Source: Bifidobacterium sp. ESL0745 (GTDB taxonomy: Bacteria > Actinomycetota > Actinomycetes > Actinomycetales > Bifidobacteriaceae). Taken from it: a stretch of DNA of 64,000 nucleotides. Under the pieces are notes generated by a model. It did no database searches and had not been told where the DNA came from. It saw only the letters and a program-made list of their open reading frames with translations. The stretch is from NCBI RefSeq assembly GCF_029433335.1, contig NZ_JAQTHX010000001.1, positions 1,703,667 to 1,767,666 on the forward strand, given 5' to 3'. Positions 1 to 64,000 of the stretch are shown one piece after another; position 1 is the stretch's first letter; every line of letters begins with the position of its first letter. A program made the translations under genes and the position numbers.

Positions 1-16
1 TAATTGCTTCAGACAT
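1..16 (-). CDS. 5' end of a second ABC sugar permease gene (partial)
   Basis: On the minus strand an ATG at 16 opens a frame (Met-Ser-Glu-Ala-Ile) that runs off the window. A good ribosome binding site (GGGGAG, seven bases upstream) precedes it, and it starts 12 bases after the stop of the permease at 29-967. In importers of this type the MalF-like permease gene is usually followed by the MalG-like one, so that identity is inferred from position. Only five codons are visible. Confidence 0.5.
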
Positions 17-28
17 GTTGCACTCCCC

Positions 29-967
29 TCAGTCGTCCATGTTCTTCTCGACATGGCCCTGGAAAATCGTGAACACCACGGAGAACACGATGATGACCAA
101 GGTCAGCGAAGTCGAGATGGCGGCGCCGTAGCCGACCTGATGGATTTGGAAGAATTGGTTGTATGAATAGTAGGACGGCACGATCGTTGTGGTGCCGGGT
201 CCGCCTTTGGTCAGCAGATAGACCGGGCCGAACGTCTTCAGCGCGCCGATGGTGGCGGTGAGGATGACGACCATGAGCTCCGGCATGATCGACGGCAAAG
301 TGACCACGCGGAACTTCTGCCACCAGTTCGCACCGTCAAGCCCCGCGGCTTCGTAAAGCTCGGGGTCCACGCGCTGCAGGCCGGACATGAATATCACGAT
401 AGGATAGCCGAGCTGGATCCAGATGAGGATGAACATCAGGCTTGGCAGGGCCAGTTTCGGGTTGCCGAGCCAGTTGATGGCGACCGGACCGCTGGTGAAT
501 TTGGCGATGAGCGCGTTGATCGCGCCGTCGTCCGGGCGGAAGATCCAGCCCATGATGATCGCGGCGACAGCCACCGGCAGCAGCTGCGGAAGATAGTAGA
601 GCGCACGGATGAACGACGCGGTCTTGGAACCGAATTTCTTTTGGATGACATCGGTCAGTACCGAGGAAATCAGCAGGCCGAGGATGGTCGGGATGACCAC
701 GATGGCCACGATGATCCAGAACGAGTTGAGGAACGATTTCCAGAACGTGGCGTCGCCCATCAGGCGGATCCAGTTCTTGGTTCCGATGAATTTCATCGGC
801 CCGACCCCGCGCCAACGCGTGAAACTCAGGCAGACGTTCCACAGGAACGGGACGATGATGATGACCGCAAGTCCCAGAACGCCGGGGATGAGGTAGGGAA
901 TGAATTTTGATGATTTATTGCCGGGCAGGCGCGACATCGCGGGCCTCTTGGCTTTGTCTGTTTGCAT
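29..967 (-). CDS. Carbohydrate ABC transporter permease, MalF/UgpA-like
   Basis: This 312-residue protein is one of the two membrane-spanning subunits of a CUT1-type sugar importer. It has a hydrophilic N-terminus, then a first membrane helix (FIPYLIPGVLGLAVIIIVPF), and five further hydrophobic segments. The cytoplasmic EAA-like loop that contacts the ATPase is visible as ELYEAAGLDGANWWQKFRVV followed by TLPSIMP. The start at 967 was chosen because AAGGAG lies just upstream; an earlier in-frame start at 1021 lacks a site. It follows the binding-protein gene by about 115 bases and precedes the partial second permease, so the three form one operon. No ATPase gene is visible; such systems often share an MsiK-type ATPase encoded elsewhere. 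The sugar cannot be read from sequence. Confidence 0.9.
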   Translation of the reverse strand: MQTDKAKRPAMSRLPGNKSSKFIPYLIPGVLGLAVIIIVPFLWNVCLSFTRWRGVGPMKFIGTKNWIRLMGDATFWKSFLNSFWIIVAIVVIPTILGLLISSVLTDVIQKKFGSKTASFIRALYYLPQLLPVAVAAIIMGWIFRPDDGAINALIAKFTSGPVAINWLGNPKLALPSLMFILIWIQLGYPIVIFMSGLQRVDPELYEAAGLDGANWWQKFRVVTLPSIMPELMVVILTATIGALKTFGPVYLLTKGGPGTTTIVPSYYSYNQFFQIHQVGYGAAISTSLTLVIIVFSVVFTIFQGHVEKNMDD

Positions 968-1083
968 TACAAACTCCTTGGAAGTAATGAACTGCTGGAT
1001 TGATGATTGCGATGATTTCAATGGGTCTCAACCCGCCGGATAGGTCCGACGAATCGAGCCGAAGCGTAACAGCGGACGCCGCT

Positions 1084-2391
1084 TTAGTCCTTGAAGCCCA
1101 TATCGACCACACCGGTGTCGTAGGACTTGTGAAGTGAGTCGAGCACCTGCTTGGGTGTTTTGGTGCCGTTGACAAGCTCCTGGAACTGTGCGGAGATGTC
1201 GTCGGTCAGGTTGGACGCTGGATAATCCGGGTAGTAGGAAAGGTCGCCCTTCTGGGAATACTGCGAATACTCCTTGATCATCTCCTGGTTCTTCACGTTG
1301 GTGATCTTGCTCATATTGGCCGCAAGCGGGATGCCGCCGGCGTTGCCGATACCGTCCTGGTTCTCCTCGGAAAGCACGTTGTTCAAAAGCTTCGCCGCCA
1401 GATCCTTATGGTGCGATTTGGTCGGGATGGTCAGCAGGTTGCCCGTGCATCCCTGAAGCATCTTGGTGCCCGGCAGCGCGGCGGCAGTCCATTCGAAGTT
1501 CTTGATCTGGTCGACGAAACGGCTTTGGTTCCATGTTCCGGTCTGGTAGATCGGATATTGATTGCCCTTGATGAAGGAGTTCGTGGTGTCTTCGGCCTTG
1601 AGGCCGGTGGCGCTGCGGGAGATGTAGCCTTTCTTGACCCAGTCGTTGATTGTGTTGGTGGCGTAGGTCAGCGGCTCGGAATTCCAGTTGACATCGTGCT
1701 TGTACATCTGCCAGTCATCGATGAACTTCTTGTCGGCCTTCGTTCCCACAAGCGACCACCAGAGCCACATCACGCCGTATTCCTGGGCGTCGGCAGCGAT
1801 CGGGGTGATGCCGTGCGACTTGAACTGGCTGCACGCCTGCTCGAATTCGGCCATCGTGGTGGGGATCTTGATGCCGTACTTGTCGAACAGCGTCTTGTTG
1901 TAATACACACGCTGGTATTCGGCATAGCTCGGCAGACCGACCCACTTGGTGCCGTCCATAATCCCCATCGCGTCATACTTGGCGATCGAGGCATCAGCCT
2001 TGGTGATCTTCTTGTCCCAACCGTATTTCTTGACATACGGCTTCAAATCGCTCAACAGCTCCATCGAGGAAAGCATCCCCGCCGAACCGTTGCCACGATT
2101 GGACTCCATGATGTCCGGGGCTTGGTTCGAGTCGAGGAACTGGCTGGAGTTCTGCGCGATCTGCGTGAACGACTTGACCTCGAATCTCACCTTGACGCCG
2201 GTCTGTTGGGTGAACTGGTCGGCCGCCTTCTTCCAGGCCGCGGTCTGGGCCGCGGTAGGCAGGTCATAGTACCAGAACGAAATGCTTTGCGGGTGTGCGT
2301 CGTCCTGGGCGTTGCTCGACCCGCAGGCCGAAAGCGCCGTCACCGACAGCACCGCCGCAAGCGCCGCCGCGGCAATCTTCCTTATCTTCAT
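1084..2391 (-). CDS. Extracellular sugar-binding lipoprotein of ABC importer
   Basis: This 435-residue protein has a lipoprotein signal peptide (MKIRKIAAAALAAVLSVTA, lipobox LSAC) and then a family 1 solute-binding domain (ISFWYYDLPTAAQTAAWKKA; VRFEVKSFTQIAQNSSQFL). It would sit on the outer face of the membrane and deliver a carbohydrate to the permeases encoded next. The start at 2391 has AAGGAGG six bases upstream; the longer frame from 2412 is rejected. It is the first gene of the importer operon and lies directly behind a perfect 18-bp LacI-type operator (2438-2455), so it is very probably repressed by the regulator at 2607-3779. Substrate unknown; an oligosaccharide is likely from family membership. 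Confidence 0.92.
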   Translation of the reverse strand: MKIRKIAAAALAAVLSVTALSACGSSNAQDDAHPQSISFWYYDLPTAAQTAAWKKAADQFTQQTGVKVRFEVKSFTQIAQNSSQFLDSNQAPDIMESNRGNGSAGMLSSMELLSDLKPYVKKYGWDKKITKADASIAKYDAMGIMDGTKWVGLPSYAEYQRVYYNKTLFDKYGIKIPTTMAEFEQACSQFKSHGITPIAADAQEYGVMWLWWSLVGTKADKKFIDDWQMYKHDVNWNSEPLTYATNTINDWVKKGYISRSATGLKAEDTTNSFIKGNQYPIYQTGTWNQSRFVDQIKNFEWTAAALPGTKMLQGCTGNLLTIPTKSHHKDLAAKLLNNVLSEENQDGIGNAGGIPLAANMSKITNVKNQEMIKEYSQYSQKGDLSYYPDYPASNLTDDISAQFQELVNGTKTPKQVLDSLHKSYDTGVVDMGFKD

Positions 2392-2437
2392 CTTTCCTCC
2401 TTGAACTTCCACGGATGAATGAAATTATTCAAACAAT

Positions 2438-2455
2438 AATCGAAACGTTTCGATT
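2438..2455. promoter_or_regulatory. LacI-family operator upstream of the importer operon
   Basis: AATCGAAACGTTTCGATT is a perfect 18-bp palindrome 47 bases before the binding-protein start codon. Its core CGAAACGTTTCG matches the general LacI/GalR operator type, and the same core recurs at 3856-3869 in front of the regulator gene. That the regulator at 2607-3779 binds both is inferred from this pairing. Confidence 0.8.
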
Positions 2456-2606
2456 AACAGGACAGTAAACCATTCTTGTTTTCGCTATGGTTTCCTTGCT
2501 CCATTGAAAGGCGGAATCAAAGCCACGCGCCGCACGGGCCCTCATCGCTGAAAGCCTGGCCGGCAAAGCCTTGGTCCTTCACTCAAACTCAATGTTTGTT
2601 ATGGTA

Positions 2607-3779
2607 TCAATCCATAAGCTCCCCTTCCAGGTCCCTGCTCTCGCGGGAAGGAACGATTGGTCTTGAAGTCGAGATTTTTTCGTTCGCCTGGATTCGGGCA
2701 ACCGAAGAGGAAGCGGGAGTCGGTGTCCCGTCGTTGACAAGGCCCGCATTCTGCGTGGCCTGCGCCGGAGCCGAAGCAAGCGAACCACGATCGACGAATT
2801 TGGGATCGATCAGCGTCACTTCGCCGGCAATGCTCTGACGGTTCTCGATGGCGGAAATCAGCGAGCCCATGGCTATCGAGCAGAGCCGTTCCGGTTCGAA
2901 CGGTTCCTCGCTCACCGGCCGACGCATCGGCTCGTCGCGCAGGAACGTGCCGCAGGAAAGCACTGAGATGTCATCGGGAACCTTCAGGCCTGCCGCCATC
3001 AGCGCGGTGACCGTCAGGTTGAGGATATTGACGCCGGATTGGCTGACCAAAGCCGTCGGACGCGGGGTCTTGGCGAGCATACCGGTGACGAATTTCCTGA
3101 CGTCGAATGTCGCGTTGTCGACCGGACCGGATTCGAAGACGTCGAGGCCAATCTGTCGTGCACGGTCGAGGAACGCGTCGCGGAAGAGCAACAGATAACC
3201 GGCATGGCGCTCGTAGTCGATTTCCTGGGCGCGCAGCAGCGCAACCCGGCGATGCCCCAGCGCGAAAAGCCTGTCGGCGCTTCGACGCCCCATCTTGGCG
3301 AAATCGATGTCGATGCAGGCACAGTCCTTGTGGCTTTGCGGCAAGCCGATGGCGACGCACGGCTTGTGATAGCGGGCCGCCTGTGCCACGCGCGCATCGC
3401 GCTGTTCGACGTCGAGTAGAAGCACCCCGTCGACGAGGTTGCTGTGGGTCACACGTTCGATATCCGCCACAGCATCGGGGCCTGTCAGCAGCAACACATC
3501 ATAACCGGCGCTTCTGGCCTGCCACGCGGACTGCATGAAGTAGGTGCTGTATTGCATTTGGTTCAGCCCCTCGTGCATCGGTTCGCTGATGGCGATGATG
3601 TGGTTCAGCTGGCCACGCATCTTCTGCGCGCTGGCGTCGGGGATGTAGCCGAGCTCATCGATGGCTTTGAGAACCTTGTCGGTGGTTTTCGAGGAAATGG
3701 ATCGCTTGCCGGAAAGCACATAGGACACAGTGGAAACGGACACGCCCGCGGCCTTTGCAACATCCTTGATGCCTGCCAT
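2607..3779 (-). CDS. LacI/GalR-family transcriptional regulator
   Basis: The 390-residue protein starts with a classic LacI helix-turn-helix (IKDVAKAAGVSVSTVSYVLS, residues 4-23) and the hinge region, followed by a periplasmic-binding-like effector domain (residues about 60-330). The C-terminal 50 residues after the usual end are a low-complexity tail (PAQATQNAGLVNDGTPTP and onward). The start at 3779 has GGGAGG upstream. It lies in the same direction upstream of the importer operon. A 14-bp copy of the same palindrome precedes its own gene, so autoregulation plus control of the importer is the likely arrangement. The effector sugar is not deducible. Confidence 0.9.
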   Translation of the reverse strand: MAGIKDVAKAAGVSVSTVSYVLSGKRSISSKTTDKVLKAIDELGYIPDASAQKMRGQLNHIIAISEPMHEGLNQMQYSTYFMQSAWQARSAGYDVLLLTGPDAVADIERVTHSNLVDGVLLLDVEQRDARVAQAARYHKPCVAIGLPQSHKDCACIDIDFAKMGRRSADRLFALGHRRVALLRAQEIDYERHAGYLLLFRDAFLDRARQIGLDVFESGPVDNATFDVRKFVTGMLAKTPRPTALVSQSGVNILNLTVTALMAAGLKVPDDISVLSCGTFLRDEPMRRPVSEEPFEPERLCSIAMGSLISAIENRQSIAGEVTLIDPKFVDRGSLASAPAQATQNAGLVNDGTPTPASSSVARIQANEKISTSRPIVPSRESRDLEGELMD

Positions 3780-3855
3780 GCGTCGCCTCCCTTACCGTGC
3801 ACGTAAAGCCGGGTCCGCCGGGCCCGTCTTCAACGTCTCAATCTTAAGAAATCAG

Positions 3856-3869
3856 TCGAAACGTTTCGA
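3856..3869. promoter_or_regulatory. LacI-family operator before the regulator gene
   Basis: TCGAAACGTTTCGA, a perfect 14-bp palindrome 77 bases upstream of the regulator start codon, shares its 12-bp core with the operator at 2438-2455. It suggests autorepression. Confidence 0.7.
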
Positions 3870-4079
3870 AATATGTAGCTTCAGAATAGATGAGGTTTTA
3901 TCAAGATGTCAATCACTTTGGTTTCTTGAACGTTTCTCATTATTTTGTCTAGTATAGGGCGGCCTGCGGCCCGTTACTGGCTTTGCCTGGTCTCAACGCA
4001 GAAGCTTCAATAACTCCATAAAAACCAGACAGGGACGGCCAATTGACTTACAGATACGGGGAAACCAAGCACGGACGGC

Positions 4080-5138
4080 TTAGTGGCCGTCGCTACCACC
4101 ATGCCGGGCCGTCGGGTGCAGCGCAGCGCGGCGACGACGCTGCCAGAATCTCGGGGGCTGTCCGCCGACAAGCGCATGGCGAATCGGGCGCGGCTTCTTG
4201 TGCCGGATTCTGGTCACGGTCACACCGACGAAGAATATGACCAGACCGGTGACGATGCCGTTAAGGATGCCGTCATTCTGGGTATGGTCGAGGTCCGGAA
4301 TCGGATCGGGGATGGACCGGCGGCTTCCGGTGATGATCAGACGTTCGGTGTTGATGCCGTAAGGCGTGCAGGTCATCAGCGTCACCAGATCTTGGCCAGG
4401 AACGATTTTGTAGAGGTGGGTATCGTCCGGCTTGATGATGTGGATGCCGGTGATCAGGTAGCCCATGGTGTGGTTCAGGGTCTGAATATAGAAGAAATCG
4501 CCCTTTTTGAGCTCATCGATTCTGGTGAACAGCAATGCTCCCGGCAGGCCGCTGTGCCCACTCAAAACAGCGTTGGTCGACGGGCCGCCGACCGGCAGGC
4601 TTGTGCCGTAAAGGTGGCCGGCACCATGACGCAGAACATCCTCGGACGTGCCGTGGAAAATCGGCATTCGTACGGAAACCTTGGGTATACGAATGGTGCC
4701 CATCATCCCTGTTCCGTCGTTGAGCAGGGAAAGGTAATCGGTGTCTTTTTCACTTATCGGCTTGTCTGCGTCGGCACCTTTGGAGAAAGGGTCGGCGAAC
4801 TCGCCCAGAGTGGCCTGCCCGGACTCGGCGATCTTGCGGTTATAGGCCTGCGCCCTAGCATATTCGTCAGCGATCTTGCCTTGCGGCCAGGAATCAAAAC
4901 GGGCATTGCTGCTTTCCGTCATCTCGCGTTCGAGGTTCATATCGGAAAGCCAACGCACGGGGAACCACGCAAGGGCGACGATAAGCGCCACAAGGAAAAC
5001 GGCGATAAGAGCGTCGACGCCAAGAACCGCCGCCCGGCGAAACGGGTTCTTTCCCTCTTCCGGCTCACGCAAAACCGCAGCGAAAGAAACGTCCGAGACA
5101 AGCGAAAGTCCCGCTTTATCGCCGTTAGACGACACCAT
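4080..5138 (-). CDS. Class C sortase (pilus polymerase)
   Basis: This 352-residue membrane protein would join pilin subunits covalently outside the cell. A membrane helix lies at residues 40-60 and a second at about 292-310, as in class C sortases. The catalytic set is visible: His195 (LSGHSG), Cys257 in TLMTCTPYGINTERL and Arg266. The segment around residues 135-160 precedes the catalytic barrel and may hold the lid, but no clear DPF/W lid motif was found apart from ADPFSKG at 116-122, which fits. The start at 5138 has AAAGGAG upstream; the longer frame to 5285 is not supported. It lies 248 bases downstream of the pilin gene in the same direction, with hairpins between them, so a pilin-sortase operon is inferred. 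The C-terminus is Arg/His-rich. Confidence 0.93.
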   Translation of the reverse strand: MVSSNGDKAGLSLVSDVSFAAVLREPEEGKNPFRRAAVLGVDALIAVFLVALIVALAWFPVRWLSDMNLEREMTESSNARFDSWPQGKIADEYARAQAYNRKIAESGQATLGEFADPFSKGADADKPISEKDTDYLSLLNDGTGMMGTIRIPKVSVRMPIFHGTSEDVLRHGAGHLYGTSLPVGGPSTNAVLSGHSGLPGALLFTRIDELKKGDFFYIQTLNHTMGYLITGIHIIKPDDTHLYKIVPGQDLVTLMTCTPYGINTERLIITGSRRSIPDPIPDLDHTQNDGILNGIVTGLVIFFVGVTVTRIRHKKPRPIRHALVGGQPPRFWQRRRRAALHPTARHGGSDGH

Positions 5139-5261
5139 ACAAGTCTCCTTTAGGGCAAGGGTAACGCACAAGCGCCATGCCTGAAAAACAACGCTCAACG
5201 ATTGGCATAACCACAATCGGAACACACGAATCCGAATCGGCGGACCCGACGAAGCAAACAG

Positions 5262-5319
5262 ATGAGAATGGCAAGAAAAGCGCAACCGTTACGGTTCACG
5301 CCCTTCTTGCCATTCTCAT
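5262..5319 (-). terminator. Long hairpin downstream of the pilin gene
   Basis: Perfect 16-bp arms (5262-5277 and 5304-5319) enclose a loop with an inner palindrome AACCGTTACGGTT. It lies between the pilin and sortase genes. No strong U-tract follows on the minus strand, so it may act as a partial terminator or an mRNA-stabilising or processing hairpin rather than a full stop. Confidence 0.6.
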
Positions 5320-5336
5320 TTCATCATCGCTTTCGG

Positions 5337-5372
5337 AAAGGTTTCAACGAAAAGTAATTTTCAGAAACCTTT
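5337..5372 (-). other. Second hairpin between pilin and sortase
   Basis: Nine-bp perfect arms AAAGGTTTC and GAAACCTTT lie just 15 bases after the pilin stop codon. Together with the 5262-5319 hairpin it could lower read-through into the sortase gene. Confidence 0.4.
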
Positions 5373-5386
5373 GCGAAAGCCGAGCC

Positions 5387-7366
5387 TCACTTGCGCAGCT
5401 TGCGTCGGGCCATGACGAGCGCCGCGACGATCATGGCGAGCACCACGATCACAAGCAGCATCAGCAGAATGCCGACGCCACCGGTGAGAGGCAGCTGGGA
5501 AATCGAGTTGATGTTGTTGACCACAACAGCCTTGCCGGCTGCCATATCAACGTCACCCAGCGCCGCAGGGGTGGAACCGGAAGCGACGGTGTTCGTGGCG
5601 CCGATCAGGCCGTAGACGGCATCAGCCGTGTTCGCGAACTGAGACTTGGAAAGATCGGTGCTCTTGCCGCCGACCTGCACGTCCGTGGAAGGCAAAAACG
5701 TGGAGGAATAGCTGCTGGGAGCAACGGTCTCCTTGAGCGTGTAGATGCCATCGGCGAGACCGTCGATCTGCAGTTGACCATTGGAACTTGGGCTATCGGC
5801 GGGTGCCGGCGTGACGGCGGTGCCAGAGAAGACCACAAGATCAGCAGTCGCTCCGGTTTCGTTCTGATCGGCAGCCTTCTTGTACGCGCCATTGGCGGTC
5901 TTCAGGAACTTGATCGGAGTGGAGTCACCCTTCTTGGTCAGCTGGAAAGTAGCGCCGGCCAAGCCAGTGCCGTCGGCCTTCTTCACCTTCATGACATCGA
6001 AATGACGGAAGTAGGAATTGACGCCGCTTGGGCTATTGGTGCCATCTTGGCTGGCATCATTGGTGACGCCACCGTTGGTGCAGGGACTCGGAGAAGAGGG
6101 AGTCGGCACGCAGTTGACGACGTTGCCGTTATTGTCCGTTTGCGCGTTATCGGTGCTGGACTGGTGGTTGGTGTCGTTGGAATACGCGACGGTCACACCG
6201 TTCTTCAGAGGCTGGCCACTGAGCGCATGGTCGTTGATCTTCATCGCATAGGTGATGACGATATCCTTGCCATAGGTCTGGTTGCGGATGGAAGGCGACA
6301 GATCAAAGACCATATACGTTGTGTTGCCGGCAGCATCTTCACTATGGTTGAAGGTGTAATTATTCGATGCAGTCAGTGTAGTGCCATCAACCTTTACCAC
6401 AGGCGTGACGCTGGAATCAAAGGTGAGGCCGACACCCGGATGATCGGTCATCGCAAACAGATAGTGGTCATATCCGGTGGTCAACGGAACCGTACTGGTC
6501 AGTTTGTAATGCAATCTGCCACCGATCGAATTGTCCGAATTATCCTGCGATGAGTCAAGTTGTTTTTTCACCGAGGGTACATCGTTCTTCATGTCCACCT
6601 TGCCCAGGGTGATGGCCCCGAGCTGGGTGTAGTCATTGCTGTTGTAGGTGATGCCAGTGCTCACAAGCATCGGGATAGCGTTCTTGAGAGCCGTGCTTCC
6701 CGTGGTAAGCACTTGCGTTGTCGTATCGACGACGACGTAGATGCCAGGAGAGCTCACCGGAATGCTCGCGGAGTACGTGGTACCGCCGACCAAAGCCGCC
6801 GTGATCTGATTGCCTGACTGGGCAGCCACCAAATCACTGAACTTCTGGTTCGAGCCATTCTGAGCGTTGCTCTTCATCAGATCGGTGACGAAGTCACGCA
6901 GCTTGCCGCTCCAAGCCGCATTTGCGCTGTTCGACGTGGTATCTTGCGAGCCTGTGGCGGCATAGCCAAGCCATTTCGAAGCGACCTCACCGACCGGGTT
7001 GCCGTCATAGCCGGTGTCCGGTGCGGTGCTGCCTTTCGCGGTTGCAAGAGCATCTGTTGCGGCGGCCTTGGCTGTTGCCGTGGTGCCTACGGAAACCGAG
7101 GTCAACGTACCAGGAGTTCCGGTGCTGGAGTTAGGGGTGGTGTCGTCATACTGGGCGGTGAGATAGTCACCGATTTTCACAGCCACGAACTTGTGGCCCT
7201 GCATATTGCCCGCGGTGCCGTTGATGACGATATTGGGCGCCGTGGCACCGGACATCGGCATGGTCTGCGTCGCCGCATTGGCGACGCCGCCTAACGGCGA
7301 GAATGCCAGCAATGTCGCCGCCGCAATCGCGCCTGCTGCCAGCGCGCGAAGCTTTTTGCTACTCAT
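5387..7366 (-). CDS. fimA: Sortase-dependent backbone pilin (FimA-like)
   Basis: The 659-residue precursor has a signal peptide (MSSKKLRALAAGAIAAATLL, cleavage near VANA), an isopeptide-rich pilin body, and a C-terminal wall-sorting signal with LPLTG at residues 625-629, a hydrophobic helix and RRKLRK. An E-box is visible in IYTLKETVAP and a Cna-B type domain begins at GLAGATFQLTKKG. The candidate pilin lysine is in LGKVDMKNDV, which is not the usual YPKN form; this assignment is uncertain. The chosen ATG at 7366 starts the signal peptide directly; a TTG ten codons earlier is possible. No minor pilin gene is present, so the locus encodes at most a single-subunit fibre, unless the remnant at 7534-7875 is what is left of an upstream tip protein. 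Confidence 0.9.
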   Translation of the reverse strand: MSSKKLRALAAGAIAAATLLAFSPLGGVANAATQTMPMSGATAPNIVINGTAGNMQGHKFVAVKIGDYLTAQYDDTTPNSSTGTPGTLTSVSVGTTATAKAAATDALATAKGSTAPDTGYDGNPVGEVASKWLGYAATGSQDTTSNSANAAWSGKLRDFVTDLMKSNAQNGSNQKFSDLVAAQSGNQITAALVGGTTYSASIPVSSPGIYVVVDTTTQVLTTGSTALKNAIPMLVSTGITYNSNDYTQLGAITLGKVDMKNDVPSVKKQLDSSQDNSDNSIGGRLHYKLTSTVPLTTGYDHYLFAMTDHPGVGLTFDSSVTPVVKVDGTTLTASNNYTFNHSEDAAGNTTYMVFDLSPSIRNQTYGKDIVITYAMKINDHALSGQPLKNGVTVAYSNDTNHQSSTDNAQTDNNGNVVNCVPTPSSPSPCTNGGVTNDASQDGTNSPSGVNSYFRHFDVMKVKKADGTGLAGATFQLTKKGDSTPIKFLKTANGAYKKAADQNETGATADLVVFSGTAVTPAPADSPSSNGQLQIDGLADGIYTLKETVAPSSYSSTFLPSTDVQVGGKSTDLSKSQFANTADAVYGLIGATNTVASGSTPAALGDVDMAAGKAVVVNNINSISQLPLTGGVGILLMLLVIVVLAMIVAALVMARRKLRK

Positions 7367-7533
7367 AATTGGGTTAGCCCTTTCTTTCTTGTTCAATCCC
7401 CTGTTACAAGATTGAGATATTGTTTGTTTTGGTCAATGAAGTTATCAAATCCCTATGGTGCTGTAGCTCTTCGGGCTAGGTCTGCAACGCGGTACCACAT
7501 GCATCGCCTCTTTGGAACCTCGACAGGGACGTA

Positions 7534-7875
7534 TCATTCCGCATGCGCCCCCTTATGTATCAAGCTGGAACGAACGTACCGGAAAGCGAAGTACCCGCCG
7601 GTCTCTTCCGTCTGCCAAGCGTGATAACGCACATGATCCTGAAGCAGCGGGTTAATCTGCGTATTGTCGTCCATGCTCCAAGTTCCGTCCGACTGTACCA
7701 TGGCGGTCCCCACACGCACATCTCGGGTCGAGGTGTTGTCCGGATCGCTTGCATTGATTGGGAAGCTGGGATCGCTCGTGGTCGGTGTGGCGGTAATCGG
7801 CCACGTAACCAGTTTGAAGTAACCGTCGAGTTCAGGCTGGGCGGGCGTCGAAACCAGGACAATCATCACTACCAC
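7534..7875 (-). pseudogene. Remnant of an Ig-like surface protein gene
   Basis: A minus-strand frame of about 113 codons has no convincing start, signal peptide or ribosome site. It encodes an Ig-like stretch (SDGTWSMDD ... HVRYHAWQTEET) that resembles the repeat pattern of the large wall protein at 29116-33267 (GNWTATVPASAL ... YTFRAKHL). It ends at a stop at 7534. Upstream DNA turns abruptly AT-rich. The simplest reading is a 3' fragment of a truncated surface-protein gene next to the pilin locus, perhaps a former tip adhesin. It could also be a chance frame. Confidence 0.35.
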
Positions 7876-8834
7876 CGCTCACACACACAACGGCTTTTTT
7901 ATTCAGCCCGACGCGTTTCAAAAAATCACTTTACTTCATTAAACCACTTACAACCTTTTAGACAAAGGCTTATAAGAGGCATAATGATTATCGTTTGACG
8001 CAATAACCTGAAATTTTGTATAAATTTCGATTACACACGTTGTATTCAGTCTCCTGTTTTTTATGTACATGGGAAAAATTGCTAAAACCTAATGATGAAA
8101 TGAATAACAGTTATATACTTTGACCAAAAAAATGAATTTTTAACATCATTTTGATATAATAAATTTCGACAAAAGATATCACTAAAATAGAAAAATGTTT
8201 ATAAGACAAGCTATTAAATTAATTCTATCAAACGATATACAATCAAGCTAACAAACAATCACAAATGCTAAGTTTTTAACCATCAGAAAATATTACATTG
8301 TACTTTTCGTGAAAACATTCACATTATATTCACATACAATATTAATTATCGATTCCGACTATTCGACAAAGCCGGCGAAAAATCCCGGCTCCCTGCTTCC
8401 TCTTATCGAAAGCTTGCTCACACAACAACAGCAGCCTCAACTAGCCTGTATTGCCCCTGCCGGCAAGAGACGAATCCCGCCCCACCGATCGGCTTCGTAT
8501 CACCTCACTTCCATACCGTTGCGTATATCGTCTGTATCAATTTTTATTCGCGGTTAACAACCCTCCCAGATTGCCTATAAACGCAGGTCGCTTCCCTCCC
8601 CAAATTTGTGCAGATTCATGGAAAACTCAGACAATGCCAAGCTTTTCCCACACCGCGGCTGATACAGTGGTCAAAGTCGGGAATCTTACAAGCCAAAGGC
8701 AAATGACGTCCCACACAGATGCCGAGCCAACGCCCTATGACGCTTACTGAGTTTCCCAAAAGCGCGATTCGCGCAACACCTTGAAGAATTTAGGATCAAG
8801 GCGATACCAAAACACCATCAATAGACGGGACATC
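7876..8834. other. Gene-free, partly AT-rich intergenic region
   Basis: No credible gene is seen. The part at about 7900-8340 is strikingly AT-rich compared with its surroundings and full of A/T runs; 8341-8834 returns to mixed composition and contains the upstream region of the DedA gene. I see no RNA gene or mobile-element end. Confidence 0.5.
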
Positions 8835-9560
8835 ATGGGTTTCATTCACTTCCTCATTGAGCTTCTGAAAGACCCTCGAACCATCATCGCCGGTTGGATC
8901 TCGATGGGGGTGGCGCCCACACTCGGCTTCATCTTCCTCATCGTCTTCATCGAGACCGGCGTCGTCTTCTTCCCGTTCCTGCCTGGCGACTCGCTGCTTT
9001 TCGCGGCCGGCTTCTTCGCTGCGCCCGACGCCGTAACCGGCAAATCCGCGCTCCCCCTGATTGCGCTGCTACCGATTGTCTGGAGCGCGCCCATCATCGG
9101 CGACCAGTGCAACTACTTCATCGGCCGCTTCTTCGGCCGCAAGATCATCGAAAGCGGCAAGGTCAAGGCGATGACCCCCGAACGCCTCGCCAAGACGGAA
9201 GGCATGATCGACAAGTGGGGTCCGCTCGCCGTCTTCCTCGGACGCTTCTTCCCGTTTATCCGCACGTTCATGCCGTTCATCTCCGGGCTTTCGGGCATGC
9301 GCTGGTCCCGTTTCACCCCGTTCTCGGCGCTGGGTGGGCTGACCTGGTCGACGCTGTTCACCCTGCTTGGCTACTTCTTCGGCGGTATCCCCGTGGTCCA
9401 GAACAACTTCGAGCTGGTCATCGTCGCCATTCTCGTGATTTCGTTGCTGCCGACCATCATCGGCTTGGCCAAGGCCAAGTTCGGCAAGAAGAAGAAAGAC
9501 GGAGTCGACACCACGCAAAGTGCGTCCGTAACCGTCGAGGAAAGCGAAATATCCGACTGA
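8835..9560 (+). CDS. DedA-family membrane protein
   Basis: The 241-residue protein shows the DedA (SNARE-associated, VTT-type) signature: FIETGVVFFPFLPGDSLLF, an amphipathic re-entrant region, then GRFFPFIRTFMPFISG and a C-terminal pair of membrane helices, ending in a basic and acidic tail. Proteins of this family act at the cytoplasmic membrane; several have been tied to lipid-carrier recycling or lipid scrambling and to envelope homeostasis. The exact substrate here is unknown. The ATG at 8835 was chosen; an in-frame TTG at 8781 gives a hydrophilic leader and is less likely. The gene stands alone. Confidence 0.88.
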   Translation: MGFIHFLIELLKDPRTIIAGWISMGVAPTLGFIFLIVFIETGVVFFPFLPGDSLLFAAGFFAAPDAVTGKSALPLIALLPIVWSAPIIGDQCNYFIGRFFGRKIIESGKVKAMTPERLAKTEGMIDKWGPLAVFLGRFFPFIRTFMPFISGLSGMRWSRFTPFSALGGLTWSTLFTLLGYFFGGIPVVQNNFELVIVAILVISLLPTIIGLAKAKFGKKKKDGVDTTQSASVTVEESEISD

Positions 9561-9574
9561 TCGCCTGATCAACT

Positions 9575-9850
9575 ATTGGCTGATCAACTGTCGACCATCG
9601 TGGCTGTCAGCTCTCGCCGGCCATCGGCTAACGGTATCGGCTAACGACTATCTGGCCACCGAACATGGACGGCCAACTACCAACCCTCGGCTACCGGCTA
9701 CCCGCTATTGGCTCACCGGCCACCGGCTACCAACTATTGGCCACAGGCTCACCGGCCGCCGACGATGGACCACGAATGTCCAACCACCGACCATTGGGCC
9801 ACCGACTCATCAAGATGGTCCATCAAACCAGCCATTGCCCTATGGCGGGC
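9575..9850. repeat. Degenerate simple-sequence region
   Basis: About 270 bases after the DedA gene are made of loosely repeated short words such as CGGCTA, CTATTGGC, CACCGGC and CCAACTA, for example ACCGGCTACC next to CGCTATTGGC and ACCGGCCACC. No exact period is kept. Frames in it are interrupted or lack start signals, so I do not call a gene. Slippage-generated DNA is the likely origin. Confidence 0.5.
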
Positions 9851-9989
9851 TCTCACTGGTCGATAAGTCGGCATTCTTCGTCCACGAGTAAACCGACATT
9901 CCTCATTGCCACCGATAGACCCATATCCCCTCTCAGGGATTCCTTGAGCAACTATCTCGTCGATACCATACGGAGAGCATCTCCCTGAC

Positions 9990-10510
9990 ACCTTGCCCAA
10001 TCCGACCCGAAACGGCGCGCGACCCTTGATCTGCCACCAAAGCCACCAAACGAACGAGTCAAACGTTCATTATATAGATGTCAAACGTTATATATTTTTG
10101 TACATTATTTATCGATTTGTTAATTACAAATGCCTAAATCCACCAAATTTAGGGACATATTTACTATAAAATAGTAATTTAGGTATCAGAATAGCCTTTA
10201 TTCCTCGTGGATATACATCATAAATATTCTTCCCCAATTTTCCTTATTCTTTTGTTTTGCAAGCATTTTTACCGATTTTGTTGCAACAATCAACACTGAA
10301 TAACTCTAATTTAATACACTTTTGTAAGCAAGTTCACGTTGACAATTTTTCTTTTATGATAAAACACGTCTTTTCTGAGGTTTTCAAAGTATATCGTTAT
10401 ATATTAAAGGTTATTTTTGATGGAGTATGGAACGTTGGATATACGTGCAAAGAAGCCATCGACAGGAGCCTGAAAGCAATAACATCTAAGGCCAACTTGA
10501 AGGAGTCAAG
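9990..10510. other. AT-rich upstream region of the lut operon
   Basis: About 500 bases with no supported gene; 10060-10430 is very AT-rich, with runs such as TTATATATTTTT. A TTGACA lies at about 10339, but no well-spaced -10 box follows it. The lutABC promoter must lie here. No regulator gene adjoins. Confidence 0.4.
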
Positions 10511-11335
10511 ATGAAGGTAGTGATTTTCTCCACCTGCCTGGTCGACCTGATATTCCCCAATGTCGGGAAAGCCATGGTCGAAGTCCTGGAAAGGTTCGGC
10601 TGTGAAACCTACATGCCGATGCAACAGATCTGCTGCGGGCAGATCACCTATAACAGCGGGTATGTCAAGGAATCCACGGCTACGATGCACAACGAGATCG
10701 ACGCCCTGATGAGCGTCGATGCCGATTACATCGTCGGTCCCGCAGGTTCCTGCGTCAATATGCTCAAGGAACTGCAATTCCACCTGCCCAAGGGTGATGA
10801 CGAATACAAGGCCAAAGCGCACGCGATGGCCGGCAAGACCTACGAGTTCTCGCAATTCCTCTACCGCGTGCTCGGTGTGCTCGACGCCGGCGCGGAACTC
10901 GACGCCGTAGCCACGTACCATCGTTCCTGCCACATGACCCGTCTGCTCGGCGAGCGCGAGAGCCCGTATATTCTCATGGACCACGTCAAGGGACTCAAGG
11001 TGCAGGAACTGCCGCATATCGAAAACTGCTGCGGTTTCGGCGGCATGTTCTCGATGAAGGTGCCTTCGGTCTCCAAGCAAATGGTCAACGAGAAGGTGGC
11101 GGACGTCGAAAGCACCGGCGCGCAGGTGCTGATCTCCTGCGATCCGGGATGCCTGATGAACATCGGAGGCCGTTTTAACCGGCTCGGCAAAAAGATCACC
11201 ATCATGCATCTGGCGGAAGTACTCAACAGCAATGTCGACATGAGCCGCGTCAAGTATGTCAACGCCGACGAACGCAAGGCCATCGACTTGCAGGCCCTTC
11301 AACATTCCAACGCACATGAGGAGGCCTTGGTATGA
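10511..11335 (+). CDS. lutA: LutA, lactate oxidation iron-sulfur protein
   Basis: This 274-residue protein has two CCG (cysteine-rich) domains, the first with MQQICCGQ and the second with ENCCGFGGMF, as in LutA/GlpC/HdrB-type subunits. LutA, LutB and LutC together oxidise L-lactate to pyruvate in Bacillus subtilis and relatives, with LutA receiving electrons. Length and motif order match the family. The start at 10511 has AAGGAGT upstream. Its stop overlaps the lutB start in an ATGA, so the two are translationally coupled. Confidence 0.92.
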   Translation: MKVVIFSTCLVDLIFPNVGKAMVEVLERFGCETYMPMQQICCGQITYNSGYVKESTATMHNEIDALMSVDADYIVGPAGSCVNMLKELQFHLPKGDDEYKAKAHAMAGKTYEFSQFLYRVLGVLDAGAELDAVATYHRSCHMTRLLGERESPYILMDHVKGLKVQELPHIENCCGFGGMFSMKVPSVSKQMVNEKVADVESTGAQVLISCDPGCLMNIGGRFNRLGKKITIMHLAEVLNSNVDMSRVKYVNADERKAIDLQALQHSNAHEEALV

Positions 11336-13419
11336 GCAACACCAAAATGGACGGCACCATGTTCAAACGCACCGGCAAGAGGACCGGCACGATGCTGCAA
11401 TACGGCGACCCCGATTTCGTCAAGCGCGTCGAGACCAGCGAGAAGGACAAGTTCGCGCACCGCGCCATCTCCAACGCACAGGACGCGCAGTGGGTCAAGC
11501 GCGAAACCGCACGTGCGGAACTCGGCAACTGGGAGGGGTGGCGCGACCTCGGCGAGCAGATTCGCCAGCAGGCGATCCGTTATCTTCCCGATTATCTTGA
11601 GGAATTCGCTAACAACGTCGAAAAACGCGGCGGGCACGTCTTCTTCGCACAGACCGACGTCGAGGCGCGTGATTTCATCACCGATCTGGTCAAAAAGAAA
11701 CAGGCGCACAAGATTGTCAAGCCGAAGTCCATGGTCACCTCCGAGATCGGACTGGACAAGGCACTGCTGAAGATCCCCGATGTCAAGGTCACCGAAACCG
11801 ACCTGGCCGAGTTCATTCTGGAACTCGACAACTGGGACGAACCCTCCCACCTAGTCTTCCCGGCGCTGCACAAGAACCGCGATCAGGTACAGAAACTGTT
11901 CCAGAAAATCGGCTACACCGGCGACAACGACCCGCAACACGAGGCGCGTTTCTCCCGCAAGGTGCTGCGCGAGCGGTTCCTTGAGGCCGACATGTCCATC
12001 ACCGGCTGCAACTTCGCCGTCGCCGACCAGGGCATGGTCAACATCGTCACCAACGAGGGCAACGCCGACCTTTCCATGGCCATCGCGCCCACGCAGGTGG
12101 TCGTCATGGGTATGGAACGCATCGTGCCGACGCTTAAAGAGGCCGAGACGATGGACAATATGCTGGTCCGTTCCGCCGTCGGTTCCAAGCTCACCTCCTA
12201 CTGCAGCTTCGTTTCCCCGAAGCTCCCCGACGAAGCCGACGGGCCTGAGGACTTTTACGTGGTCATCGTCGACAACGGGCGTTCCAACGCTTTGGGCACC
12301 GATTTCGAGCCGATTCTGCAATGCATCCGCTGCGCTTCGTGCCTGAACGTCTGCCCGATCTACCGCAACATCGGCGGCAAGGGCTACGGCTCCATCTACC
12401 CGGGGCCGATCGGCGCCGTGCTTTCGCCGTTGCTGCAAGGCGACTACGCGGACTTCCACGACCTGCCGTACGCCTGCTCGCTGTGCTCGGCCTGCACCGC
12501 GACCTGCCCCGTGAAGATTCCGCTGCACGAGCTGCTGCTCAAGCACCGCGAGGTCGAAATGAACGACAAGCACATGGGCGACCTCATCGCCGACACCGTG
12601 ATGAAAGTCATCGGCTTGGGTACCGGCCATTCCTCGCTCTTCCGCACCGCATTGACCTTTGATCACGTCACGATGAATACCATCGCAAAGAAGGGACACA
12701 AGGATTCGTCCACGGGTACGCGCGTGCCGGACACCGCACGGAACCTCGACGAAAACGGCAAACACGAGGAATGGATGCCGTTCGTCTTCGGCGGATGGAC
12801 CAAGGTCCGCGATCTGCCGGAACCGCCGGCCCATTCCAAGAACTTCCGCACCTGGTTCAACAAGCGCAAGACGGCGCAGTACAAGGCCGCAGGCAACGAC
12901 ATGAAATGGGACAAGGCGCAGCGCGAGATTCTCGCCAAGAACCCCAATACCCCGGAGTTCGGCTCGTTTGACAACAGCGTTTCGGCGCGCAAAGTCGGCC
13001 ATGAGCAGACCACGCCGCTTTCGGACGCCACCGTGCCAGTGGCCTTGGGATCGATCGAGGAGGCCGGCACCGGCAATATACTCGCCCACACCTCGCACGA
13101 AAACGCGGTGCGGCACGGCATCGCCATCCCCGCCAACACCAAGCGACACGGCAAACCAAAAAGACGGACAAGCCGATCAAAAGCCGCGAATGCCACAGAC
13201 AGCGGCAACGCGCCGGTGACACCCAACGCTTCTGCCGCCACTGCTTCCGCCTCAGGCAATCAGGTAGTGCAACAGGCCGTCGCCAGTAACTCAACCGCGG
13301 GAACCAATCCCAAAACCACACTGCCGAAGCGTACCGCAAATGCCGCCGCGACACCGGGCAGCGCTGCCGAAACCACACCGTCGAAAAACACCGCCGCGCA
13401 CAAGGGAAAGAAGGACTGA
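11332..13419 (+). CDS. lutB: LutB, lactate oxidation ferredoxin-like protein with long C-terminal tail
   Basis: The 695-residue protein has the LUD domain in its N-terminal two thirds and then two 4Fe-4S motifs, CIRCASCLNVCP and CSLCSACTATCP. It is the central subunit of the LutABC complex. Family members are usually near 470 residues; here the conserved part ends at about residue 515 and is followed by some 180 extra residues. The last 100 of these are low-complexity (KAANATDSGNAPVTPNASAA and onward) with Lys-rich patches. The tail is in frame and intact and looks like the inserts in other proteins of this window. It overlaps lutA by four bases and precedes lutC by three. Confidence 0.92.
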   Translation: MSNTKMDGTMFKRTGKRTGTMLQYGDPDFVKRVETSEKDKFAHRAISNAQDAQWVKRETARAELGNWEGWRDLGEQIRQQAIRYLPDYLEEFANNVEKRGGHVFFAQTDVEARDFITDLVKKKQAHKIVKPKSMVTSEIGLDKALLKIPDVKVTETDLAEFILELDNWDEPSHLVFPALHKNRDQVQKLFQKIGYTGDNDPQHEARFSRKVLRERFLEADMSITGCNFAVADQGMVNIVTNEGNADLSMAIAPTQVVVMGMERIVPTLKEAETMDNMLVRSAVGSKLTSYCSFVSPKLPDEADGPEDFYVVIVDNGRSNALGTDFEPILQCIRCASCLNVCPIYRNIGGKGYGSIYPGPIGAVLSPLLQGDYADFHDLPYACSLCSACTATCPVKIPLHELLLKHREVEMNDKHMGDLIADTVMKVIGLGTGHSSLFRTALTFDHVTMNTIAKKGHKDSSTGTRVPDTARNLDENGKHEEWMPFVFGGWTKVRDLPEPPAHSKNFRTWFNKRKTAQYKAAGNDMKWDKAQREILAKNPNTPEFGSFDNSVSARKVGHEQTTPLSDATVPVALGSIEEAGTGNILAHTSHENAVRHGIAIPANTKRHGKPKRRTSRSKAANATDSGNAPVTPNASAATASASGNQVVQQAVASNSTAGTNPKTTLPKRTANAAATPGSAAETTPSKNTAAHKGKKD

Positions 13420-13422
13420 GCC

Positions 13423-14313
13423 ATGACGGATCGTGAAGTATTTCTTGACTATTTGGCGCAAAAAAGCGGACGCCCGCGCCACCAACTCAAGGATCATCCG
13501 CTCGAACCTGTGAATGATCTGCCTGAGACCACGCTTTCCGGGCATGATCAGGACGAGCTGCTTAAGATCGCACGCAAGAACGCCCCGGCGGTTCATGTGG
13601 ACTTCCAGACCACGACCAAGGCCGACCTGCCGACCGCGCTGAATGCGTTCATCGCAGCCAAGGCCATCCCGCCCGCCGATTCAAGTGTTGCCGAGCAATC
13701 TACGATAGACGATCCTGCCGCCGCTTCCGATAACCCTGCCACCTCAGCCGGCCCCACTGCGCCAGACGCGGCTTCATCCGTTGCCTCCGCTGCTACAGCC
13801 GCCTTCAACGCCGCTTCCGCCCCCACTACCTCGCCTGCCTCATCCCCTTCGGCAAAACCCTCGCTGCTATTGCCGACCGACGACGAAAACTATAAAGCGT
13901 TCGGACTGGAGCAATGGCGCGACGGGCTCGACCCGAAGCCGGCGTTTTGGGTGCCGGGAGCCGGCCGCGAGGCCAATGTCGAAGCCGCGAATCATTCGGA
14001 GGCGGCCATCGGTTTCGCGGACTTCCTGTGCGCGGAATCCTGCACCATCACCGCCCCGACCACTCCCGGCCAGGGCCGCGCGTTCCATTTCCTGCCGGTG
14101 CACTACCTGAGCATCATCCGCAAGTCCAAGATCGTGGCGCGAACCCGCCAGGCGATGGACTACTACGAACCCGCCGTGAAGTCCGGCAAGCTCAAGACCT
14201 CGAACATCAACTTCATCACCGGCACCTCATCGACCGGCGACATCGAGATGGTCCTGGTCGTCGGCGTCCACGGCCCGCTCGACATGACCTATCTGGTCGT
14301 CGAAGACATGTAG
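13423..14313 (+). CDS. lutC: LutC, LUD-domain protein with Ala/Ser-rich insert
   Basis: The 296-residue protein ends in the LUD fold typical of LutC (IGFADFLCAESCTI, LPVHYLSII, NINFITGTSSTGDIEMVLV, GVHGPLDMTYLVVED). Between the N-terminal helices and this core, residues about 86-145 form a low-complexity stretch rich in Ala, Ser, Pro and Thr (PAAASDNPATSAGPTAPDAA), which is not part of the usual LutC. The gene starts four bases after the lutB stop and closes the operon. Two hairpins and a tRNA gene follow. Confidence 0.9.
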   Translation: MTDREVFLDYLAQKSGRPRHQLKDHPLEPVNDLPETTLSGHDQDELLKIARKNAPAVHVDFQTTTKADLPTALNAFIAAKAIPPADSSVAEQSTIDDPAAASDNPATSAGPTAPDAASSVASAATAAFNAASAPTTSPASSPSAKPSLLLPTDDENYKAFGLEQWRDGLDPKPAFWVPGAGREANVEAANHSEAAIGFADFLCAESCTITAPTTPGQGRAFHFLPVHYLSIIRKSKIVARTRQAMDYYEPAVKSGKLKTSNINFITGTSSTGDIEMVLVVGVHGPLDMTYLVVEDM

Positions 14314-14325
14314 CCGGTCTGACCC

Positions 14326-14442
14326 TAAATACGTCATTTCCAGCAGTTCACACACATTTATGCTGGAAAAGGCGTATTTAGAAACTTTAAATGCGTTGTT
14401 ACCAGCATCTATACCCCACTTAGTGCTGGAAATGACGCATTT
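14326..14442. repeat. Two tandem hairpins built from one related arm sequence
   Basis: Hairpin 1 has arms at 14326-14345 and 14361-14380, hairpin 2 at 14388-14407 and 14424-14442. All four arms are variants of AAATGCGTCATTTCCAGCA or its complement. They start a few bases after lutC. A lutC terminator function is possible, but neither hairpin ends in a clean U-run and the shared arm sequence suggests a repeat family. Confidence 0.65.
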
Positions 14443-14597
14443 TGTATTCCGAATCTGACAGCAACGAAAAAGCCGGGCTCGAATAATCTCGAAATCATAG
14501 ACTGAATCGGATACGGCCATGACAACCCGCCGGATTGTGCTTGGGACTGGGTTGTACTAGAATATGTAACGTTGTCTTGAGTGAAAACTTGGGACAT

Positions 14598-14670
14598 GGG
14601 GCTGTAGCTCAGTTGGTAGAGCGCTTCGTTCGCATCGAAGAGGTCGTGGTTTCGATTACCATCAGCTCCA
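14598..14670 (+). tRNA. tRNA-Ala (anticodon CGC)
   Basis: A 73-nt cloverleaf can be drawn: acceptor GGGGCTG with CAGCTCC, D-arm GCTC/GAGC, anticodon stem CTTCG/CGAAG with loop TTCGCAT (anticodon CGC, reading GCG), T-arm GTGGT/ACCAT with loop TTCGATT, discriminator A. The 3' CCA is not encoded. A terminator follows directly. Confidence 0.95.
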
Positions 14671-14676
14671 CAAGCA

Positions 14677-14708
14677 GGGTTTTCGGCGTTTCGCCGGAAG
14701 CCCTTTTT
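14677..14708 (+). terminator. Rho-independent terminator of the tRNA gene
   Basis: GGGTTTTCGGCG and CGCCGGAAGCCC pair around a TTT loop and are followed by five T residues. It lies six bases after the tRNA and touches the stop codon of the convergent HAD gene. Confidence 0.85.
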
Positions 14709-15745
14709 CATTCGTCCATCGCGGCGATACGCTGCTCTACGTATCGTTCCAAGACCTCTGCGGTCATGCCATCGTAATTGCCGATCGAGGCGAACTGGGG
14801 GCCGGCGGAGGTGTCTGTCTTGATGTAGCCGGTTTGCGCGATGGTGGTGGCGCCTGAAGCCGCAGCCGATCGGATGCCGGTCATCGAATCCTCAAAGGCC
14901 ACACATTGTGCCATTTCGCGATAAAAATCAGCATGCACTAAATTACTATTCGCGTTATTGGCACCATTAGTTACATTCACACCGTCGATGCCGTTAGCTC
15001 CGCTCACGCTGCCTGCACTATTTGTACCGTTCGCACTATCGAAACTATTCGTGGCATTCGCAACAGGAGCAACAGGAGCAACAAACTCAGCGTCATCATT
15101 CAATCGGCCGGACTGCCCAGACGAAGTCCCAGCAATGCCGTTGGCTGCCGCGATATCTTGCGGGATATCGATGCCCACGATCTTTGCCGCGGCCAAATAC
15201 GGCGCAGGGTTCGGCTTCTTAGGCAAGTCGTCATCGCCACATACAAAACCGGCAAACGCACCCTTCGGAGCCTTGTTCACCAAGTTCTGCGCCAAGCTTC
15301 GCGGTGACGTCGTCACCAACACCGACGGAATCCCGGCCGCAACCAACGAACGCAACACGTCTTCCACCCCGGGAATCCAAGGCAGGCGTTCCGCCTCCAT
15401 ACGTTCGACGCCCCCAATCACCAACCGCGTGATCTGGTCAACCGGCAACCTGGTACCATTCTCCACCATTTTTGCGCCGACCACCGGCATCGGCTTGCCC
15501 GAGCAAGCCCAGCCAAGGCCTTCGTTCCAATAGCCGCCGTGCTCGCGGGCGACATCGATCTCAGCCTGATGCCAATATGGCTCCGAATCAATCAGCGTGC
15601 CATCCAAATCCCACAGCACGGCCCTAAGCGCGCCGCCTGATTCCCCCAAACGCCTGTTTGCATCCGCTGCAATATCCTTGTGCAATGCTGATTCCTTTCC
15701 AAACACCTTGGTGACTGCGAAACCCAAGTAACGGTTCCATTCCAA
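14708..15745 (-). CDS. HAD-superfamily phosphatase with a low-complexity insert
   Basis: The protein (up to 345 residues) is a beta-phosphoglucomutase-like HAD hydrolase: motif I LWDLDGTLIDSEPYW (nucleophile Asp46, Asp48), motif II VTTSP, motif III Lys in KKPNPAPYL, motif IV CVAFEDSMTGI. Such enzymes dephosphorylate small phospho-metabolites; the substrate is not predictable. Between motifs III and IV, residues 198-280 are an inserted Asn/Gly/Ala/Ser-rich tract (SANGNNSAGS-like). The decayed sister copy at 15875-16170 lacks this tract. The ATG at 15745 has a poor ribosome site; a TTG at 15685 with AAGGA upstream gives a start closer to motif I and may be the real one. Confidence 0.87.
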   Translation of the reverse strand: MEWNRYLGFAVTKVFGKESALHKDIAADANRRLGESGGALRAVLWDLDGTLIDSEPYWHQAEIDVAREHGGYWNEGLGWACSGKPMPVVGAKMVENGTRLPVDQITRLVIGGVERMEAERLPWIPGVEDVLRSLVAAGIPSVLVTTSPRSLAQNLVNKAPKGAFAGFVCGDDDLPKKPNPAPYLAAAKIVGIDIPQDIAAANGIAGTSSGQSGRLNDDAEFVAPVAPVANATNSFDSANGTNSAGSVSGANGIDGVNVTNGANNANSNLVHADFYREMAQCVAFEDSMTGIRSAAASGATTIAQTGYIKTDTSAGPQFASIGNYDGMTAEVLERYVEQRIAAMDE

Positions 15746-15874
15746 CAGTTTCGCTTGACATTCATTGCGCTGCTCGGAAACGGATCGGCACTTCCTGCTC
15801 TATCAAGATTTTAAACTTCTAATTCGTAGTCCAAAAGGGACATCTAAAAAAATCACAGCATCACAGACAACTTG

Positions 15875-16170
15875 TCATGGCATCCGAATGGTCGGCAACC
15901 GCTTCTTAACATATATTTCAAGCACCTCCGCATCGACCCGCATCGACATCCTTGTAGACGCTCAGAGAAGCGAGCTGAGGGCCAGTTGGAAACGTCAGTA
16001 CGTCAGCAACCGCATGGTCGTCTGAACAAGAGCAACTGCTTCAGATGCCACAGCCGACTCAAAACCGGCCATCAAATCTTCGATTGAAACACATCAATCC
16101 GCCACTATCGCTGATATGGATACCTATTATGTCTGCTTTTGCTGCAGCCAGATACGAAGCAGGATCCGGC
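15875..16170 (-). pseudogene. Decayed second copy of the HAD phosphatase
   Basis: Reading the minus strand with frame changes recovers, in order, PDPASYLAAAKADIIGIHIS, then CVSIEDLMAGFESAVASEA with VALVQT, then GPQLASL, then AEVLEIYVKKR and a stop at 15875. These match PNPAPYLAAAKIVGIDIP, CVAFEDSMTGIRSAAASGAT, GPQFASI and AEVLERYVEQR of the intact gene at 14708-15745. A TAG stands where the motif III lysine codon is expected and at least two frameshifts are present. The N-terminal half is missing. Only about six codons separate the first two blocks, so this copy never had, or lost, the 80-residue insert. Confidence 0.8.
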
Positions 16171-16192
16171 TAGCTGAAGTTAGGTCGCCATC

Positions 16193-16885
16193 TCAATCGA
16201 AATAGTGGCCCCAAACGACCAGTGAACGGGGATCGACGAACGGGTCGGAATGCGAATCGCCATCAGAATTGGCTGCGTGACGGGGCTTGTGAACGCTTTG
16301 CTGCTGCGTCAGATCGGCTCCGTCCTCGTCTGATGGCTTCTGCGAACCGGAAGCATACGGATCGGCAGCCTGGTTGACATAGTACGGCCGGCCGGGAAGT
16401 TCACGGGTGTGGGCCTGCACCTCGTGACGCCAGCGACGGGCCTGGCGCGAGCGCTGGATCTCGGTGATTCCGCCTTCAGGATCAGCCGCAAAAATACTGG
16501 AACCACGCGGACGTTCAAGACGTCTCACCTCGCGCCGCAACTGGCGGTTCTCCTCCTGCAAGTCGAGAATCCGTGAGATGCCGGCGAGGTTGACGCCGTC
16601 TTCCTGACTCATCTGCTGGGCTTCGGCAAGCTTATGCACATCACGCAGGGAATAACGGCGGGCGCCGCCTTCCGTACGCTGCGGAACGATGAGCCCCTGA
16701 CGGTCGTATTGACGCAGTGTCTGGGGATGGATGTTGGCCAGTTGCGCGGCACGACCGACACTGAACACCGGCAGATCGATATCGAAACCGACGTCGTCGG
16801 CACCGTCCAGATCCGCGCGCTTCTCGACCAGCGCGACGGCGCACAACCCGTAGAGCGCCTGTACTTCACGAGAAATCCGAGCCAT
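16193..16885 (-). CDS. hspR: HspR, MerR-family heat-shock repressor
   Basis: The 230-residue protein has a MerR-type winged helix (FSVGRAAQLANIHPQTLRQY, then DRQGLIVPQR and GGARRYSLRDVHKL) and a following coiled coil (LQEENRQLRREVRRLE). This is the HspR signature, and its position after dnaK-grpE-dnaJ confirms it. HspR, helped by DnaK, represses the operon through HAIR sites; two such sites lie before dnaK. The C-terminal 90 residues are a polar tail, longer than in many HspR proteins. Of two nearby ATGs, 16885 has the better spacing to GGAGG (eight bases) than 16894. It lies 395 bases after dnaJ, so it may also have its own promoter. Confidence 0.93.
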   Translation of the reverse strand: MARISREVQALYGLCAVALVEKRADLDGADDVGFDIDLPVFSVGRAAQLANIHPQTLRQYDRQGLIVPQRTEGGARRYSLRDVHKLAEAQQMSQEDGVNLAGISRILDLQEENRQLRREVRRLERPRGSSIFAADPEGGITEIQRSRQARRWRHEVQAHTRELPGRPYYVNQAADPYASGSQKPSDEDGADLTQQQSVHKPRHAANSDGDSHSDPFVDPRSLVVWGHYFD

Positions 16886-16991
16886 TACATTCACCTCCGC
16901 TCGTTACTGTCTGTCACTTCATTCATAACGTATGACGCTGACTGCTTTATCCGTCATTGTCATACAAACTGCCTAGCCAACCTGGAACTGC

Positions 16992-17042
16992 TTGATTGGT
17001 CTATCCGCAACGTTCCTACATAGTCACGCATAGACCAATCAA
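16992..17042. other. Inverted repeat between dnaJ and hspR
   Basis: Perfect 13-bp arms TTGATTGGTCTAT (16992-17004) and ATAGACCAATCAA (17030-17042) flank 25 bases. No U-run follows on the minus strand. It may be an mRNA processing or stability hairpin or a protein-binding site in the dnaJ-hspR gap (16886-17280); nothing else is seen in that gap. Confidence 0.5.
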
Positions 17043-17280
17043 ACAGCCTATCGCTTGACTTGATGAATACGACCAATCGTCGCGATCCATTAAATCAATA
17101 CGTCAACCACACATTTCAGCCGGAGCCCGAACCAAACCAACGGTTCTTCAACCAGCCATTTCATTGTCAGGTTTGGCAGCCGGTTCACAGCAAACCGACC
17201 GCCAACCCACATTTCCGCAACATTCAAGCCGAATATCATTCATCTCTATCCGGCTCTGCCATCAGCCGTAGCCGCACGAA

Positions 17281-18297
17281 TCACTCGCGCTCTTTGGCCA
17301 CCTCGTCCACGAACTCGGCAGAGTTCTTGTCAAACTCCTTGGCGTCGTGCTTCTGCGCCATGGTGGGCCTGCTCGGCACGCGAATCTCAATGCGTCCGAC
17401 CAAGTCACCATCACGGCCAGGAACACCCTTGCCGCCGATGCGAACCTCGGTACCGCTCGACGTGCCAGCCGGCACGCGGAACGTGACTTCCTTGCCGTCT
17501 AAATCAAGCACCTTGACACGGGCACCTGCCACCGCCTCACCGATGGTGACCGGCAACGGCATCACGATGTTGTTGCCGTCGAGGCTGAACTTCGTATCGT
17601 TCTTGACGTGAATCTTCAGGTACATATCGCCTGCGGACCCGCCGTTGGAGCCATGCTTGCCCCTGCCGGGAAGCCGCATCTTCTTTCCGTCACTCATACC
17701 GGCCGGAACGTGGGCCTTGAACTTGCGTCCACCAGACGTAAGCGAAATGGTCGCGCCTTTCACCGCTTGACGGAACGTCAACGTGATGTTCTTGGTGAGA
17801 TCATCGCCACGCACCGCTTCCTGCGGTTCGCGGTAGCTGCTCGACCCGCCGCCGTAACCGGCGCCATAGGGCGAGCCCGAACCCGCGTTGCCGAACATCG
17901 AGAAGATGTCGTTCAAGTTGGTCGGACCGCCGCCGGAGGTCGAGAAGCGAACCCCACCGGGGCCGCCCGCACCTCCGCCGAACATCGAGAAGATGTCGGA
18001 GAAGTCGGAGGCTCCCCCGCCGAACCCGCCTTGCCCGGACCCGCCGGCGAACCTTGCGCCGCCGCCCGCGAACTGGCGGATCGCATCGTACTTGCGCCGC
18101 TGATCGGCGTTGTTGAGCACGTCGTAGGCCTCCGAGATGTCCTTGAACTTCTCCTCGGCCTCTTTGGTCTTGTTGAGATCCGGATGATACTTACGCGCGA
18201 GCTTGCGGTAAGCCTTGGTGATCTCCGCGCTCGTCGCGTCCTTGGAGACGCCGAGCACCTTGTAAAAATCTTTATCTAGCCATTCATTCTCAGCCAT
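17281..18297 (-). CDS. dnaJ: DnaJ-type co-chaperone lacking the zinc finger
   Basis: The 338-residue protein has an N-terminal J domain with the HPD motif ([12 protein letters not shown]), a Gly/Phe/Ser-rich region (about residues 75-165, with two DIFSMFG segments), and two C-terminal beta-sandwich domains ([30 protein letters not shown]). The CXXCXGXG zinc repeats of full DnaJ are absent, so it is a class B (CbpA-like) J protein. It stimulates DnaK ATPase and delivers unfolded substrates. The start at 18297 has GGAGGG upstream; the longer frame to 18378 runs into the intergenic hairpin. Third gene of the heat-shock operon. Confidence 0.93.
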
Positions 18298-18359
18298 ATC
18301 ACTGCCCTCCTTTTCGGGCCCTAAGCCGGTACATTCCTGCAACGACTTCACAAACGATA

Positions 18360-18393
18360 AGTGCGACCCTCCGGCCACGCGGGGAATCGCACT
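18360..18393 (-). other. Hairpin between grpE and dnaJ
   Basis: Arms AGTGCGA and TCGCACT with an inner CCC/GGGG pairing lie in the 124-base grpE-dnaJ gap. It has no U-run and could mark mRNA processing or partial termination, setting dnaJ expression below dnaK-grpE. Confidence 0.45.
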
Positions 18394-18421
18394 CTACGTA
18401 TTACGTCGTTACGGGAACCCG

Positions 18422-19342
18422 CTAGGCCTTCGGGGAAGCCACCACCACACGGGCGGCCCGGATCACCCGGTCGCCGATGCGATAGCCCGCCTCTACGACG
18501 GTGTCCACAGTCTCTTCGGTCGCGTTGGCATCCGGTTTGTGGAGGATCGCCTCGTGTTTGGTCGGATCGAAGGTTTCACCCTTCTTGCCGAACTTCTCCA
18601 CGCCGAACTTCTCGAACGCCTTGTCGATCTTGTTGGCCACAGCGGCGAAGGAATCGTCCAGGTCACTGTGCTCACGGATACGGTCGATGTCGTCGAGAGC
18701 TGGGAGCAACGCGGTCAGCACATCGATGATGCCGTGCTGGCGGAAGATCTCCTGCTCTTTCTTCGCGCGATTGCGGAAGTTGACGAATTCGGCACGCTCG
18801 CGTTGGAGCGCATCGAGATAGTCCGCGGCTTCCTTCTTCGCCTGCCCGAGCGGTGTCAGCGTATTGTCGCCGTCCCTGCCATCGGCAGCGTCGGTCGCGT
18901 CCGCCTTACTTGCGTCACCGGTTGCCTTGTCTGCGTCACCGTCACCGGTCTGCTTGTCGCTGTTAGTAGCGTTGGCGGCAGCCGCGGCACCGGCAGCATT
19001 GGCTTGACTGTTGTCAGCCTGGCCGGTATTTGCACCCGCTTGCGCGGAACCGTTGCTTGCATTCGTATTGTCGTTGTCGTTGGCAGCTGAAGCGGCGGCA
19101 CCCTGTGGGTTCTGCTTCGCTTCGTCGTCGGCCTTGTTATTCGACTGTTCGGAGCTCATTGTTTCACCCGCCTTTTCGCCGGTTTCACCGGCGCTAGTCT
19201 GCTCGGGTTCGGCGGAACCGGCCCCATCCGGGGATCCGCCGAATCCTGCATCCGGCGCATCGAACCCAGCCATGGAGTTGAGCCATGCGTCGTCGGGATC
19301 CGGCAGATCCTTCAGATAGTCGTCCTTATCGAACCCGGACAT
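18422..19342 (-). CDS. grpE: GrpE nucleotide-exchange factor with long disordered N-terminus
   Basis: The 306-residue protein has the GrpE core in its C-terminal half: a long helix (LGQAKKEAADYLDALQRERA, NFRNRAKKEQE), the four-helix part (IDVLTALLPALDDIDRIREH) and the beta wing (DKPDANATEE ... GYRIGDRVIRAARVVV). GrpE releases ADP from DnaK. The first 160 residues are low-complexity (Asn/Ala/Gly/Asp/Gln), clearly longer than the usual acidic GrpE leader. The start codon lies two bases after the dnaK stop, so the genes are tightly coupled; an internal Met start further in cannot be excluded. Confidence 0.93.
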   Translation of the reverse strand: MSGFDKDDYLKDLPDPDDAWLNSMAGFDAPDAGFGGSPDGAGSAEPEQTSAGETGEKAGETMSSEQSNNKADDEAKQNPQGAAASAANDNDNTNASNGSAQAGANTGQADNSQANAAGAAAAANATNSDKQTGDGDADKATGDASKADATDAADGRDGDNTLTPLGQAKKEAADYLDALQRERAEFVNFRNRAKKEQEIFRQHGIIDVLTALLPALDDIDRIREHSDLDDSFAAVANKIDKAFEKFGVEKFGKKGETFDPTKHEAILHKPDANATEETVDTVVEAGYRIGDRVIRAARVVVASPKA

Positions 19343-19344
19343 GA

Positions 19345-21243
<1,899 letters not shown>

Positions 21244-21363
21244 ATTCGTATCTCCTTATTCGTTACGTTTCACATCTGTTCGCTCGGGTCCGGAAGCCGC
21301 GCCGAGACTTTCGTTTCCTGTCGCGGTCCGCATCCAGGTTCGCACCTGATTGATGTTCCAAAA

Positions 21364-21384
21364 CCTGAGCCTACTTCACTCAAC
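21364..21384. promoter_or_regulatory. HAIR-like HspR site 2 (degenerate)
   Basis: CCTGAGC-N7-ACTCAAC keeps the TGAG/CTCA core and the 7-bp spacer of the HAIR consensus. It lies downstream of the -10 box of the dnaK promoter, where binding would block initiation. Confidence 0.6.
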
Positions 21385-21397
21385 TTTGTATTGTCAA

Positions 21398-21403
21398 ATT
21401 ATA
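21398..21403 (-). promoter_or_regulatory. -10 box of the dnaK promoter
   Basis: TATAAT is read on the minus strand between the two HAIR sites. With a 17-bp spacer, the -35 hexamer (AAGTTT, weak) would overlap the stronger HAIR site at 21424-21444, which fits repression by HspR. Confidence 0.55.
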
Positions 21404-21423
21404 TTCCCAAAATTGAGAAAAAA

Positions 21424-21444
21424 CTTGAGTCTTTTTGGCTCAAG
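21424..21444. promoter_or_regulatory. HAIR element (HspR operator) of dnaK
   Basis: CTTGAGT-N7-GCTCAAG matches the known HspR-associated inverted repeat (CTTGAGT-N7-ACTCAAG) at all but one position. Confidence 0.9.
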
Positions 21445-21613
21445 TTTTTGAAATTCGAGATTTATTAGCCATGAAACGCTGGAATTTCAAGGATTTAACA
21501 GATAAATCAAAAAAATCATACCTTGGTAGAAATCTGAAAACTCACGCATAAGCATCGATTCGCCACATAGAGGCCTTAATCAACTTGATTCCAGTTCGAT
21601 ACGACATGCGGCC

Positions 21614-21749
21614 CCGCCCATTGGGCGGAGCACACATTAATCACCGATGCTGCCAACCATGGCCTGGCTGTTGGGTTGGAGGGAGACGATCCCCATTCCC
21701 TATCGTCACAATATGGGGATTCGGCACAGCCCCTCCCCTCGGTCCAACC
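21614..21749. other. Structured intergenic DNA upstream of a candidate small RNA
   Basis: A short hairpin (CCGCCCA/TGGGCGG, 21614-21628) is followed by a long one: GGTTGGA (21674) with TCCAACC (21743) plus GGGAG with CTCCC, and ATCCCCAT with ATGGGGAT inside. GACGAT can instead pair with ATCGTC, giving two exclusive folds. No gene is attached; function unknown. Confidence 0.45.
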
Positions 21750-21766
21750 TCTATATAAGAACCAGG

Positions 21767-21795
21767 TTGATGATTATCCTCACCAGGCTTATATA
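21767..21795 (+). promoter_or_regulatory. Promoter of candidate small RNA
   Basis: TTGATG (21767-21772) and TATATA (21790-21795) are separated by exactly 17 bases. A start near 21802 is expected. Confidence 0.6.
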
Positions 21796-21801
21796 CTTTT
21801 G

Positions 21802-21968
21802 TCATGTTGACTCCTATCAGTCAAAAGCTTATGAAGCCGGAAGGGGCTGAAAGATTCCATCATCCCTTTGCCACAACGCATTTATACGGTTACAGTTGCT
21901 TAAACGCGCCCGACAGCATAAGCCAATTTTGCAGCTTCGGCCTGCTGGAACAGGCCGAAGCTTTTATT
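21802..21968 (+). ncRNA. Candidate ~165-nt small RNA
   Basis: A promoter-like pair lies just upstream and a strong terminator ends it (21934-21961, stem GCTTCGGCCTG/CAGGCCGAAGC, then TTTTATT). A 5' hairpin TTGACT/AGTCAA can also form (21806-21823). A frame from 21804 runs through the terminator and so is not a plausible gene. It matches no RNA family I recognise. Alternatively it is the attenuated leader of the ATPase gene at 22128. Confidence 0.5.
21934..21967 (+). terminator. Rho-independent terminator
   Basis: An 11-bp perfect stem, six-base loop and a T-rich tail on the plus strand. No protein gene ends upstream, which supports an RNA transcript at 21802-21968. Confidence 0.85.
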
Positions 21969-22045
21969 ATCCGACTTGTTGCAGCATGACAAGTCGCTGG
22001 CATAACGATATCACAAAAATATAATCTGGGACATTATTTTAAATA

Positions 22046-22078
22046 TTGGGACAAAACTTTGCAAAAGTATGCTATAAT
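22046..22078 (+). promoter_or_regulatory. Promoter region of the ATPase-protease operon
   Basis: An extended -10 (TGCTATAAT, TATAAT at 22073-22078) lies 50 bases before the ATPase start. Direct repeats TGGGACA at 22027 and 22047, 20 bases apart, sit at the -35 position and could be operators; the ATPase itself carries a C-terminal helix-turn-helix. Confidence 0.55.
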
Positions 22079-22127
22079 CCTTGTTAGCTAACAGATGGTT
22101 CCAAACCTCAAGAATTAGGTGAAAGTC

Positions 22128-23189
22128 ATGAAGAAACGCGACGTGCTCAATCTCATCAGATATTATTCAGAGCACAACGATGCCGCATTCAGAAACGAAG
22201 CATACAACATTGCCAAAGATTTCGATCACTCCGGAGACTCTCAGCTAGCGGAGTACATCATAGCGCTGCTTTCCGGCACAAACACTTTTGTACCACAATC
22301 GACAGAATCCGATGTTCACTCAGGTTTTCTCAACAAATTGCCGGTTGTGAAAACATCGTTACCTTTACCAACAGCCATAGCACAGGATATTCAAGGACTT
22401 ATTAACGCTATAGGTCGAAACGTTGGCATTCATCGCTTTCTTTTCCACGGCCCTGCAGGCACCGGTAAAACCGAATCGGTTAAACAAATATCATCAATTC
22501 TGCAGCGCGAACTTTACGTTGTTGATTTCAGCGCGATGATTGATAGCCGACTCGGCCAAACTGCAAAAAATATTACCAGCCTCTTTGCGGAAATCAACAG
22601 CTTCACACAACCGGATAGAACGGTAATTCTATTTGATGAGATTGACGCATTAGCCCTAGACCGCGTAGATTCCCATGACGTGCGCGAAATGGGTCGAGCA
22701 ACTTCGACATTGCTTACACAGATGGACAACCTGCCTGAGAACATCGTTTTATTCGCAACCACTAATCTGTTTAGCAAATTCGACAAGGCATTTATTCGCA
22801 GATTTGATGCGGTTATTGATTTCGGACGTTACACGAAAAGTGACTTATCTGATGTCGCCACAAATATCATGAATGAATATGCAGGACAATTCTCCTTTAT
22901 CGGTAAGAACATCCGCCTGTTTAAAAAAATTATGAATCTCGCGCCGAAACTTCCCTATCCCGGCGAGATGAAAAACATCATTCGCTCTTCGATTGCGTTC
23001 AGCAAACCAGGAGACGAATTCGATTATCTCCGCCGAATCTATACCTCATTAATACCAAACGGAAACGCCGTACTTACCGACCCTCAAAAACTCAGGGCAC
23101 AAGGTTTCACTGTGCGGGAAGTAGAAACACTAACGGGTATCCCAAGAAGCACTGTATCGCGAGAAACGAGGAGAGGTAAGAATGAATAA
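22128..23189 (+). CDS. ietA: AAA ATPase of an IetAS-type defence pair
   Basis: The 353-residue protein has an N-terminal helical region, an AAA module with Walker A GPAGTGKT (about residues 108-115), Walker B VILFDEID (about 166-173), sensor ATTN and arginine-finger region FIRRFD, and a C-terminal helix-turn-helix (FTVREVETLTGIPRSTVSRE) like that of recombinases. It overlaps the downstream subtilisin gene by eight bases. The pairing of an AAA ATPase with a subtilisin-like protease matches the two-gene anti-phage system known as IetAS; membership is judged from architecture, not a search. Codon use is much AT-richer than in flanking genes, suggesting transfer. Start: ATG at 22128 with AGGTG six bases upstream; a GTG three codons earlier is the alternative. 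Confidence 0.82.
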   Translation: MKKRDVLNLIRYYSEHNDAAFRNEAYNIAKDFDHSGDSQLAEYIIALLSGTNTFVPQSTESDVHSGFLNKLPVVKTSLPLPTAIAQDIQGLINAIGRNVGIHRFLFHGPAGTGKTESVKQISSILQRELYVVDFSAMIDSRLGQTAKNITSLFAEINSFTQPDRTVILFDEIDALALDRVDSHDVREMGRATSTLLTQMDNLPENIVLFATTNLFSKFDKAFIRRFDAVIDFGRYTKSDLSDVATNIMNEYAGQFSFIGKNIRLFKKIMNLAPKLPYPGEMKNIIRSSIAFSKPGDEFDYLRRIYTSLIPNGNAVLTDPQKLRAQGFTVREVETLTGIPRSTVSRETRRGKNE

Positions 23190-25440
23190 CATCCTTCGCC
23201 TTAAGGGCACTTTACATCACGGAAATGGCTCGGCACCTGGACCAGCGCACCTGCCCGCTCACACAAAAGCGACTACCGATGAAATACTCCAGAAAAAGCA
23301 GCAGCTATTTTCAGTGCTCAAGTTCTGGCAGACACGACAAATAAACATCGATCCACTCGTCGAAGTTCATTACCGTACTGTCGTAGCAAAAAGCAATCGA
23401 ATTAAAAAACTGCTTTCTTACCCGAACCACCTCGCAAGCACTTCAATTGTTGGAGCTACCTTTGAAGGGCCAAAAGAGAAACCAAACCACGTCATCACGT
23501 ATTGCGTGCCATTAACAGCGATTGAGTCGACAATCACCGACTTGCAACGCTGTGTTGATACACTCAATGAGTACGGCAACGAAATAACTGATACTGAACT
23601 CAGCGAAATCACTAAAAACGGCCTATCGACATCGGCAAGCCGGTTCGGCCTGAGCAAGTCGTCTTTTGCGCAAATCATTTGCGATGTACATGCTATCGGC
23701 AGGTTCGGCGTCAAAAATGAAGCGCCAGAAAATAACCGTTCATCTTTGGTCACTATCTATGACACCAAAAAAGAAACCGTGCAACTTCTTAATGAGTTAG
23801 GCCTCGATATTATCGACGCGAACCTTCTTGACAAGACGACAATAAATCTGCGGCCGGATCAATATGATATCCTCCGGACAAAAGCCCCATATCTCATCGC
23901 CATGTCATTACAGGATATTACAGAGTTCAAATTCGAAAAGAGTACAAACGGACAACGTTCCACACTAGAAATTTCAGAGCCTCACAATGAACCCATCATC
24001 GGCGTCATTGATACATGCTTCGACAAAACCGTATATTTCAAGGATTGGGTCGAATACCATGACGAGCTCAATCTAGAATTCGATGAAGATCAAAGAGACT
24101 ACCGCCATGGTACCGAAGTCTCATCAATCATCGTTGACGGACCACGTTTAAATCCAGAACTTGATGATGGTTGTGGCCGTTTCCGCGTACGACATTTTGC
24201 CGTTGCAACCGCTGACAAGAACAGCTCCTTCACTATATTCAAGTCAATCCAAGGTATTGTTGCTCAAAATCAAGATATTAAAGTATGGAATTTAAGCCTA
24301 GGCTCCATATATGAAGCACCCACAAACTTCATCTCTCCAGAAGCAGCACTCCTTGATGAGTTGCAAAATCGTTATGACGTGGTTTTCGTCGTTGCAGGCA
24401 CTAACAAACTACTAGGAGACGACCCAAACCGTCCAAAACGAATAGGCTCACCGGCAGATTCAATCAATTCAATTGTTGTCAATTCCTCATCAAGCCTCAA
24501 CGAACCTGCAAGCTATACACGAGAAGGTCCTGTCCTCCAATTCTTCAGGAAACCAGACATTTCCTGTTTTGGCGGAGACAATTCAGATGGCATGGCAGTT
24601 TATTCGCCCGATGGCATCACTACAACTGCCGGAACCTCGTTTGCGGCACCTTGGATTGCCAGGAAAATGGCTTTTCTCATACAAACCATGGGATTGTCCC
24701 GTGAAATAGCAAAAGCACTCCTTATCGATTCAGCTTCAGCATGGGGAAGCGTCAATACCAACAGTACAAAACTCGGCTACGGAATCGTCCCGCGGAAAAT
24801 TCAAGACATATTAAAAACCCCATCCAACGAAATACGATTTGTCATAGAAGACACAGCTAAAACCTTCGAAACATCAAACTATCGCATCCCGGTTCCAATA
24901 ACAGATGACAAATATCAATACACTGCTCGTGCAACTTTGTGCTATTTCCCAAAATGCAGCCGACAGCAAGGAGTGGACTACACGGACACCGAGCTCGATT
25001 TCCATTTCGGAAGAGTCAAGCAAAACGGCGTCGATTCCCTTGATCAAAACGTCCAAGGCGACCCTGGAGCGAACGTATATGAAGGATCGGCACGTAAACT
25101 GTATCGAAAGTGGGACAATGTCAAGCATCTGGGCGATGTTGAAAAAAGCCGTTTTATACCTCGAAAAGTTTTAGGACAACCATATTGGGGATTCAAGATA
25201 CGGTCAACAACACGTTCTGACACTCAGGAAAAGAGAGACCTACGATTTGGAATCGTGGTGACCCTGAAAGAGATGAAAGGACGCAATCGAATCCGTGAAT
25301 TCATTCAGAGGTGTGAGCTGCAACCTGAACCATGGATTGTGAACGAAATTGACATGAATACCGGTATTGAACTTTATCAGCAATCTGAAGCTGAAATCGA
25401 CTTTGATGACAACGGCGATGAGACTGGAGACACGGACTAA
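23182..25440 (+). CDS. ietS: Subtilisin-like serine protease of an IetAS-type defence pair
   Basis: The 752-residue protein has about 265 N-terminal residues without a recognised domain and no signal peptide, so it is cytoplasmic. A peptidase S8 domain follows, with an intact triad: Asp277 (IGVIDTCFDK), His309 (DYRHGTEVSS), Ser486 (TTAGTSFAAPWIA), and the oxyanion Asn408. About 230 further residues follow, ending in an acidic tail. With the upstream ATPase it forms a presumed defence module in which the ATPase would gate or target the protease. The overlap ATGAATAA couples the two. AT-rich codon use as in the ATPase gene. The protease target is unknown. Confidence 0.82.
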   Translation: MNNILRLKGTLHHGNGSAPGPAHLPAHTKATTDEILQKKQQLFSVLKFWQTRQINIDPLVEVHYRTVVAKSNRIKKLLSYPNHLASTSIVGATFEGPKEKPNHVITYCVPLTAIESTITDLQRCVDTLNEYGNEITDTELSEITKNGLSTSASRFGLSKSSFAQIICDVHAIGRFGVKNEAPENNRSSLVTIYDTKKETVQLLNELGLDIIDANLLDKTTINLRPDQYDILRTKAPYLIAMSLQDITEFKFEKSTNGQRSTLEISEPHNEPIIGVIDTCFDKTVYFKDWVEYHDELNLEFDEDQRDYRHGTEVSSIIVDGPRLNPELDDGCGRFRVRHFAVATADKNSSFTIFKSIQGIVAQNQDIKVWNLSLGSIYEAPTNFISPEAALLDELQNRYDVVFVVAGTNKLLGDDPNRPKRIGSPADSINSIVVNSSSSLNEPASYTREGPVLQFFRKPDISCFGGDNSDGMAVYSPDGITTTAGTSFAAPWIARKMAFLIQTMGLSREIAKALLIDSASAWGSVNTNSTKLGYGIVPRKIQDILKTPSNEIRFVIEDTAKTFETSNYRIPVPITDDKYQYTARATLCYFPKCSRQQGVDYTDTELDFHFGRVKQNGVDSLDQNVQGDPGANVYEGSARKLYRKWDNVKHLGDVEKSRFIPRKVLGQPYWGFKIRSTTRSDTQEKRDLRFGIVVTLKEMKGRNRIREFIQRCELQPEPWIVNEIDMNTGIELYQQSEAEIDFDDNGDETGDTD

Positions 25441-25664
25441 AAACAAGCTCACACATGCAAGGCCCCGTGAAAGTCACTCATGCGAAACATCATGAAACTC
25501 CGGGGTCACTTCGTTTAAAAAATACAGAATTCTTCAAATCGAACAGCAGCAATGTTATTTTTAGAGACGCGGGAATCACGATTCGTTTGAATCCGGTGAA
25601 TGTCACTAAACGTTGCAATATATACTATCCAATCCTCGAACTATACAATTTTCATGAAAGCTAC

Positions 25665-25710
25665 TGATCAATTTGCATAAGTCCTATTAGTCAATCTGTA
25701 TAAGTTTTCT
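25665..25710. repeat. Two units of the 22-23 bp repeat family
   Basis: Two 23-bp units (TGATCAATTTGCATAAGTCC... at 25665-25687, TAGTCAATCTGTATAAG... at 25688-25710) match the units of the large array at 26587-26970. They lie on the far side of the first Xre gene, so this gene is flanked by the same repeat. The rest of the 25441-25735 gap holds no gene. Confidence 0.75.
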
Positions 25711-25735
25711 TGTTAACTGCAGAAAAACAGACGAG

Positions 25736-26323
25736 CTATCTCCAGACGATATCGTTCAAAATCAGGACGGCCGCATAGAGAACAACGATGATGACCGAGA
25801 TGACCTTAGGAAGGATGTCATTTCGATGGGTGCGGTCGATTTTTTGACCCGTCGAATACTGCACAAGCTCACGGAACGTCTTCACATCGACGTTTTTCTC
25901 CAATTTTCCGAGACGCGTCGAAGCACCAAGCCCCAACGCGGCAGTCAAACAGCCCAGAGAACTAAGCCATCCTACCGGGCTTTCGCCATTGGCATGCGGC
26001 ACGATCGCGAAAATACAATACGAAACCACCGATATAGCAATCAAGACCCAAGACACCGCAAACCAAAGGAGCATTTGCTCCCGATTGTGTTTGATTTCCT
26101 CATTCATGGTTTCGACGTCTCCTTTGACCAGTTCGTCCAGCGTGATGCCGAAAAGATTGCCCAGCAGCAGGAGGTTCTGCACGTCGGGATAGGTGCGGCC
26201 GGTCTCCCAATTCGAAACCGTCTGACGCGAGACGAAAATCTTGCTCGCAAGGTCATCCTGAGACAGGCCCAACGCCTCGCGATGATCACGAATCTGACCA
26301 CCCAACTGCATCTCGACCGCCAT
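25736..26323 (-). CDS. Xre-family regulator with membrane anchor, copy 1
   Basis: The 195-residue protein has an N-terminal Xre helix-turn-helix (LGGQIRDHREALGLSQDDLA, then SRQTVSNWETGRTYPDVQNL) followed by a linker and four hydrophobic segments. Such membrane-tethered Xre proteins may sense an envelope or transport signal. The N-terminal 85 residues are nearly identical to those of the copy at 28148-28717, and about 240 bases upstream of each are also alike, so this is a segmental duplication with a diverged membrane part. It lies between two runs of the 22-23 bp repeat. Target genes unknown; the neighbouring ATPase gene or its repeat array is a candidate. Confidence 0.85.
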   Translation of the reverse strand: MAVEMQLGGQIRDHREALGLSQDDLASKIFVSRQTVSNWETGRTYPDVQNLLLLGNLFGITLDELVKGDVETMNEEIKHNREQMLLWFAVSWVLIAISVVSYCIFAIVPHANGESPVGWLSSLGCLTAALGLGASTRLGKLEKNVDVKTFRELVQYSTGQKIDRTHRNDILPKVISVIIVVLYAAVLILNDIVWR

Positions 26324-26570
26324 CGTCGCGCCCTTCCATCTTGCTCGTCATGTAGCTGCTTCGCTGCCGCCTACCCATTCAAGAGTACTTCAAATCATTC
26401 TTGCTTTTTGCAATCCCGAATGAGAACTCTTGCCTGAACCGCCGGCATCCGTTCCGGCAATCCCAACGTAACCCAACGCGCCCGGACGCACCAAGCCAGA
26501 ACGCGAAAAATCCCTGCCAAAAGTCTTTGACATGGCTGAATTCCAACGATTTAGAGATATGTCTGTCACG
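26324..26570. repeat. Duplicated upstream segment of the Xre gene, copy 1
   Basis: This stretch is closely similar to 28718-28966, including the shared block AACGTAACCCAACGCGCCCG and a hairpin with CCTGCCAAAAGTCTTTGACA. In copy 2 the hairpin is a good minus-strand terminator; here one arm has decayed and no gene needs it, which marks it as a leftover of duplication. Confidence 0.75.
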
Positions 26571-26586
26571 AGTAACCATCACCTAT

Positions 26587-26970
26587 TGACAGATCACATA
26601 ATCTCAAACCGTCAATTTACATAAAATGAAACCGACAACTTGCATAGGCCCTAGTTGACAATTTACATAATTTGAATTTTACAATCCACATAATCTGAAC
26701 TGACAGATTTGCATAATTTGAATTTTACAATCTGCATAACTTGAACTGACAGATTAACATAATTTCTACTGACAGATTTGCATAAGCTCTAATCGTCAAT
26801 CTGCATAATTTGAATTGATAGATTATCATAATCTGAACTGACAGATTTACATAATTCGAATTGACAGATCATCATAATCTGAACTGACAGATTTGCATAA
26901 TTTGAATTGATAGATTATCATAACCTAAACTGACAGATTTACATAATTCGAATTGACAGATCATCATAAG
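26587..26970. repeat. Tandem array of about 17 imperfect 22-23 bp repeats
   Basis: Typical units read TGACAGATTTGCATAAT followed by TTGAAT or CTGAAC. The last units form a higher-order repeat: four consecutive units (about 92 bp) recur almost exactly. There are no unique spacers, so it is not CRISPR. The array ends 11 bases before the ATG of the ATPase gene at 26982, so the promoter and 5' leader of that gene must lie in or beyond the array. Its even spacing of about two helical turns suggests a multi-site protein-binding region (iteron-like). Confidence 0.9.
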
Positions 26971-26981
26971 AAAGCGCGATT

Positions 26982-28139
26982 ATGATTCCTCGATTGCTCA
27001 CTGAAGAAGTCAAGAAAATGGCAACCTGGTTCCCTATCGTCTCCGTCATGGGGCCACGCCAATCAGGAAAATCAACCTTGCTCCGCAACGCATTTCCCGA
27101 CTACACCTACCTCAATCTCGAACTCGGACGCTTACGGGATTCGGCCAATACAGACCCTGAAGGGTTTATGGTCACGCAACCAGTACACTCATTCATCGAT
27201 GAGATGCAATACGCGCCCGATTTGTTCCCAGAAATGCAAGCAGTCTCGGATGAGCGCCACGAGACCGGACAATATCTGATTTCCGGATCACAGAACTTTC
27301 TAATGAATAAAAACATCACGGAATCATTGGCTGGTAGAGTGGGGATTCTGGAATTACTGCCGCTCAGCTACAAAGAAGCCCAAGGGGTTCCAAGCGTTCC
27401 AAGCGTCGACGAATTCACCTTCCGAGGCGGGTACCCACACCTTTACGAAACTGACGTACCGGAAGGGACGTTCTATTCAAGCTATCTGTCAACATACGTC
27501 CGCCGCGACGTGAGTACGCTTTCCAATATTCGCGATTTTTCATCATTCGAGACGTTCCTGAGGCTTTGTGCACAGAGTTCCGGTGAATTACTGAACACGA
27601 CGCATCTCTCCAGAGAATCACAAATATCGCTGAACACCGCGAAAGAATGGCTGAATATCCTCGCAGCCAGTTATATCGTGTTTCTGCTGCCACCGTACTT
27701 CTCAAACGCTCGGAAGCGACTAACGAAAACGCCGAAGCTCTATTTCTACGACACGGGTTTGCTCTGCTATTTGCTTGGCATCCGCAACGTCGACGAATTA
27801 GTCAGAAGCCCCAAGCGCGGAGCCGTGTTCGAGAACCTCATCATCGAGGAGACGCTCAAGCGCGGATTCAACGCCAACAGCGAATCGAGGCTCTATTTCT
27901 ATCGCGATTCCAACGGCGTGGAAGTCGACCTGATGGACATGACCGACTCCGTTTCGCCGCAGCTTATTGAAATCAAGTCCGGCATCACCCCGCGTGACGA
28001 TTTCTTCCGTCACTTGAAAACCGTCGGCCGGGACCTTGATATCCCAATCGAGCAGCGGCAAGTCATCTACCGAGGCGGCTCCAGCTTCCGCACCCCCAAC
28101 GGCCGGTTCGTCTCGGCTAAGGATTATTTGCTGAAATAA
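26982..28139 (+). CDS. AAA ATPase with DUF4143 domain
   Basis: The 385-residue protein begins with a P-loop (VMGPRQSGKSTLLRN, residues about 22-36), a Walker B-like FIDEMQYAP, sensor ISGSQNF and then a winged-helix region and a C-terminal DUF4143 domain (PKLYFYDTGLLCYLLG ... RGAVFENLIIEETLKRG ... LYFYRDSNGVEVDLM). This family of stand-alone STAND-like ATPases is common and of unknown role; the C-terminal part resembles a PD-(D/E)XK nuclease fold in some descriptions. Its start codon directly follows the 17-unit repeat array and it lies between two copies of a membrane-anchored Xre regulator, which suggests tight or copy-number-dependent control. The ribosome site AAGAAAG is weak. Confidence 0.88.
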   Translation: MIPRLLTEEVKKMATWFPIVSVMGPRQSGKSTLLRNAFPDYTYLNLELGRLRDSANTDPEGFMVTQPVHSFIDEMQYAPDLFPEMQAVSDERHETGQYLISGSQNFLMNKNITESLAGRVGILELLPLSYKEAQGVPSVPSVDEFTFRGGYPHLYETDVPEGTFYSSYLSTYVRRDVSTLSNIRDFSSFETFLRLCAQSSGELLNTTHLSRESQISLNTAKEWLNILAASYIVFLLPPYFSNARKRLTKTPKLYFYDTGLLCYLLGIRNVDELVRSPKRGAVFENLIIEETLKRGFNANSESRLYFYRDSNGVEVDLMDMTDSVSPQLIEIKSGITPRDDFFRHLKTVGRDLDIPIEQRQVIYRGGSSFRTPNGRFVSAKDYLLK

Positions 28140-28147
28140 TAACCACT

Positions 28148-28717
28148 TCACCAACTCAGCCAGATATAGACTCCGATGAAAAGCGCGACTAGCAGCACGC
28201 CTGCAACGATGGACACAACATTGTTGCGATGGGTGCGGTCCACGGGTTTGCCGGAAACATAGGCCAGCAGCTCCCTGAACGTTATGACATCGAGCTTTTT
28301 CTGCAATTTGTCGCAATGAACGGCCGAACCGGCAGCGGCGAAAGCCACAGGAATAACGATAAGGCTCCACCATTTGTTCCAATATCGCCCGCGCGTATAA
28401 GCGTCAACAAAGGCGTATACGACGCAAAATGCGAACAAAACCCACATTACGATCGTCCAGAATAGGATTTTCCGCCTGTTACGTTTGATTTCCTCGTTCA
28501 TCTTCTCGACGTCTCCTTTGACCAGTTCATCCAGCGTGATGCCGAAAAGATTGCCCAGCAGCAACAGGTTCTGCACATCAGGATAGGTACGGCCGGTCTC
28601 CCAGTTCGAGACCGTCTGGCGGGAGACGAAGATCCTGCCGGCCAAATCGTCCTGCGACAAGCCCATCGCCTCACGATGGTCACGAATCTGACCGCCCAAC
28701 TGCATCTGCACCGCCAT
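28148..28717 (-). CDS. Xre-family regulator with membrane anchor, copy 2
   Basis: The 189-residue paralogue of 25736-26323 has the same helix-turn-helix (LGGQIRDHREAMGLSQDDLA) and near-identical residues 1-85, then diverged membrane helices and a conserved short motif KPVDRTHRNN near the C-terminus (KIDRTHRND in copy 1). It converges with the DUF4143 ATPase gene, eight bases apart. Divergence of the membrane part suggests the two may respond to different signals while sharing DNA targets. Confidence 0.85.
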   Translation of the reverse strand: MAVQMQLGGQIRDHREAMGLSQDDLAGRIFVSRQTVSNWETGRTYPDVQNLLLLGNLFGITLDELVKGDVEKMNEEIKRNRRKILFWTIVMWVLFAFCVVYAFVDAYTRGRYWNKWWSLIVIPVAFAAAGSAVHCDKLQKKLDVITFRELLAYVSGKPVDRTHRNNVVSIVAGVLLVALFIGVYIWLSW

Positions 28718-28966
28718 CGTCGCACCCTTCCGTCTTGCTCGTCATATAACTGCTTCCGCTTCGCTGCCATGCGCTCATTCAAGAGTACTTCAAATCGCCC
28801 CTGCTTCTTGCGATATCGAACGAATACTCTTGCCCGAACCACCGGCAACCGTTCCGACAATTCCAACGTAACCCAACGCGCCCGGACACTCCCAGCAGGA
28901 ACGCGAAAAAGCCCTGCCAAAAGTCTTTGACAGGGCGGAATTCCAACGATTTCGAGACTTGCAACA
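28718..28966. repeat. Duplicated upstream segment of the Xre gene, copy 2
   Basis: Counterpart of 26324-26570. It includes the Xre promoter region and the hairpin at 28911-28936. Nothing else is seen in the gap up to 29045. Confidence 0.7.
28911..28936 (-). terminator. Hairpin with U-run on the minus strand
   Basis: GCCCTG/CAGGGC arms with inner CAAA/TTTG pairing are followed on the minus strand by GGGCTTTTTCG. It is a second, back-up terminator for the surface-protein gene to the right. Confidence 0.65.
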
Positions 28967-29045
28967 ACTTTTGCATTTCTCTGCATTATGGGCCCCGCAA
29001 GAAGTAATCCGGACCAGACAAATTACCTATCCCCGATATGACAAA

Positions 29046-29098
29046 AAGCGGGGCTCAAATGGAACACGCTTGTATCCGTTTCCACTTGAGCCCCGCTT
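29046..29098 (-). terminator. Terminator of the large surface-protein gene
   Basis: AAGCGGGGCTCAA and its complement, extended by TGGAA/TTCCA, form a long stem 17 bases after the stop codon, followed on the minus strand by TTTTTG. Confidence 0.85.
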
Positions 29099-29115
29099 AG
29101 CAACAACCGACAGGT

Positions 29116-32100
29116 TTAGTCACGACGCGATGCATGCCTCTTGCTCACGAGCACAAGGACGCAGCCGCCAACGAGCAGCAGCAGCGCCACCGCCAAAATC
29201 GCGATAACGGCAGAGCCTGTAGGAACAAGGCTGCTCGAAGAACTGCCATCCTTCGAAGCATTGGCGCTCTGGCCTTTGACGCCAGCACCCTTGGAGCTGC
29301 CTTCCGCGCTGGAAACAGCAGAATTGCCGCCGTTTGCGCCAGACCTCGAACCTTGTCCGGAGACGGAACCGGCACCTTTTCCTGAGCCGGAGCCGTCAGC
29401 AGAACCTGCACCAAGCACGCCGGAACCACCATTGCCGAGACCATGACCGGAGCCGTCACCGGCTACGCCGCCATGACCGTCGGGACCAGAGCCAGATCCG
29501 TCACCATTCGTGCTGCCATGATTTCCGGAACCACCACGACCGGAACCATCATGATTGCCAGAGTTTTCGTCGCCGGAACCATGGCCATCACCGGAAGCGC
29601 CATGCTGGCCAGCGTTTTGAGAACCGGAACCACTGGTACCCTCACCAGATCCGTTGCCATCGCCATCAGAGCCTTCATTACCCGAACCATTGTGGTCAGA
29701 GCCATTGGAACCGGAACCGGCATGGTTGCCGGAGTTTTCGTCGCCGGAACCACCATGACTGCCACTATGATCAGAGCCTTGGTCACCGGAGCCTCCATGG
29801 TTGCCGTCGTGATCAGAATCTCCGGAACCAGAACCGGAGCCCTCAGAGCCGGAACCGCTGTGATCGCCACCGGAACCGCCATGGCCGGAACCGCCGCTCT
29901 GCCCAGGACCGCCGGAAGGCGTGGAACTGCCGCCGCCATGGCTCGGAGAAGAACCACCATCGTGACCAGGGCCGCTCGGAGGCGTGGAAGGACTTCCATC
30001 ACCATGGCTAGGCGGAGTCGACGGGCTCGGCGGAGGCGTCGAGGTGCGCGTCAACGAGAACACCTGCATCTCCGAAGTGTTGCCGGTCGTATCCTTGACC
30101 GCGATGCCCACCTTGTCGCCGGCATCCACGCCAGTCGGCCAGCTCTCAGAGAACGTGCCGTCCGCGGCCGTAGTCTCATGGGAGACCGTGACACTGGGCT
30201 CCGGTGTCGCGCCATCGGCTTCGAGCCACGTCAGCGTCACCGTATCCCCGGACTCTGCGACGGGGCCGCTTCGAGTCGTTTCATTGTCGTAGGAGACCAC
30301 CGTGCCGGAGACCTCGCCGTCCTTCGAGACGACGGCATGGCCGGCCTCGTTCGATACCCACGGCGCCTCCAGGTCGATATGCTTGTCCAGCTTGGCGAGC
30401 GAAGATTTCGTCGATTCGCTGGTTTCGACCCACGCGCGGAATGTGTAGTCGCTGCCTTTACCGGTGGTGTCGGAAGCGAAGGCGGATGCCGGGAACTCTG
30501 CGGTCCAGTCGCTGCCGGAAACACTCACATCGGAAGACGGGCCAGTGCCAGGAGTCGCACCAGCAGTGCCCTTGGGCACCACGTCCGCCTTCACGGTGTC
30601 GCCGGACTCAAGTCCGCTGACGGTACCGCTGAACGTCACCGTGCCGTTGGACGTCGCGCCGGTCGTTGGCGTAATCACTACCGTGCTGCTCACCGTAGGT
30701 GCCGTCGGAATGCCTCGCGGCCGCGTCAGCGTTGTGGTCTCGGAGGTGTTGCCCGTATCATCTTTCACCGTGATCAGAGCCTTGTCGCCGTGCTGGGCAC
30801 CGCTCGGCCAGTCGGCGGAGAATGCGCCGGTCACCGTATCTGCGTCCAGCGTCGTATCCGCGTGCAACGACGAGTTATCGGCCTTCTGCCACTTAATCGT
30901 GACATGGCCCGCTTCGGCCACAAGGCCGGTTTGAGCCGAACCGTCGACAGAAGTCTTGACTTTCCCGCTGACCTTCGTCGTGTTGACCTGGGTATCCGTA
31001 ATGCCCGGAGCCACCACGTCGACGGTTGCGTTCTTCTTGCCGAAATTGGACGTGTTGCTACCGCTGAGATGCTTGGCACGGAACGTATATTCGATACCCT
31101 TGCCGACAGAATCCGCCGTCTGCCCCAAAAGCGCCGAAGCCGGTACCGTCGCGGTCCAGTTACCGCCAGCGTCCACAGTCACATTACCTGCGGGAACAGT
31201 ATAACCGGCAGTGCCATCGGCCGCGTCCTTCGGTACGACGCTGGCAGCTATCGTGTCGCCCGTCACGAAATCGGCGGCGGTACCGTTCACCGTCACCGTG
31301 GCATCGGGAGTCGCCCCGGTGGTCGGCGTCGTCACTGACACATCTGTCACCACAGGAGCCGGCACACCGCTTAATGGCATAACCAGCGTCGCGGACCTGG
31401 AGATATTCCCCACTTCGTCGACAGCAGAAACCACCGCTTTGTCGCCCGGCGCAGCGCTCGAAGGCCAGGACTGTGAGAACTCTCCCGTGGTTGTGTTCAC
31501 AGCCGGGTGCGAATCCGGCACCTCATCCTGCGCCATCGGCTCACCGTCCGACTTCTGCCATTTCACGGTCACCGTCGCATGCGCTTCCGCCTTGCGATGG
31601 TTCTGTTTGCTGTTATCGGCGGAAGTCATCACCTTGCCGCTGATACCTTCAGCACTGGCCTGCGTATCAACCACCCCGGGCGGGACCAAATCGATATGCT
31701 TCACTATCTTCGCATTTCCGCTCTTGCGGTGATCGGAAGTGACCATATGCACGCGGAACAGATAATCCGCTCCGTCACCGACGTCATCGCTGAATTGCGA
31801 CGCCTTGAAACCGGCATACCAATTGCCATCAGTACTGCCGCCGGGAATCGTCAGACTTGCAAAATCGGCCGGTTTACCGGTCGTCCCGTCAGGCGTGCTT
31901 TCACTACCGTCTTTGACCATATCCGCAACGACCGTATCGCTCGACGCGGGATTCTCCAACGTACCGCTCACGGTGATCGTCGACGCCACGTCGTCAATGG
32001 CCGGCACATGCGTCACTTTGCCCCAGATGGCATACAACGTCTGGTTTTCAACACCGTCAAGCGGCAACGTGACCTCCGCACCGGGCTGGTATTGCGCAAC

Positions 32101-33267
32101 CGTATCCGTCCTATTCTTGCTCCACCCAAGCAAATCGAACCCAGGTCTTGAAATGCCACTGGTCGCATCCGGCAGCTTAGCTGCAACGCCCTTGCCTTCC
32201 GCAGGAATGTACTGCTTCTGAATTTTCCGAATGGTGCCTATTCCACCGTTGCTATCGAAGGAGAGCGAAGTCGATTTAGGCATAGCATCCTCGCGATACC
32301 ACCAGACAGGGGTGGAATTTTTAGGAAGACCATCTGTATCAGGTGTTTTATAGGTAGAAGTGCCTTCCTTATACCATTTCTTTTTAAAATTCGCGAAGGA
32401 AGTTGTCGTATGGCCGGTATGGGCATCTCTAAACCATTTGAGAGGCAGACCCGTAAATGTAGCATCGGGAATCCACGTCGAGGGGTAGCCTCTGTCCACC
32501 CTTTTCAGGAAAGGATTATTACCGATTCTGATCCTTCTCAGATTGGTGTCCCCCGCGAAAACCGCATCGTAGGCCCAAGTCGAATTATGACGGACTATCG
32601 TCGTTCCTGATAAATCCAACTCGGTCAGGGAATAGTCATGGTAGAACTGACGACCCGCTTTGCTCCACGAAAAATCTTGACTATCCGTCATACTCGAATA
32701 TCGCGAATCATAGAAATTATCAAGCGTTACCTTGTCGAGACCTTCTATCGATGTGGCATGGGTAAAATTGGCAAAAGCCCAATCATAAGTACGCAACGTA
32801 GCGGTCACCTTGACCTTGGTGACCATTTCCGAGATGCTTTTATCGGTGAATCCCGGAGTCGTAATTTTTTGCCCGATCCACGGGATTTGTGTTTCATTAT
32901 TAGCATAGACATAAAGACCGTATGGCGAAGTTCGGTGATACAGGAAGTCGCCACCACCGAAATCCATCTCACATTCGGTGCCGACCTGTTTGATCTCCCA
33001 ACTCACGCCATTGAAAGTCTGCGGACCAGTAGGCGCGCACGGAGGCAGCGGGCCTGCCGGGTTGGGCGGGTCACCCTGCGTTGAAACGGCAGGTACATCT
33101 TGCGTCTGCGTTTCTCCGGAGCTTCTGGCTGACGACTGCTGGCTATCCTGCGTATCCTGGCTATCCTGCACCACCGGAACGGCCATCGCGGACTGAGGGA
33201 CCACCAATGTCGCCGCAGCAGCCAATAATGCCACCATGCATGATGCCAAATGACGAATCTTCATCAT
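29116..33267 (-). CDS. Giant LRR/Ig-repeat cell-wall-anchored surface protein
   Basis: This 1383-residue precursor has a signal peptide (MMKIRHLASCMVALLAAAAT, cleavage near SAMA). Next comes a BspA-like leucine-rich region (LTELDLSGTTIVRHNSTW; FAGDTNLRRIRIGNNPF), an InlB-type B repeat (LSFDSNGGIGTIRK ... RPGFDLLGWSKN) and four Ig-like modules (start words such as VTTPTTGATPDATVTVNGTA). After these is a 250-residue Gly/Ser/Asp/His-rich stalk. The C-terminus has a sorting signal with LVPTG at 1347-1351, a hydrophobic helix and basic tail. LVPTG departs from LPXTG. It should be a long adhesin. The start at 33267 has GAAGGAAAAGG upstream. The repeated modules make it prone to length variation. 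Confidence 0.9.
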   Translation of the reverse strand: MMKIRHLASCMVALLAAAATLVVPQSAMAVPVVQDSQDTQDSQQSSARSSGETQTQDVPAVSTQGDPPNPAGPLPPCAPTGPQTFNGVSWEIKQVGTECEMDFGGGDFLYHRTSPYGLYVYANNETQIPWIGQKITTPGFTDKSISEMVTKVKVTATLRTYDWAFANFTHATSIEGLDKVTLDNFYDSRYSSMTDSQDFSWSKAGRQFYHDYSLTELDLSGTTIVRHNSTWAYDAVFAGDTNLRRIRIGNNPFLKRVDRGYPSTWIPDATFTGLPLKWFRDAHTGHTTTSFANFKKKWYKEGTSTYKTPDTDGLPKNSTPVWWYREDAMPKSTSLSFDSNGGIGTIRKIQKQYIPAEGKGVAAKLPDATSGISRPGFDLLGWSKNRTDTVAQYQPGAEVTLPLDGVENQTLYAIWGKVTHVPAIDDVASTITVSGTLENPASSDTVVADMVKDGSESTPDGTTGKPADFASLTIPGGSTDGNWYAGFKASQFSDDVGDGADYLFRVHMVTSDHRKSGNAKIVKHIDLVPPGVVDTQASAEGISGKVMTSADNSKQNHRKAEAHATVTVKWQKSDGEPMAQDEVPDSHPAVNTTTGEFSQSWPSSAAPGDKAVVSAVDEVGNISRSATLVMPLSGVPAPVVTDVSVTTPTTGATPDATVTVNGTAADFVTGDTIAASVVPKDAADGTAGYTVPAGNVTVDAGGNWTATVPASALLGQTADSVGKGIEYTFRAKHLSGSNTSNFGKKNATVDVVAPGITDTQVNTTKVSGKVKTSVDGSAQTGLVAEAGHVTIKWQKADNSSLHADTTLDADTVTGAFSADWPSGAQHGDKALITVKDDTGNTSETTTLTRPRGIPTAPTVSSTVVITPTTGATSNGTVTFSGTVSGLESGDTVKADVVPKGTAGATPGTGPSSDVSVSGSDWTAEFPASAFASDTTGKGSDYTFRAWVETSESTKSSLAKLDKHIDLEAPWVSNEAGHAVVSKDGEVSGTVVSYDNETTRSGPVAESGDTVTLTWLEADGATPEPSVTVSHETTAADGTFSESWPTGVDAGDKVGIAVKDTTGNTSEMQVFSLTRTSTPPPSPSTPPSHGDGSPSTPPSGPGHDGGSSPSHGGGSSTPSGGPGQSGGSGHGGSGGDHSGSGSEGSGSGSGDSDHDGNHGGSGDQGSDHSGSHGGSGDENSGNHAGSGSNGSDHNGSGNEGSDGDGNGSGEGTSGSGSQNAGQHGASGDGHGSGDENSGNHDGSGRGGSGNHGSTNGDGSGSGPDGHGGVAGDGSGHGLGNGGSGVLGAGSADGSGSGKGAGSVSGQGSRSGANGGNSAVSSAEGSSKGAGVKGQSANASKDGSSSSSLVPTGSAVIAILAVALLLLVGGCVLVLVSKRHASRRD

Positions 33268-33521
33268 CGAACCTTTTCCTTCAACCAATTATCTCTGCTG
33301 ACACAAAAAATTAAGGAACTCAAACAAATGCTAATTCCGCATCATTAAAATGTAATGTACTGCAAAATCTAGACATATACTCTGGTATGTCTAGGTTTTT
33401 AAACGATTCGTCTAATCTTTTATTTCTTTGCGACTTCCCGATCCCATTACAAAGCAAACATAGCAAGCAATTGTCTAATAAAAACAATGAATGAGTTCTC
33501 GACTCGCTTCGACGAAAACAT
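33268..33521. other. Upstream region of the surface-protein gene
   Basis: AT-rich DNA without a gene; a short repeat of AGACATATAC/GTATGTCTAG around 33371-33395 is the only dyad seen. Presumably holds the promoter of the surface-protein gene. Confidence 0.4.
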
Positions 33522-33555
33522 GAAAAATGCCCTGCCAAGATATCTTTGGCAGGGC
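33522..33555 (-). terminator. Terminator of the MFS exporter gene
   Basis: GCCCTGCCAA and TTTGGCAGGGC pair around GATATC, and on the minus strand the stem is followed by ATTTTTC. It lies 38 bases after the MFS stop codon. Confidence 0.85.
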
Positions 33556-33592
33556 ATGATTGCGAAATGACGAAATCTTAATTATGCAAAGA

Positions 33593-35440
33593 CTATGCCA
33601 CCTCGTCGCGCTTGGCGGCGCGGGCGACCCAAACTGAAGCGATCAGACCGATGGCAAGGAGGACGATGGCGGCGACGAGCGTCCACTGGCTCGATCGGGT
33701 GAAGGCCGAGGTCATCGCGTCGACCACTTGCGGGCCGAGGGCACCAAGCTTGCCGTGCGTGCCTTGGGCACGGATGCCGACGATGGCCGAGCCGGCCGAG
33801 GCGTCGAGCGATATGGTGAGTCCCGAAACCAGTTGCGAGGGCAGGCCGCGCACACCTTCAAGGGCCGTCGGCGCGATGTTCGTGACCATGACGGAAAGTA
33901 CGAGACCGGCAAGCGCCGCACCGATGCCAGTGCCAAGCTGGCGGACGGTCGATTGCGTCGCGGAGCCTTCTCCCGATTGGGTGACGGGCACTTCGGAAAG
34001 CACGAGACTGGTGAGCTGGGCGGCGGCGAAACCGAGTCCGAAACCGTAGAGCACGAACGGAATCAGCATCCAAGCGACCGGCAGATTCGGCCGCATCATC
34101 GCCATGAGGATGACGACGCTGAGGATTTCGACGATCAGGCCAAATTGCACCGTATGCGGGGCACCGATTTTCGCGGTGACCGGACGCGCAAGACCGCCGG
34201 AGACGATGGCGCCAAGTCCCATGGTCGCCAGGAGCGCGCCGGTGGGGATCATGTTGAGGCCGCGCACATTAATAAGGTAGAGCGGCAGGACGAACATGAT
34301 GACGAATTCGCCGGCCTGAATGGCTCCGGCGGCGATGTTGCCCATCGCGAAGGTCGGGATGCGGAACAGCGTCAGGTCGAGCATCACCGGACGAGCGTGG
34401 CGGGCGCGGCTGTTTTCGGTGTAAATGAACAGCGCGAAGAAGACAATGCCGAGCACGATGCAGATCGGAATGACCGAAACCGGCCAGCTCGCGCCCCACT
34501 TGAAGCCGCCGATGCCAAAGTCGCCCTTGGGTTTGAGCCAGCCGTAAGTCTGGCCTTCGATCAGGCCGAAGAGCAGGAATGCGGAACCCAGTGCGGAAAG
34601 CACGATGCCCAGCGGGTCGAAACCGTCTGGCTTGGCGAGAGACTTGGAGGAATCGGCAGCGGCAAGCTTTTGCGCAGCAGCACCCATCGCAGAGGCACCG
34701 GCCTTACCGCCGGTTTTCGGTACAAAGAAAATGGCCGAAATGAAGACGATGACGCCCAGCGGCACGTTGACCAGGAAGATCCAGCGCCAGCCGATGGTCT
34801 GGGTGAACACCCCGCCGAGGAACGGGCCGATGGCCGCGGCCGCGCTCATCACCGAGCCCCAAACGCCGAACGCGATGGCACGGTTCTTGCCGCGGAACGA
34901 AGCGGAGACGATGGAAAGTGTCGAAGGCATCACCAGCGCGCCGCCGACGGCCTGCACCGCGCGGGCGCTCAACAGCAGCGTGGCACCGTTGGATGAGGCG
35001 GCAAGCACGGAACCCGCGACGAAAACGACCACGCCGACCTGCAGGGTCAGCTTGCGGCCTTTGAGATCGCCGAGCTTGCCGAACGGCAGCAGCAGCGCCG
35101 CGAGAATGATGTTGTAGAGCGAGGTGACCCATTGCGCATCGGTCAGGTTCAGGCCGATCTCGCGAATCATCACCGGAATCGAGACATTGACGATGGAGCC
35201 GTCGAGCACGATCATCGCGAGTGCCAGCGCAAGCACCCACAGCGCGTTCCACGGCGGCTTGACGGCAGCGCCGGGAGCACTGGCGGCAGGGGAAGCACCG
35301 GAAGTAACGTTGGCGGCAGTATCGGTAGCCGCTTTCACTTCTGCGTTCTTACCCGCCGCAACCGAAGCGACGTTTGCGGCATCGGCCTTCACCGCCTGCC
35401 CAAGGCCCTGCCCAGCCTGTCCATTCTGTTGTTCGTCCAT
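33593..35440 (-). CDS. MFS multidrug exporter, DHA2 (EmrB/QacA) type
   Basis: The 615-residue protein has a low-complexity 60-residue N-terminus and then about 14 membrane helices, as in proton-driven DHA2 drug exporters. Signature pieces are LDGSIVNVSIPVMIREIG (motif D1), PFGKLGDLKGRKLTLQVG (motif A), and GALVMPSTLSIVSASF with IGPFLGGVFTQTIGWRWIFL (motif C region). It pumps toxic compounds out; the substrate is not predictable. The ATG at 35440 fits the family start, although the ribosome site is weak. A divergent TetR regulator and a 21-bp palindrome lie upstream, so induction by the exported compound is likely. Confidence 0.92.
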   Translation of the reverse strand: MDEQQNGQAGQGLGQAVKADAANVASVAAGKNAEVKAATDTAANVTSGASPAASAPGAAVKPPWNALWVLALALAMIVLDGSIVNVSIPVMIREIGLNLTDAQWVTSLYNIILAALLLPFGKLGDLKGRKLTLQVGVVVFVAGSVLAASSNGATLLLSARAVQAVGGALVMPSTLSIVSASFRGKNRAIAFGVWGSVMSAAAAIGPFLGGVFTQTIGWRWIFLVNVPLGVIVFISAIFFVPKTGGKAGASAMGAAAQKLAAADSSKSLAKPDGFDPLGIVLSALGSAFLLFGLIEGQTYGWLKPKGDFGIGGFKWGASWPVSVIPICIVLGIVFFALFIYTENSRARHARPVMLDLTLFRIPTFAMGNIAAGAIQAGEFVIMFVLPLYLINVRGLNMIPTGALLATMGLGAIVSGGLARPVTAKIGAPHTVQFGLIVEILSVVILMAMMRPNLPVAWMLIPFVLYGFGLGFAAAQLTSLVLSEVPVTQSGEGSATQSTVRQLGTGIGAALAGLVLSVMVTNIAPTALEGVRGLPSQLVSGLTISLDASAGSAIVGIRAQGTHGKLGALGPQVVDAMTSAFTRSSQWTLVAAIVLLAIGLIASVWVARAAKRDEVA

Positions 35441-35521
35441 AAGTATTCTTTCTCGATAACAATGACGACGATTATAAACCGGGGTTGCCCGAATAAGGCA
35501 GCCTTTTAGTAGGTGTATATT

Positions 35522-35542
35522 TTTGCGACACATTGTCGCAAA
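35522..35542. promoter_or_regulatory. Palindromic operator between MFS and TetR genes
   Basis: Perfect arms TTTGCGACA and TGTCGCAAA flank CAT. The site is 82 bases before the MFS start and is the only strong palindrome in the divergent region (35441-35859). Binding by the adjacent TetR protein is inferred. Confidence 0.75.
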
Positions 35543-35859
35543 CCTTGAGTGACTATACCCCATCGTTTTGCAGTACGCAAATCGACGGGCCGCGCTGCGC
35601 CGAAATCCCACCCAACAAAATGAATCAGAGCAAATTCTTAAGTCGATCAGATATTCGAAACAGCATTTTAGCATTTTCTGACACTTTATATTTTATTTCG
35701 ATATTCTATAAGGAAGGCACGCACTCCCGTACCCCCTTCGCCGGAAATCCCTGAACACTCGCACGATCAGCAACAACAGCTCGCGGACAAGACGAAAGGC
35801 TACTATGGAACGGAACAGTGCCGTCAGCAGTCACACTGCGAAAATATGAGAGGGACAAT

Positions 35860-36762
35860 ATGCCACGCATCAACGAGGCCAATCTTGAGGAACATCGCCG
35901 TCACACCATGAACGCGTTGCTCGATTCGGCGGAAAAAATCATGCGTGAGCAGGGCGGCGACGCGCTCACCCCTGCCAACGTCAGCAAGGGCGCCGGCATT
36001 GCGCGCAATTCGATCTATCGCTACGTCAAAGACATGAAGGATCTGCGCCGGCAGCTTATGGCACGGCATATGCCGCAGTGGGTCGCGGCGCTGGAAAAGG
36101 GCCTGGGCGACATCACTGACCCGGCCGAAATCATCGTGCAGTGGGTGAAAATCAATCTCGAGCAGTCGATATTGCAGGGCCACGACTGGATGACACAAAT
36201 ACCGCTGAGTGATGCCCAGACCTATCGCGACGACAAGAAACTTTGGCCGAAAGCCGGGGACGCGACAGCCGATGGCGGCGGCGATAGCGCCGATGACGTC
36301 TCTACAGAACATCACCAAAACGGGGATGCAGCAAACGGAAATGAATCCGAAAACGACGGCCGAAGCGCCGAATACTGCGGCGGAAAAACTTCACCAAGCG
36401 CAGTTTCAGGCAATCGGCGATTGGCGGAGGGTTACCCCGCAGCTTCAGGCGACTATTCCGGCTGCCCGGTCCACCACGGGAAAGCCACCCGGCCGAGAGG
36501 ACCTCAAACACCGAACGACCAGCCGCTCGAACCCACCCAACCCAGCCTGCACGAACGGGTCAACGCGCCCATCGTTGCTGCATGGGGTCAATTATGCCCA
36601 CAAAATCCGCAGGTCGGCATCGCAGTGACGGAAGGGCTCGTTTCCAGCGGGATGAAGCTGCTGAGCGGCAAAGGCCAGACACGCGAAATCCGAGCCGACG
36701 AAATCAGCGACATCGAGCGCGCCATCCGTGCCATCGTCAAGGAACTGCGCGAAGACAACTGA
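35860..36762 (+). CDS. TetR-family regulator with a long polar insert
   Basis: The 300-residue protein has the TetR DNA-binding domain at residues about 8-55 (TMNALLDSAEKIMREQGGDA, then VSKGAGIARNSIYRYVKDM). The ligand-binding part is split: after YRDDKKLWPKAG comes a polar, low-complexity insert of about 100 residues (SADDVSTEHHQNGDAANGNE), and the helical domain resumes at LHERVNAPIVAAWGQLC. TetR proteins are usually near 200 residues. It is divergent from the MFS exporter and probably represses it through 35522-35542. The start at 35860 has AGAGGGA upstream; the frame is open back to 35818. Confidence 0.87.
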   Translation: MPRINEANLEEHRRHTMNALLDSAEKIMREQGGDALTPANVSKGAGIARNSIYRYVKDMKDLRRQLMARHMPQWVAALEKGLGDITDPAEIIVQWVKINLEQSILQGHDWMTQIPLSDAQTYRDDKKLWPKAGDATADGGGDSADDVSTEHHQNGDAANGNESENDGRSAEYCGGKTSPSAVSGNRRLAEGYPAASGDYSGCPVHHGKATRPRGPQTPNDQPLEPTQPSLHERVNAPIVAAWGQLCPQNPQVGIAVTEGLVSSGMKLLSGKGQTREIRADEISDIERAIRAIVKELREDN

Positions 36763-36868
36763 AATAGGGAGCCGAATTCACCGCCATTTCGGCTGCAGTC
36801 CACTCGCCATCGTTCATTATATTTAGGTGTCCCGAATCACCATATCTTGACGGTTATTGCGGGTATAA

Positions 36869-37013
36869 GGCCAAAACGTGTGTCCAAAATGGGCTTCAAA
36901 GCATTCTGTCCTATGGCATAAAAGCTGTTTAAGAACAGGGCACAGAGATTCGAATTCCTTCTTCCGCTACTCCCTCAATGCCTCAGGACTAATCTTGGAC
37001 ACACATTTTGGCC
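36869..37013. mobile_element. MITE-like element with 19-bp terminal inverted repeats
   Basis: The ends 36869-36887 and 36995-37013 (GGCCAAAACGTGTGTCCAA and its complement) match in 18 of 19 positions. The 145-bp element has no gene; its interior has a tRNA-like piece GATTCGAATTCC. No clear target duplication is seen. It could instead be a structured RNA or large hairpin. The remaining gap to 37376 holds no supported gene. Confidence 0.5.
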
Positions 37014-37376
37014 GATGCCCCATTAATCGAGATGCTCCTGCAAAGTTGCGATAAGCGCATCTGGGGTATCAGGCCGAAAAGAGTTGGCCAGATTAAGTTA
37101 GGCCTCGCGGAAGCAGCATTTTGGCCCGCTACTTACCTACTTTCATCGCCGTCCACCGATTTCCTACAACAAGCGACAGACGCGCTGATATCAACTTTGC
37201 GGAACCAGCGGAAAAACACTTATTCATCCACCGACGTATCCACGTTTCTGCACATCAATCCACTTGTCTATTTTCGACAGCGCCCCTCTTTTGTGAGATA
37301 GCGCACACCGGCTGAAATGGTTTTTTGCCAACGCCAATCCGGCTGCCCTTGTGCCATATGCCTTTAGGGGCATTAG

Positions 37377-37392
37377 ACACTATATCTAGTGG
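37377..37392. promoter_or_regulatory. NrdR box 1
   Basis: ACACTATATCTAGTGG fits the NrdR box pattern found before ribonucleotide reductase genes in many bacteria and lies 103 bases before nrdH. Confidence 0.75.
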
Positions 37393-37435
37393 TTATCCAG
37401 GCGACACGCTACTAAAAGTTGGGGTTCAGTTTGGA

Positions 37436-37451
37436 ACTACATCCATGTAGT
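37436..37451. promoter_or_regulatory. NrdR box 2 (candidate)
   Basis: ACTACATCCATGTAGT is a perfect 16-bp palindrome resembling NrdR boxes. Its centre is 59 bp from box 1, more than the usual spacing of three turns, so binding of both by one NrdR oligomer is uncertain. Confidence 0.55.
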
Positions 37452-37494
37452 CTGGTCACTTGAAAGCTTACAAAACATCAATTCGGAGGCTACG

Positions 37495-37770
37495 ATGACC
37501 GTTACCGTTTTCACCAAACCACGCTGCCCACAGTGCGAGGCGACCAAGCGTCAGCTGAACCGCGCGAACATCGCGTTTGAAACCGTGGACCTGACCGAAA
37601 ACCCCTCCACCCTCGAACAGCTCACGCAGGCCGGCTTCCGCCAGGCACCCGTCGTCATTACGCCCGACGCCTCCTGGAGCGGCTACCGCCCGGATCTCAT
37701 CAAGCAGCTCGCAACCAGCGCCGTCGAGACTTCCGCCGACGCCAAGACAGCGCAGACCGTTCTCGCCTAG
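37495..37770 (+). CDS. nrdH: NrdH, glutaredoxin-like redoxin
   Basis: The 91-residue protein has the redox motif CPQC (residues 11-14) in TVFTKPRCPQCEATKRQL, the cis-proline segment QAPVVI and the NrdH signature WSGYRPDLI. It reduces the class Ib reductase NrdE using thioredoxin reductase. The C-terminal 15 residues are Ala/Thr-rich. The start has GGAGG upstream. First gene of nrdH-nrdI-nrdE. Confidence 0.96.
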   Translation: MTVTVFTKPRCPQCEATKRQLNRANIAFETVDLTENPSTLEQLTQAGFRQAPVVITPDASWSGYRPDLIKQLATSAVETSADAKTAQTVLA

Positions 37771-37829
37771 TCGGAACGATGAACCAGACAATCCCAACCA
37801 ACCAGATGGATATTGGAAAGAAGGCGACG

Positions 37830-38522
37830 ATGGCGGACGCGAGTATCGATGACGCCACCATTGCACGCGTTAAATCCGGCGCACAAAGCGGAAGCACAAC
37901 GACCGCTCAAAGTGCCGCAGGCAATGACGCGGCCAGCCCACACGTCGAATCCGGCGCACAACGCGCGAACACGACAGCCAACCAAAACGCAGCAGACAGC
38001 ACGACCGATGCAGCCGATTCCGCCACAGCCTCTAAGCCTTACGACGACGAATGCATTACGCCGAGCGTCCCTGAGGCCAAAGCCAAGGGCGATCACATCG
38101 GTGCCGTGGTCTATTTCTCATCGGTTTCGAACAACACCGCACGCTTCATCGAAAGCTGCGGATTCCCCGACGAGGGCATCAATGTCTACCGCATCCCGCT
38201 GCGTCCAAAAGAGACGCCGCTGCAAGTGCGCGAACCGTACGTCCTCATCGTGCCGACTTACGGCGGCGGCAATATCCAGAAAGCACTGCTGCCGCAAATC
38301 CGCAAGTTTTTGAACGGACATAAGAACCGCAGCTTCATTCGCGGAGTCATTTCCTCGGGCAACAGGAATTTCGCCACGGCCTTCTGCGCCGCCGGCGACA
38401 TCATCTCCAAGAAATGCCATGTTCCGTTCATGTACAATTTCGAACTCTTGGGCACGCCGGACGACCAACGCCAGGTGCGCGAAGGCGTCCGCGACTTCTT
38501 CCTCGACGCGAAGAAGGAATAG
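37830..38522 (+). CDS. nrdI: NrdI flavodoxin-like activator with long N-terminal extension
   Basis: The 230-residue protein carries NrdI at its C-terminal 145 residues (GAVVYFSSVSNNTARFIESC; LIVPTYGGG; ISSGNRNFATAFCAAGD; FELLGTPDD). NrdI is a flavodoxin that supplies superoxide or electrons for assembling the radical cofactor of NrdF. NrdI proteins are usually 130-150 residues; here about 85 Ala/Ser/Thr/Asn-rich residues precede the core. The start at 37830 has GGAAAGAAGG upstream; an earlier ATG at 37779, nine bases after nrdH, is possible. Confidence 0.92.
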   Translation: MADASIDDATIARVKSGAQSGSTTTAQSAAGNDAASPHVESGAQRANTTANQNAADSTTDAADSATASKPYDDECITPSVPEAKAKGDHIGAVVYFSSVSNNTARFIESCGFPDEGINVYRIPLRPKETPLQVREPYVLIVPTYGGGNIQKALLPQIRKFLNGHKNRSFIRGVISSGNRNFATAFCAAGDIISKKCHVPFMYNFELLGTPDDQRQVREGVRDFFLDAKKE

Positions 38523-38735
38523 GACACGCAAGGGCGGTAATAGGACGCAGCGTCGTTGAAGTTTTCTGCCACTTGGCATTGGGCGACACGCATTTATGCG
38601 AAGCAAATCGGGCAAGTGGGTGTCTTTGCGAGTTAGCTGCCTTTAAAACTCGCCCGCTGAAAAATTTCAAAATTTTATATTTATTGACCAACCGACGCCG
38701 CAGCTTTGGCCGCGACACCTAGGAGAACAACACAA

Positions 38736-40922
38736 ATGGCTCTCAACGACACAGCGCTGAGCATGGACAACACCGTCGAAGACACCGGTTTCGACCCGGA
38801 GCACGACTACCACTCACTCAACGCGATGCTCAATCTCTACGACGAGGACGGCAAGATCCAGTTCGATAAGGACAAGGAGGCCGAGCGCGCGTATATCAAC
38901 ACCCACGTTGCCGAGAACACCAAGAAGTTCGGCTCCACCGCCGAACGTCTAAAGTATCTGATCGACAATCTGTATTACGACGGTAAGGTCTTCGAGCAGT
39001 ACACCCCCGAATTCCTGGACTCGTTCTACAAGCACGTCGAGGACTTCGGCTTTGAGTTCGAGACCTTCCTTGGCGCCTTCAAGTTCTACCGTTCCTACGC
39101 GCTGAAGACCTTCGACGGCAAGCAGTACCTCGAGGACTTCCCGCAGCGTTGCGCCGCCGTGGCACTTGAGCTGGCCGCCGGCGACGAAAAGCTCGCCGTC
39201 AAGTACGTCGACGAAATCCTTTCCGGGCGCTTCCAGCCCGCCACCCCGACCTTCCTCAATCTGGGCAAGGCGCAGCGCGGCGAGCCCGTCTCCTGCTTCC
39301 TCGTGCGCATCGAGGACAACATGGAGTCCATCGCCCGCGGCATCAACTCCGCCCTCCAGCTCTCCAAGCGCGGCGGCGGCGTGGCGCTGCTCCTGACCAA
39401 CCTGCGCGAGCAGGGCGCCCCGATCAAGCACATCGAGCACCAGTCCAGCGGCGTTGTGCCGGTGATGAAGTTGCTCGAGGATTCCTTCTCCTACGCCAAT
39501 CAGCTCGGCGCACGTCAAGGCGCGGGTGCCGTCTACTTGAACGCGCACCACCCCGACATCCTGCGCTTCCTCGACACCAAGCGCGAGAACGCCGACGAGA
39601 AGACGCGAATCAAGTCGCTGTCGCTCGGCGTCGTGATCCCCGACATCACCTTCGAGCTCGCCAAGCGCAAGGAGAAGATGGCCCTCTTCTCCCCCTACGA
39701 CGTCGAGCGCGTCTACGGCAAGCCGTTCGCAGATATTTCGGTGACCGAAAAGTACGATGAGATGCTTCACGACGACCGCATCCACAAGACCTACATCGAC
39801 GCCCGCGAGTTCTTCATGACCTTGGGCGAGGTGCAGTTCGAATCCGGATACCCCTACATCCTCTTCGAGGACACCGTCAACCGCGCCAACCCGATCGACG
39901 GCCGCGTCACGATGTCGAACCTCTGCTCCGAGATTCTGCAGGTTCAGGAAGCGTCCACCTACAACGACGACCTGAGCTACAAGCACGTCGGCAAGGACAT
40001 CTCCTGCAACTTGGGATCCCTGAACATCGCGAAGGCGATGGACGGCGGCTTGGCCGACCCGGTGGAGATCGCGATTCGCGCCCTGACTTCTGTCTCCGAG
40101 CAGACCCACATCGATTCCGTGCCGTCCATCAAGCGCGGCAACGAAGAGGGCCACTCCATCGGCTTGGGCCAGATGAACCTGCACGGCTTCCTCGCCCGCG
40201 AGCATATGTATTACGGTTCGGAAGAGGCGCTGGACTTCACCGACATGTACTTCATGACCGTGGCCTACCACGCCTACAAAGCCTCGCACAAGCTGGCCGT
40301 CGAGCGCGGCCACGCCTTTGCGACCTTCGACAAGTCCGATTACGCCAAGCCGGCCGGCCAAGGCAACTACTTCGACAAGTACACCGATGGCCGCCGCTCG
40401 CTCGACCCGAAGACCCAGACCGTGAAGGACCTCTTCGAGCGCTTCGGCATCCACATCCCCACCGTCTCCGATTGGGAGACGCTGCGTGACGAGATCCTGA
40501 AGGACGGCATCTACAACGAGTACCTGCAAGCCGTGCCGCCGACCGGTTCGATCTCCTACATCAACCACTCCACCTCCTCGATCCACCCGATCGCCTCGAA
40601 GATCGAGATCCGCAAGGAAGGCAAGGTCGGCCGCGTCTACTATCCGGCGCCGTACATGACCAACGACAACCTCGACTACTTCCAAGACGCCTACGAAATC
40701 GGCTGGAAGAAGATCGTGGACACCTACGCCGAGGCCACCCAGCACGTCGACCAGGGCCTTTCGCTGACCCTCTTCTTCCCCGCCGGCGTCACCACGCGCG
40801 AGCTCAACAAGGCGCAGATCTACGCTTGGCGCAAGGGCATCAAGACCCTCTACTACATCCGCATCCGCCAGCAGGCGCTCGAGGGCACCGAGGTCGAGGG
40901 CTGCGTCAGCTGCATGCTCTAA
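38736..40922 (+). CDS. nrdE: NrdE, class Ib ribonucleotide reductase large subunit
   Basis: The 728-residue enzyme reduces ribonucleoside diphosphates. Visible are the redox cysteine in [15 protein letters not shown], the radical-site motif [10 protein letters not shown] (Asn, Cys, Glu), the loop [15 protein letters not shown] and the C-terminal redox pair GCVSCML that NrdH reduces. The N-terminus lacks the ATP cone, as expected for class Ib. AGGAG lies ahead of the start at 38736. It is normally followed by nrdF; here an SDR gene and two hairpins intervene. Confidence 0.97.
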
Positions 40923-40928
40923 AACTGC

Positions 40929-41007
40929 GCTCACATTAACCCGCGGTTACCAAAAGATAGTGTACGTATTCCCATCTTTCTTTCGGTAACCACGGGTTAG
41001 CGTGAGC
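40929..41007. other. Very long hairpin after nrdE
   Basis: GCTCAC...TAACCCGCGGTTACC and GGTAACCACGGGTTA...GTGAGC form a stem of about 28 bp with few mismatches. No plus-strand U-run follows. It may stop or stabilise the nrdHIE mRNA. Confidence 0.6.
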
Positions 41008-41100
41008 CCCAATCGCAAAGACCACAAATCTTTCCTCTCAAAAACGATTATTATTGAGCTCCGATATCAAGTCTGAGGCTCAACGCTTTCTACCCTTAAA

Positions 41101-41145
41101 CGGCCATATTCCAACCATTCGACATGGAATATGGCCGCAATTTTT
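41101..41145 (+). terminator. Rho-independent terminator before the SDR gene
   Basis: CGGCCATATTCCA and TGGAATATGGCCG pair, followed by CAATTTTT. It separates nrdHIE from the SDR gene. Confidence 0.8.
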
Positions 41146-41215
41146 GTCCTGAACCCAAACGATATGTCTGGAACTTCGAATAATCTGAGAAATGTATTTA
41201 GACAAAGGAGTTTGA

Positions 41216-42013
41216 ATGACCAACAACACGTATGATTTCAACGGAAAAGTCGTTATCGTTACCGGCGGCGGCACCGGCATCGGACGGGCCGTCACACAAG
41301 GTTTTCTCGACAACGGCGCGACCGTGGTGGCTGTAGGGCTACGGCAAGGACCTCTTGACGAGACGGTGAACGGCTACGACAAAGGCCACACTCACATCAC
41401 CGACGTTTCCGACCACGCGCAGGTCAAGGGACTCGTACAATCGGTCGTCGCCGAATTTGGTCATCTCGACGTGGTTGTCTCCAATGCCGGCATCTTCGAG
41501 GGCGGCGAAATCGAACATGTCTCCGACGAGATGTGGCGCAAGCTCTTCTCAGTCAACCTCGACGGCTTGTTCTATCTGACCAAGGAAGCCTTGCCTTATC
41601 TGATCGAATCGCACGGCAACATCGTGGTCAACACCTCAGTTTCCGGCCTGTACGGCGACTGGGGGCAGACGGCCTACAATTCCACCAAACACGCCATGAA
41701 CGGCTTCGTGCGCTGCGTGGCCCTCGACTACGGCGCAAAGGGTGTGCGCATCAACGCATTCGCACCAAGTTTCATCGAAACCGACATCAACCAGGAAGTG
41801 TGGAGCGATCCCGAACGCATGGCGCCCTATACGCAGCGCGTCGCGCTGGAACGCACCGGCAGACCCGATGATTGCGTGGGGATTACACTGTTCCTGGCCT
41901 CCGACGACGCCGCATATCTGACCGGTTTGGTGGTCCCCGTCGATGGCGGCACCACGGCAGCGACCGGACAAGGACGCAATTCCTACGAAAACGACACCCG
42001 GTCTGCGCTTTAG
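41216..42013 (+). CDS. Short-chain dehydrogenase/reductase
   Basis: The 265-residue protein is a classical SDR: cofactor motif TGGGTGIGRA (residues about 17-26), NAG at the end of strand 4 (VVSNAGIFEGG), catalytic Ser in NTSVSGLYG, and YNSTK (Tyr, Lys). It oxidises or reduces an alcohol or ketone with NAD(P); the substrate is unknown. AAAGGAG precedes the start. Its place between nrdE and nrdF is unusual and no functional link is evident; it is bounded by a terminator upstream. Confidence 0.93.
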   Translation: MTNNTYDFNGKVVIVTGGGTGIGRAVTQGFLDNGATVVAVGLRQGPLDETVNGYDKGHTHITDVSDHAQVKGLVQSVVAEFGHLDVVVSNAGIFEGGEIEHVSDEMWRKLFSVNLDGLFYLTKEALPYLIESHGNIVVNTSVSGLYGDWGQTAYNSTKHAMNGFVRCVALDYGAKGVRINAFAPSFIETDINQEVWSDPERMAPYTQRVALERTGRPDDCVGITLFLASDDAAYLTGLVVPVDGGTTAATGQGRNSYENDTRSAL

Positions 42014-42261
42014 AACGCTGGGAATGCTCGCGTTCGGCTAATCCTTCGGCGCCGTCTCGAAAAGATCAGGACCTCGATTCGTGACGGCGCGGCCTTTAAG
42101 ATAGACCTCTGGACACGGTGGATCTTTCTGCAGGCACACCGATGAGGCGTTCGGTTGGTTTCGGGCATTGCACTTGTGGAGGTCTTTCTGTGGGCGTACC
42201 GGTGAACGGGAACCGGTATCCTTTAAACAGCATTGGCACATTCACATCCGAAGGAATTTTC

Positions 42262-43575
42262 ATGACTTTCACCCCGCTTAATTGGAATCTCGTCGGTACG
42301 GACGCCGACACGGATCGCGATGCCTTCAACACCATGAGCGCGAACCTGTGGACGCCGGAACAGGTTTCGCTCGCCGATGACGCCGAGGACATGCGCGGGC
42401 TGAGCGAGACCGAACGGCTTGCGCTTGTCCGCATTTTCGCGGGGCTGTCCAGCGTCGAGTCCTTGCAGGCAGGCAGCGCGACCAGCGCCTTGAGCGCCGA
42501 TGCCGGCCAGGATGAAACTGGTACACGCCAAGCGGTACTGACCGCTATCGCATTCGGCGAATCAATACACACCAAGGCCTATTCGACGCTTATCGCCGAA
42601 CTTGGCAAGAATGCCGGTAAAACAGGCGGCGCACACAACACTGACGCCGGCAGTTACGCAAGTTCAATCGATTCCGCAACTGCAGACGACACCAAAAATG
42701 CCAATGATGCCGCTCAGTCCCCGTTCACATGGGTACAGCAGAACGAATCAATGCAGGAAAAACTAAGACTGCTCAATGACGCATATGCCACTGCCATCAA
42801 TGGCGCGGCCGCAGCTACCAATCGGGATAAAAATCCGGGTCCAAACCCAGATGCAACTGCTGATTCGGCAAACATTTCGTTGCCTACAGAGATTGCCGCA
42901 CCAAACGCTTTGGCCTCAGATTCCGCCAACGGCAATGGCGACGATTCTGCCGCCAGCCGTGTCCCCGACCTCGGAACCCTCAAGCGGCTTGCGACGGCGG
43001 TGCTTGCAGAAGCGCTGGTCGTTCAGTCCGGCTTCTATCTGCCAATGTGGCTTTCGAGCCACGGGACACTGACGAAATCTGCCGACATCATCCGTCTGAT
43101 CAATCGTGATATCGTCACTTCCAGCTCATACCTTGGCGCTGTATACCAACGCAAGCTTGACCCCCTCAATGACACCGCCCGCGAAACCATGCGCCAGTAC
43201 ACTTATGACCTTGCGAACAACCTGTATTTCTCCGAGGAAGATTACAGCTACACGTTGCCATATGCCGATCTGAGTCTTGAAGACGACACGGAAAAGTTCC
43301 TAAGCCATAACGCCAACAAAGCGCTCTCCTACTTGGGCTATCCGACCTTGTTCCCCGCTGAGATCAGCCAGCCGAACCCGGCCGTCATCGATGAACTCAA
43401 CGATATGGAATCACTGACGGACACGATCAAGTCCGGTGGCCTGTTCAGCGCCGGCGCGGGCTTTGCGTCGACCAATTCCGCGAGCGCAGCCGGGGCTCCG
43501 ACTTCCACGACCTCAACCGACACAACCGCCGACAACAAGGCCGAAGAAACCAGCGACGACGACTGGGATTTCTAA
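42262..43575 (+). CDS. nrdF: NrdF-like ribonucleotide reductase small subunit with missing metal ligands
   Basis: The 437-residue protein is homologous to class Ib R2 along its length (LVRIFAGLSSVESLQAG; LTAIAFGESIHTKAYSTL; VVQSGFYLPMWLSSHGTLT; NANKALSYLGYPTLFP) and ends in the NrdE-docking tail DDDWDF. Aligned by eye to canonical NrdF, the ligands are: Asp replaced by Glu66, Glu100 and His103 kept, Glu250 kept, but Glu of RDEAVH replaced by Ile284 and His by Ser287 (RDIVTSSSYLG). The radical tyrosine is Tyr107. Two low-complexity inserts (about residues 115-152 and 180-235) and a Ser/Thr/Ala-rich stretch before the tail lengthen it from the usual 320-340. Start at 42262 has GAAGGA upstream. 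Confidence 0.9.
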   Translation: MTFTPLNWNLVGTDADTDRDAFNTMSANLWTPEQVSLADDAEDMRGLSETERLALVRIFAGLSSVESLQAGSATSALSADAGQDETGTRQAVLTAIAFGESIHTKAYSTLIAELGKNAGKTGGAHNTDAGSYASSIDSATADDTKNANDAAQSPFTWVQQNESMQEKLRLLNDAYATAINGAAAATNRDKNPGPNPDATADSANISLPTEIAAPNALASDSANGNGDDSAASRVPDLGTLKRLATAVLAEALVVQSGFYLPMWLSSHGTLTKSADIIRLINRDIVTSSSYLGAVYQRKLDPLNDTARETMRQYTYDLANNLYFSEEDYSYTLPYADLSLEDDTEKFLSHNANKALSYLGYPTLFPAEISQPNPAVIDELNDMESLTDTIKSGGLFSAGAGFASTNSASAAGAPTSTTSTDTTADNKAEETSDDDWDF

Positions 43576-43692
43576 ACCTTGGCACAAGCATGCAAAAGCT
43601 TGTTACAGTAGAGCTCGCCACGGCAAAACTATTCGACTTTCATAGTATAAATTAAAAGTAATACAATAGGCAGAACCGGAAACAAACCACCT

Positions 43693-45039
43693 TCACCCAC
43701 GGCCGGACCACTGGGGGTTGATGCTCATGGTCTGGAAGCGTTGCTTCATCACGGCGTTGCCGAAATGCTCGCCGAAGAATCGGGCGACCGGCGAGGTCTG
43801 CGGCAGGCCGGCGACGCGTCCGTACCAGCAATCAAGCGCCATCAGGGTGACGACGATATCGATAAGCATCAGCACCAGCGCAACGGCGGTCAGGGCGTAA
43901 CGCCACTTCCACGGGATGAGATTGATGAATTTGAGAATGCGGGGAAGCAGCTCACGCAGCCAGATCAGGCCGGCCAATCCCCAGAAAACCATGTATTTGC
44001 CGCTGGTTCGCCCGCCGAAAAGCGGCAGCCAGTCATTTGAATAATTCCAGGCGATGACGCCGAAAGCAACCTGCATGAACCAGCTGACGAACGCTTCGAA
44101 CGTTCCACCGATAATCGCGCTGGCGAAAAAAATCAGGACGGCGTTGGCGTGCCAAAGCCGGTTCAGACACATCGTCAGTACCACGACCCCGAACCCGTAA
44201 ATCGGCGAGAACGGGCCCCAGATCAACCCCGCGCGGTCCTGCCATTCGTTGAAGAAGATGAGATGATAGATTTCCTCGACGATGAGCCCACCGACGCAGC
44301 CGACCACAAAAAGCCAGAACACGTTGAAAACATTGAGCTCAACGTAGCCTTTGCCGCTCGGGTCACGGCCGAGCATGCCCGCGCCTTTCGCCTCGATGTA
44401 TTCATCGTGCTCGTCCATCCGTTTGAGCTTGCGCTGCACGGCGCGTTCGCCGATCAATGCTGGATCGAGCGCAATGGCGAGCGCTACCAAGATGGCGACC
44501 TGAATCACGGAAAGCCCCACGCCGAGGCCGATACCTTGCAGCGCCAGCGACAACATGCCCTGAACAAATGTCACAGCCATCATCACATACGCCCATCGCG
44601 CCGCGTGCCTGCGCATATCGCGCAGCAACATGACGCCAAATACAATCAAAGCGACGGCATTGGCAAACGAAACAACCGCCTGGGCGCAGGTAAGTATAAA
44701 CGTCAGGTCGAGCGGGTCAGCGTGAAGCCGGCCGGTAACAAATTTCCGGACGCCTTCGAAAATCTCATAGCCGACATACGGTACGCCGACCAGACCGACC
44801 AGCAGCACCAAAACGCCATAGATCCGGCCGATCAAGGTCAGGTGCTGCGACGCATGGTTCGCAAGGTTTCGCGAGGCGTCACCGACACCTTCTGCGGCTT
44901 TCGTGGCCGAATGAACGACGGCATCCGCAGCGGTGCTGGCCGCCTTGCCCAGGGCGTTCGCCGAAGTTTGCGCCGAGTCTCGCAACATCTTCGAAGCGCT
45001 CGATTCCTTTGAATTTTCGTTATCGGGAGCAGTCCCCAT
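43693..45039 (-). CDS. Multi-pass membrane protein, CmpB-type (putative ABC transporter permease family)
   Basis: The 448-residue protein has a polar N-terminus, about four membrane helices, a charged loop (VQRKLKRMDEHDEYIEAKGA) and a C-terminal module of five helices with GLIWGPFSPIYGFGVVVLT and FMQVAFGVIAWNYSNDW. Those words are typical of the family annotated as ABC transporter type IV / CmpB, whose function is not established. No ATPase partner is nearby. The start at 45039 has GGGGAG upstream. It is transcribed toward nrdF and away from the BspA-like gene. Confidence 0.82.
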   Translation of the reverse strand: MGTAPDNENSKESSASKMLRDSAQTSANALGKAASTAADAVVHSATKAAEGVGDASRNLANHASQHLTLIGRIYGVLVLLVGLVGVPYVGYEIFEGVRKFVTGRLHADPLDLTFILTCAQAVVSFANAVALIVFGVMLLRDMRRHAARWAYVMMAVTFVQGMLSLALQGIGLGVGLSVIQVAILVALAIALDPALIGERAVQRKLKRMDEHDEYIEAKGAGMLGRDPSGKGYVELNVFNVFWLFVVGCVGGLIVEEIYHLIFFNEWQDRAGLIWGPFSPIYGFGVVVLTMCLNRLWHANAVLIFFASAIIGGTFEAFVSWFMQVAFGVIAWNYSNDWLPLFGGRTSGKYMVFWGLAGLIWLRELLPRILKFINLIPWKWRYALTAVALVLMLIDIVVTLMALDCWYGRVAGLPQTSPVARFFGEHFGNAVMKQRFQTMSINPQWSGRG

Positions 45040-45301
45040 AGTCCACTCCCCTTACCCGGATGACGTCTTCCTGCAATTCCTACAAGGCTACCAAGCGTGG
45101 TGGTCGTGTCCAAATTCGGCTTTTTAAGGGTTCATAAAAATTCATCGACTTATTGTCCTTTGTCTTATAAAACCGGTACGTTGAAATCAGATATATTGGC
45201 CATATATCACACCAAGGATGGCGTGACGTCATCGCGCATAATCAAAAACCGCGATTTTCGCAATCGCACGCTACGCGAACAACCAGAAGACAAGAAAAAA
45301 A

Positions 45302-47152
45302 ATGACCAACTATCAGAAAAAATCAATAAATAAACGAAACATAACAGCCGTTGCAATCGCCGCCGCAATCGGGCTCGCCCTCGCACCGCAAACCGCGGTG
45401 GCCGCGGAACATCGTCCATACGACGCCGAGCAGACGCCGGCGTCCCGGGCCTACTGCACACCGGGCAAACGCCCGTTCGGAACCGACGCTTACTGGGAGA
45501 TAAGTTCGGACTGCTCCGAATTGCATCTCGGAAGCAAATATGAGCGGGTGGGTACCTTGCCAAACACCCGACCTTGGTACACCATAAGATACTCGGTCAA
45601 GCGGGTAACGGTGGATTCGCCCGTCAAGGCCCACGTCGACTCGTCCAAGATGTTCTTCGACATGCCGTATCTGACCAGCATCGATCTGACCGGTTTGGAC
45701 ACGAGTGACGCGACCAATATGAACCAGATGTTCTATAAGAACCCATCGCTGGGAAGCATCACCCTCGGCGACAAATTCGACACCGGCAACGTAACCGATA
45801 TGAGCTATATGTTTGCCTCGAATTCCACGCTCAAAACCCTTGATCTGGAACAAAAATTCGACACATCGAACGTCACCAACATGAACCACATGTTCGGCGG
45901 GATGAAAAGCGTGATGTCAATCAACATGGGGTCCTCGTTCTCCACGCAGAACGTGTTCACCATGAATTCCATGTTCCAAGGCGACGAGGCGCTGAGGAGA
46001 CTCGACCTTTCCGGCTTCGACACCCGCAAAATCAACGCAAACGAGCGAATGGACAATATGTTCGAAGGGTGCACCAATCTGCGCTTCGTCCGCGTCGGAG
46101 CCAATGCGGCATTCAAGGATGAGGCCAACGCACCTTCTGCCAGCTGGAAAAGTCAGGACGATAATTGGACAGGTGATCCCGCGCTCGGCTTCGGACAGGA
46201 TTCGCCCAATGCAACGTGGTACGGCAAGCCTGAGGTTTCGGTGAAGTTCAACGCCAACGGAGCGCAAGGTGCCGCCCCGGCCACCTTGACCCGCGACGCC
46301 TGGCCCGGCGCCCCCGCCAAATTCGAGATGCCCGGACCGGGCGAAATGACCAAGAAAGACCACACTTTGGCAGGTTGGGCGCATAACGAGGACGCTTCAG
46401 AACCGCACTATCAGAGCGGTTCCATACTCACGCTGGACAATGACGGCGATAGCACCGATGACACCACCATGCACGCGATTTGGCAACGTACAGGCAGCGA
46501 AGGCGGAGCGGCACCGGGCGAAGGCGAAACGGCGCCAGACGGAAGCGAAACAGGGGCCGATGGAAGTGAAACGGGAACCGGCGCCGACGGGACGGAGACC
46601 GGCGAGAGCGAGACAGCACCCGGCGAAGGGGAGACAGGCCAAGGTGGCGATGAAGGCGAATCAACTGGCGAAGGCGATTCGGAAACACCTGGCGGCGAAA
46701 CCGAGCCGACTGACGAGGCCACGGGAACCGGAGGAAACGAGACCACATCCGAAGAAACCGGTGCAGAATCGACAGGAAACGGAACCGATACATCCGCCGA
46801 CAACGCGGAATCAGGCGCCAATCCGACAGCGCCTACGCAACCCGGCCACAAGCCAATCCATACGAATCCTGCTCATACCGGCCAGACCACGGCCGGAACT
46901 GAAGACGTTGCGCTGCATAGCCCAACTCACACACCGGCGCTCCTAGAGAAACCCGGAACGATAACGACAGCTTCCGATCGGCAGCTAACGGACAATACGA
47001 CCGAATCGCAGCAGGGGCATGACCAGCAGCAAGGCGAGCTCGCGCGCACCGGCTCGTCGGTTTTCACCCTCGCCATTACGGCAATCACCATGGCGCTTAT
47101 CGGTTTGGCTATATCCTTACGCCAATCCTCAACCCACCGCCGATCAATCTGA
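45302..47152 (+). CDS. BspA-like (DUF285) wall-anchored surface protein
   Basis: The 616-residue precursor has a signal peptide (NITAVAIAAAIGLALAPQTA, cleavage near AVAA), five or six DUF285/BspA leucine-rich repeats (FDTGNVTDMSYMF; FDTSNVTNMNHMFGG), and an InlB-type B repeat (VKFNANGAQGAAPATLT ... LAGWAHNED). A Glu/Gly/Thr-rich stalk of about 130 residues follows, then a sorting signal with LARTG at 580-584 followed by a hydrophobic helix and HRRSI. LARTG is a non-canonical motif. It is probably an adhesin. A run of eight A residues directly precedes the ATG; the ribosome site is poor. Confidence 0.88.
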   Translation: MTNYQKKSINKRNITAVAIAAAIGLALAPQTAVAAEHRPYDAEQTPASRAYCTPGKRPFGTDAYWEISSDCSELHLGSKYERVGTLPNTRPWYTIRYSVKRVTVDSPVKAHVDSSKMFFDMPYLTSIDLTGLDTSDATNMNQMFYKNPSLGSITLGDKFDTGNVTDMSYMFASNSTLKTLDLEQKFDTSNVTNMNHMFGGMKSVMSINMGSSFSTQNVFTMNSMFQGDEALRRLDLSGFDTRKINANERMDNMFEGCTNLRFVRVGANAAFKDEANAPSASWKSQDDNWTGDPALGFGQDSPNATWYGKPEVSVKFNANGAQGAAPATLTRDAWPGAPAKFEMPGPGEMTKKDHTLAGWAHNEDASEPHYQSGSILTLDNDGDSTDDTTMHAIWQRTGSEGGAAPGEGETAPDGSETGADGSETGTGADGTETGESETAPGEGETGQGGDEGESTGEGDSETPGGETEPTDEATGTGGNETTSEETGAESTGNGTDTSADNAESGANPTAPTQPGHKPIHTNPAHTGQTTAGTEDVALHSPTHTPALLEKPGTITTASDRQLTDNTTESQQGHDQQQGELARTGSSVFTLAITAITMALIGLAISLRQSSTHRRSI

Positions 47153-47195
47153 ATCAATCGAGATAACCTACCGCAACTCTGATAATCAGACACAC

Positions 47196-47234
47196 TATGG
47201 CGGGAACAAAGGCAACAACGGCGTTCCCGCCATA
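47196..47234. terminator. Hairpin after the BspA-like gene
   Basis: Perfect 12-bp arms TATGGCGGGAAC and GTTCCCGCCATA flank 15 bases, 44 bases after the stop. No U-run follows, so terminator function is only likely from position. Confidence 0.5.
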
Positions 47235-47433
47235 CTTACGCCAGACGCATTACACTGCCGACGCAATGCTCCACTTTTGCCAATCAGACAAATATATTCG
47301 CTTTGGACTAAAAGATTCAGGGCACCCAATATGGTGATACATCGTCAGTGGCAGTGAGCACAAGCGGGAACCCGACGGGCCGGTCGGACGTTTTTGATTC
47401 CATCCGACACAACAACCCTTAAAGGAGTCCACT

Positions 47434-50028
47434 ATGAGCAACGTAATGGCCATCGTGCGGCGCGATATCGTGCGCCTGTTGCGCGTACCGGCAGCGTGGG
47501 TCGTCCTATTCGGGATCATTTTCATTCCACCGCTTTACGCGTGGTTCAATATCGCCGGTTTCTGGAACCCTTATGGCAACACCAGCGGCATCGAAGTAGT
47601 TGTGGTCAACAACGACCGTGGCACCGATTCTCAGGCCATCGGCAAAATGGACATGGGCGATCAGATCATCAAACAGCTCAAGGACAACGACAAGTTGGGC
47701 TGGAAATTCGCCGACAAGCCTGAGGCCATGCAGCGCGTCGAATCCGGAAAAAGCTACGCCGCCATCATCATCCCCAAGGATTTCAGCGATCGGGTGGCCG
47801 GCGTCATCGAAGGACGCAGTGCACGCCCGACGCTTGAATATTACGTCAACGAAAAAGCGAACGCTCTGGCCAGCCGCATGACCGACACCGGCGCTTCGAC
47901 CGTCGACAGCCAGGTCAACGAGACCTTCGTTTCCACGGTGAGCAAGGTCGTTTCCGGCATCGTCAATAAGACCGATGCCGACATCAGCGCCAAAGCCGAC
48001 ACCACCACGGCCAACACTCTTGCCGATCTCGACAAGGTACAACGCTCCGTCACCGATATCCGCGGCAATATCGCCGATCTCACCACCACGTTGAACGGTG
48101 TTCCCAGCAAGACCAAAGCCACCCGCGACACGCTCAACAAAACGCAAAAGGCCGGCACACAGGCATCCAAACAATTGAACGACGCTTCAACGGCAATTAC
48201 GAACGCACAAAACACTCTCAACGACTTCACCAACAACGCCGGCGGCACACTCGACCAAAGCTCGAACCTGCTTTCACAGGCGAGTTCACAGTCCAACGTC
48301 GCCATCAATTCCATCGCGGCAGGACTGACCAAAGCCAACGGCGACGAGGGTTCGGCGCTTTCCACAGCCCAGCAGATCAACACGGACACCGGCAGCCTCA
48401 TCAATCAATTGGAAGCAGCCGGCGTGCCCGGCAGCGCAGATGCCATCGCCAAACTGAAGGCACAGAACGCAAGCCTCGCCGATTCCATCAAAACCATTGC
48501 CGACCTCAATACCAATCTCGGCGCGACGACGACCAGCACCGTTTCAGCGGCCAACGGCATCAACACTTCCACACAATCAGCGCTCGGCAATGCCGCGAGC
48601 GCCCGGAAAACCATCACTGCCGGTGCCCTGCCGCAGCTTAACAACGGCTTGAACGGCTTTTCGTCTCTCGCCGCGACGTCCTCGGCCAACCTCGCCTCGC
48701 AAGGCTCGCTGATTGCACAATCCACACTTGTGCTGAACCAGCTTGATCAGGCCGCAACCACTGCCGCCAAAACCCTCGTCGGCACCGACAAAGGTCTGGC
48801 AAGCCTGCAAACCCACCTTTCAACGCTCACCACCGACATCGCCGCCCTTTCCAGTTCCTCCGCGCTTGGCAGCTCGGAAATCCTTGCGAAATCCATTGGC
48901 GGCGACGGCAAGCTCGACGCCGCCAAAATCGCGGATTTCATGCTCTCACCCACCGTCCTCGACACGAAAGTGGTCTATCCGGTGAGCACCTACGGCTCCG
49001 GCATGGCACCGCTGTTCACGAACCTGACGTTGTGGGTCGGCGCGTTCATGCTGGTCGTGCTGATGAAATTGGAAGTGGATGACGAGGGGTTGGAAAACGA
49101 ACCGACACCGGGCCAGCGCTATTGGGGCCGGTGGATTCTCTTCGCGCTGATCGCCTCGCTTCAGGCCATCGTCACTGTGCTCGGCGAGCTGGTCATCGGC
49201 GTGCAATGTCACAATGTGCCTGTTTTCATCATTACCGCAATGCTGGCCTCGATGGTCTACGTCAGCATCACCTACGCGCTGTCGACCTCGTTCATGCATG
49301 TCGGCAAGGCGTTGTGCGTGGCGCTGGTCATCATCCAGATTCCGGGCTCTTCGGGCATGTACCCCATCGAAATGATGCCGAAGTTCTTCCGTGACATGTA
49401 CCCCTACTTCCCGTTCACCTACTCGATCAACGCGCTACGCGAGACCATTGCAGGCTTCTACCACGCGGATTGGTTCGTCAACATGGGCAAGCTCATGATT
49501 TTCGCGGTTCTGTTCTTCATTCTGGGGCTTGCGGTCAAGCCGCACATGGGCAACCTGCAGCGTCTTGTCGACCGCCAACTCAAAGCAAGCGACATCATCA
49601 CCAGCGAGCCCGCACTGCACAAGGTGCGCGAATATCCGATTTCGCAGGCTTTGAGCATGCTTGCAAACAAAGAGGAATACCGTTCCGGTATCGAGGGACG
49701 TGCGAGGAAATTCGCTTTGCTTTACCCGAAGCTCATGCGCGGTGCGCTGGCTTTCGGCATCGCCGTTCCGGCGGCCATGGCCATCACCTTCTCACTGACC
49801 ACCGGCACCAAGGTCATCGCGTTGGCGGCGTGGGTCATCTGGTTCCTTGTCATGATTGTCTTCCTGGTCGGCGTCGAATCCATTCGCGACAGCCTCGCCC
49901 GACAGGTGCGTCTCGGCAATCTTGACGACGATGCCGTACGCGCGTTGCTATACGAACGTCAACGGCCACACAGGAAGCCTGAAACCAAAACACTTTTGAA
50001 TAATGCAGAGGGAGGTGACCGGCAATGA
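47434..50028 (+). CDS. YhgE/Pip-family membrane protein 1
   Basis: The 864-residue protein has the family layout: an N-terminal membrane helix (VVLFGIIFIPPLYAWFNIAG) followed by WNPYGNTSGIEVVVVNNDRG, a long extracytoplasmic helical domain rich in Ala/Ser/Thr/Asn (about residues 150-510), and five or six C-terminal helices of the ABC-2 type (IPGSSGMYPIEMMPKFF). Relatives include the lactococcal phage infection protein Pip. The domain is proposed to export or to anchor secretion functions; the role here is unknown. AAAGGAG precedes the start. The stop overlaps the next gene by four bases (ATGA). Confidence 0.9.
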   Translation: MSNVMAIVRRDIVRLLRVPAAWVVLFGIIFIPPLYAWFNIAGFWNPYGNTSGIEVVVVNNDRGTDSQAIGKMDMGDQIIKQLKDNDKLGWKFADKPEAMQRVESGKSYAAIIIPKDFSDRVAGVIEGRSARPTLEYYVNEKANALASRMTDTGASTVDSQVNETFVSTVSKVVSGIVNKTDADISAKADTTTANTLADLDKVQRSVTDIRGNIADLTTTLNGVPSKTKATRDTLNKTQKAGTQASKQLNDASTAITNAQNTLNDFTNNAGGTLDQSSNLLSQASSQSNVAINSIAAGLTKANGDEGSALSTAQQINTDTGSLINQLEAAGVPGSADAIAKLKAQNASLADSIKTIADLNTNLGATTTSTVSAANGINTSTQSALGNAASARKTITAGALPQLNNGLNGFSSLAATSSANLASQGSLIAQSTLVLNQLDQAATTAAKTLVGTDKGLASLQTHLSTLTTDIAALSSSSALGSSEILAKSIGGDGKLDAAKIADFMLSPTVLDTKVVYPVSTYGSGMAPLFTNLTLWVGAFMLVVLMKLEVDDEGLENEPTPGQRYWGRWILFALIASLQAIVTVLGELVIGVQCHNVPVFIITAMLASMVYVSITYALSTSFMHVGKALCVALVIIQIPGSSGMYPIEMMPKFFRDMYPYFPFTYSINALRETIAGFYHADWFVNMGKLMIFAVLFFILGLAVKPHMGNLQRLVDRQLKASDIITSEPALHKVREYPISQALSMLANKEEYRSGIEGRARKFALLYPKLMRGALAFGIAVPAAMAITFSLTTGTKVIALAAWVIWFLVMIVFLVGVESIRDSLARQVRLGNLDDDAVRALLYERQRPHRKPETKTLLNNAEGGDRQ

Positions 50029-52466
50029 GAACGATCTGGAGGCTTTTCACCGGTGACGTCCGGCGCATCACCAGCAACATCATTTCGATCATCATCCTCA
50101 TGGGGCTGGTCGTCATCCCTGCGCTGTTCACGTGGTTCAATGTCACCGCGAGCTGGGACCCGTTCGGCAACACCAAGAACCTCAAATTCGCTGTGGCAAG
50201 CGTTGACGAGGGCTATTCCAGCGATCTCATGCCGATAAAAACGAAACTGGGCGACCAGGTCATCGGTCAGCTGCGTGCCAACAGCCAGCTCGACTGGACT
50301 TTCACCACCAAAGACAAAGCAATCGAAGGCACAAAGGCGGGAACCTACTACGCGGCAGTCATCATTCCTAAGGATTTCAGCCGCAACATGATGACCTTCT
50401 TTTCCTCCGATTCCAAGCACGCCACGCTTGAGTATTACACCAATGAAAAGAAGAACGCCGTCGCGCCAAAGGTCACCGGACAGGGCGCCGACCAGATCTC
50501 CAAAGAGGTCAACGAGACGTTCGCGCGCACCATCACCAGCACCGCGCTGAGCGTGGCAAGCGGACTTTCCAGGCAGCTCGATTCCTCCGACGCACGCGAT
50601 CGCCTGACCACGTTCAACGGCAACGTCAATGACCTCGCCAGTCAGCTCAACGATTCCGCGACCAACGTCGAGGCTTATGCCAGCCTTATCGACGTGTCAC
50701 AGACCTTGCTTTCCAGTTCCACGGCACTGCTCAACAACGCCTCGAACGATACCGGCAAATCGATTAAACAGCTCGACAAGGCGGGCGGCAGCGTCAAAGA
50801 CGTCTCCGGAGCACTCGATATCGCAACCTCGACGCTTTCACAGGCGCTGAATGCCAGCAGCACTGGCAATGCGGCCATTGGCGCCGACATCGGCAACGCC
50901 TTCGACAGCGCCGGAAAATCTTCAGCCGACGTTTCGGCGATGCTGCGTAAACAGGCGGGACTTATCGGCGATCAGGCGGCACAATACCAGAAAATCCGAG
51001 ATACGTTGGCCGGGTTGCCCCTACCCCCAACCGAGGCACTTGCCTCGCTTGACGGTATCATCACGCGCCAAAAGGCACTGCAAACCGCACTGAGCGGCTC
51101 GGCCAACGACCTCGACACGAAAACCGGAAACGCGGCGCAGCAACGCGAGCAAATCGTAAGCCTTGCCAACCAATCGAAAACGGCAATCGACGGGCTCAAC
51201 GCCAATCTTTCCACGACACTGAAGCCGCAGATAGCCGACACCACCACGTCACTTTCCTCGGTTTCCGCAACACTCAGCGCAGGAGCCACCGACCTCAACA
51301 ACAGCGTGAGCACGCTCAATAACACCGCCGACCAAGCCAGCAACAAACTCAAGCAGGCACGGACGACCCTCAGCGATACCTCCGCCACGCTTTCGAAAGC
51401 CAGCGGCAGATTGGCCACCTTCAGTCAGCAACTGACCGACGCGCTTGACAGCGGTGACATGTCCAAAGTCAGGAAACTGCTTTCCGGCGACCCCGACAAA
51501 CTCGCCGTCACCCTCGCCGCCCCTGTCGCGCTCAAACGCAACGCCGTATTCCCCGTTGAGAATTTCGGCACCTCACTGACCCCGTTCTACACCTTCATTC
51601 CGCTTTGGGTCGGCTCGCTGCTGATCGCTCTGACTCTCAAAACCAGCGTTTCACGTGAAACACAACGCGAGCTGGGAGAAGCCGGTTCTGGATGGGGATG
51701 GCTGCGTCGCCGTAAACGCCAGCGCCAACGGAATCACCAACCTGCGAACACGTCCGAAATAACTAATTCCGTCTCGGCAGCGAGAGGGCTTACTCCGCAC
51801 AGCACAGACACACCCGTTCTCAATACTCCAGTTGCTGCCAATAGCGAGATTACGCAACGCATAGATACTGTCAATGCCAACACCAATGCTCATACTCGCA
51901 TGGAATCAATGGCGACGGACGATGAACCCATCTCCATCGATGACGGCGGCCACAGATTCAACGAGCCCAAACCTTATCAGCTCTTTCTTGGCCGTTTTGG
52001 CATCTTCGCCTTCATCTCATTGTTGCAAAGTACATTCTCTTGTGCCGGCACACTGCTTTTCCTGCGCGTCCACGCCGTCCACCCGATGCTCTTTATGCTT
52101 GCGGGCTGGGTTTCGGGGTTGGTCTATGTGTTTGTCATCTACACGCTTGTGGCCTGCTTCGGAACCATCGGCAAGGCGCTGACGGTCATCGTTCTTGTTA
52201 TGCAGATTTCCGGCTCTTCCGGCACTTATCCGCTGCAGGTGCTTCCGAAATTCGTCCAGGTCATCAACCCGTTCCTGCCGGCCACCCATTCGATCCAAGC
52301 CGCCCGCGCCGCCATCGCCGGCATCTACCAGAACGATTTCTGGATCCAGATGGGCATCGTCCTGATCTACGCCGCCGTGATGCTCGTCATCGGCCTGATC
52401 ATGCCGAAACCCTCGAAATTCAACACCTGGTTCTCCGGCCAAATGGAACGTACCAAGCTGATCTAA
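50025..52466 (+). CDS. YhgE/Pip-family membrane protein 2
   Basis: The 813-residue paralogue of the preceding gene has the same layout: helix 1 (IILMGLVVIPALFTWFNVTA), WDPFGNTKNLKFAVASVDEG, an extracytoplasmic helical domain, a membrane part interrupted by a cytoplasmic polar loop (about residues 550-640), and the final helices (ISGSSGTYPLQVLPKFV). Being coupled to the first gene by a four-base overlap, the two probably form a heterodimer. GGGAGGTGA precedes the start. No substrate can be named. Confidence 0.9.
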   Translation: MRTIWRLFTGDVRRITSNIISIIILMGLVVIPALFTWFNVTASWDPFGNTKNLKFAVASVDEGYSSDLMPIKTKLGDQVIGQLRANSQLDWTFTTKDKAIEGTKAGTYYAAVIIPKDFSRNMMTFFSSDSKHATLEYYTNEKKNAVAPKVTGQGADQISKEVNETFARTITSTALSVASGLSRQLDSSDARDRLTTFNGNVNDLASQLNDSATNVEAYASLIDVSQTLLSSSTALLNNASNDTGKSIKQLDKAGGSVKDVSGALDIATSTLSQALNASSTGNAAIGADIGNAFDSAGKSSADVSAMLRKQAGLIGDQAAQYQKIRDTLAGLPLPPTEALASLDGIITRQKALQTALSGSANDLDTKTGNAAQQREQIVSLANQSKTAIDGLNANLSTTLKPQIADTTTSLSSVSATLSAGATDLNNSVSTLNNTADQASNKLKQARTTLSDTSATLSKASGRLATFSQQLTDALDSGDMSKVRKLLSGDPDKLAVTLAAPVALKRNAVFPVENFGTSLTPFYTFIPLWVGSLLIALTLKTSVSRETQRELGEAGSGWGWLRRRKRQRQRNHQPANTSEITNSVSAARGLTPHSTDTPVLNTPVAANSEITQRIDTVNANTNAHTRMESMATDDEPISIDDGGHRFNEPKPYQLFLGRFGIFAFISLLQSTFSCAGTLLFLRVHAVHPMLFMLAGWVSGLVYVFVIYTLVACFGTIGKALTVIVLVMQISGSSGTYPLQVLPKFVQVINPFLPATHSIQAARAAIAGIYQNDFWIQMGIVLIYAAVMLVIGLIMPKPSKFNTWFSGQMERTKLI

Positions 52467-52579
52467 GCTAGCCAGTCCAAGCCGAACGGACCGCCAACCT
52501 GGGTATTTGTATTTAAGGCTTCGGCAAAACCGCTAACAAGATTCCAACGGGCAAAATCGAACCAATCCAAATTCCTCCG

Positions 52580-53371
52580 TCATCCCCTGACCTTGGCGGC
52601 TTTGGTCGGGTTGGCGAACGAAATCGGGGCATCGCCCTGCTGGGCGCCTTCGACTTGTGCGCCGGTGGAGGCCGGCTTGCCGCCAGCCGCCTCGTAAGAC
52701 TCACGCGCTTTTTCGTCGTTCCACTGCTCACCGACCAGCACGCCGTGGTTCAGCATGATCTCGCGCTGCGCGCACGAGGCGACCAGCGCGTCATGCGTCA
52801 CCACGACGATGGTCGTACCCTGCTCATGCAGCTCGCGGAAGAGATCAAGCACGATCTTCTCGTTCTTCTCATCCAAATTGCCAGTCGGTTCGTCGGCCAG
52901 AATCAGCTTGGGGTGATTGATGAGCGCGCGGGCAATGCACACACGCTGCTGCTCACCGCCGGAAAGCTCACTCGGCAGGTGCTTCGCACGGTCTTTCAAA
53001 CCCACGTGGTCAAGCGCCTCAAGCGCTTCCTTTTCGTCGACCACCGAATGGTAATACTGCGCGACCATCACATTCTCGACAGCGGTCAGATGCGGCACGA
53101 GATAGAACTTCTGAAAGACCAGGCCGATGACGTTCTTGCGCACATCGGCCAGCTGGGTGGCGTTCAGGTCGCTGAGCTCACGCCCCTCAAGCGTTACCGA
53201 ACCCTTCGAGGGCGAGTCCATGCATCCGATGATGTTCATCAGCGTGGTCTTGCCGGAACCGGACGAGCCGACGACCGCAAGCCATTGCCCCGCCGGCACC
53301 GTCAGGCTGAGGTCGTCCACCGCGTGAAGGTCGCCGTAGATCTTCGAAATATGATCAAGTTCGAGCAGCAT
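52580..53371 (-). CDS. ABC transporter ATPase of the iron uptake operon (MacB/LolD-like)
   Basis: The 263-residue ATPase has Walker A GSSGSGKTT, signature LSGGEQQRVCIARAL, Walker B LILADEPTGNLD and the H-loop VVVTHD. The family fuels MacB/FtsX-type transporters. It is the last gene of the operon with two FtsX-like permeases, and its 35-residue C-terminal tail is low-complexity. The start at 53371 has AAAGGAG upstream. In the FTR1-P19 systems of other bacteria an ABC module of this kind supports periplasmic iron handling. Confidence 0.93.
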   Translation of the reverse strand: MLLELDHISKIYGDLHAVDDLSLTVPAGQWLAVVGSSGSGKTTLMNIIGCMDSPSKGSVTLEGRELSDLNATQLADVRKNVIGLVFQKFYLVPHLTAVENVMVAQYYHSVVDEKEALEALDHVGLKDRAKHLPSELSGGEQQRVCIARALINHPKLILADEPTGNLDEKNEKIVLDLFRELHEQGTTIVVVTHDALVASCAQREIMLNHGVLVGEQWNDEKARESYEAAGGKPASTGAQVEGAQQGDAPISFANPTKAAKVRG

Positions 53372-53427
53372 AGCCACTCCTTTCAATAATTTCTTGCACT
53401 TTTACGTTTATTGGCGAAGGACTTTCA

Positions 53428-54843
53428 TCACTCCTCCTGCAGCACCACGGCCGGGTCAATCCGCACCGCATTGCGCACCGGCGAAAGCGACGCAAGCACA
53501 GCGACCAACATGCTCACCAATACGGAAGCGAGCGCCAACGGCCAATTGAGCGAAAGCCGCTGCCCGAAGACGGAAGCACTCAGCACGCGAGCCAGCAAGT
53601 AGCCAATGGCCGTACCCAGCAACCCGCCAATCAAGCCGTAGAGTGCGGCTTCCACGGTAAATTCCACCGCAATGTCACGCGAGGAGGCTCCAAGCGCTTT
53701 GCGCAAACCGATTTCGCTGCGTCGCTGCGAGACGATGGACGAAATCGTGGTTCCGACGCCGACAAGCGTCAGCACGAGCACAACCACGGTGACGATCCAG
53801 AAAAGCGTTTGCAACATCGTAATGATACGGACATTGGACGAGGTGATTTTCGTGACCTTCTGCGCCTTCGCGTTGAGTGAGGCTTTCTTGTTGACACTGG
53901 TTACGAGGCTGTTCAGCCCCGCATCGGTCGCGTCGACGGAGAATTCGACCACGTCCGCCCCGCGTTCGAAACCGGTGAGCTTGTCGACATCCAGGTTGTT
54001 GGCATAGACCATATCGTCCTCGCTGCCGCCGGTGTCGACGATGCCATCCACCCGGAATTCCATTCCGCCCGCGTTGGGAGCCGTCGGTTTCCATTCCACG
54101 AGTTCAACCGAACCGGAAGACGTGGCGGACATTTTCATGCCCTTCATGTTGGCCATGTCATGTCCCGAAGAAGTACCACTTGAGGCCCCAGAGGATTGAT
54201 CCGTTTCTCCGGTTCCGCCAGTAGTTGCAGCCATGCTTTTGCCGGGACTGTATTTGATGGTGATGGTTGAGCCAATTTTTGCATCAAGTTTGGTGGCTGC
54301 GTCGCGTCCGAGCATCACCCCGCCGTCCGACGGCCACTTGCCCTCAACGTTCCAGTGATGATTGAGCGCCTTCACATCATGCGGATCGATGCCCGCTACC
54401 ACAAACGGCAACGAGTTGATACGCGTGTTTTCGTACCGATACGTGGCCGAACGTTCGGAACCAGCATTTTTGACCGTCGCGTTCAGTGCCGTGACGGTTT
54501 TCTGGTCGAACCCGGAATCCGCAACGTTTCCACTTGCCGTTCCATTCATTTGATTGGTCGAGTTCGCGCCATACGAGGCACCAGAATCACTGGAACCTTC
54601 AATCGCTTTCCCAGCCACAGTCCGCTGAGTCGGCGTAATGATGAGATTGGCACCATAAGCCCGCATCTCCTCGTTCATCTGCTGCGGCACCGCCACGCAG
54701 ATGGCGGCAAGGCAAAACAGCGTCGCCGCGCCCACCAAGGACGCAACCACGGCCATCATCGCCCGCGAGCGCCGCCGAAATACCGCACTGAACAGCATGC
54801 GGAAAAACATCTGTCGATTAGTCATTGAATGTTTACCTTCCAT
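53428..54843 (-). CDS. FtsX/MacB-like ABC permease 2 of the iron operon
   Basis: The 471-residue protein has an N-terminal helix (RAMMAVVASLVGAATLFCLA), a large extracytoplasmic domain (about residues 45-335) and three C-terminal helices with SQRRSEIGLRKALGASSRDI, typical of FtsX domains. The extracytoplasmic part has a His/Met-rich stretch GHDMANMKGMKMS, which might bind metal. The start at 54843 has GGAGG six bases upstream and overlaps the preceding permease gene by 11 bases, so the two are probably translated together and form a heterodimer. Confidence 0.9.
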   Translation of the reverse strand: MEGKHSMTNRQMFFRMLFSAVFRRRSRAMMAVVASLVGAATLFCLAAICVAVPQQMNEEMRAYGANLIITPTQRTVAGKAIEGSSDSGASYGANSTNQMNGTASGNVADSGFDQKTVTALNATVKNAGSERSATYRYENTRINSLPFVVAGIDPHDVKALNHHWNVEGKWPSDGGVMLGRDAATKLDAKIGSTITIKYSPGKSMAATTGGTGETDQSSGASSGTSSGHDMANMKGMKMSATSSGSVELVEWKPTAPNAGGMEFRVDGIVDTGGSEDDMVYANNLDVDKLTGFERGADVVEFSVDATDAGLNSLVTSVNKKASLNAKAQKVTKITSSNVRIITMLQTLFWIVTVVVLVLTLVGVGTTISSIVSQRRSEIGLRKALGASSRDIAVEFTVEAALYGLIGGLLGTAIGYLLARVLSASVFGQRLSLNWPLALASVLVSMLVAVLASLSPVRNAVRIDPAVVLQEE

Positions 54844-56341
54844 GCAGCACCTCCGCCGGACGCAGGTGCAGAATCGAACGAATCGAGGAGAACGAGGCGA
54901 TCAGAATGGTCAAGGCCAGCAAGACAAACACCAATACAAACACCATCGGCCGCATCACTACTCCCGATCCAAACACGACATGCCCAATGACTTGCGCGAG
55001 CAATGAGCCAAGCCCGGCACCGACCAATCCGCCGATAAGCGAGATGACCGCCGTCTCGGTGAGCATCAACCTCGAAACCGCACCATCCGTAGCCCCTATG
55101 GCCTTGAGCAGCGCCAGTTCCGAGCCACGCTCACCAATCGAGGACGCCATCAGGTTGGCCACGGCGATGGCCGCCGCAATCAGACTCAGCGCGGTCATCA
55201 GTATCATCACAGCCTGCGTTTTGTGCAGTACATCGCCTTGTAGCGCCGCCACCTGCCGCACCTGCTTGGCCACGGCCCCCGGCATGACTTCCTCGATCTG
55301 GTACGCTATCGAAGACGGATAGGCCGTGCAATACCAGGTCTCCCACTCCTCCTGGCTCAGCGCCGCCGGATCCTTCTCGGCCTTGCGCGCCAAATCGTTT
55401 TCGGGGGTCGTCAGCGCCTTGACCTCGATCTTGTCGACAGAATCCGGCAGGTCGGCGAGCCGCTGCGCCGACCACGAAGGAATGTAGATGCCATTGGCAT
55501 CGTTGTCACCAGAATCGAAAATCCCGACAATCCGCACGCGCTGGCTACGATGTTGCCCGTCAGAGGCGACCTTGGAAACCGTGACGGTCTGTCCGATCTT
55601 GGTATGCGTAGCGTTCGCCAGATCCTTGCCCATCATGCCCTGCGCGATGCCATCAGCACTCTCGGAATTTACTTTATTCTCGCCATTCTGAGCATTGCCG
55701 GAATCGGTATTGGCCGCTTGCTTTCCGTCGTTAACACCCATGTTCATATTCATGGTGCTTCCGGATTGCCCGTTGTTATCTTGACTATTCGCGTTAACGG
55801 TTTTATTGCCATCCGCCGCAACAACCTTACCGGTTCCCGCGGCCCCGGCTCCGTCCTTGGCCCAGGCCCCGTCGACCTTCCACCACGAACGCATGCCCTT
55901 AACCCCGGCAACCACGCTCTCGCCGGTGGCCAACGGGATTTTCTTGTTGAACCACGTCCCCGTCACCGGCACACTGCGCCCGTCAATCGTCGCGTTCACG
56001 TTGAGTTCCGGCGCGAAATCGGTGATATTGAACGCCCAGAACGTCGTCTTGATGCTGGGCACGTCCGATTCTTTGAGGAACGAGGTCGGGTCCGCGGCTT
56101 GCGCACCATTGCCCGCGTCGGCAGTATTGTACAAGTCCGATACCACCGCGTCAGCCTTGGGTTTGACCACGATATTCGAACCATAAGTAGACAGTTCGGT
56201 ATTGAGCTTGTCGCCTACATCGAAGACGACGCCGAGCATCGCCACACAGATCGTGGCGGACAGGCACACAGTCACCGCAATCAGCAATCGCCGCTTGAGC
56301 TGCCGCGAAAACGAGCGGAACACCATTCGTAACAGGAACAT
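54833..56341 (-). CDS. FtsX/MacB-like ABC permease 1 of the iron operon
   Basis: The 502-residue protein has an N-terminal helix (LLIAVTVCLSATICVAMLGV), a 300-residue extracytoplasmic domain containing a Met/Asn-rich patch (STMNMNMGVNDG) and three C-terminal helices with GERGSELALLKAIGATDG, as in FtsX permeases. It lies 16 bases after the DUF2318 gene and overlaps the second permease. Methionine patches in both permeases are suggestive of metal contact, but this is inference. Confidence 0.9.
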   Translation of the reverse strand: MFLLRMVFRSFSRQLKRRLLIAVTVCLSATICVAMLGVVFDVGDKLNTELSTYGSNIVVKPKADAVVSDLYNTADAGNGAQAADPTSFLKESDVPSIKTTFWAFNITDFAPELNVNATIDGRSVPVTGTWFNKKIPLATGESVVAGVKGMRSWWKVDGAWAKDGAGAAGTGKVVAADGNKTVNANSQDNNGQSGSTMNMNMGVNDGKQAANTDSGNAQNGENKVNSESADGIAQGMMGKDLANATHTKIGQTVTVSKVASDGQHRSQRVRIVGIFDSGDNDANGIYIPSWSAQRLADLPDSVDKIEVKALTTPENDLARKAEKDPAALSQEEWETWYCTAYPSSIAYQIEEVMPGAVAKQVRQVAALQGDVLHKTQAVMILMTALSLIAAAIAVANLMASSIGERGSELALLKAIGATDGAVSRLMLTETAVISLIGGLVGAGLGSLLAQVIGHVVFGSGVVMRPMVFVLVFVLLALTILIASFSSIRSILHLRPAEVLHGR

Positions 56342-56357
56342 TGCTAGCCTCTATTCC

Positions 56358-57632
56358 TTATTCCTTGAAATGTGACGACAGCGCGTCGAGGTCAGAAGTG
56401 TGGATAGTGATCTTGCCATGCGACGCCTCGAACGGGAACGGTATCGGGTTGCATCCACCTTTGAAGCCGATAGTCGCCACGTTCATCTCCACACCGCAGC
56501 GCTTGCAGATGATCTTGCCGTCCTTTTCGTAATAGCCGGCATCGCCACATGTCATACATGCGTCGAGTCCAACACCGTAAGAACCGCCATTCTTCTTGAT
56601 GATGATGAAGCGCATCACCGTACCGTCCTTGGCTTTGTATTGGAAGCGGTGCAGGTGACCGTCATCCACCTTGCTGAAGGCGATGGTCGCGATGCCGTTG
56701 TGCTGCGAATACCCTTCCGGCGGCGAAAGCGTGGGCTGCTCGTGGACTTTGGCGACTCCTGCGGTCAGCGCAAACGTAACCACAATCATGGCAATCAGGC
56801 TCCATGCGCCGGCCGCCTTCGCACGACGTCGGAACGCTTTGTGATCACGGACCACAGCGTCGTTGGCACCGGACAGCGGCGTACGGAACCCGGCGGCGAT
56901 GGAAGCGATAACGGGAATAATAAAGACCAGCACCGAGGCAATGACCAGTTTCATGTCATTGTTCGCCGCAACAATCAGCGCGCTGAATGCCGTCCCGTCG
57001 AATTCGACAATCATCATCGACATCAACAGCGAGCAAAGCTGCGTCAAATGCCGAACCAGCAAAATGAACAGCATCAGCATCGACGCCGCGAGGAAACTGC
57101 CACGCACCGCCGTGGTGCGCATGGTACGGAAAATGGCCGCCACCACGACGGCCGTGGCAATGCCCAGCGCAAAACCGAGCGCGCGCAACAGCATTTTGGA
57201 GGTGAAGACGGATTCGCCGGTTTCCACAAAGCTGGTCAGCTGCATGAACACGTCCTGTGAAGCGAAGAACGTGGTCAGAGCAATACCGACGGCCGAAATC
57301 GCATTGGCGATATGCAGCCGAATCGGATGCTGGTGCCAGTCGCGCACGAGCCCTTTCGAACAGGCCATAATCACGAGCATCAGCACATCGCACACCACGC
57401 AGCCAATAAGCACCGGCAGATTGACTCCAGAGCGCCGATCGACGATGACCAGCACGCGCAGCACCGTAAAGACCAGTGCCGCCCCAACGCCGACAAGCAG
57501 CCCATAGAGCCGCCACTGCCGGCTGACCGGTCTATCGCGCCCTTCGCCGACGCCAAGCAGCACGCTCAGCGTCATCACCAGCAGCGCCGGCGCCACCATC
57601 CCCGGCAGCGCCCCCACAAATTCCTCGAGCAT
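56358..57632 (-). CDS. DUF2318 membrane protein with cysteine pairs (iron operon)
   Basis: The 424-residue protein has about nine membrane helices and a C-terminal extracytoplasmic DUF2318 domain with two CXXC pairs (CMTCGDAGYY; CKRCGVEMN) and a further FKGGCNPIPFP. The cysteines probably bind a metal or act in redox. DUF2318 proteins regularly accompany FTR1 and P19. The start at 57632 has AAGGA upstream. The gene is separated from P19 by a 677-base gap that contains two palindromic repeat elements. Confidence 0.9.
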   Translation of the reverse strand: MLEEFVGALPGMVAPALLVMTLSVLLGVGEGRDRPVSRQWRLYGLLVGVGAALVFTVLRVLVIVDRRSGVNLPVLIGCVVCDVLMLVIMACSKGLVRDWHQHPIRLHIANAISAVGIALTTFFASQDVFMQLTSFVETGESVFTSKMLLRALGFALGIATAVVVAAIFRTMRTTAVRGSFLAASMLMLFILLVRHLTQLCSLLMSMMIVEFDGTAFSALIVAANNDMKLVIASVLVFIIPVIASIAAGFRTPLSGANDAVVRDHKAFRRRAKAAGAWSLIAMIVVTFALTAGVAKVHEQPTLSPPEGYSQHNGIATIAFSKVDDGHLHRFQYKAKDGTVMRFIIIKKNGGSYGVGLDACMTCGDAGYYEKDGKIICKRCGVEMNVATIGFKGGCNPIPFPFEASHGKITIHTSDLDALSSHFKE

Positions 57633-57704
57633 TTCTCGAATCCTTATCCTTGCCAATCATCACAATTTGGCAGTTTGCTTCTCACCATCAAGAAACCGAC
57701 TGGC

Positions 57705-57880
57705 GCAGTTGTCTGGGAATATGCTTGCTTCGACACCCTTACCGGCTGAGCCGTTAAGCGAAAAGTCCAGTGGACTTTTCGTAGGCTCAGTGAGCGCGAT
57801 TCTCGAGCGCGAAGGCAAAATCCCTCGATTTTGCTTAGGCCAAGCTTTACGTCTCAGCAAGCATATTCCCAGACAACTGC
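57705..57880. repeat. Palindromic repeat element A with perfect 25-bp ends
   Basis: Arms 57705-57729 and 57856-57880 are perfect inverted copies (GCAGTTGTCTGGGAATATGC...). The interior has further palindromes (CGAAAAGTCC with GGACTTTTCG; GCAAAATCC with GATTTTGC). Its right half, read on the minus strand, matches element B (TGCTTGCTGAG, GTAAAGCTTGGCCTA). A non-autonomous, MITE-like repeat is likely. Confidence 0.75.
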
Positions 57881-58074
57881 TCAACAAACGAATCATTAGC
57901 ATTACCGAATAGCCAAATGAGATGGCGATACGGAATAAACGTAAACTACTAAATCTTCTCAAACTAAGCGTTACGTAAGTTAAAAAACATCCGCAACCAA
58001 GCAAAAACTATTTTTATCCGCTCCAGTCGCTTTGCATCATGGTGAACATTCCTGAAGTGAGTTATATCCGTTGA

Positions 58075-58167
58075 GTGGCGGAGGAGGGGGACATGCTTGC
58101 TGAGGAGTAAAGCTTGGCCTACCGGCCTTGAGGGTTCCGAAGCAAGTATGTTCCCCTCCTCCGCCAC
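58075..58167. repeat. Palindromic repeat element B, related to element A
   Basis: Arms starting GTGGCGGAGGAGGGG (58075) and ending in CCTCCTCCGCCAC (58167) can pair over about 25 bases with few mismatches. The core TGCTTGCTGAGGAGTAAAGC is shared with element A in opposite orientation. Between A and B (57881-58074) no gene is seen. Confidence 0.7.
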
Positions 58168-58309
58168 GTCAGTTATTTCTCAATTTATTCGGGAAATCAT
58201 CCGCCATTAATGACGTCCCTAGCGGGACGACATTTCTGTTTTCGGTCGCGCTCGAGCATCGCGCTCCTGAAAGCTACGCACAGCCCACAGGGCTATGCGC
58301 TTAACGCTT

Positions 58310-58951
58310 TCACCACTGATGCACGACGTAGTTCCAATCGAACGTGGCCACGATCGGCTTCGTCCAGAAGCGGCCTTTGACGCCGGTGTCCGGGTCGACG
58401 TGCAGCGTCCAACCGTTGGTTTCAGGGCTGTAGATCGTGTAGGTGAGCTTGTACTGCCCGGCCTTGTCGAGCTTGATGTTGGCGCCATAGTGTGGGCCGT
58501 CGTCGGCATTCATCTCCATGAACGTGCCATCCTGCTTGTTGTTCGGGTCGTTCTTGTCCTGAATCTGGTACTTGACGGTGAGCTTCGGAATGAAGTCGCC
58601 GGTGCCGTAGCCGAGGTTGTTGTCCTTGAGCGCGTGGATATCAGCCTCGAGGTGAAGATTCGATTCGGCCGCGGAAAGCCCCATCCCTTGCGGATACATA
58701 TCAACCGGCTGGAAGTAGACGGTCGCAATGTTGAGCGGGAAAATCTGCTGGTCGTGCCCGATCGGGATTTCCTCGAACTTTGCCCCGTTGCTGTTGGCCT
58801 TCTTCTGCGCGTTCTGCGAGGACGACGAGCTGGACTTGCCCTTGTCGCCGGAAGCGGAACTCGAGCTGTTCGATCCGCATGCGGCAAGCGAGAACGCGAG
58901 CGCACCCGCGACCACAGCGGCCAACAGGCCAGTCAATTTGCTTTTCTTCAT
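58310..58951 (-). CDS. P19-type iron-binding lipoprotein
   Basis: The 213-residue protein has a lipoprotein signal (MKKSKLTGLLAAVVAGALAF, lipobox LAAC), a Ser-rich linker and a P19/Tp34 domain: VYFQPVDMYPQGMGLS, LHLEADIHALKDN, FIPKLTVKYQI, FMEMNADDGPHYGANI. The Met, Glu and His residues (MGLS, HLEADIH, PHYG) are those expected to bind copper and iron in P19. It would present ferric or ferrous iron to the FTR1 permease at the outer membrane face. AGGAG precedes the start. It follows the FTR1 gene by 241 bases. In Bifidobacterium breve a similar protein has been linked to iron uptake (bfe genes). Confidence 0.93.
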   Translation of the reverse strand: MKKSKLTGLLAAVVAGALAFSLAACGSNSSSSASGDKGKSSSSSSQNAQKKANSNGAKFEEIPIGHDQQIFPLNIATVYFQPVDMYPQGMGLSAAESNLHLEADIHALKDNNLGYGTGDFIPKLTVKYQIQDKNDPNNKQDGTFMEMNADDGPHYGANIKLDKAGQYKLTYTIYSPETNGWTLHVDPDTGVKGRFWTKPIVATFDWNYVVHQW

Positions 58952-59192
58952 TGTTTTCTCCTGTTTATTTTGAAACATTTATTACTACGTTTAATTTGTC
59001 TGCCTATCGGATTTCAGCCGGTGCGTATCCCGCAAAACGCTTGCTCCCCGAGAACCGAGACAAGAAACTTCTAAGCGGGCGTTTCAATCAAGTCAGCGGC
59101 TCCGGTCACAGCCATGGCATTCCCATGACGCTTATGTGCAACAGCAATCAAGCACGGAACAGCGCACACCTGAACAACAATCATCTTGGTCT

Positions 59193-61313
59193 TCATCGCG
59201 TCACCGCTTCCTCGGAACTTGCAGCTTCCAAAGCCTTCATCTCTTTTTCGCGATGTTTGCGAATACCGAAGATGACGAACAATGCGATGATCACCACGGC
59301 TGCGATAATCTGCGCGACGATGGTTTGCGTATACGGGTAAAGCCCGAGCCATTCGTTGGTCGGCATACTCGCCAGATACGTTCCGTTGATGGCGTCACCC
59401 TCAATCAGCGAGTGCACACCACCACCGGCAAACGTAACGGCGAGAATCGCCAACAGCACCGAAGTGATGAGGAAGAACGGATGCAACGGGATATGGACGG
59501 AAGTGAAGCGGATCAACACAAAGACGACGACCAGTACCGCCGCGGCCGCCAAGCCACCGATCCACATGCCCTTCGAATCCTTCGTCATCGAATAGACGCT
59601 CTGATAAAACATCACGGTTTCGGCACCTTCGCGGAACACGGCCAGGAAGCTCAGCATCGCCAGTGACACCACGCCTGCGAACGTCAGTGAATCGGCGGAG
59701 GTCACATCGGAAACGGCCTTTTTCGCTTTGTCTCCGATATAGCTTTGCCACGCATCAGCATCGGATTTCGATAGCATCCAATTACTGGTATAGATGAGCA
59801 TGCACATCGCGATAAGCGCGACCACGCCTTCCATGTTCTCCTGTTGCGGCCCGTTGCCGTCGAAGAACACCGCGAAAAGCACCGCCATCAGCCCGGAGCC
59901 GATCAGGCCGACGACCACGCCGAGGTAAATCCACTTTACGAGTTTCTTGTTGTCGCTTTTGATCATGTACGCGATGATGGCCGCAACCACCAGCAGTGCC
60001 TCAAGACCCTCACGCACCAGGATCAGGAACGATTGGCCAATGGAGCTGGTTGCGAATTTCGTGACACCGTTGACCTGGTCCACAGCCCCGCCATCAAGCT
60101 TCTTTGCATCGATGTTGAGATTGGCTTTGAGCTCATCAGCCTGCTTCTTGATGCCGGCGGGCGCATCCCCGCGCACCATGGCCTTGCGCAGCTCCTTGAA
60201 GCTGCTTTCCATAAAGGAGACGCGCGAACCGGAAATCGCGTTCATCACGTTCTTTTCGAATCCAAGCTTTTCGTAGTACTGGTAATAGGCAACGTTCACC
60301 TTGTCGGCACCCTTTTCGCCGTCCCCCGCTTTCGCCGCGGCGACACCTTGATCGATGACCTTGCCCATCTGGCCGGCCACCTGAAGCCAAGTCCGGTTCC
60401 CCAAGCCGACGAACTTGGTCTTCTTGTTCTTCTGCAGCACCTTGCGCTGTTCCTTGATCGTCTGCTCGATCTGGGCTGCGTAGGCCTTCGGCTTGGCGAG
60501 GTTCGGGCTGGCATCGAGCTGCGTGGCGGCAGTGTTGAGTTCATTGGAAAGCGCGGCGATCTGTGCGGCCAAATCGGCATCGTGCCCATCGGTATACGTC
60601 AGTTGCTGCACCGATTGGAACTGGCTCATCTCGTTCTGTTGGCGATCGACACCCAAAGTCTCCTGCACGGCCCGGCTGAAATCGGAAGCCGTGTATCTGG
60701 TCGACACCGCGCTCATCTGTGAGGCGGCCGTGGGCCTGTCTCCCGAAACGTATGTGCCATTGACCTGTGCGAGCCCCTTGCCAAGGTCCTTGGCCACCCC
60801 GCTCCAAGTGTCGTCTTCCGCGGTAACGCTGTCCGCCGCAGGCCGCACCGAATAGCCTTGATCTCCACCCAATCTATCGGTTTGCAGCCCACCGGTCTCT
60901 GTCATCGAAGCGCCAAGTTGCGATTGATTTTCAGCCGCCGTCGTACGATCGGCAGCTATGACTACATCCGAAACAGGCGCGACTTGCGAAACAGAATCCG
61001 TTAGGATTGAAACGTTGCCTAACTGCTTGTCTGCTTTCACCGAATTTTGAGTCGGTGATTGCTTCCCTGCTTGATACTTAGCACTGAAGGATAAATTAAC
61101 TTCTGGATTTCGAGAGCTTGATGATTGCCCATTGGCCTCGGCTTGCCCAAGAGAAGGAACCAAACTGCTCGCGTCTACCGCACGAGAAGACTCTCGACCC
61201 GCAGCAATTGCAGGTGCCTGCGGGACCAACAGTGATGCAATCATTGCCAACACCGCCAGCAGTGGCAACAGCGCCACGCATTTGGCCAGCCTCGTTTTCG
61301 CTCGCATTGGCAT
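59193..61313 (-). CDS. FTR1-family iron permease with large N-terminal extracytoplasmic domain
   Basis: The 706-residue protein has a signal peptide (LAKCVALLPLLAVLAMIASL), about 370 extracytoplasmic residues that are first low-complexity and then helical (an EfeO/imelysin-like role is possible but not shown), and the seven-helix FTR1 domain with both iron motifs REGLE (LVREGLEALLVVAA) and REGAE (FREGAETVMFY). It imports iron, probably together with P19. Stand-alone FTR1 proteins are near 280 residues, so the N-terminal domain is an addition, though long forms are known. Start: ATG at 61313 with GGAG upstream. First gene of the iron operon; no DtxR/IdeR box was recognised in the 284-base divergent region. 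Confidence 0.92.
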   Translation of the reverse strand: MPMRAKTRLAKCVALLPLLAVLAMIASLLVPQAPAIAAGRESSRAVDASSLVPSLGQAEANGQSSSSRNPEVNLSFSAKYQAGKQSPTQNSVKADKQLGNVSILTDSVSQVAPVSDVVIAADRTTAAENQSQLGASMTETGGLQTDRLGGDQGYSVRPAADSVTAEDDTWSGVAKDLGKGLAQVNGTYVSGDRPTAASQMSAVSTRYTASDFSRAVQETLGVDRQQNEMSQFQSVQQLTYTDGHDADLAAQIAALSNELNTAATQLDASPNLAKPKAYAAQIEQTIKEQRKVLQKNKKTKFVGLGNRTWLQVAGQMGKVIDQGVAAAKAGDGEKGADKVNVAYYQYYEKLGFEKNVMNAISGSRVSFMESSFKELRKAMVRGDAPAGIKKQADELKANLNIDAKKLDGGAVDQVNGVTKFATSSIGQSFLILVREGLEALLVVAAIIAYMIKSDNKKLVKWIYLGVVVGLIGSGLMAVLFAVFFDGNGPQQENMEGVVALIAMCMLIYTSNWMLSKSDADAWQSYIGDKAKKAVSDVTSADSLTFAGVVSLAMLSFLAVFREGAETVMFYQSVYSMTKDSKGMWIGGLAAAAVLVVVFVLIRFTSVHIPLHPFFLITSVLLAILAVTFAGGGVHSLIEGDAINGTYLASMPTNEWLGLYPYTQTIVAQIIAAVVIIALFVIFGIRKHREKEMKALEAASSEEAVTR

Positions 61314-61515
61314 CGGCACTCCGCTTCACTCTTTTCCACGACAGTGTTGTGCCGCGGTCTTTGAAAAGCGTAAAGGAAAAATTATCAGAAAAAAAGACTT
61401 GTTTTTCAAATTTTTTTATGGTAGGAACGTTGAAATTTCAAACTTTTGTGACATTTCATCTAATTCTTGCAACAATACCTGTTGGCCGAAAATTCCAAAT
61501 AAACAGAAATCGAAT

Positions 61516-61543
61516 TTGACAAATTAGGTTTGTATCGTAAACT
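61516..61543 (+). promoter_or_regulatory. Promoter of the membrane protein/regulator pair
   Basis: TTGACA (61516-61521), 16 bases, TAAACT (61538-61543), 55 bases before the ATG at 61598. GTTT-N7-AAAC overlaps the -10 and could be an operator for the downstream regulator. Confidence 0.5.
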
Positions 61544-61597
61544 ACTTTATGGTTGCAACAGTTGATCGATAATCCAGTTTCTTGAAAGGCACCAGCA

Positions 61598-62305
61598 ATG
61601 CTAGAAAACAGACCTTCAGACGGTGAGCAAATCTCGAATCCAGCCGACGCGCTGAATATTGTGAAAACACAACGAAAACGAACGAATCTGGCCAGGAATC
61701 AAGGATCTTATATCCATTTTGGCATTTGGGGAGCCGCTTGGCTCATCGGCTATTCAGCCCTTGCCTTGGGAACCACTCCTTTAAATGGCAACGACATTAC
61801 TATCAGCGTCTGGTCGTTTCCAATTTTCGCCATCGTGTTGGTATTGGCTTTCGTGGCTTCCTGGCTTCTGAATGTGCGAAACGCATCAGGTATTCGCTCC
61901 GAAGATCCGATGTTCCATTATTTCAAACAAATGGGGAAATTGGCCGGTTGGTCATATCCTCTTGCATTTATCTTCAGCATGTGCGGTCTTGCTATATTCG
62001 CGGACAAATACGGTCCCGGAAACACTGAGATGTCGGTACTCTACAACTTCGTGGTGCCACTGATACTCGGACTCATCTACTGGTTGCAAGGTGCCATGTA
62101 CAACGACCGTACACTATCAATCACCGGCGTGTGGATGATGGCACTGAGCTGGAGCACCATTCTGGCAGGAATCCCTGTAGGATATTGGATTATGGCCTTG
62201 CTTGGCGGCGGCGGACTACTGGTAGCTTTCCTTGTGGCGCTGATATTCGCTCATCATCGAGCAGCCGCTGCCGTCGCCGATTTAGATCAGGAGCAGGATG
62301 TATGA
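61598..62305 (+). CDS. Six-helix membrane protein of unknown function
   Basis: The 235-residue protein has a polar N-terminus of about 38 residues and then six hydrophobic segments in three pairs (YIHFGIWGAAWLIGYSALAL; FPIFAIVLVLAFVASWLL; YPLAFIFSMCGLAIFA; VVPLILGLIYWLQGAMY; ITGVWMMALSWSTILAGI; LLGGGGLLVAFLVALIFAHH). No family motif is recognised. It overlaps the winged-helix regulator gene by four bases. Pairs like this, a small membrane protein with a DUF/PadR-like or HTH_34 regulator, are common in Firmicutes and actinobacteria; the membrane protein may be regulated by or signal to the regulator. AAAGG lies upstream of the start. Confidence 0.85.
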   Translation: MLENRPSDGEQISNPADALNIVKTQRKRTNLARNQGSYIHFGIWGAAWLIGYSALALGTTPLNGNDITISVWSFPIFAIVLVLAFVASWLLNVRNASGIRSEDPMFHYFKQMGKLAGWSYPLAFIFSMCGLAIFADKYGPGNTEMSVLYNFVVPLILGLIYWLQGAMYNDRTLSITGVWMMALSWSTILAGIPVGYWIMALLGGGGLLVAFLVALIFAHHRAAAAVADLDQEQDV

Positions 62306-62625
62306 GTGAGCAACTCAATCCCGTCATCCATGCCCCTTCCCGTCTGCGGATCATGACCACACTGACCAGTTTGGATGACGACGAATCGTTGTCATTTTCG
62401 AAACTCAAGCAGCTTCTGAATATGACCAATGGCAACCTTTCGGTTCACTTGACCAAGCTGGAGGAAGCCGGTTACGTTTCCATCGACAAGACCTTCGAAG
62501 GCAGGAAGCCAGCCACTTACGTTTCCGTGACCTCAGCGGGCCGAGACGCGTTCGCAACGTATCTGCACGATCTGCAGGTTTTGTTGAAACCGGCCACAGG
62601 TGAATCGGCACCTGAAAAGAAATAG
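62302..62625 (+). CDS. Winged-helix transcriptional regulator (HTH_34, ArsR/MarR-like)
   Basis: The 107-residue protein has a winged-helix fold: HAPSRLRIMTTLTSLDD, LSFSKLKQLLNMTNGNLSVH (recognition helix), LTKLEEAGYVSIDKTFEGRK (wing) and a C-terminal dimer helix. This form is found in small stand-alone regulators. The start ATG at 62302 overlaps the stop of the membrane-protein gene (ATGA); the same frame runs upstream but lacks a signal. Candidate target sites are the dyad at the promoter (about 61528-61542) and the long palindrome at 62640-62684. Confidence 0.88.
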   Translation: MSEQLNPVIHAPSRLRIMTTLTSLDDDESLSFSKLKQLLNMTNGNLSVHLTKLEEAGYVSIDKTFEGRKPATYVSVTSAGRDAFATYLHDLQVLLKPATGESAPEKK

Positions 62626-62639
62626 AATCACAATCGATA

Positions 62640-62684
62640 TGCCAAGTTATATTCGTTTCATAGACAAGCGAATATAACTTGGCA
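62640..62684. terminator. Perfect 16-bp inverted repeat after the regulator gene
   Basis: TGCCAAGTTATATTCG (62640-62655) and CGAATATAACTTGGCA (62669-62684) flank 13 bases, 14 bases after the regulator stop and 22 before the esterase start. It can end the first transcript (TTCCTT follows), or act as an operator. Confidence 0.65.
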
Positions 62685-62706
62685 TTCCTTGAATAGGAAG
62701 TCGGAA

Positions 62707-63702
62707 ATGGCACATATCAGCGACGAGATGATCGATCCCGAACTACGAAGCACCGGGAGGATAATCCGACGCGTTTTGCCATACTTCACGCCTTCATCAA
62801 TTCGCTGGGCGAATCGTGCAACGCGGCTGTTGAACGGTGTCAACTACACGCATTTGCGTTATGAGCAGCGGCATTTACGCAGGCCGGACGGCACCAGCCT
62901 CCGTATCTGCATTTACCGGCCAAAGCCTAATCCTTCCGACAAAACCACCAACGCAAATTTATTCTTTGGTTCGGTGCCCGGCATCCTATGGATTCACGGT
63001 GGAGGATTCGCCCTTGAATCCCCGGAACTTGAGGCTTTTTATTTTGAAAAGATAGTGGACGCCACCAATGCCGTTCTCGTCGCTCCTGATTACCGCAAAT
63101 CCACCGAGGCACCGTACCCTGCGGCCCTCGAAGATTGCTATTGGACACTGCTGTGGCTGAAAGACCACGCCAAACAGTTGGGCGTGTGTTCAGACCAACT
63201 AATCGTCGCAGGAGCCAGCGCGGGCGGCAATCTAACGGCCGCCGTCAGTCTTTTGGCACGGGACCGGAAAGACGTGAATATCGCGTTTCAGGTGCCGATC
63301 TGCCCGATGCTGGACGATCGAGACACGGTAAGCTCGTGCGACAACGATGCCCCAGTCTGGAATACTGCTTCAAATCGTCTGTGCTGGAATATGTATCTAA
63401 GAAAGCGCAGAACCACTGGTAATATACCGGCGTATGCCGCTCCAGCCAGGGCTCAAGATCTAAGCGGACTGCCGCCGACGCTGAGCTATGTCGGCGATAT
63501 CGAGCCGTTCCACGATGAAACAGTCACCTACATGGATCGTCTGGCCGCAGCCGGCGCGGAGACAAGATTCCGTGTCTTCCCAGGCGCGTTCCACGTCTTC
63601 GACGCGTTGGTGCCCCATGCCAAGGTTTCTGAAGACGCGACTCAATTCTTACAAGATGGCTTCGAATACGGCATCAAAAATTTCTTAGCCTCTCAAAGTT
63701 GA
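62707..63702 (+). CDS. Alpha/beta hydrolase, HSL-family esterase
   Basis: The 331-residue protein has the oxyanion motif HGGG (LWIHGGGFALESPELEAF), the nucleophile Ser in GASAGGN, the acid Asp in VGDIEPFHDE and the His in PGAFHVFD, all in the order of hormone-sensitive-lipase-like esterases. It hydrolyses short-chain esters; the natural substrate is unknown. The start at 62707 (AGGAAG upstream) is preferred over an in-frame TTG at 62689. It lies alone downstream of the membrane protein/regulator pair and may be read from the same promoter. Confidence 0.9.
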   Translation: MAHISDEMIDPELRSTGRIIRRVLPYFTPSSIRWANRATRLLNGVNYTHLRYEQRHLRRPDGTSLRICIYRPKPNPSDKTTNANLFFGSVPGILWIHGGGFALESPELEAFYFEKIVDATNAVLVAPDYRKSTEAPYPAALEDCYWTLLWLKDHAKQLGVCSDQLIVAGASAGGNLTAAVSLLARDRKDVNIAFQVPICPMLDDRDTVSSCDNDAPVWNTASNRLCWNMYLRKRRTTGNIPAYAAPARAQDLSGLPPTLSYVGDIEPFHDETVTYMDRLAAAGAETRFRVFPGAFHVFDALVPHAKVSEDATQFLQDGFEYGIKNFLASQS

Positions 63703-64000
63703 AGTTACAGAATTCATGCGAAAATCGGCATGTGCTGAGGGAACGGAATTCAGGATCTTAGGGGCCGGGTGCGTCCCCGGTCCGGGTCCGGCGGTGTTGC
63801 TCCGGTGTGTGGTGTGGTGTCCGGGGTGTCCGGCTTGATCCGGGTCCGGTGTTTGTGTTGTGGTGGCTGAAGCTGTTTCATGCCGCCGTCATCGTGCCTT
63901 AAGGTGCTCGGCATGGGTCCTGGGGCCCCGGGGTCCGGGCGGTCCGTGGGGGTCCGGCCGGGGTTCCGGGCATGCGGGAGGGGGAGGCGCCTTGCGGCGT
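63703..64000. other. G-rich region of unknown function at the window end
   Basis: From about 63755 the plus strand becomes very G/T-rich with repeated words CCGGGT, GGTCCGG, GGGGTCC and TGTGGTG. No start or ribosome site supports a gene on either strand, although a Pro/Arg-rich minus-strand frame enters from the right edge and stops at about 63898. It may be the edge of a GC-rich gene beyond the window or a repeat tract. Confidence 0.35.

Follow-up and report, generated by a model that had tools for sequence, protein, structure and literature searches.

A conserved NrdF-like protein of bifidobacteria with an incomplete metal site, NrdFx, as a putative non-catalytic R2 subunit

The window (viz. 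the whole stretch of 64,000 nucleotides of DNA that was analysed) contains a gene for an NrdF-like protein, referred to here as NrdFx, which has lost ligands of the R2 metal site as well as the Tyr of the C-terminal linker, is conserved in a family of related proteins, is under purifying selection, and is encoded in the same genome as an R2 protein of the class Ie type. From the comparison of these sequences it is probable that NrdFx represents an R2 without catalytic function (a pseudo-beta subunit), of class Ib origin, which has been kept as a subunit docking on NrdE after a class Ie protein took over the work of the reductase. No description of an NrdFx-like protein was found in the open-access literature searched, and a ligand-less NrdF is not described in the portions of PMC11846895 that were available.

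Residues and segments of NrdFx

The features of the gene and of the encoded protein are listed below, with frequencies referring to the 19 members of the NrdFx family.

42262..43575, + strand: nrdFx, encoding an NrdF-like protein of 437 aa with an incomplete metal site (PF00268, 147.6 bits; cut-off 33.6)
42457..42459, + strand: Glu66, replacing the Asp ligand of site 1 (Glu in 19/19)
42559..42582, + strand: stretch with Glu100 (Glu in 15/19, Ser in 1, Gly in 3), His103 (19/19) and Tyr107 (19/19)
42607..42717, + strand: low-complexity insert 1, residues 116-152, mostly predicted to be disordered, with weak constraint
42790..42969, + strand: low-complexity insert 2, residues 177-236, mostly predicted to be disordered, with weak constraint
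43009..43011, + strand: Glu250 (Glu in 11/19, Gln in 8/19)
43108..43122, + strand: Asp283 (kept), Ile284 (in place of a Glu ligand) and Ser287 (in place of a His ligand), from the alignment
43408..43554, + strand: linker, residues 383-431, rich in Ser, Thr, Ala, Gly and Asn and without Tyr or Trp, which replaces the catalytic linker HDFFSGSGSSY of other R2 proteins
43555..43572, + strand: NrdE-docking tail DDDWDF (kept in 19/19, with all six residues invariant)

The start codon of nrdFx is preceded by AAGGA. The R2 helical fold is predicted for the protein, the best fold matches in the structure prediction being class Ib R2 proteins, and its matches in PHROGs are to R2 families only; PADLOC gave no family, and the cut-off of NCBIfam TIGR04171 for class Ib R2 is missed (179.6 vs 355 bits). 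Class Ib R2 proteins have six metal ligands (Asp, Glu, His and Glu, Glu, His), whereas in NrdFx two of these are lost and the Asp is changed to Glu. The presence of Ile284 and Ser287 at the positions of the Glu and His ligands, and of Glu66 at that of the Asp, which was first claimed in a preliminary description made from the window alone, is confirmed by the alignment, and this pattern is not unique to the window copy: residue 284 is Ile in 15 and Leu in 4 of the 19 members, and both Asp283 and Ser287 are found in all of them. The residues which the same description had reported as kept (viz. Glu100, His103, Glu250 and Tyr107) are indeed present in the window copy, with Glu100 and Glu250 varying within the family as listed above, and its observation that the tail DDDWDF is kept holds for every member. 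Trp30 is likewise invariant (19/19). The conservation of Trp30, His103, Tyr107 and Asp283 could reflect retained redox chemistry or mere packing, and a metal ion may be bound in the Glu66/Glu100/His103 pocket of 15/19 members. At position 255 (43024-43026), a Tyr that is conserved in other R2 proteins is changed to Glu in 18/19 members and to Gln in the window copy; this Glu is a conserved new acidic residue, five positions past Glu250.

The characteristics shared by NrdFx with class Ib R2 (NrdF) are the predicted R2 fold, the docking tail, Tyr107, His103 and Trp30, and in some relatives nrdFx occupies the operon slot of the class Ib gene. However, the catalytic linker of class Ib R2 and its Tyr (the Y356 equivalent) are both lacking in NrdFx, which in addition has the two low-complexity inserts. 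With the class Ie R2 proteins (QSK and VPK) it shares the occurrence of ligand substitutions within an R2 fold, in genomes that also encode NrdI and NrdE. As was also stated earlier, the pattern of substitutions is a different one: at the three Glu positions, where class Ie proteins have QSK or VPK, NrdFx has Glu/Ser/Gly, Glu/Gln and Ile/Leu, and it is also without the second His, whereas the QSK proteins examined keep both His. Class Ie proteins carry a Tyr beside the site that becomes modified to DOPA, and a Tyr (Tyr107) is found in 19/19 NrdFx members. R2-like ligand-binding oxidase (R2lox) is a distant fold relative with a weak profile match, the cut-offs of NCBIfam PRK08326 being missed by NrdFx (19.8 and 19.4 bits vs 286 and 194). 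NrdFx in addition has the NrdE tail, a feature not known from these oxidases.

When the residues that are at least 95% conserved in 34 other R2 proteins (class Ib and class Ie) are considered, NrdFx has kept 53/107 of those in the core, 1/14 in the catalytic linker and 5/5 in the tail, and thus the part responsible for handing over the radical is gone and the part responsible for docking is kept. In one of these 34 reference proteins (from G103) the second Glu position is occupied by Ser, and the threshold of 95% tolerates one such row. This protein is the sole R2 found in G103 (locus L113) and a match in another frame is seen in the same stretch; its Ser is probably a local sequence error, and otherwise it would be another altered R2. 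The inserts and the linker of NrdFx vary widely in length and sequence across the members, many core residues are invariant in 19/19, and neither Tyr nor Trp is present in any of the 19 linkers.

According to the part of a review available to us (PMC8463856), every characterised class I R2 keeps an essential Tyr in its C-terminal tail, which passes the radical to the catalytic subunit. Due to the absence of this linker Tyr, ordinary R2 catalysis by NrdFx is very unlikely. The preliminary description had left a choice between a new cofactor-poor or mono-metal R2 and a pseudo-subunit, in which case another gene would encode the true R2. If NrdFx were a new R2 variant, which still drives NrdE from a mononuclear-metal or metal-free radical site, then the presence of Trp30, Glu66, His103, Tyr107 and Asp283 in 19/19 members and of an nrdI gene close by would be in keeping with it. 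However, the catalytic linker motif with its Tyr is gone from the whole family, Glu100 is lost in 4/19 members (being Ser or Gly), position 250 is Gln in 8/19, and each of the 12 carriers from the genus search described below also encodes a QSK R2. We consider a new catalytic variant to be highly improbable, and of the two interpretations it is the pseudo-subunit that is supported.

Occurrence of nrdFx and the selection acting on it

In the protein search, 7996 candidates were scored and 329 matches obtained, and the family members were drawn from the best 120 of these 329. Among these 120, 19 proteins (P0001-P0019), all with at least 407 bits, make up the NrdFx family, the next match being at 179 bits; the database name of an R2 (beta) subunit is borne by 12 of the 19. 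A search of 112 genomes of the genus revealed 12 with a degenerate R2 together with a second, stronger R2, which in all 12 is of the QSK type, and at least 11 of the 19 members appear to come from these carrier genomes. The nrdFx frame is open in 11 of the 12 and is interrupted in G083 by one in-frame TGA (codon 134). The gene was not found in the near relatives G012, G086 and G089, nor in the outgroup G013, all of which have nrdHIE and a QSK gene. Of the 15 genomes counted here to this Bifidobacterium clade, nrdFx is thus open in 11, interrupted in 1 and absent from 3.

In the tree based on NrdE, in which many nodes are weakly supported and from which G086 was left out, the carrier clade includes G089, and G012 branches beside G025 (75% support), and these positions suggest that nrdFx has been lost repeatedly within the clade. 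The placement of G086 in this clade rests on 97-98% identity of its QSK and NrdE pieces. In this genome (loci L116 and L074), nrdE, nrdI and neighbouring genes are in pieces and the end of the QSK gene is frame-shifted; these breaks may represent decay or sequencing error. In view of its absence from G012, G086 and G089 and of the in-frame TGA in G083, nrdFx is dispensable.

When 189 genomes of the bacterial family were searched with a profile, at least one further full-length NrdFx match, viz. in G131, was identified among the matches listed. In this genome each contig end (L132 and L133) carries an NrdFx piece together with a 600-base NrdE fragment, inside a repeat of at least 17 kb whose copies are 99.9% identical, and the genome additionally has complete class Ib and QSK genes of its own at other positions. 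The record behind P0003 (B. asteroides DSM 20089, BA20089_08675) is possibly a chimeric assembly, and given the repeat at both contig ends of G131, B. asteroides DSM 20089 is doubtful as a secure carrier of NrdFx; P0003 stays counted among the 19 members.

Pairwise omega values were calculated for 12 genomes (66 pairs, with the stop codon in G083 masked) as medians over the pairs with finite dS, and they are rough, since synonymous differences are high in several regions of NrdFx. These medians are 0.12 for residues 237-390 and for residues 417-437, 0.16 for both residues 1-40 and 41-115, and 0.56 for residues 391-425; for the inserts they are about 0.4, from only 21/66 pairs (insert 1) and 55/66 pairs (insert 2). 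In comparison, the values for the QSK R2 and for NrdE are 0.058 and 0.074. Under the codon model, omega for NrdFx is 0.112 over the 306 codons of core and tail; the C-terminal core has 0.070, the N-terminal core 0.135 and the linker 0.24, and the QSK R2 has 0.014. Fixing omega at 1 (three values of kappa were tried, and kappa was not optimised) worsens the fit by 2dL of 1220 for the core and tail and of 64.5 for the linker of 40 codons. It is clear that nrdFx is under purifying selection, which is looser than that on the working R2.

The weaker constraint in relation to the QSK R2 (0.112 vs 0.014), the losses in 3 and the interruption in 1 of the 15 clade genomes, and the high variability of the inserts and the linker in both length and sequence could be interpreted as showing that NrdFx is the product of a decaying class Ib nrdF pseudogene, perhaps still translated and without function. 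However, omega in the core and tail is far under 1, the frame is open in 11/12 carriers, and many core residues, together with all six residues of DDDWDF, are invariant in 19/19 members, and we regard a functionless pseudogene as improbable.

The gene neighbourhood, the second R2 and the origin of NrdFx

The genes and the structure located upstream of nrdFx in the window are as follows.

37495..37770, + strand: nrdH, glutaredoxin-like (TIGR02194, 91.2 bits; cut-off 85.75)
37779..38522, + strand: nrdI, flavodoxin, the only NrdI match in the genome, with a low-complexity N-terminal extension
38706..40922, + strand: nrdE, class Ib catalytic subunit, the only match in the genome (TIGR04170, 1138 bits; cut-off 750); coordinates are those of the ORF from its first start codon
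40929..41007, + strand: strong hairpin directly 3' of the nrdE stop codon (-41.4 kcal/mol, z -7.76)
41216..42013, + strand: short-chain dehydrogenase (SDR) gene between nrdE and nrdFx

The hairpin possibly ends the nrdHIE transcript or separates it from the part with the SDR gene and nrdFx; a 12-base pattern taken from its arms is matched in 3/135 loci, all three from the genome of the window. A scan for promoters and terminators gave sites no more numerous than in shuffled sequence, and the search of Rfam at gathering thresholds gave only a tRNA (14598-14670). The nrdI ORF has about 110 low-complexity residues ahead of the flavodoxin domain, and its true start may lie further downstream, or this clade may add disordered segments to several of its proteins. 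Relatives of the SDR gene are present in only some of the nrdFx regions examined. In 4/12 carriers (G090, G092, G025 and G093) nrdFx is located 70-135 bases 3' of nrdE, and in G002, G095, G075 and G103 the same slot after nrdE is occupied by a class Ib nrdF; the QSK gene itself follows nrdE in G014, G100, G101 and G008. In 5/12 carriers (G082, G083, G084, G087 and G091) nrdFx and nrdE are about 6 to 17 kb apart, and due to this gap the case for co-expression of the two genes is weakened; in the window, the two are separated by the strong hairpin and the SDR gene.

The preliminary description had recommended that the genome be searched for a second nrdF and for a class III NrdD. The former is present, although it belongs to the class Ie type, not to the canonical dimetal nrdF genes, and there is a single match each for NrdD, NrdE and NrdI. 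The second R2 gene is located on another contig (G000:C3:204821-205618; 280 bits), and in its product the three Glu positions are occupied by Gln, Ser and Lys, viz. the class Ie QSK pattern, with the Asp, both His and the Tyr kept; its presence supports the pseudo-subunit interpretation of NrdFx. In the QSK proteins examined, both His and the Asp are kept, and the linker Tyr is found in 19/20, the exception being the frame-shifted protein of G086. The available sections of PMC11846895 report DOPA formation by the QSK R2 of Gardnerella vaginalis, with which ribonucleotides can be reduced in vitro, and they give a count of genomes with a QSK R2, in which nrdE may sit with another nrdF or with none. 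Judging from its residues, the QSK R2 should be active in the organism of the window, and it is probably the metal-free subunit that does the work of the reductase.

According to the available part of PMC5535262, class Ib ribonucleotide reductase is present in most bifidobacteria, and NrdFx goes unmentioned there. The most likely ancestor of NrdFx is the class Ib nrdF of the nrdHIEF operon, with the trees and diagnostic sites giving mixed indications. In the AU test, p is 0.753 for the unconstrained tree, 0.356 for the placement of NrdFx inside Bifidobacterium class Ib and 0.182 for its grouping with QSK, and none of these is rejected. Since the NrdFx stem has a length of about 1.4-1.5 substitutions per site, long-branch effects are likely; two sequences (D_G083 and Q_G086) were dropped from one R2 tree. 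The diagnostic sites, of which 13 are class Ib-like, 7 QSK-like and 13 neither, lean towards class Ib. In G002, G095 and G075 of the genus and in G131 and G127 of a sister genus, a QSK R2 is encoded together with a class Ib R2 that is intact (ligands checked). In the latter two genomes (L134 and L135), the QSK nrdF has a second nrdI beside it, and a class Ib nrdI-nrdE-nrdF set is adjacent.

The role of NrdFx and its significance

Yeast Rnr4 is an R2 paralogue without metal ligands. NrdFx resembles it in being an R2 paralogue with a defective metal site, in a genome that also encodes a working R2 (here judged from residues), and differs from it in being bacterial, in occurring alongside a class Ie-type R2, in its absence from some near relatives and in its strongly kept docking tail. 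It is proposed tentatively that NrdFx may be a bacterial non-catalytic R2 of the Rnr4 kind, a regulator that would act either by docking on NrdE or by pairing with the metal-free class Ie R2. A more specific explanation, which overlaps with the one that we prefer, is that NrdFx is the counterpart of Rnr4 as a heterodimer partner that stabilises or activates the QSK R2. The predicted R2 fold and the working-type R2 (by residues) in the same genome agree with this, as does the fact that the R2 of yeast is an Rnr2-Rnr4 heterodimer (PMC4245953, available part). However, G089 and G012 are without NrdFx and yet encode a QSK R2 in which all key residues are present, and NrdFx is thus not obligatory for the QSK R2; further, the QSK R2 of G. 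vaginalis works in vitro, and no such partner is mentioned in the accessible part of PMC11846895. We regard this role as a heterodimer partner as rather unlikely.

In the explanation that we prefer, viz. that NrdFx is a non-catalytic subunit docking on NrdE, the order of events which we infer is that the metal-free class Ie (QSK) R2 would have become the working radical donor of the single NrdE, and that NrdFx would then have lost its metal ligands and the radical-handing linker, with the R2 fold and the NrdE-docking tail staying in place. NrdFx would bind NrdE by this tail, either by itself or in a mixed dimer with the class Ie R2 of which it forms the inert half, and would in this way tune how the aerobic reductase assembles or how active it is. 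It may do so by competing with the QSK R2 for NrdE, by pairing with this R2 or by helping assembly.

The radical site is what defines an R2 protein. NrdFx separates the binding of NrdE from the feeding of NrdE, as the site and the radical path are largely shed and the docking tail is kept. The naming of 12 of its 19 members as R2 (beta) subunits could mislead metabolic reconstructions. Within this one bacterial family a class Ie R2 occurs together with a class Ib R2 in some genomes, together with NrdFx in others and by itself in still others, so that the stages by which a metal-free reductase took the place of a metal-dependent one can be traced. If NrdFx does act as an Rnr4-like regulator of the kind proposed above, then it would be, to our knowledge, the first protein found to be dedicated to regulating a class Ie reductase, and it would provide a snapshot of a class Ib R2 that turned into a regulator once a metal-free R2 had replaced it.
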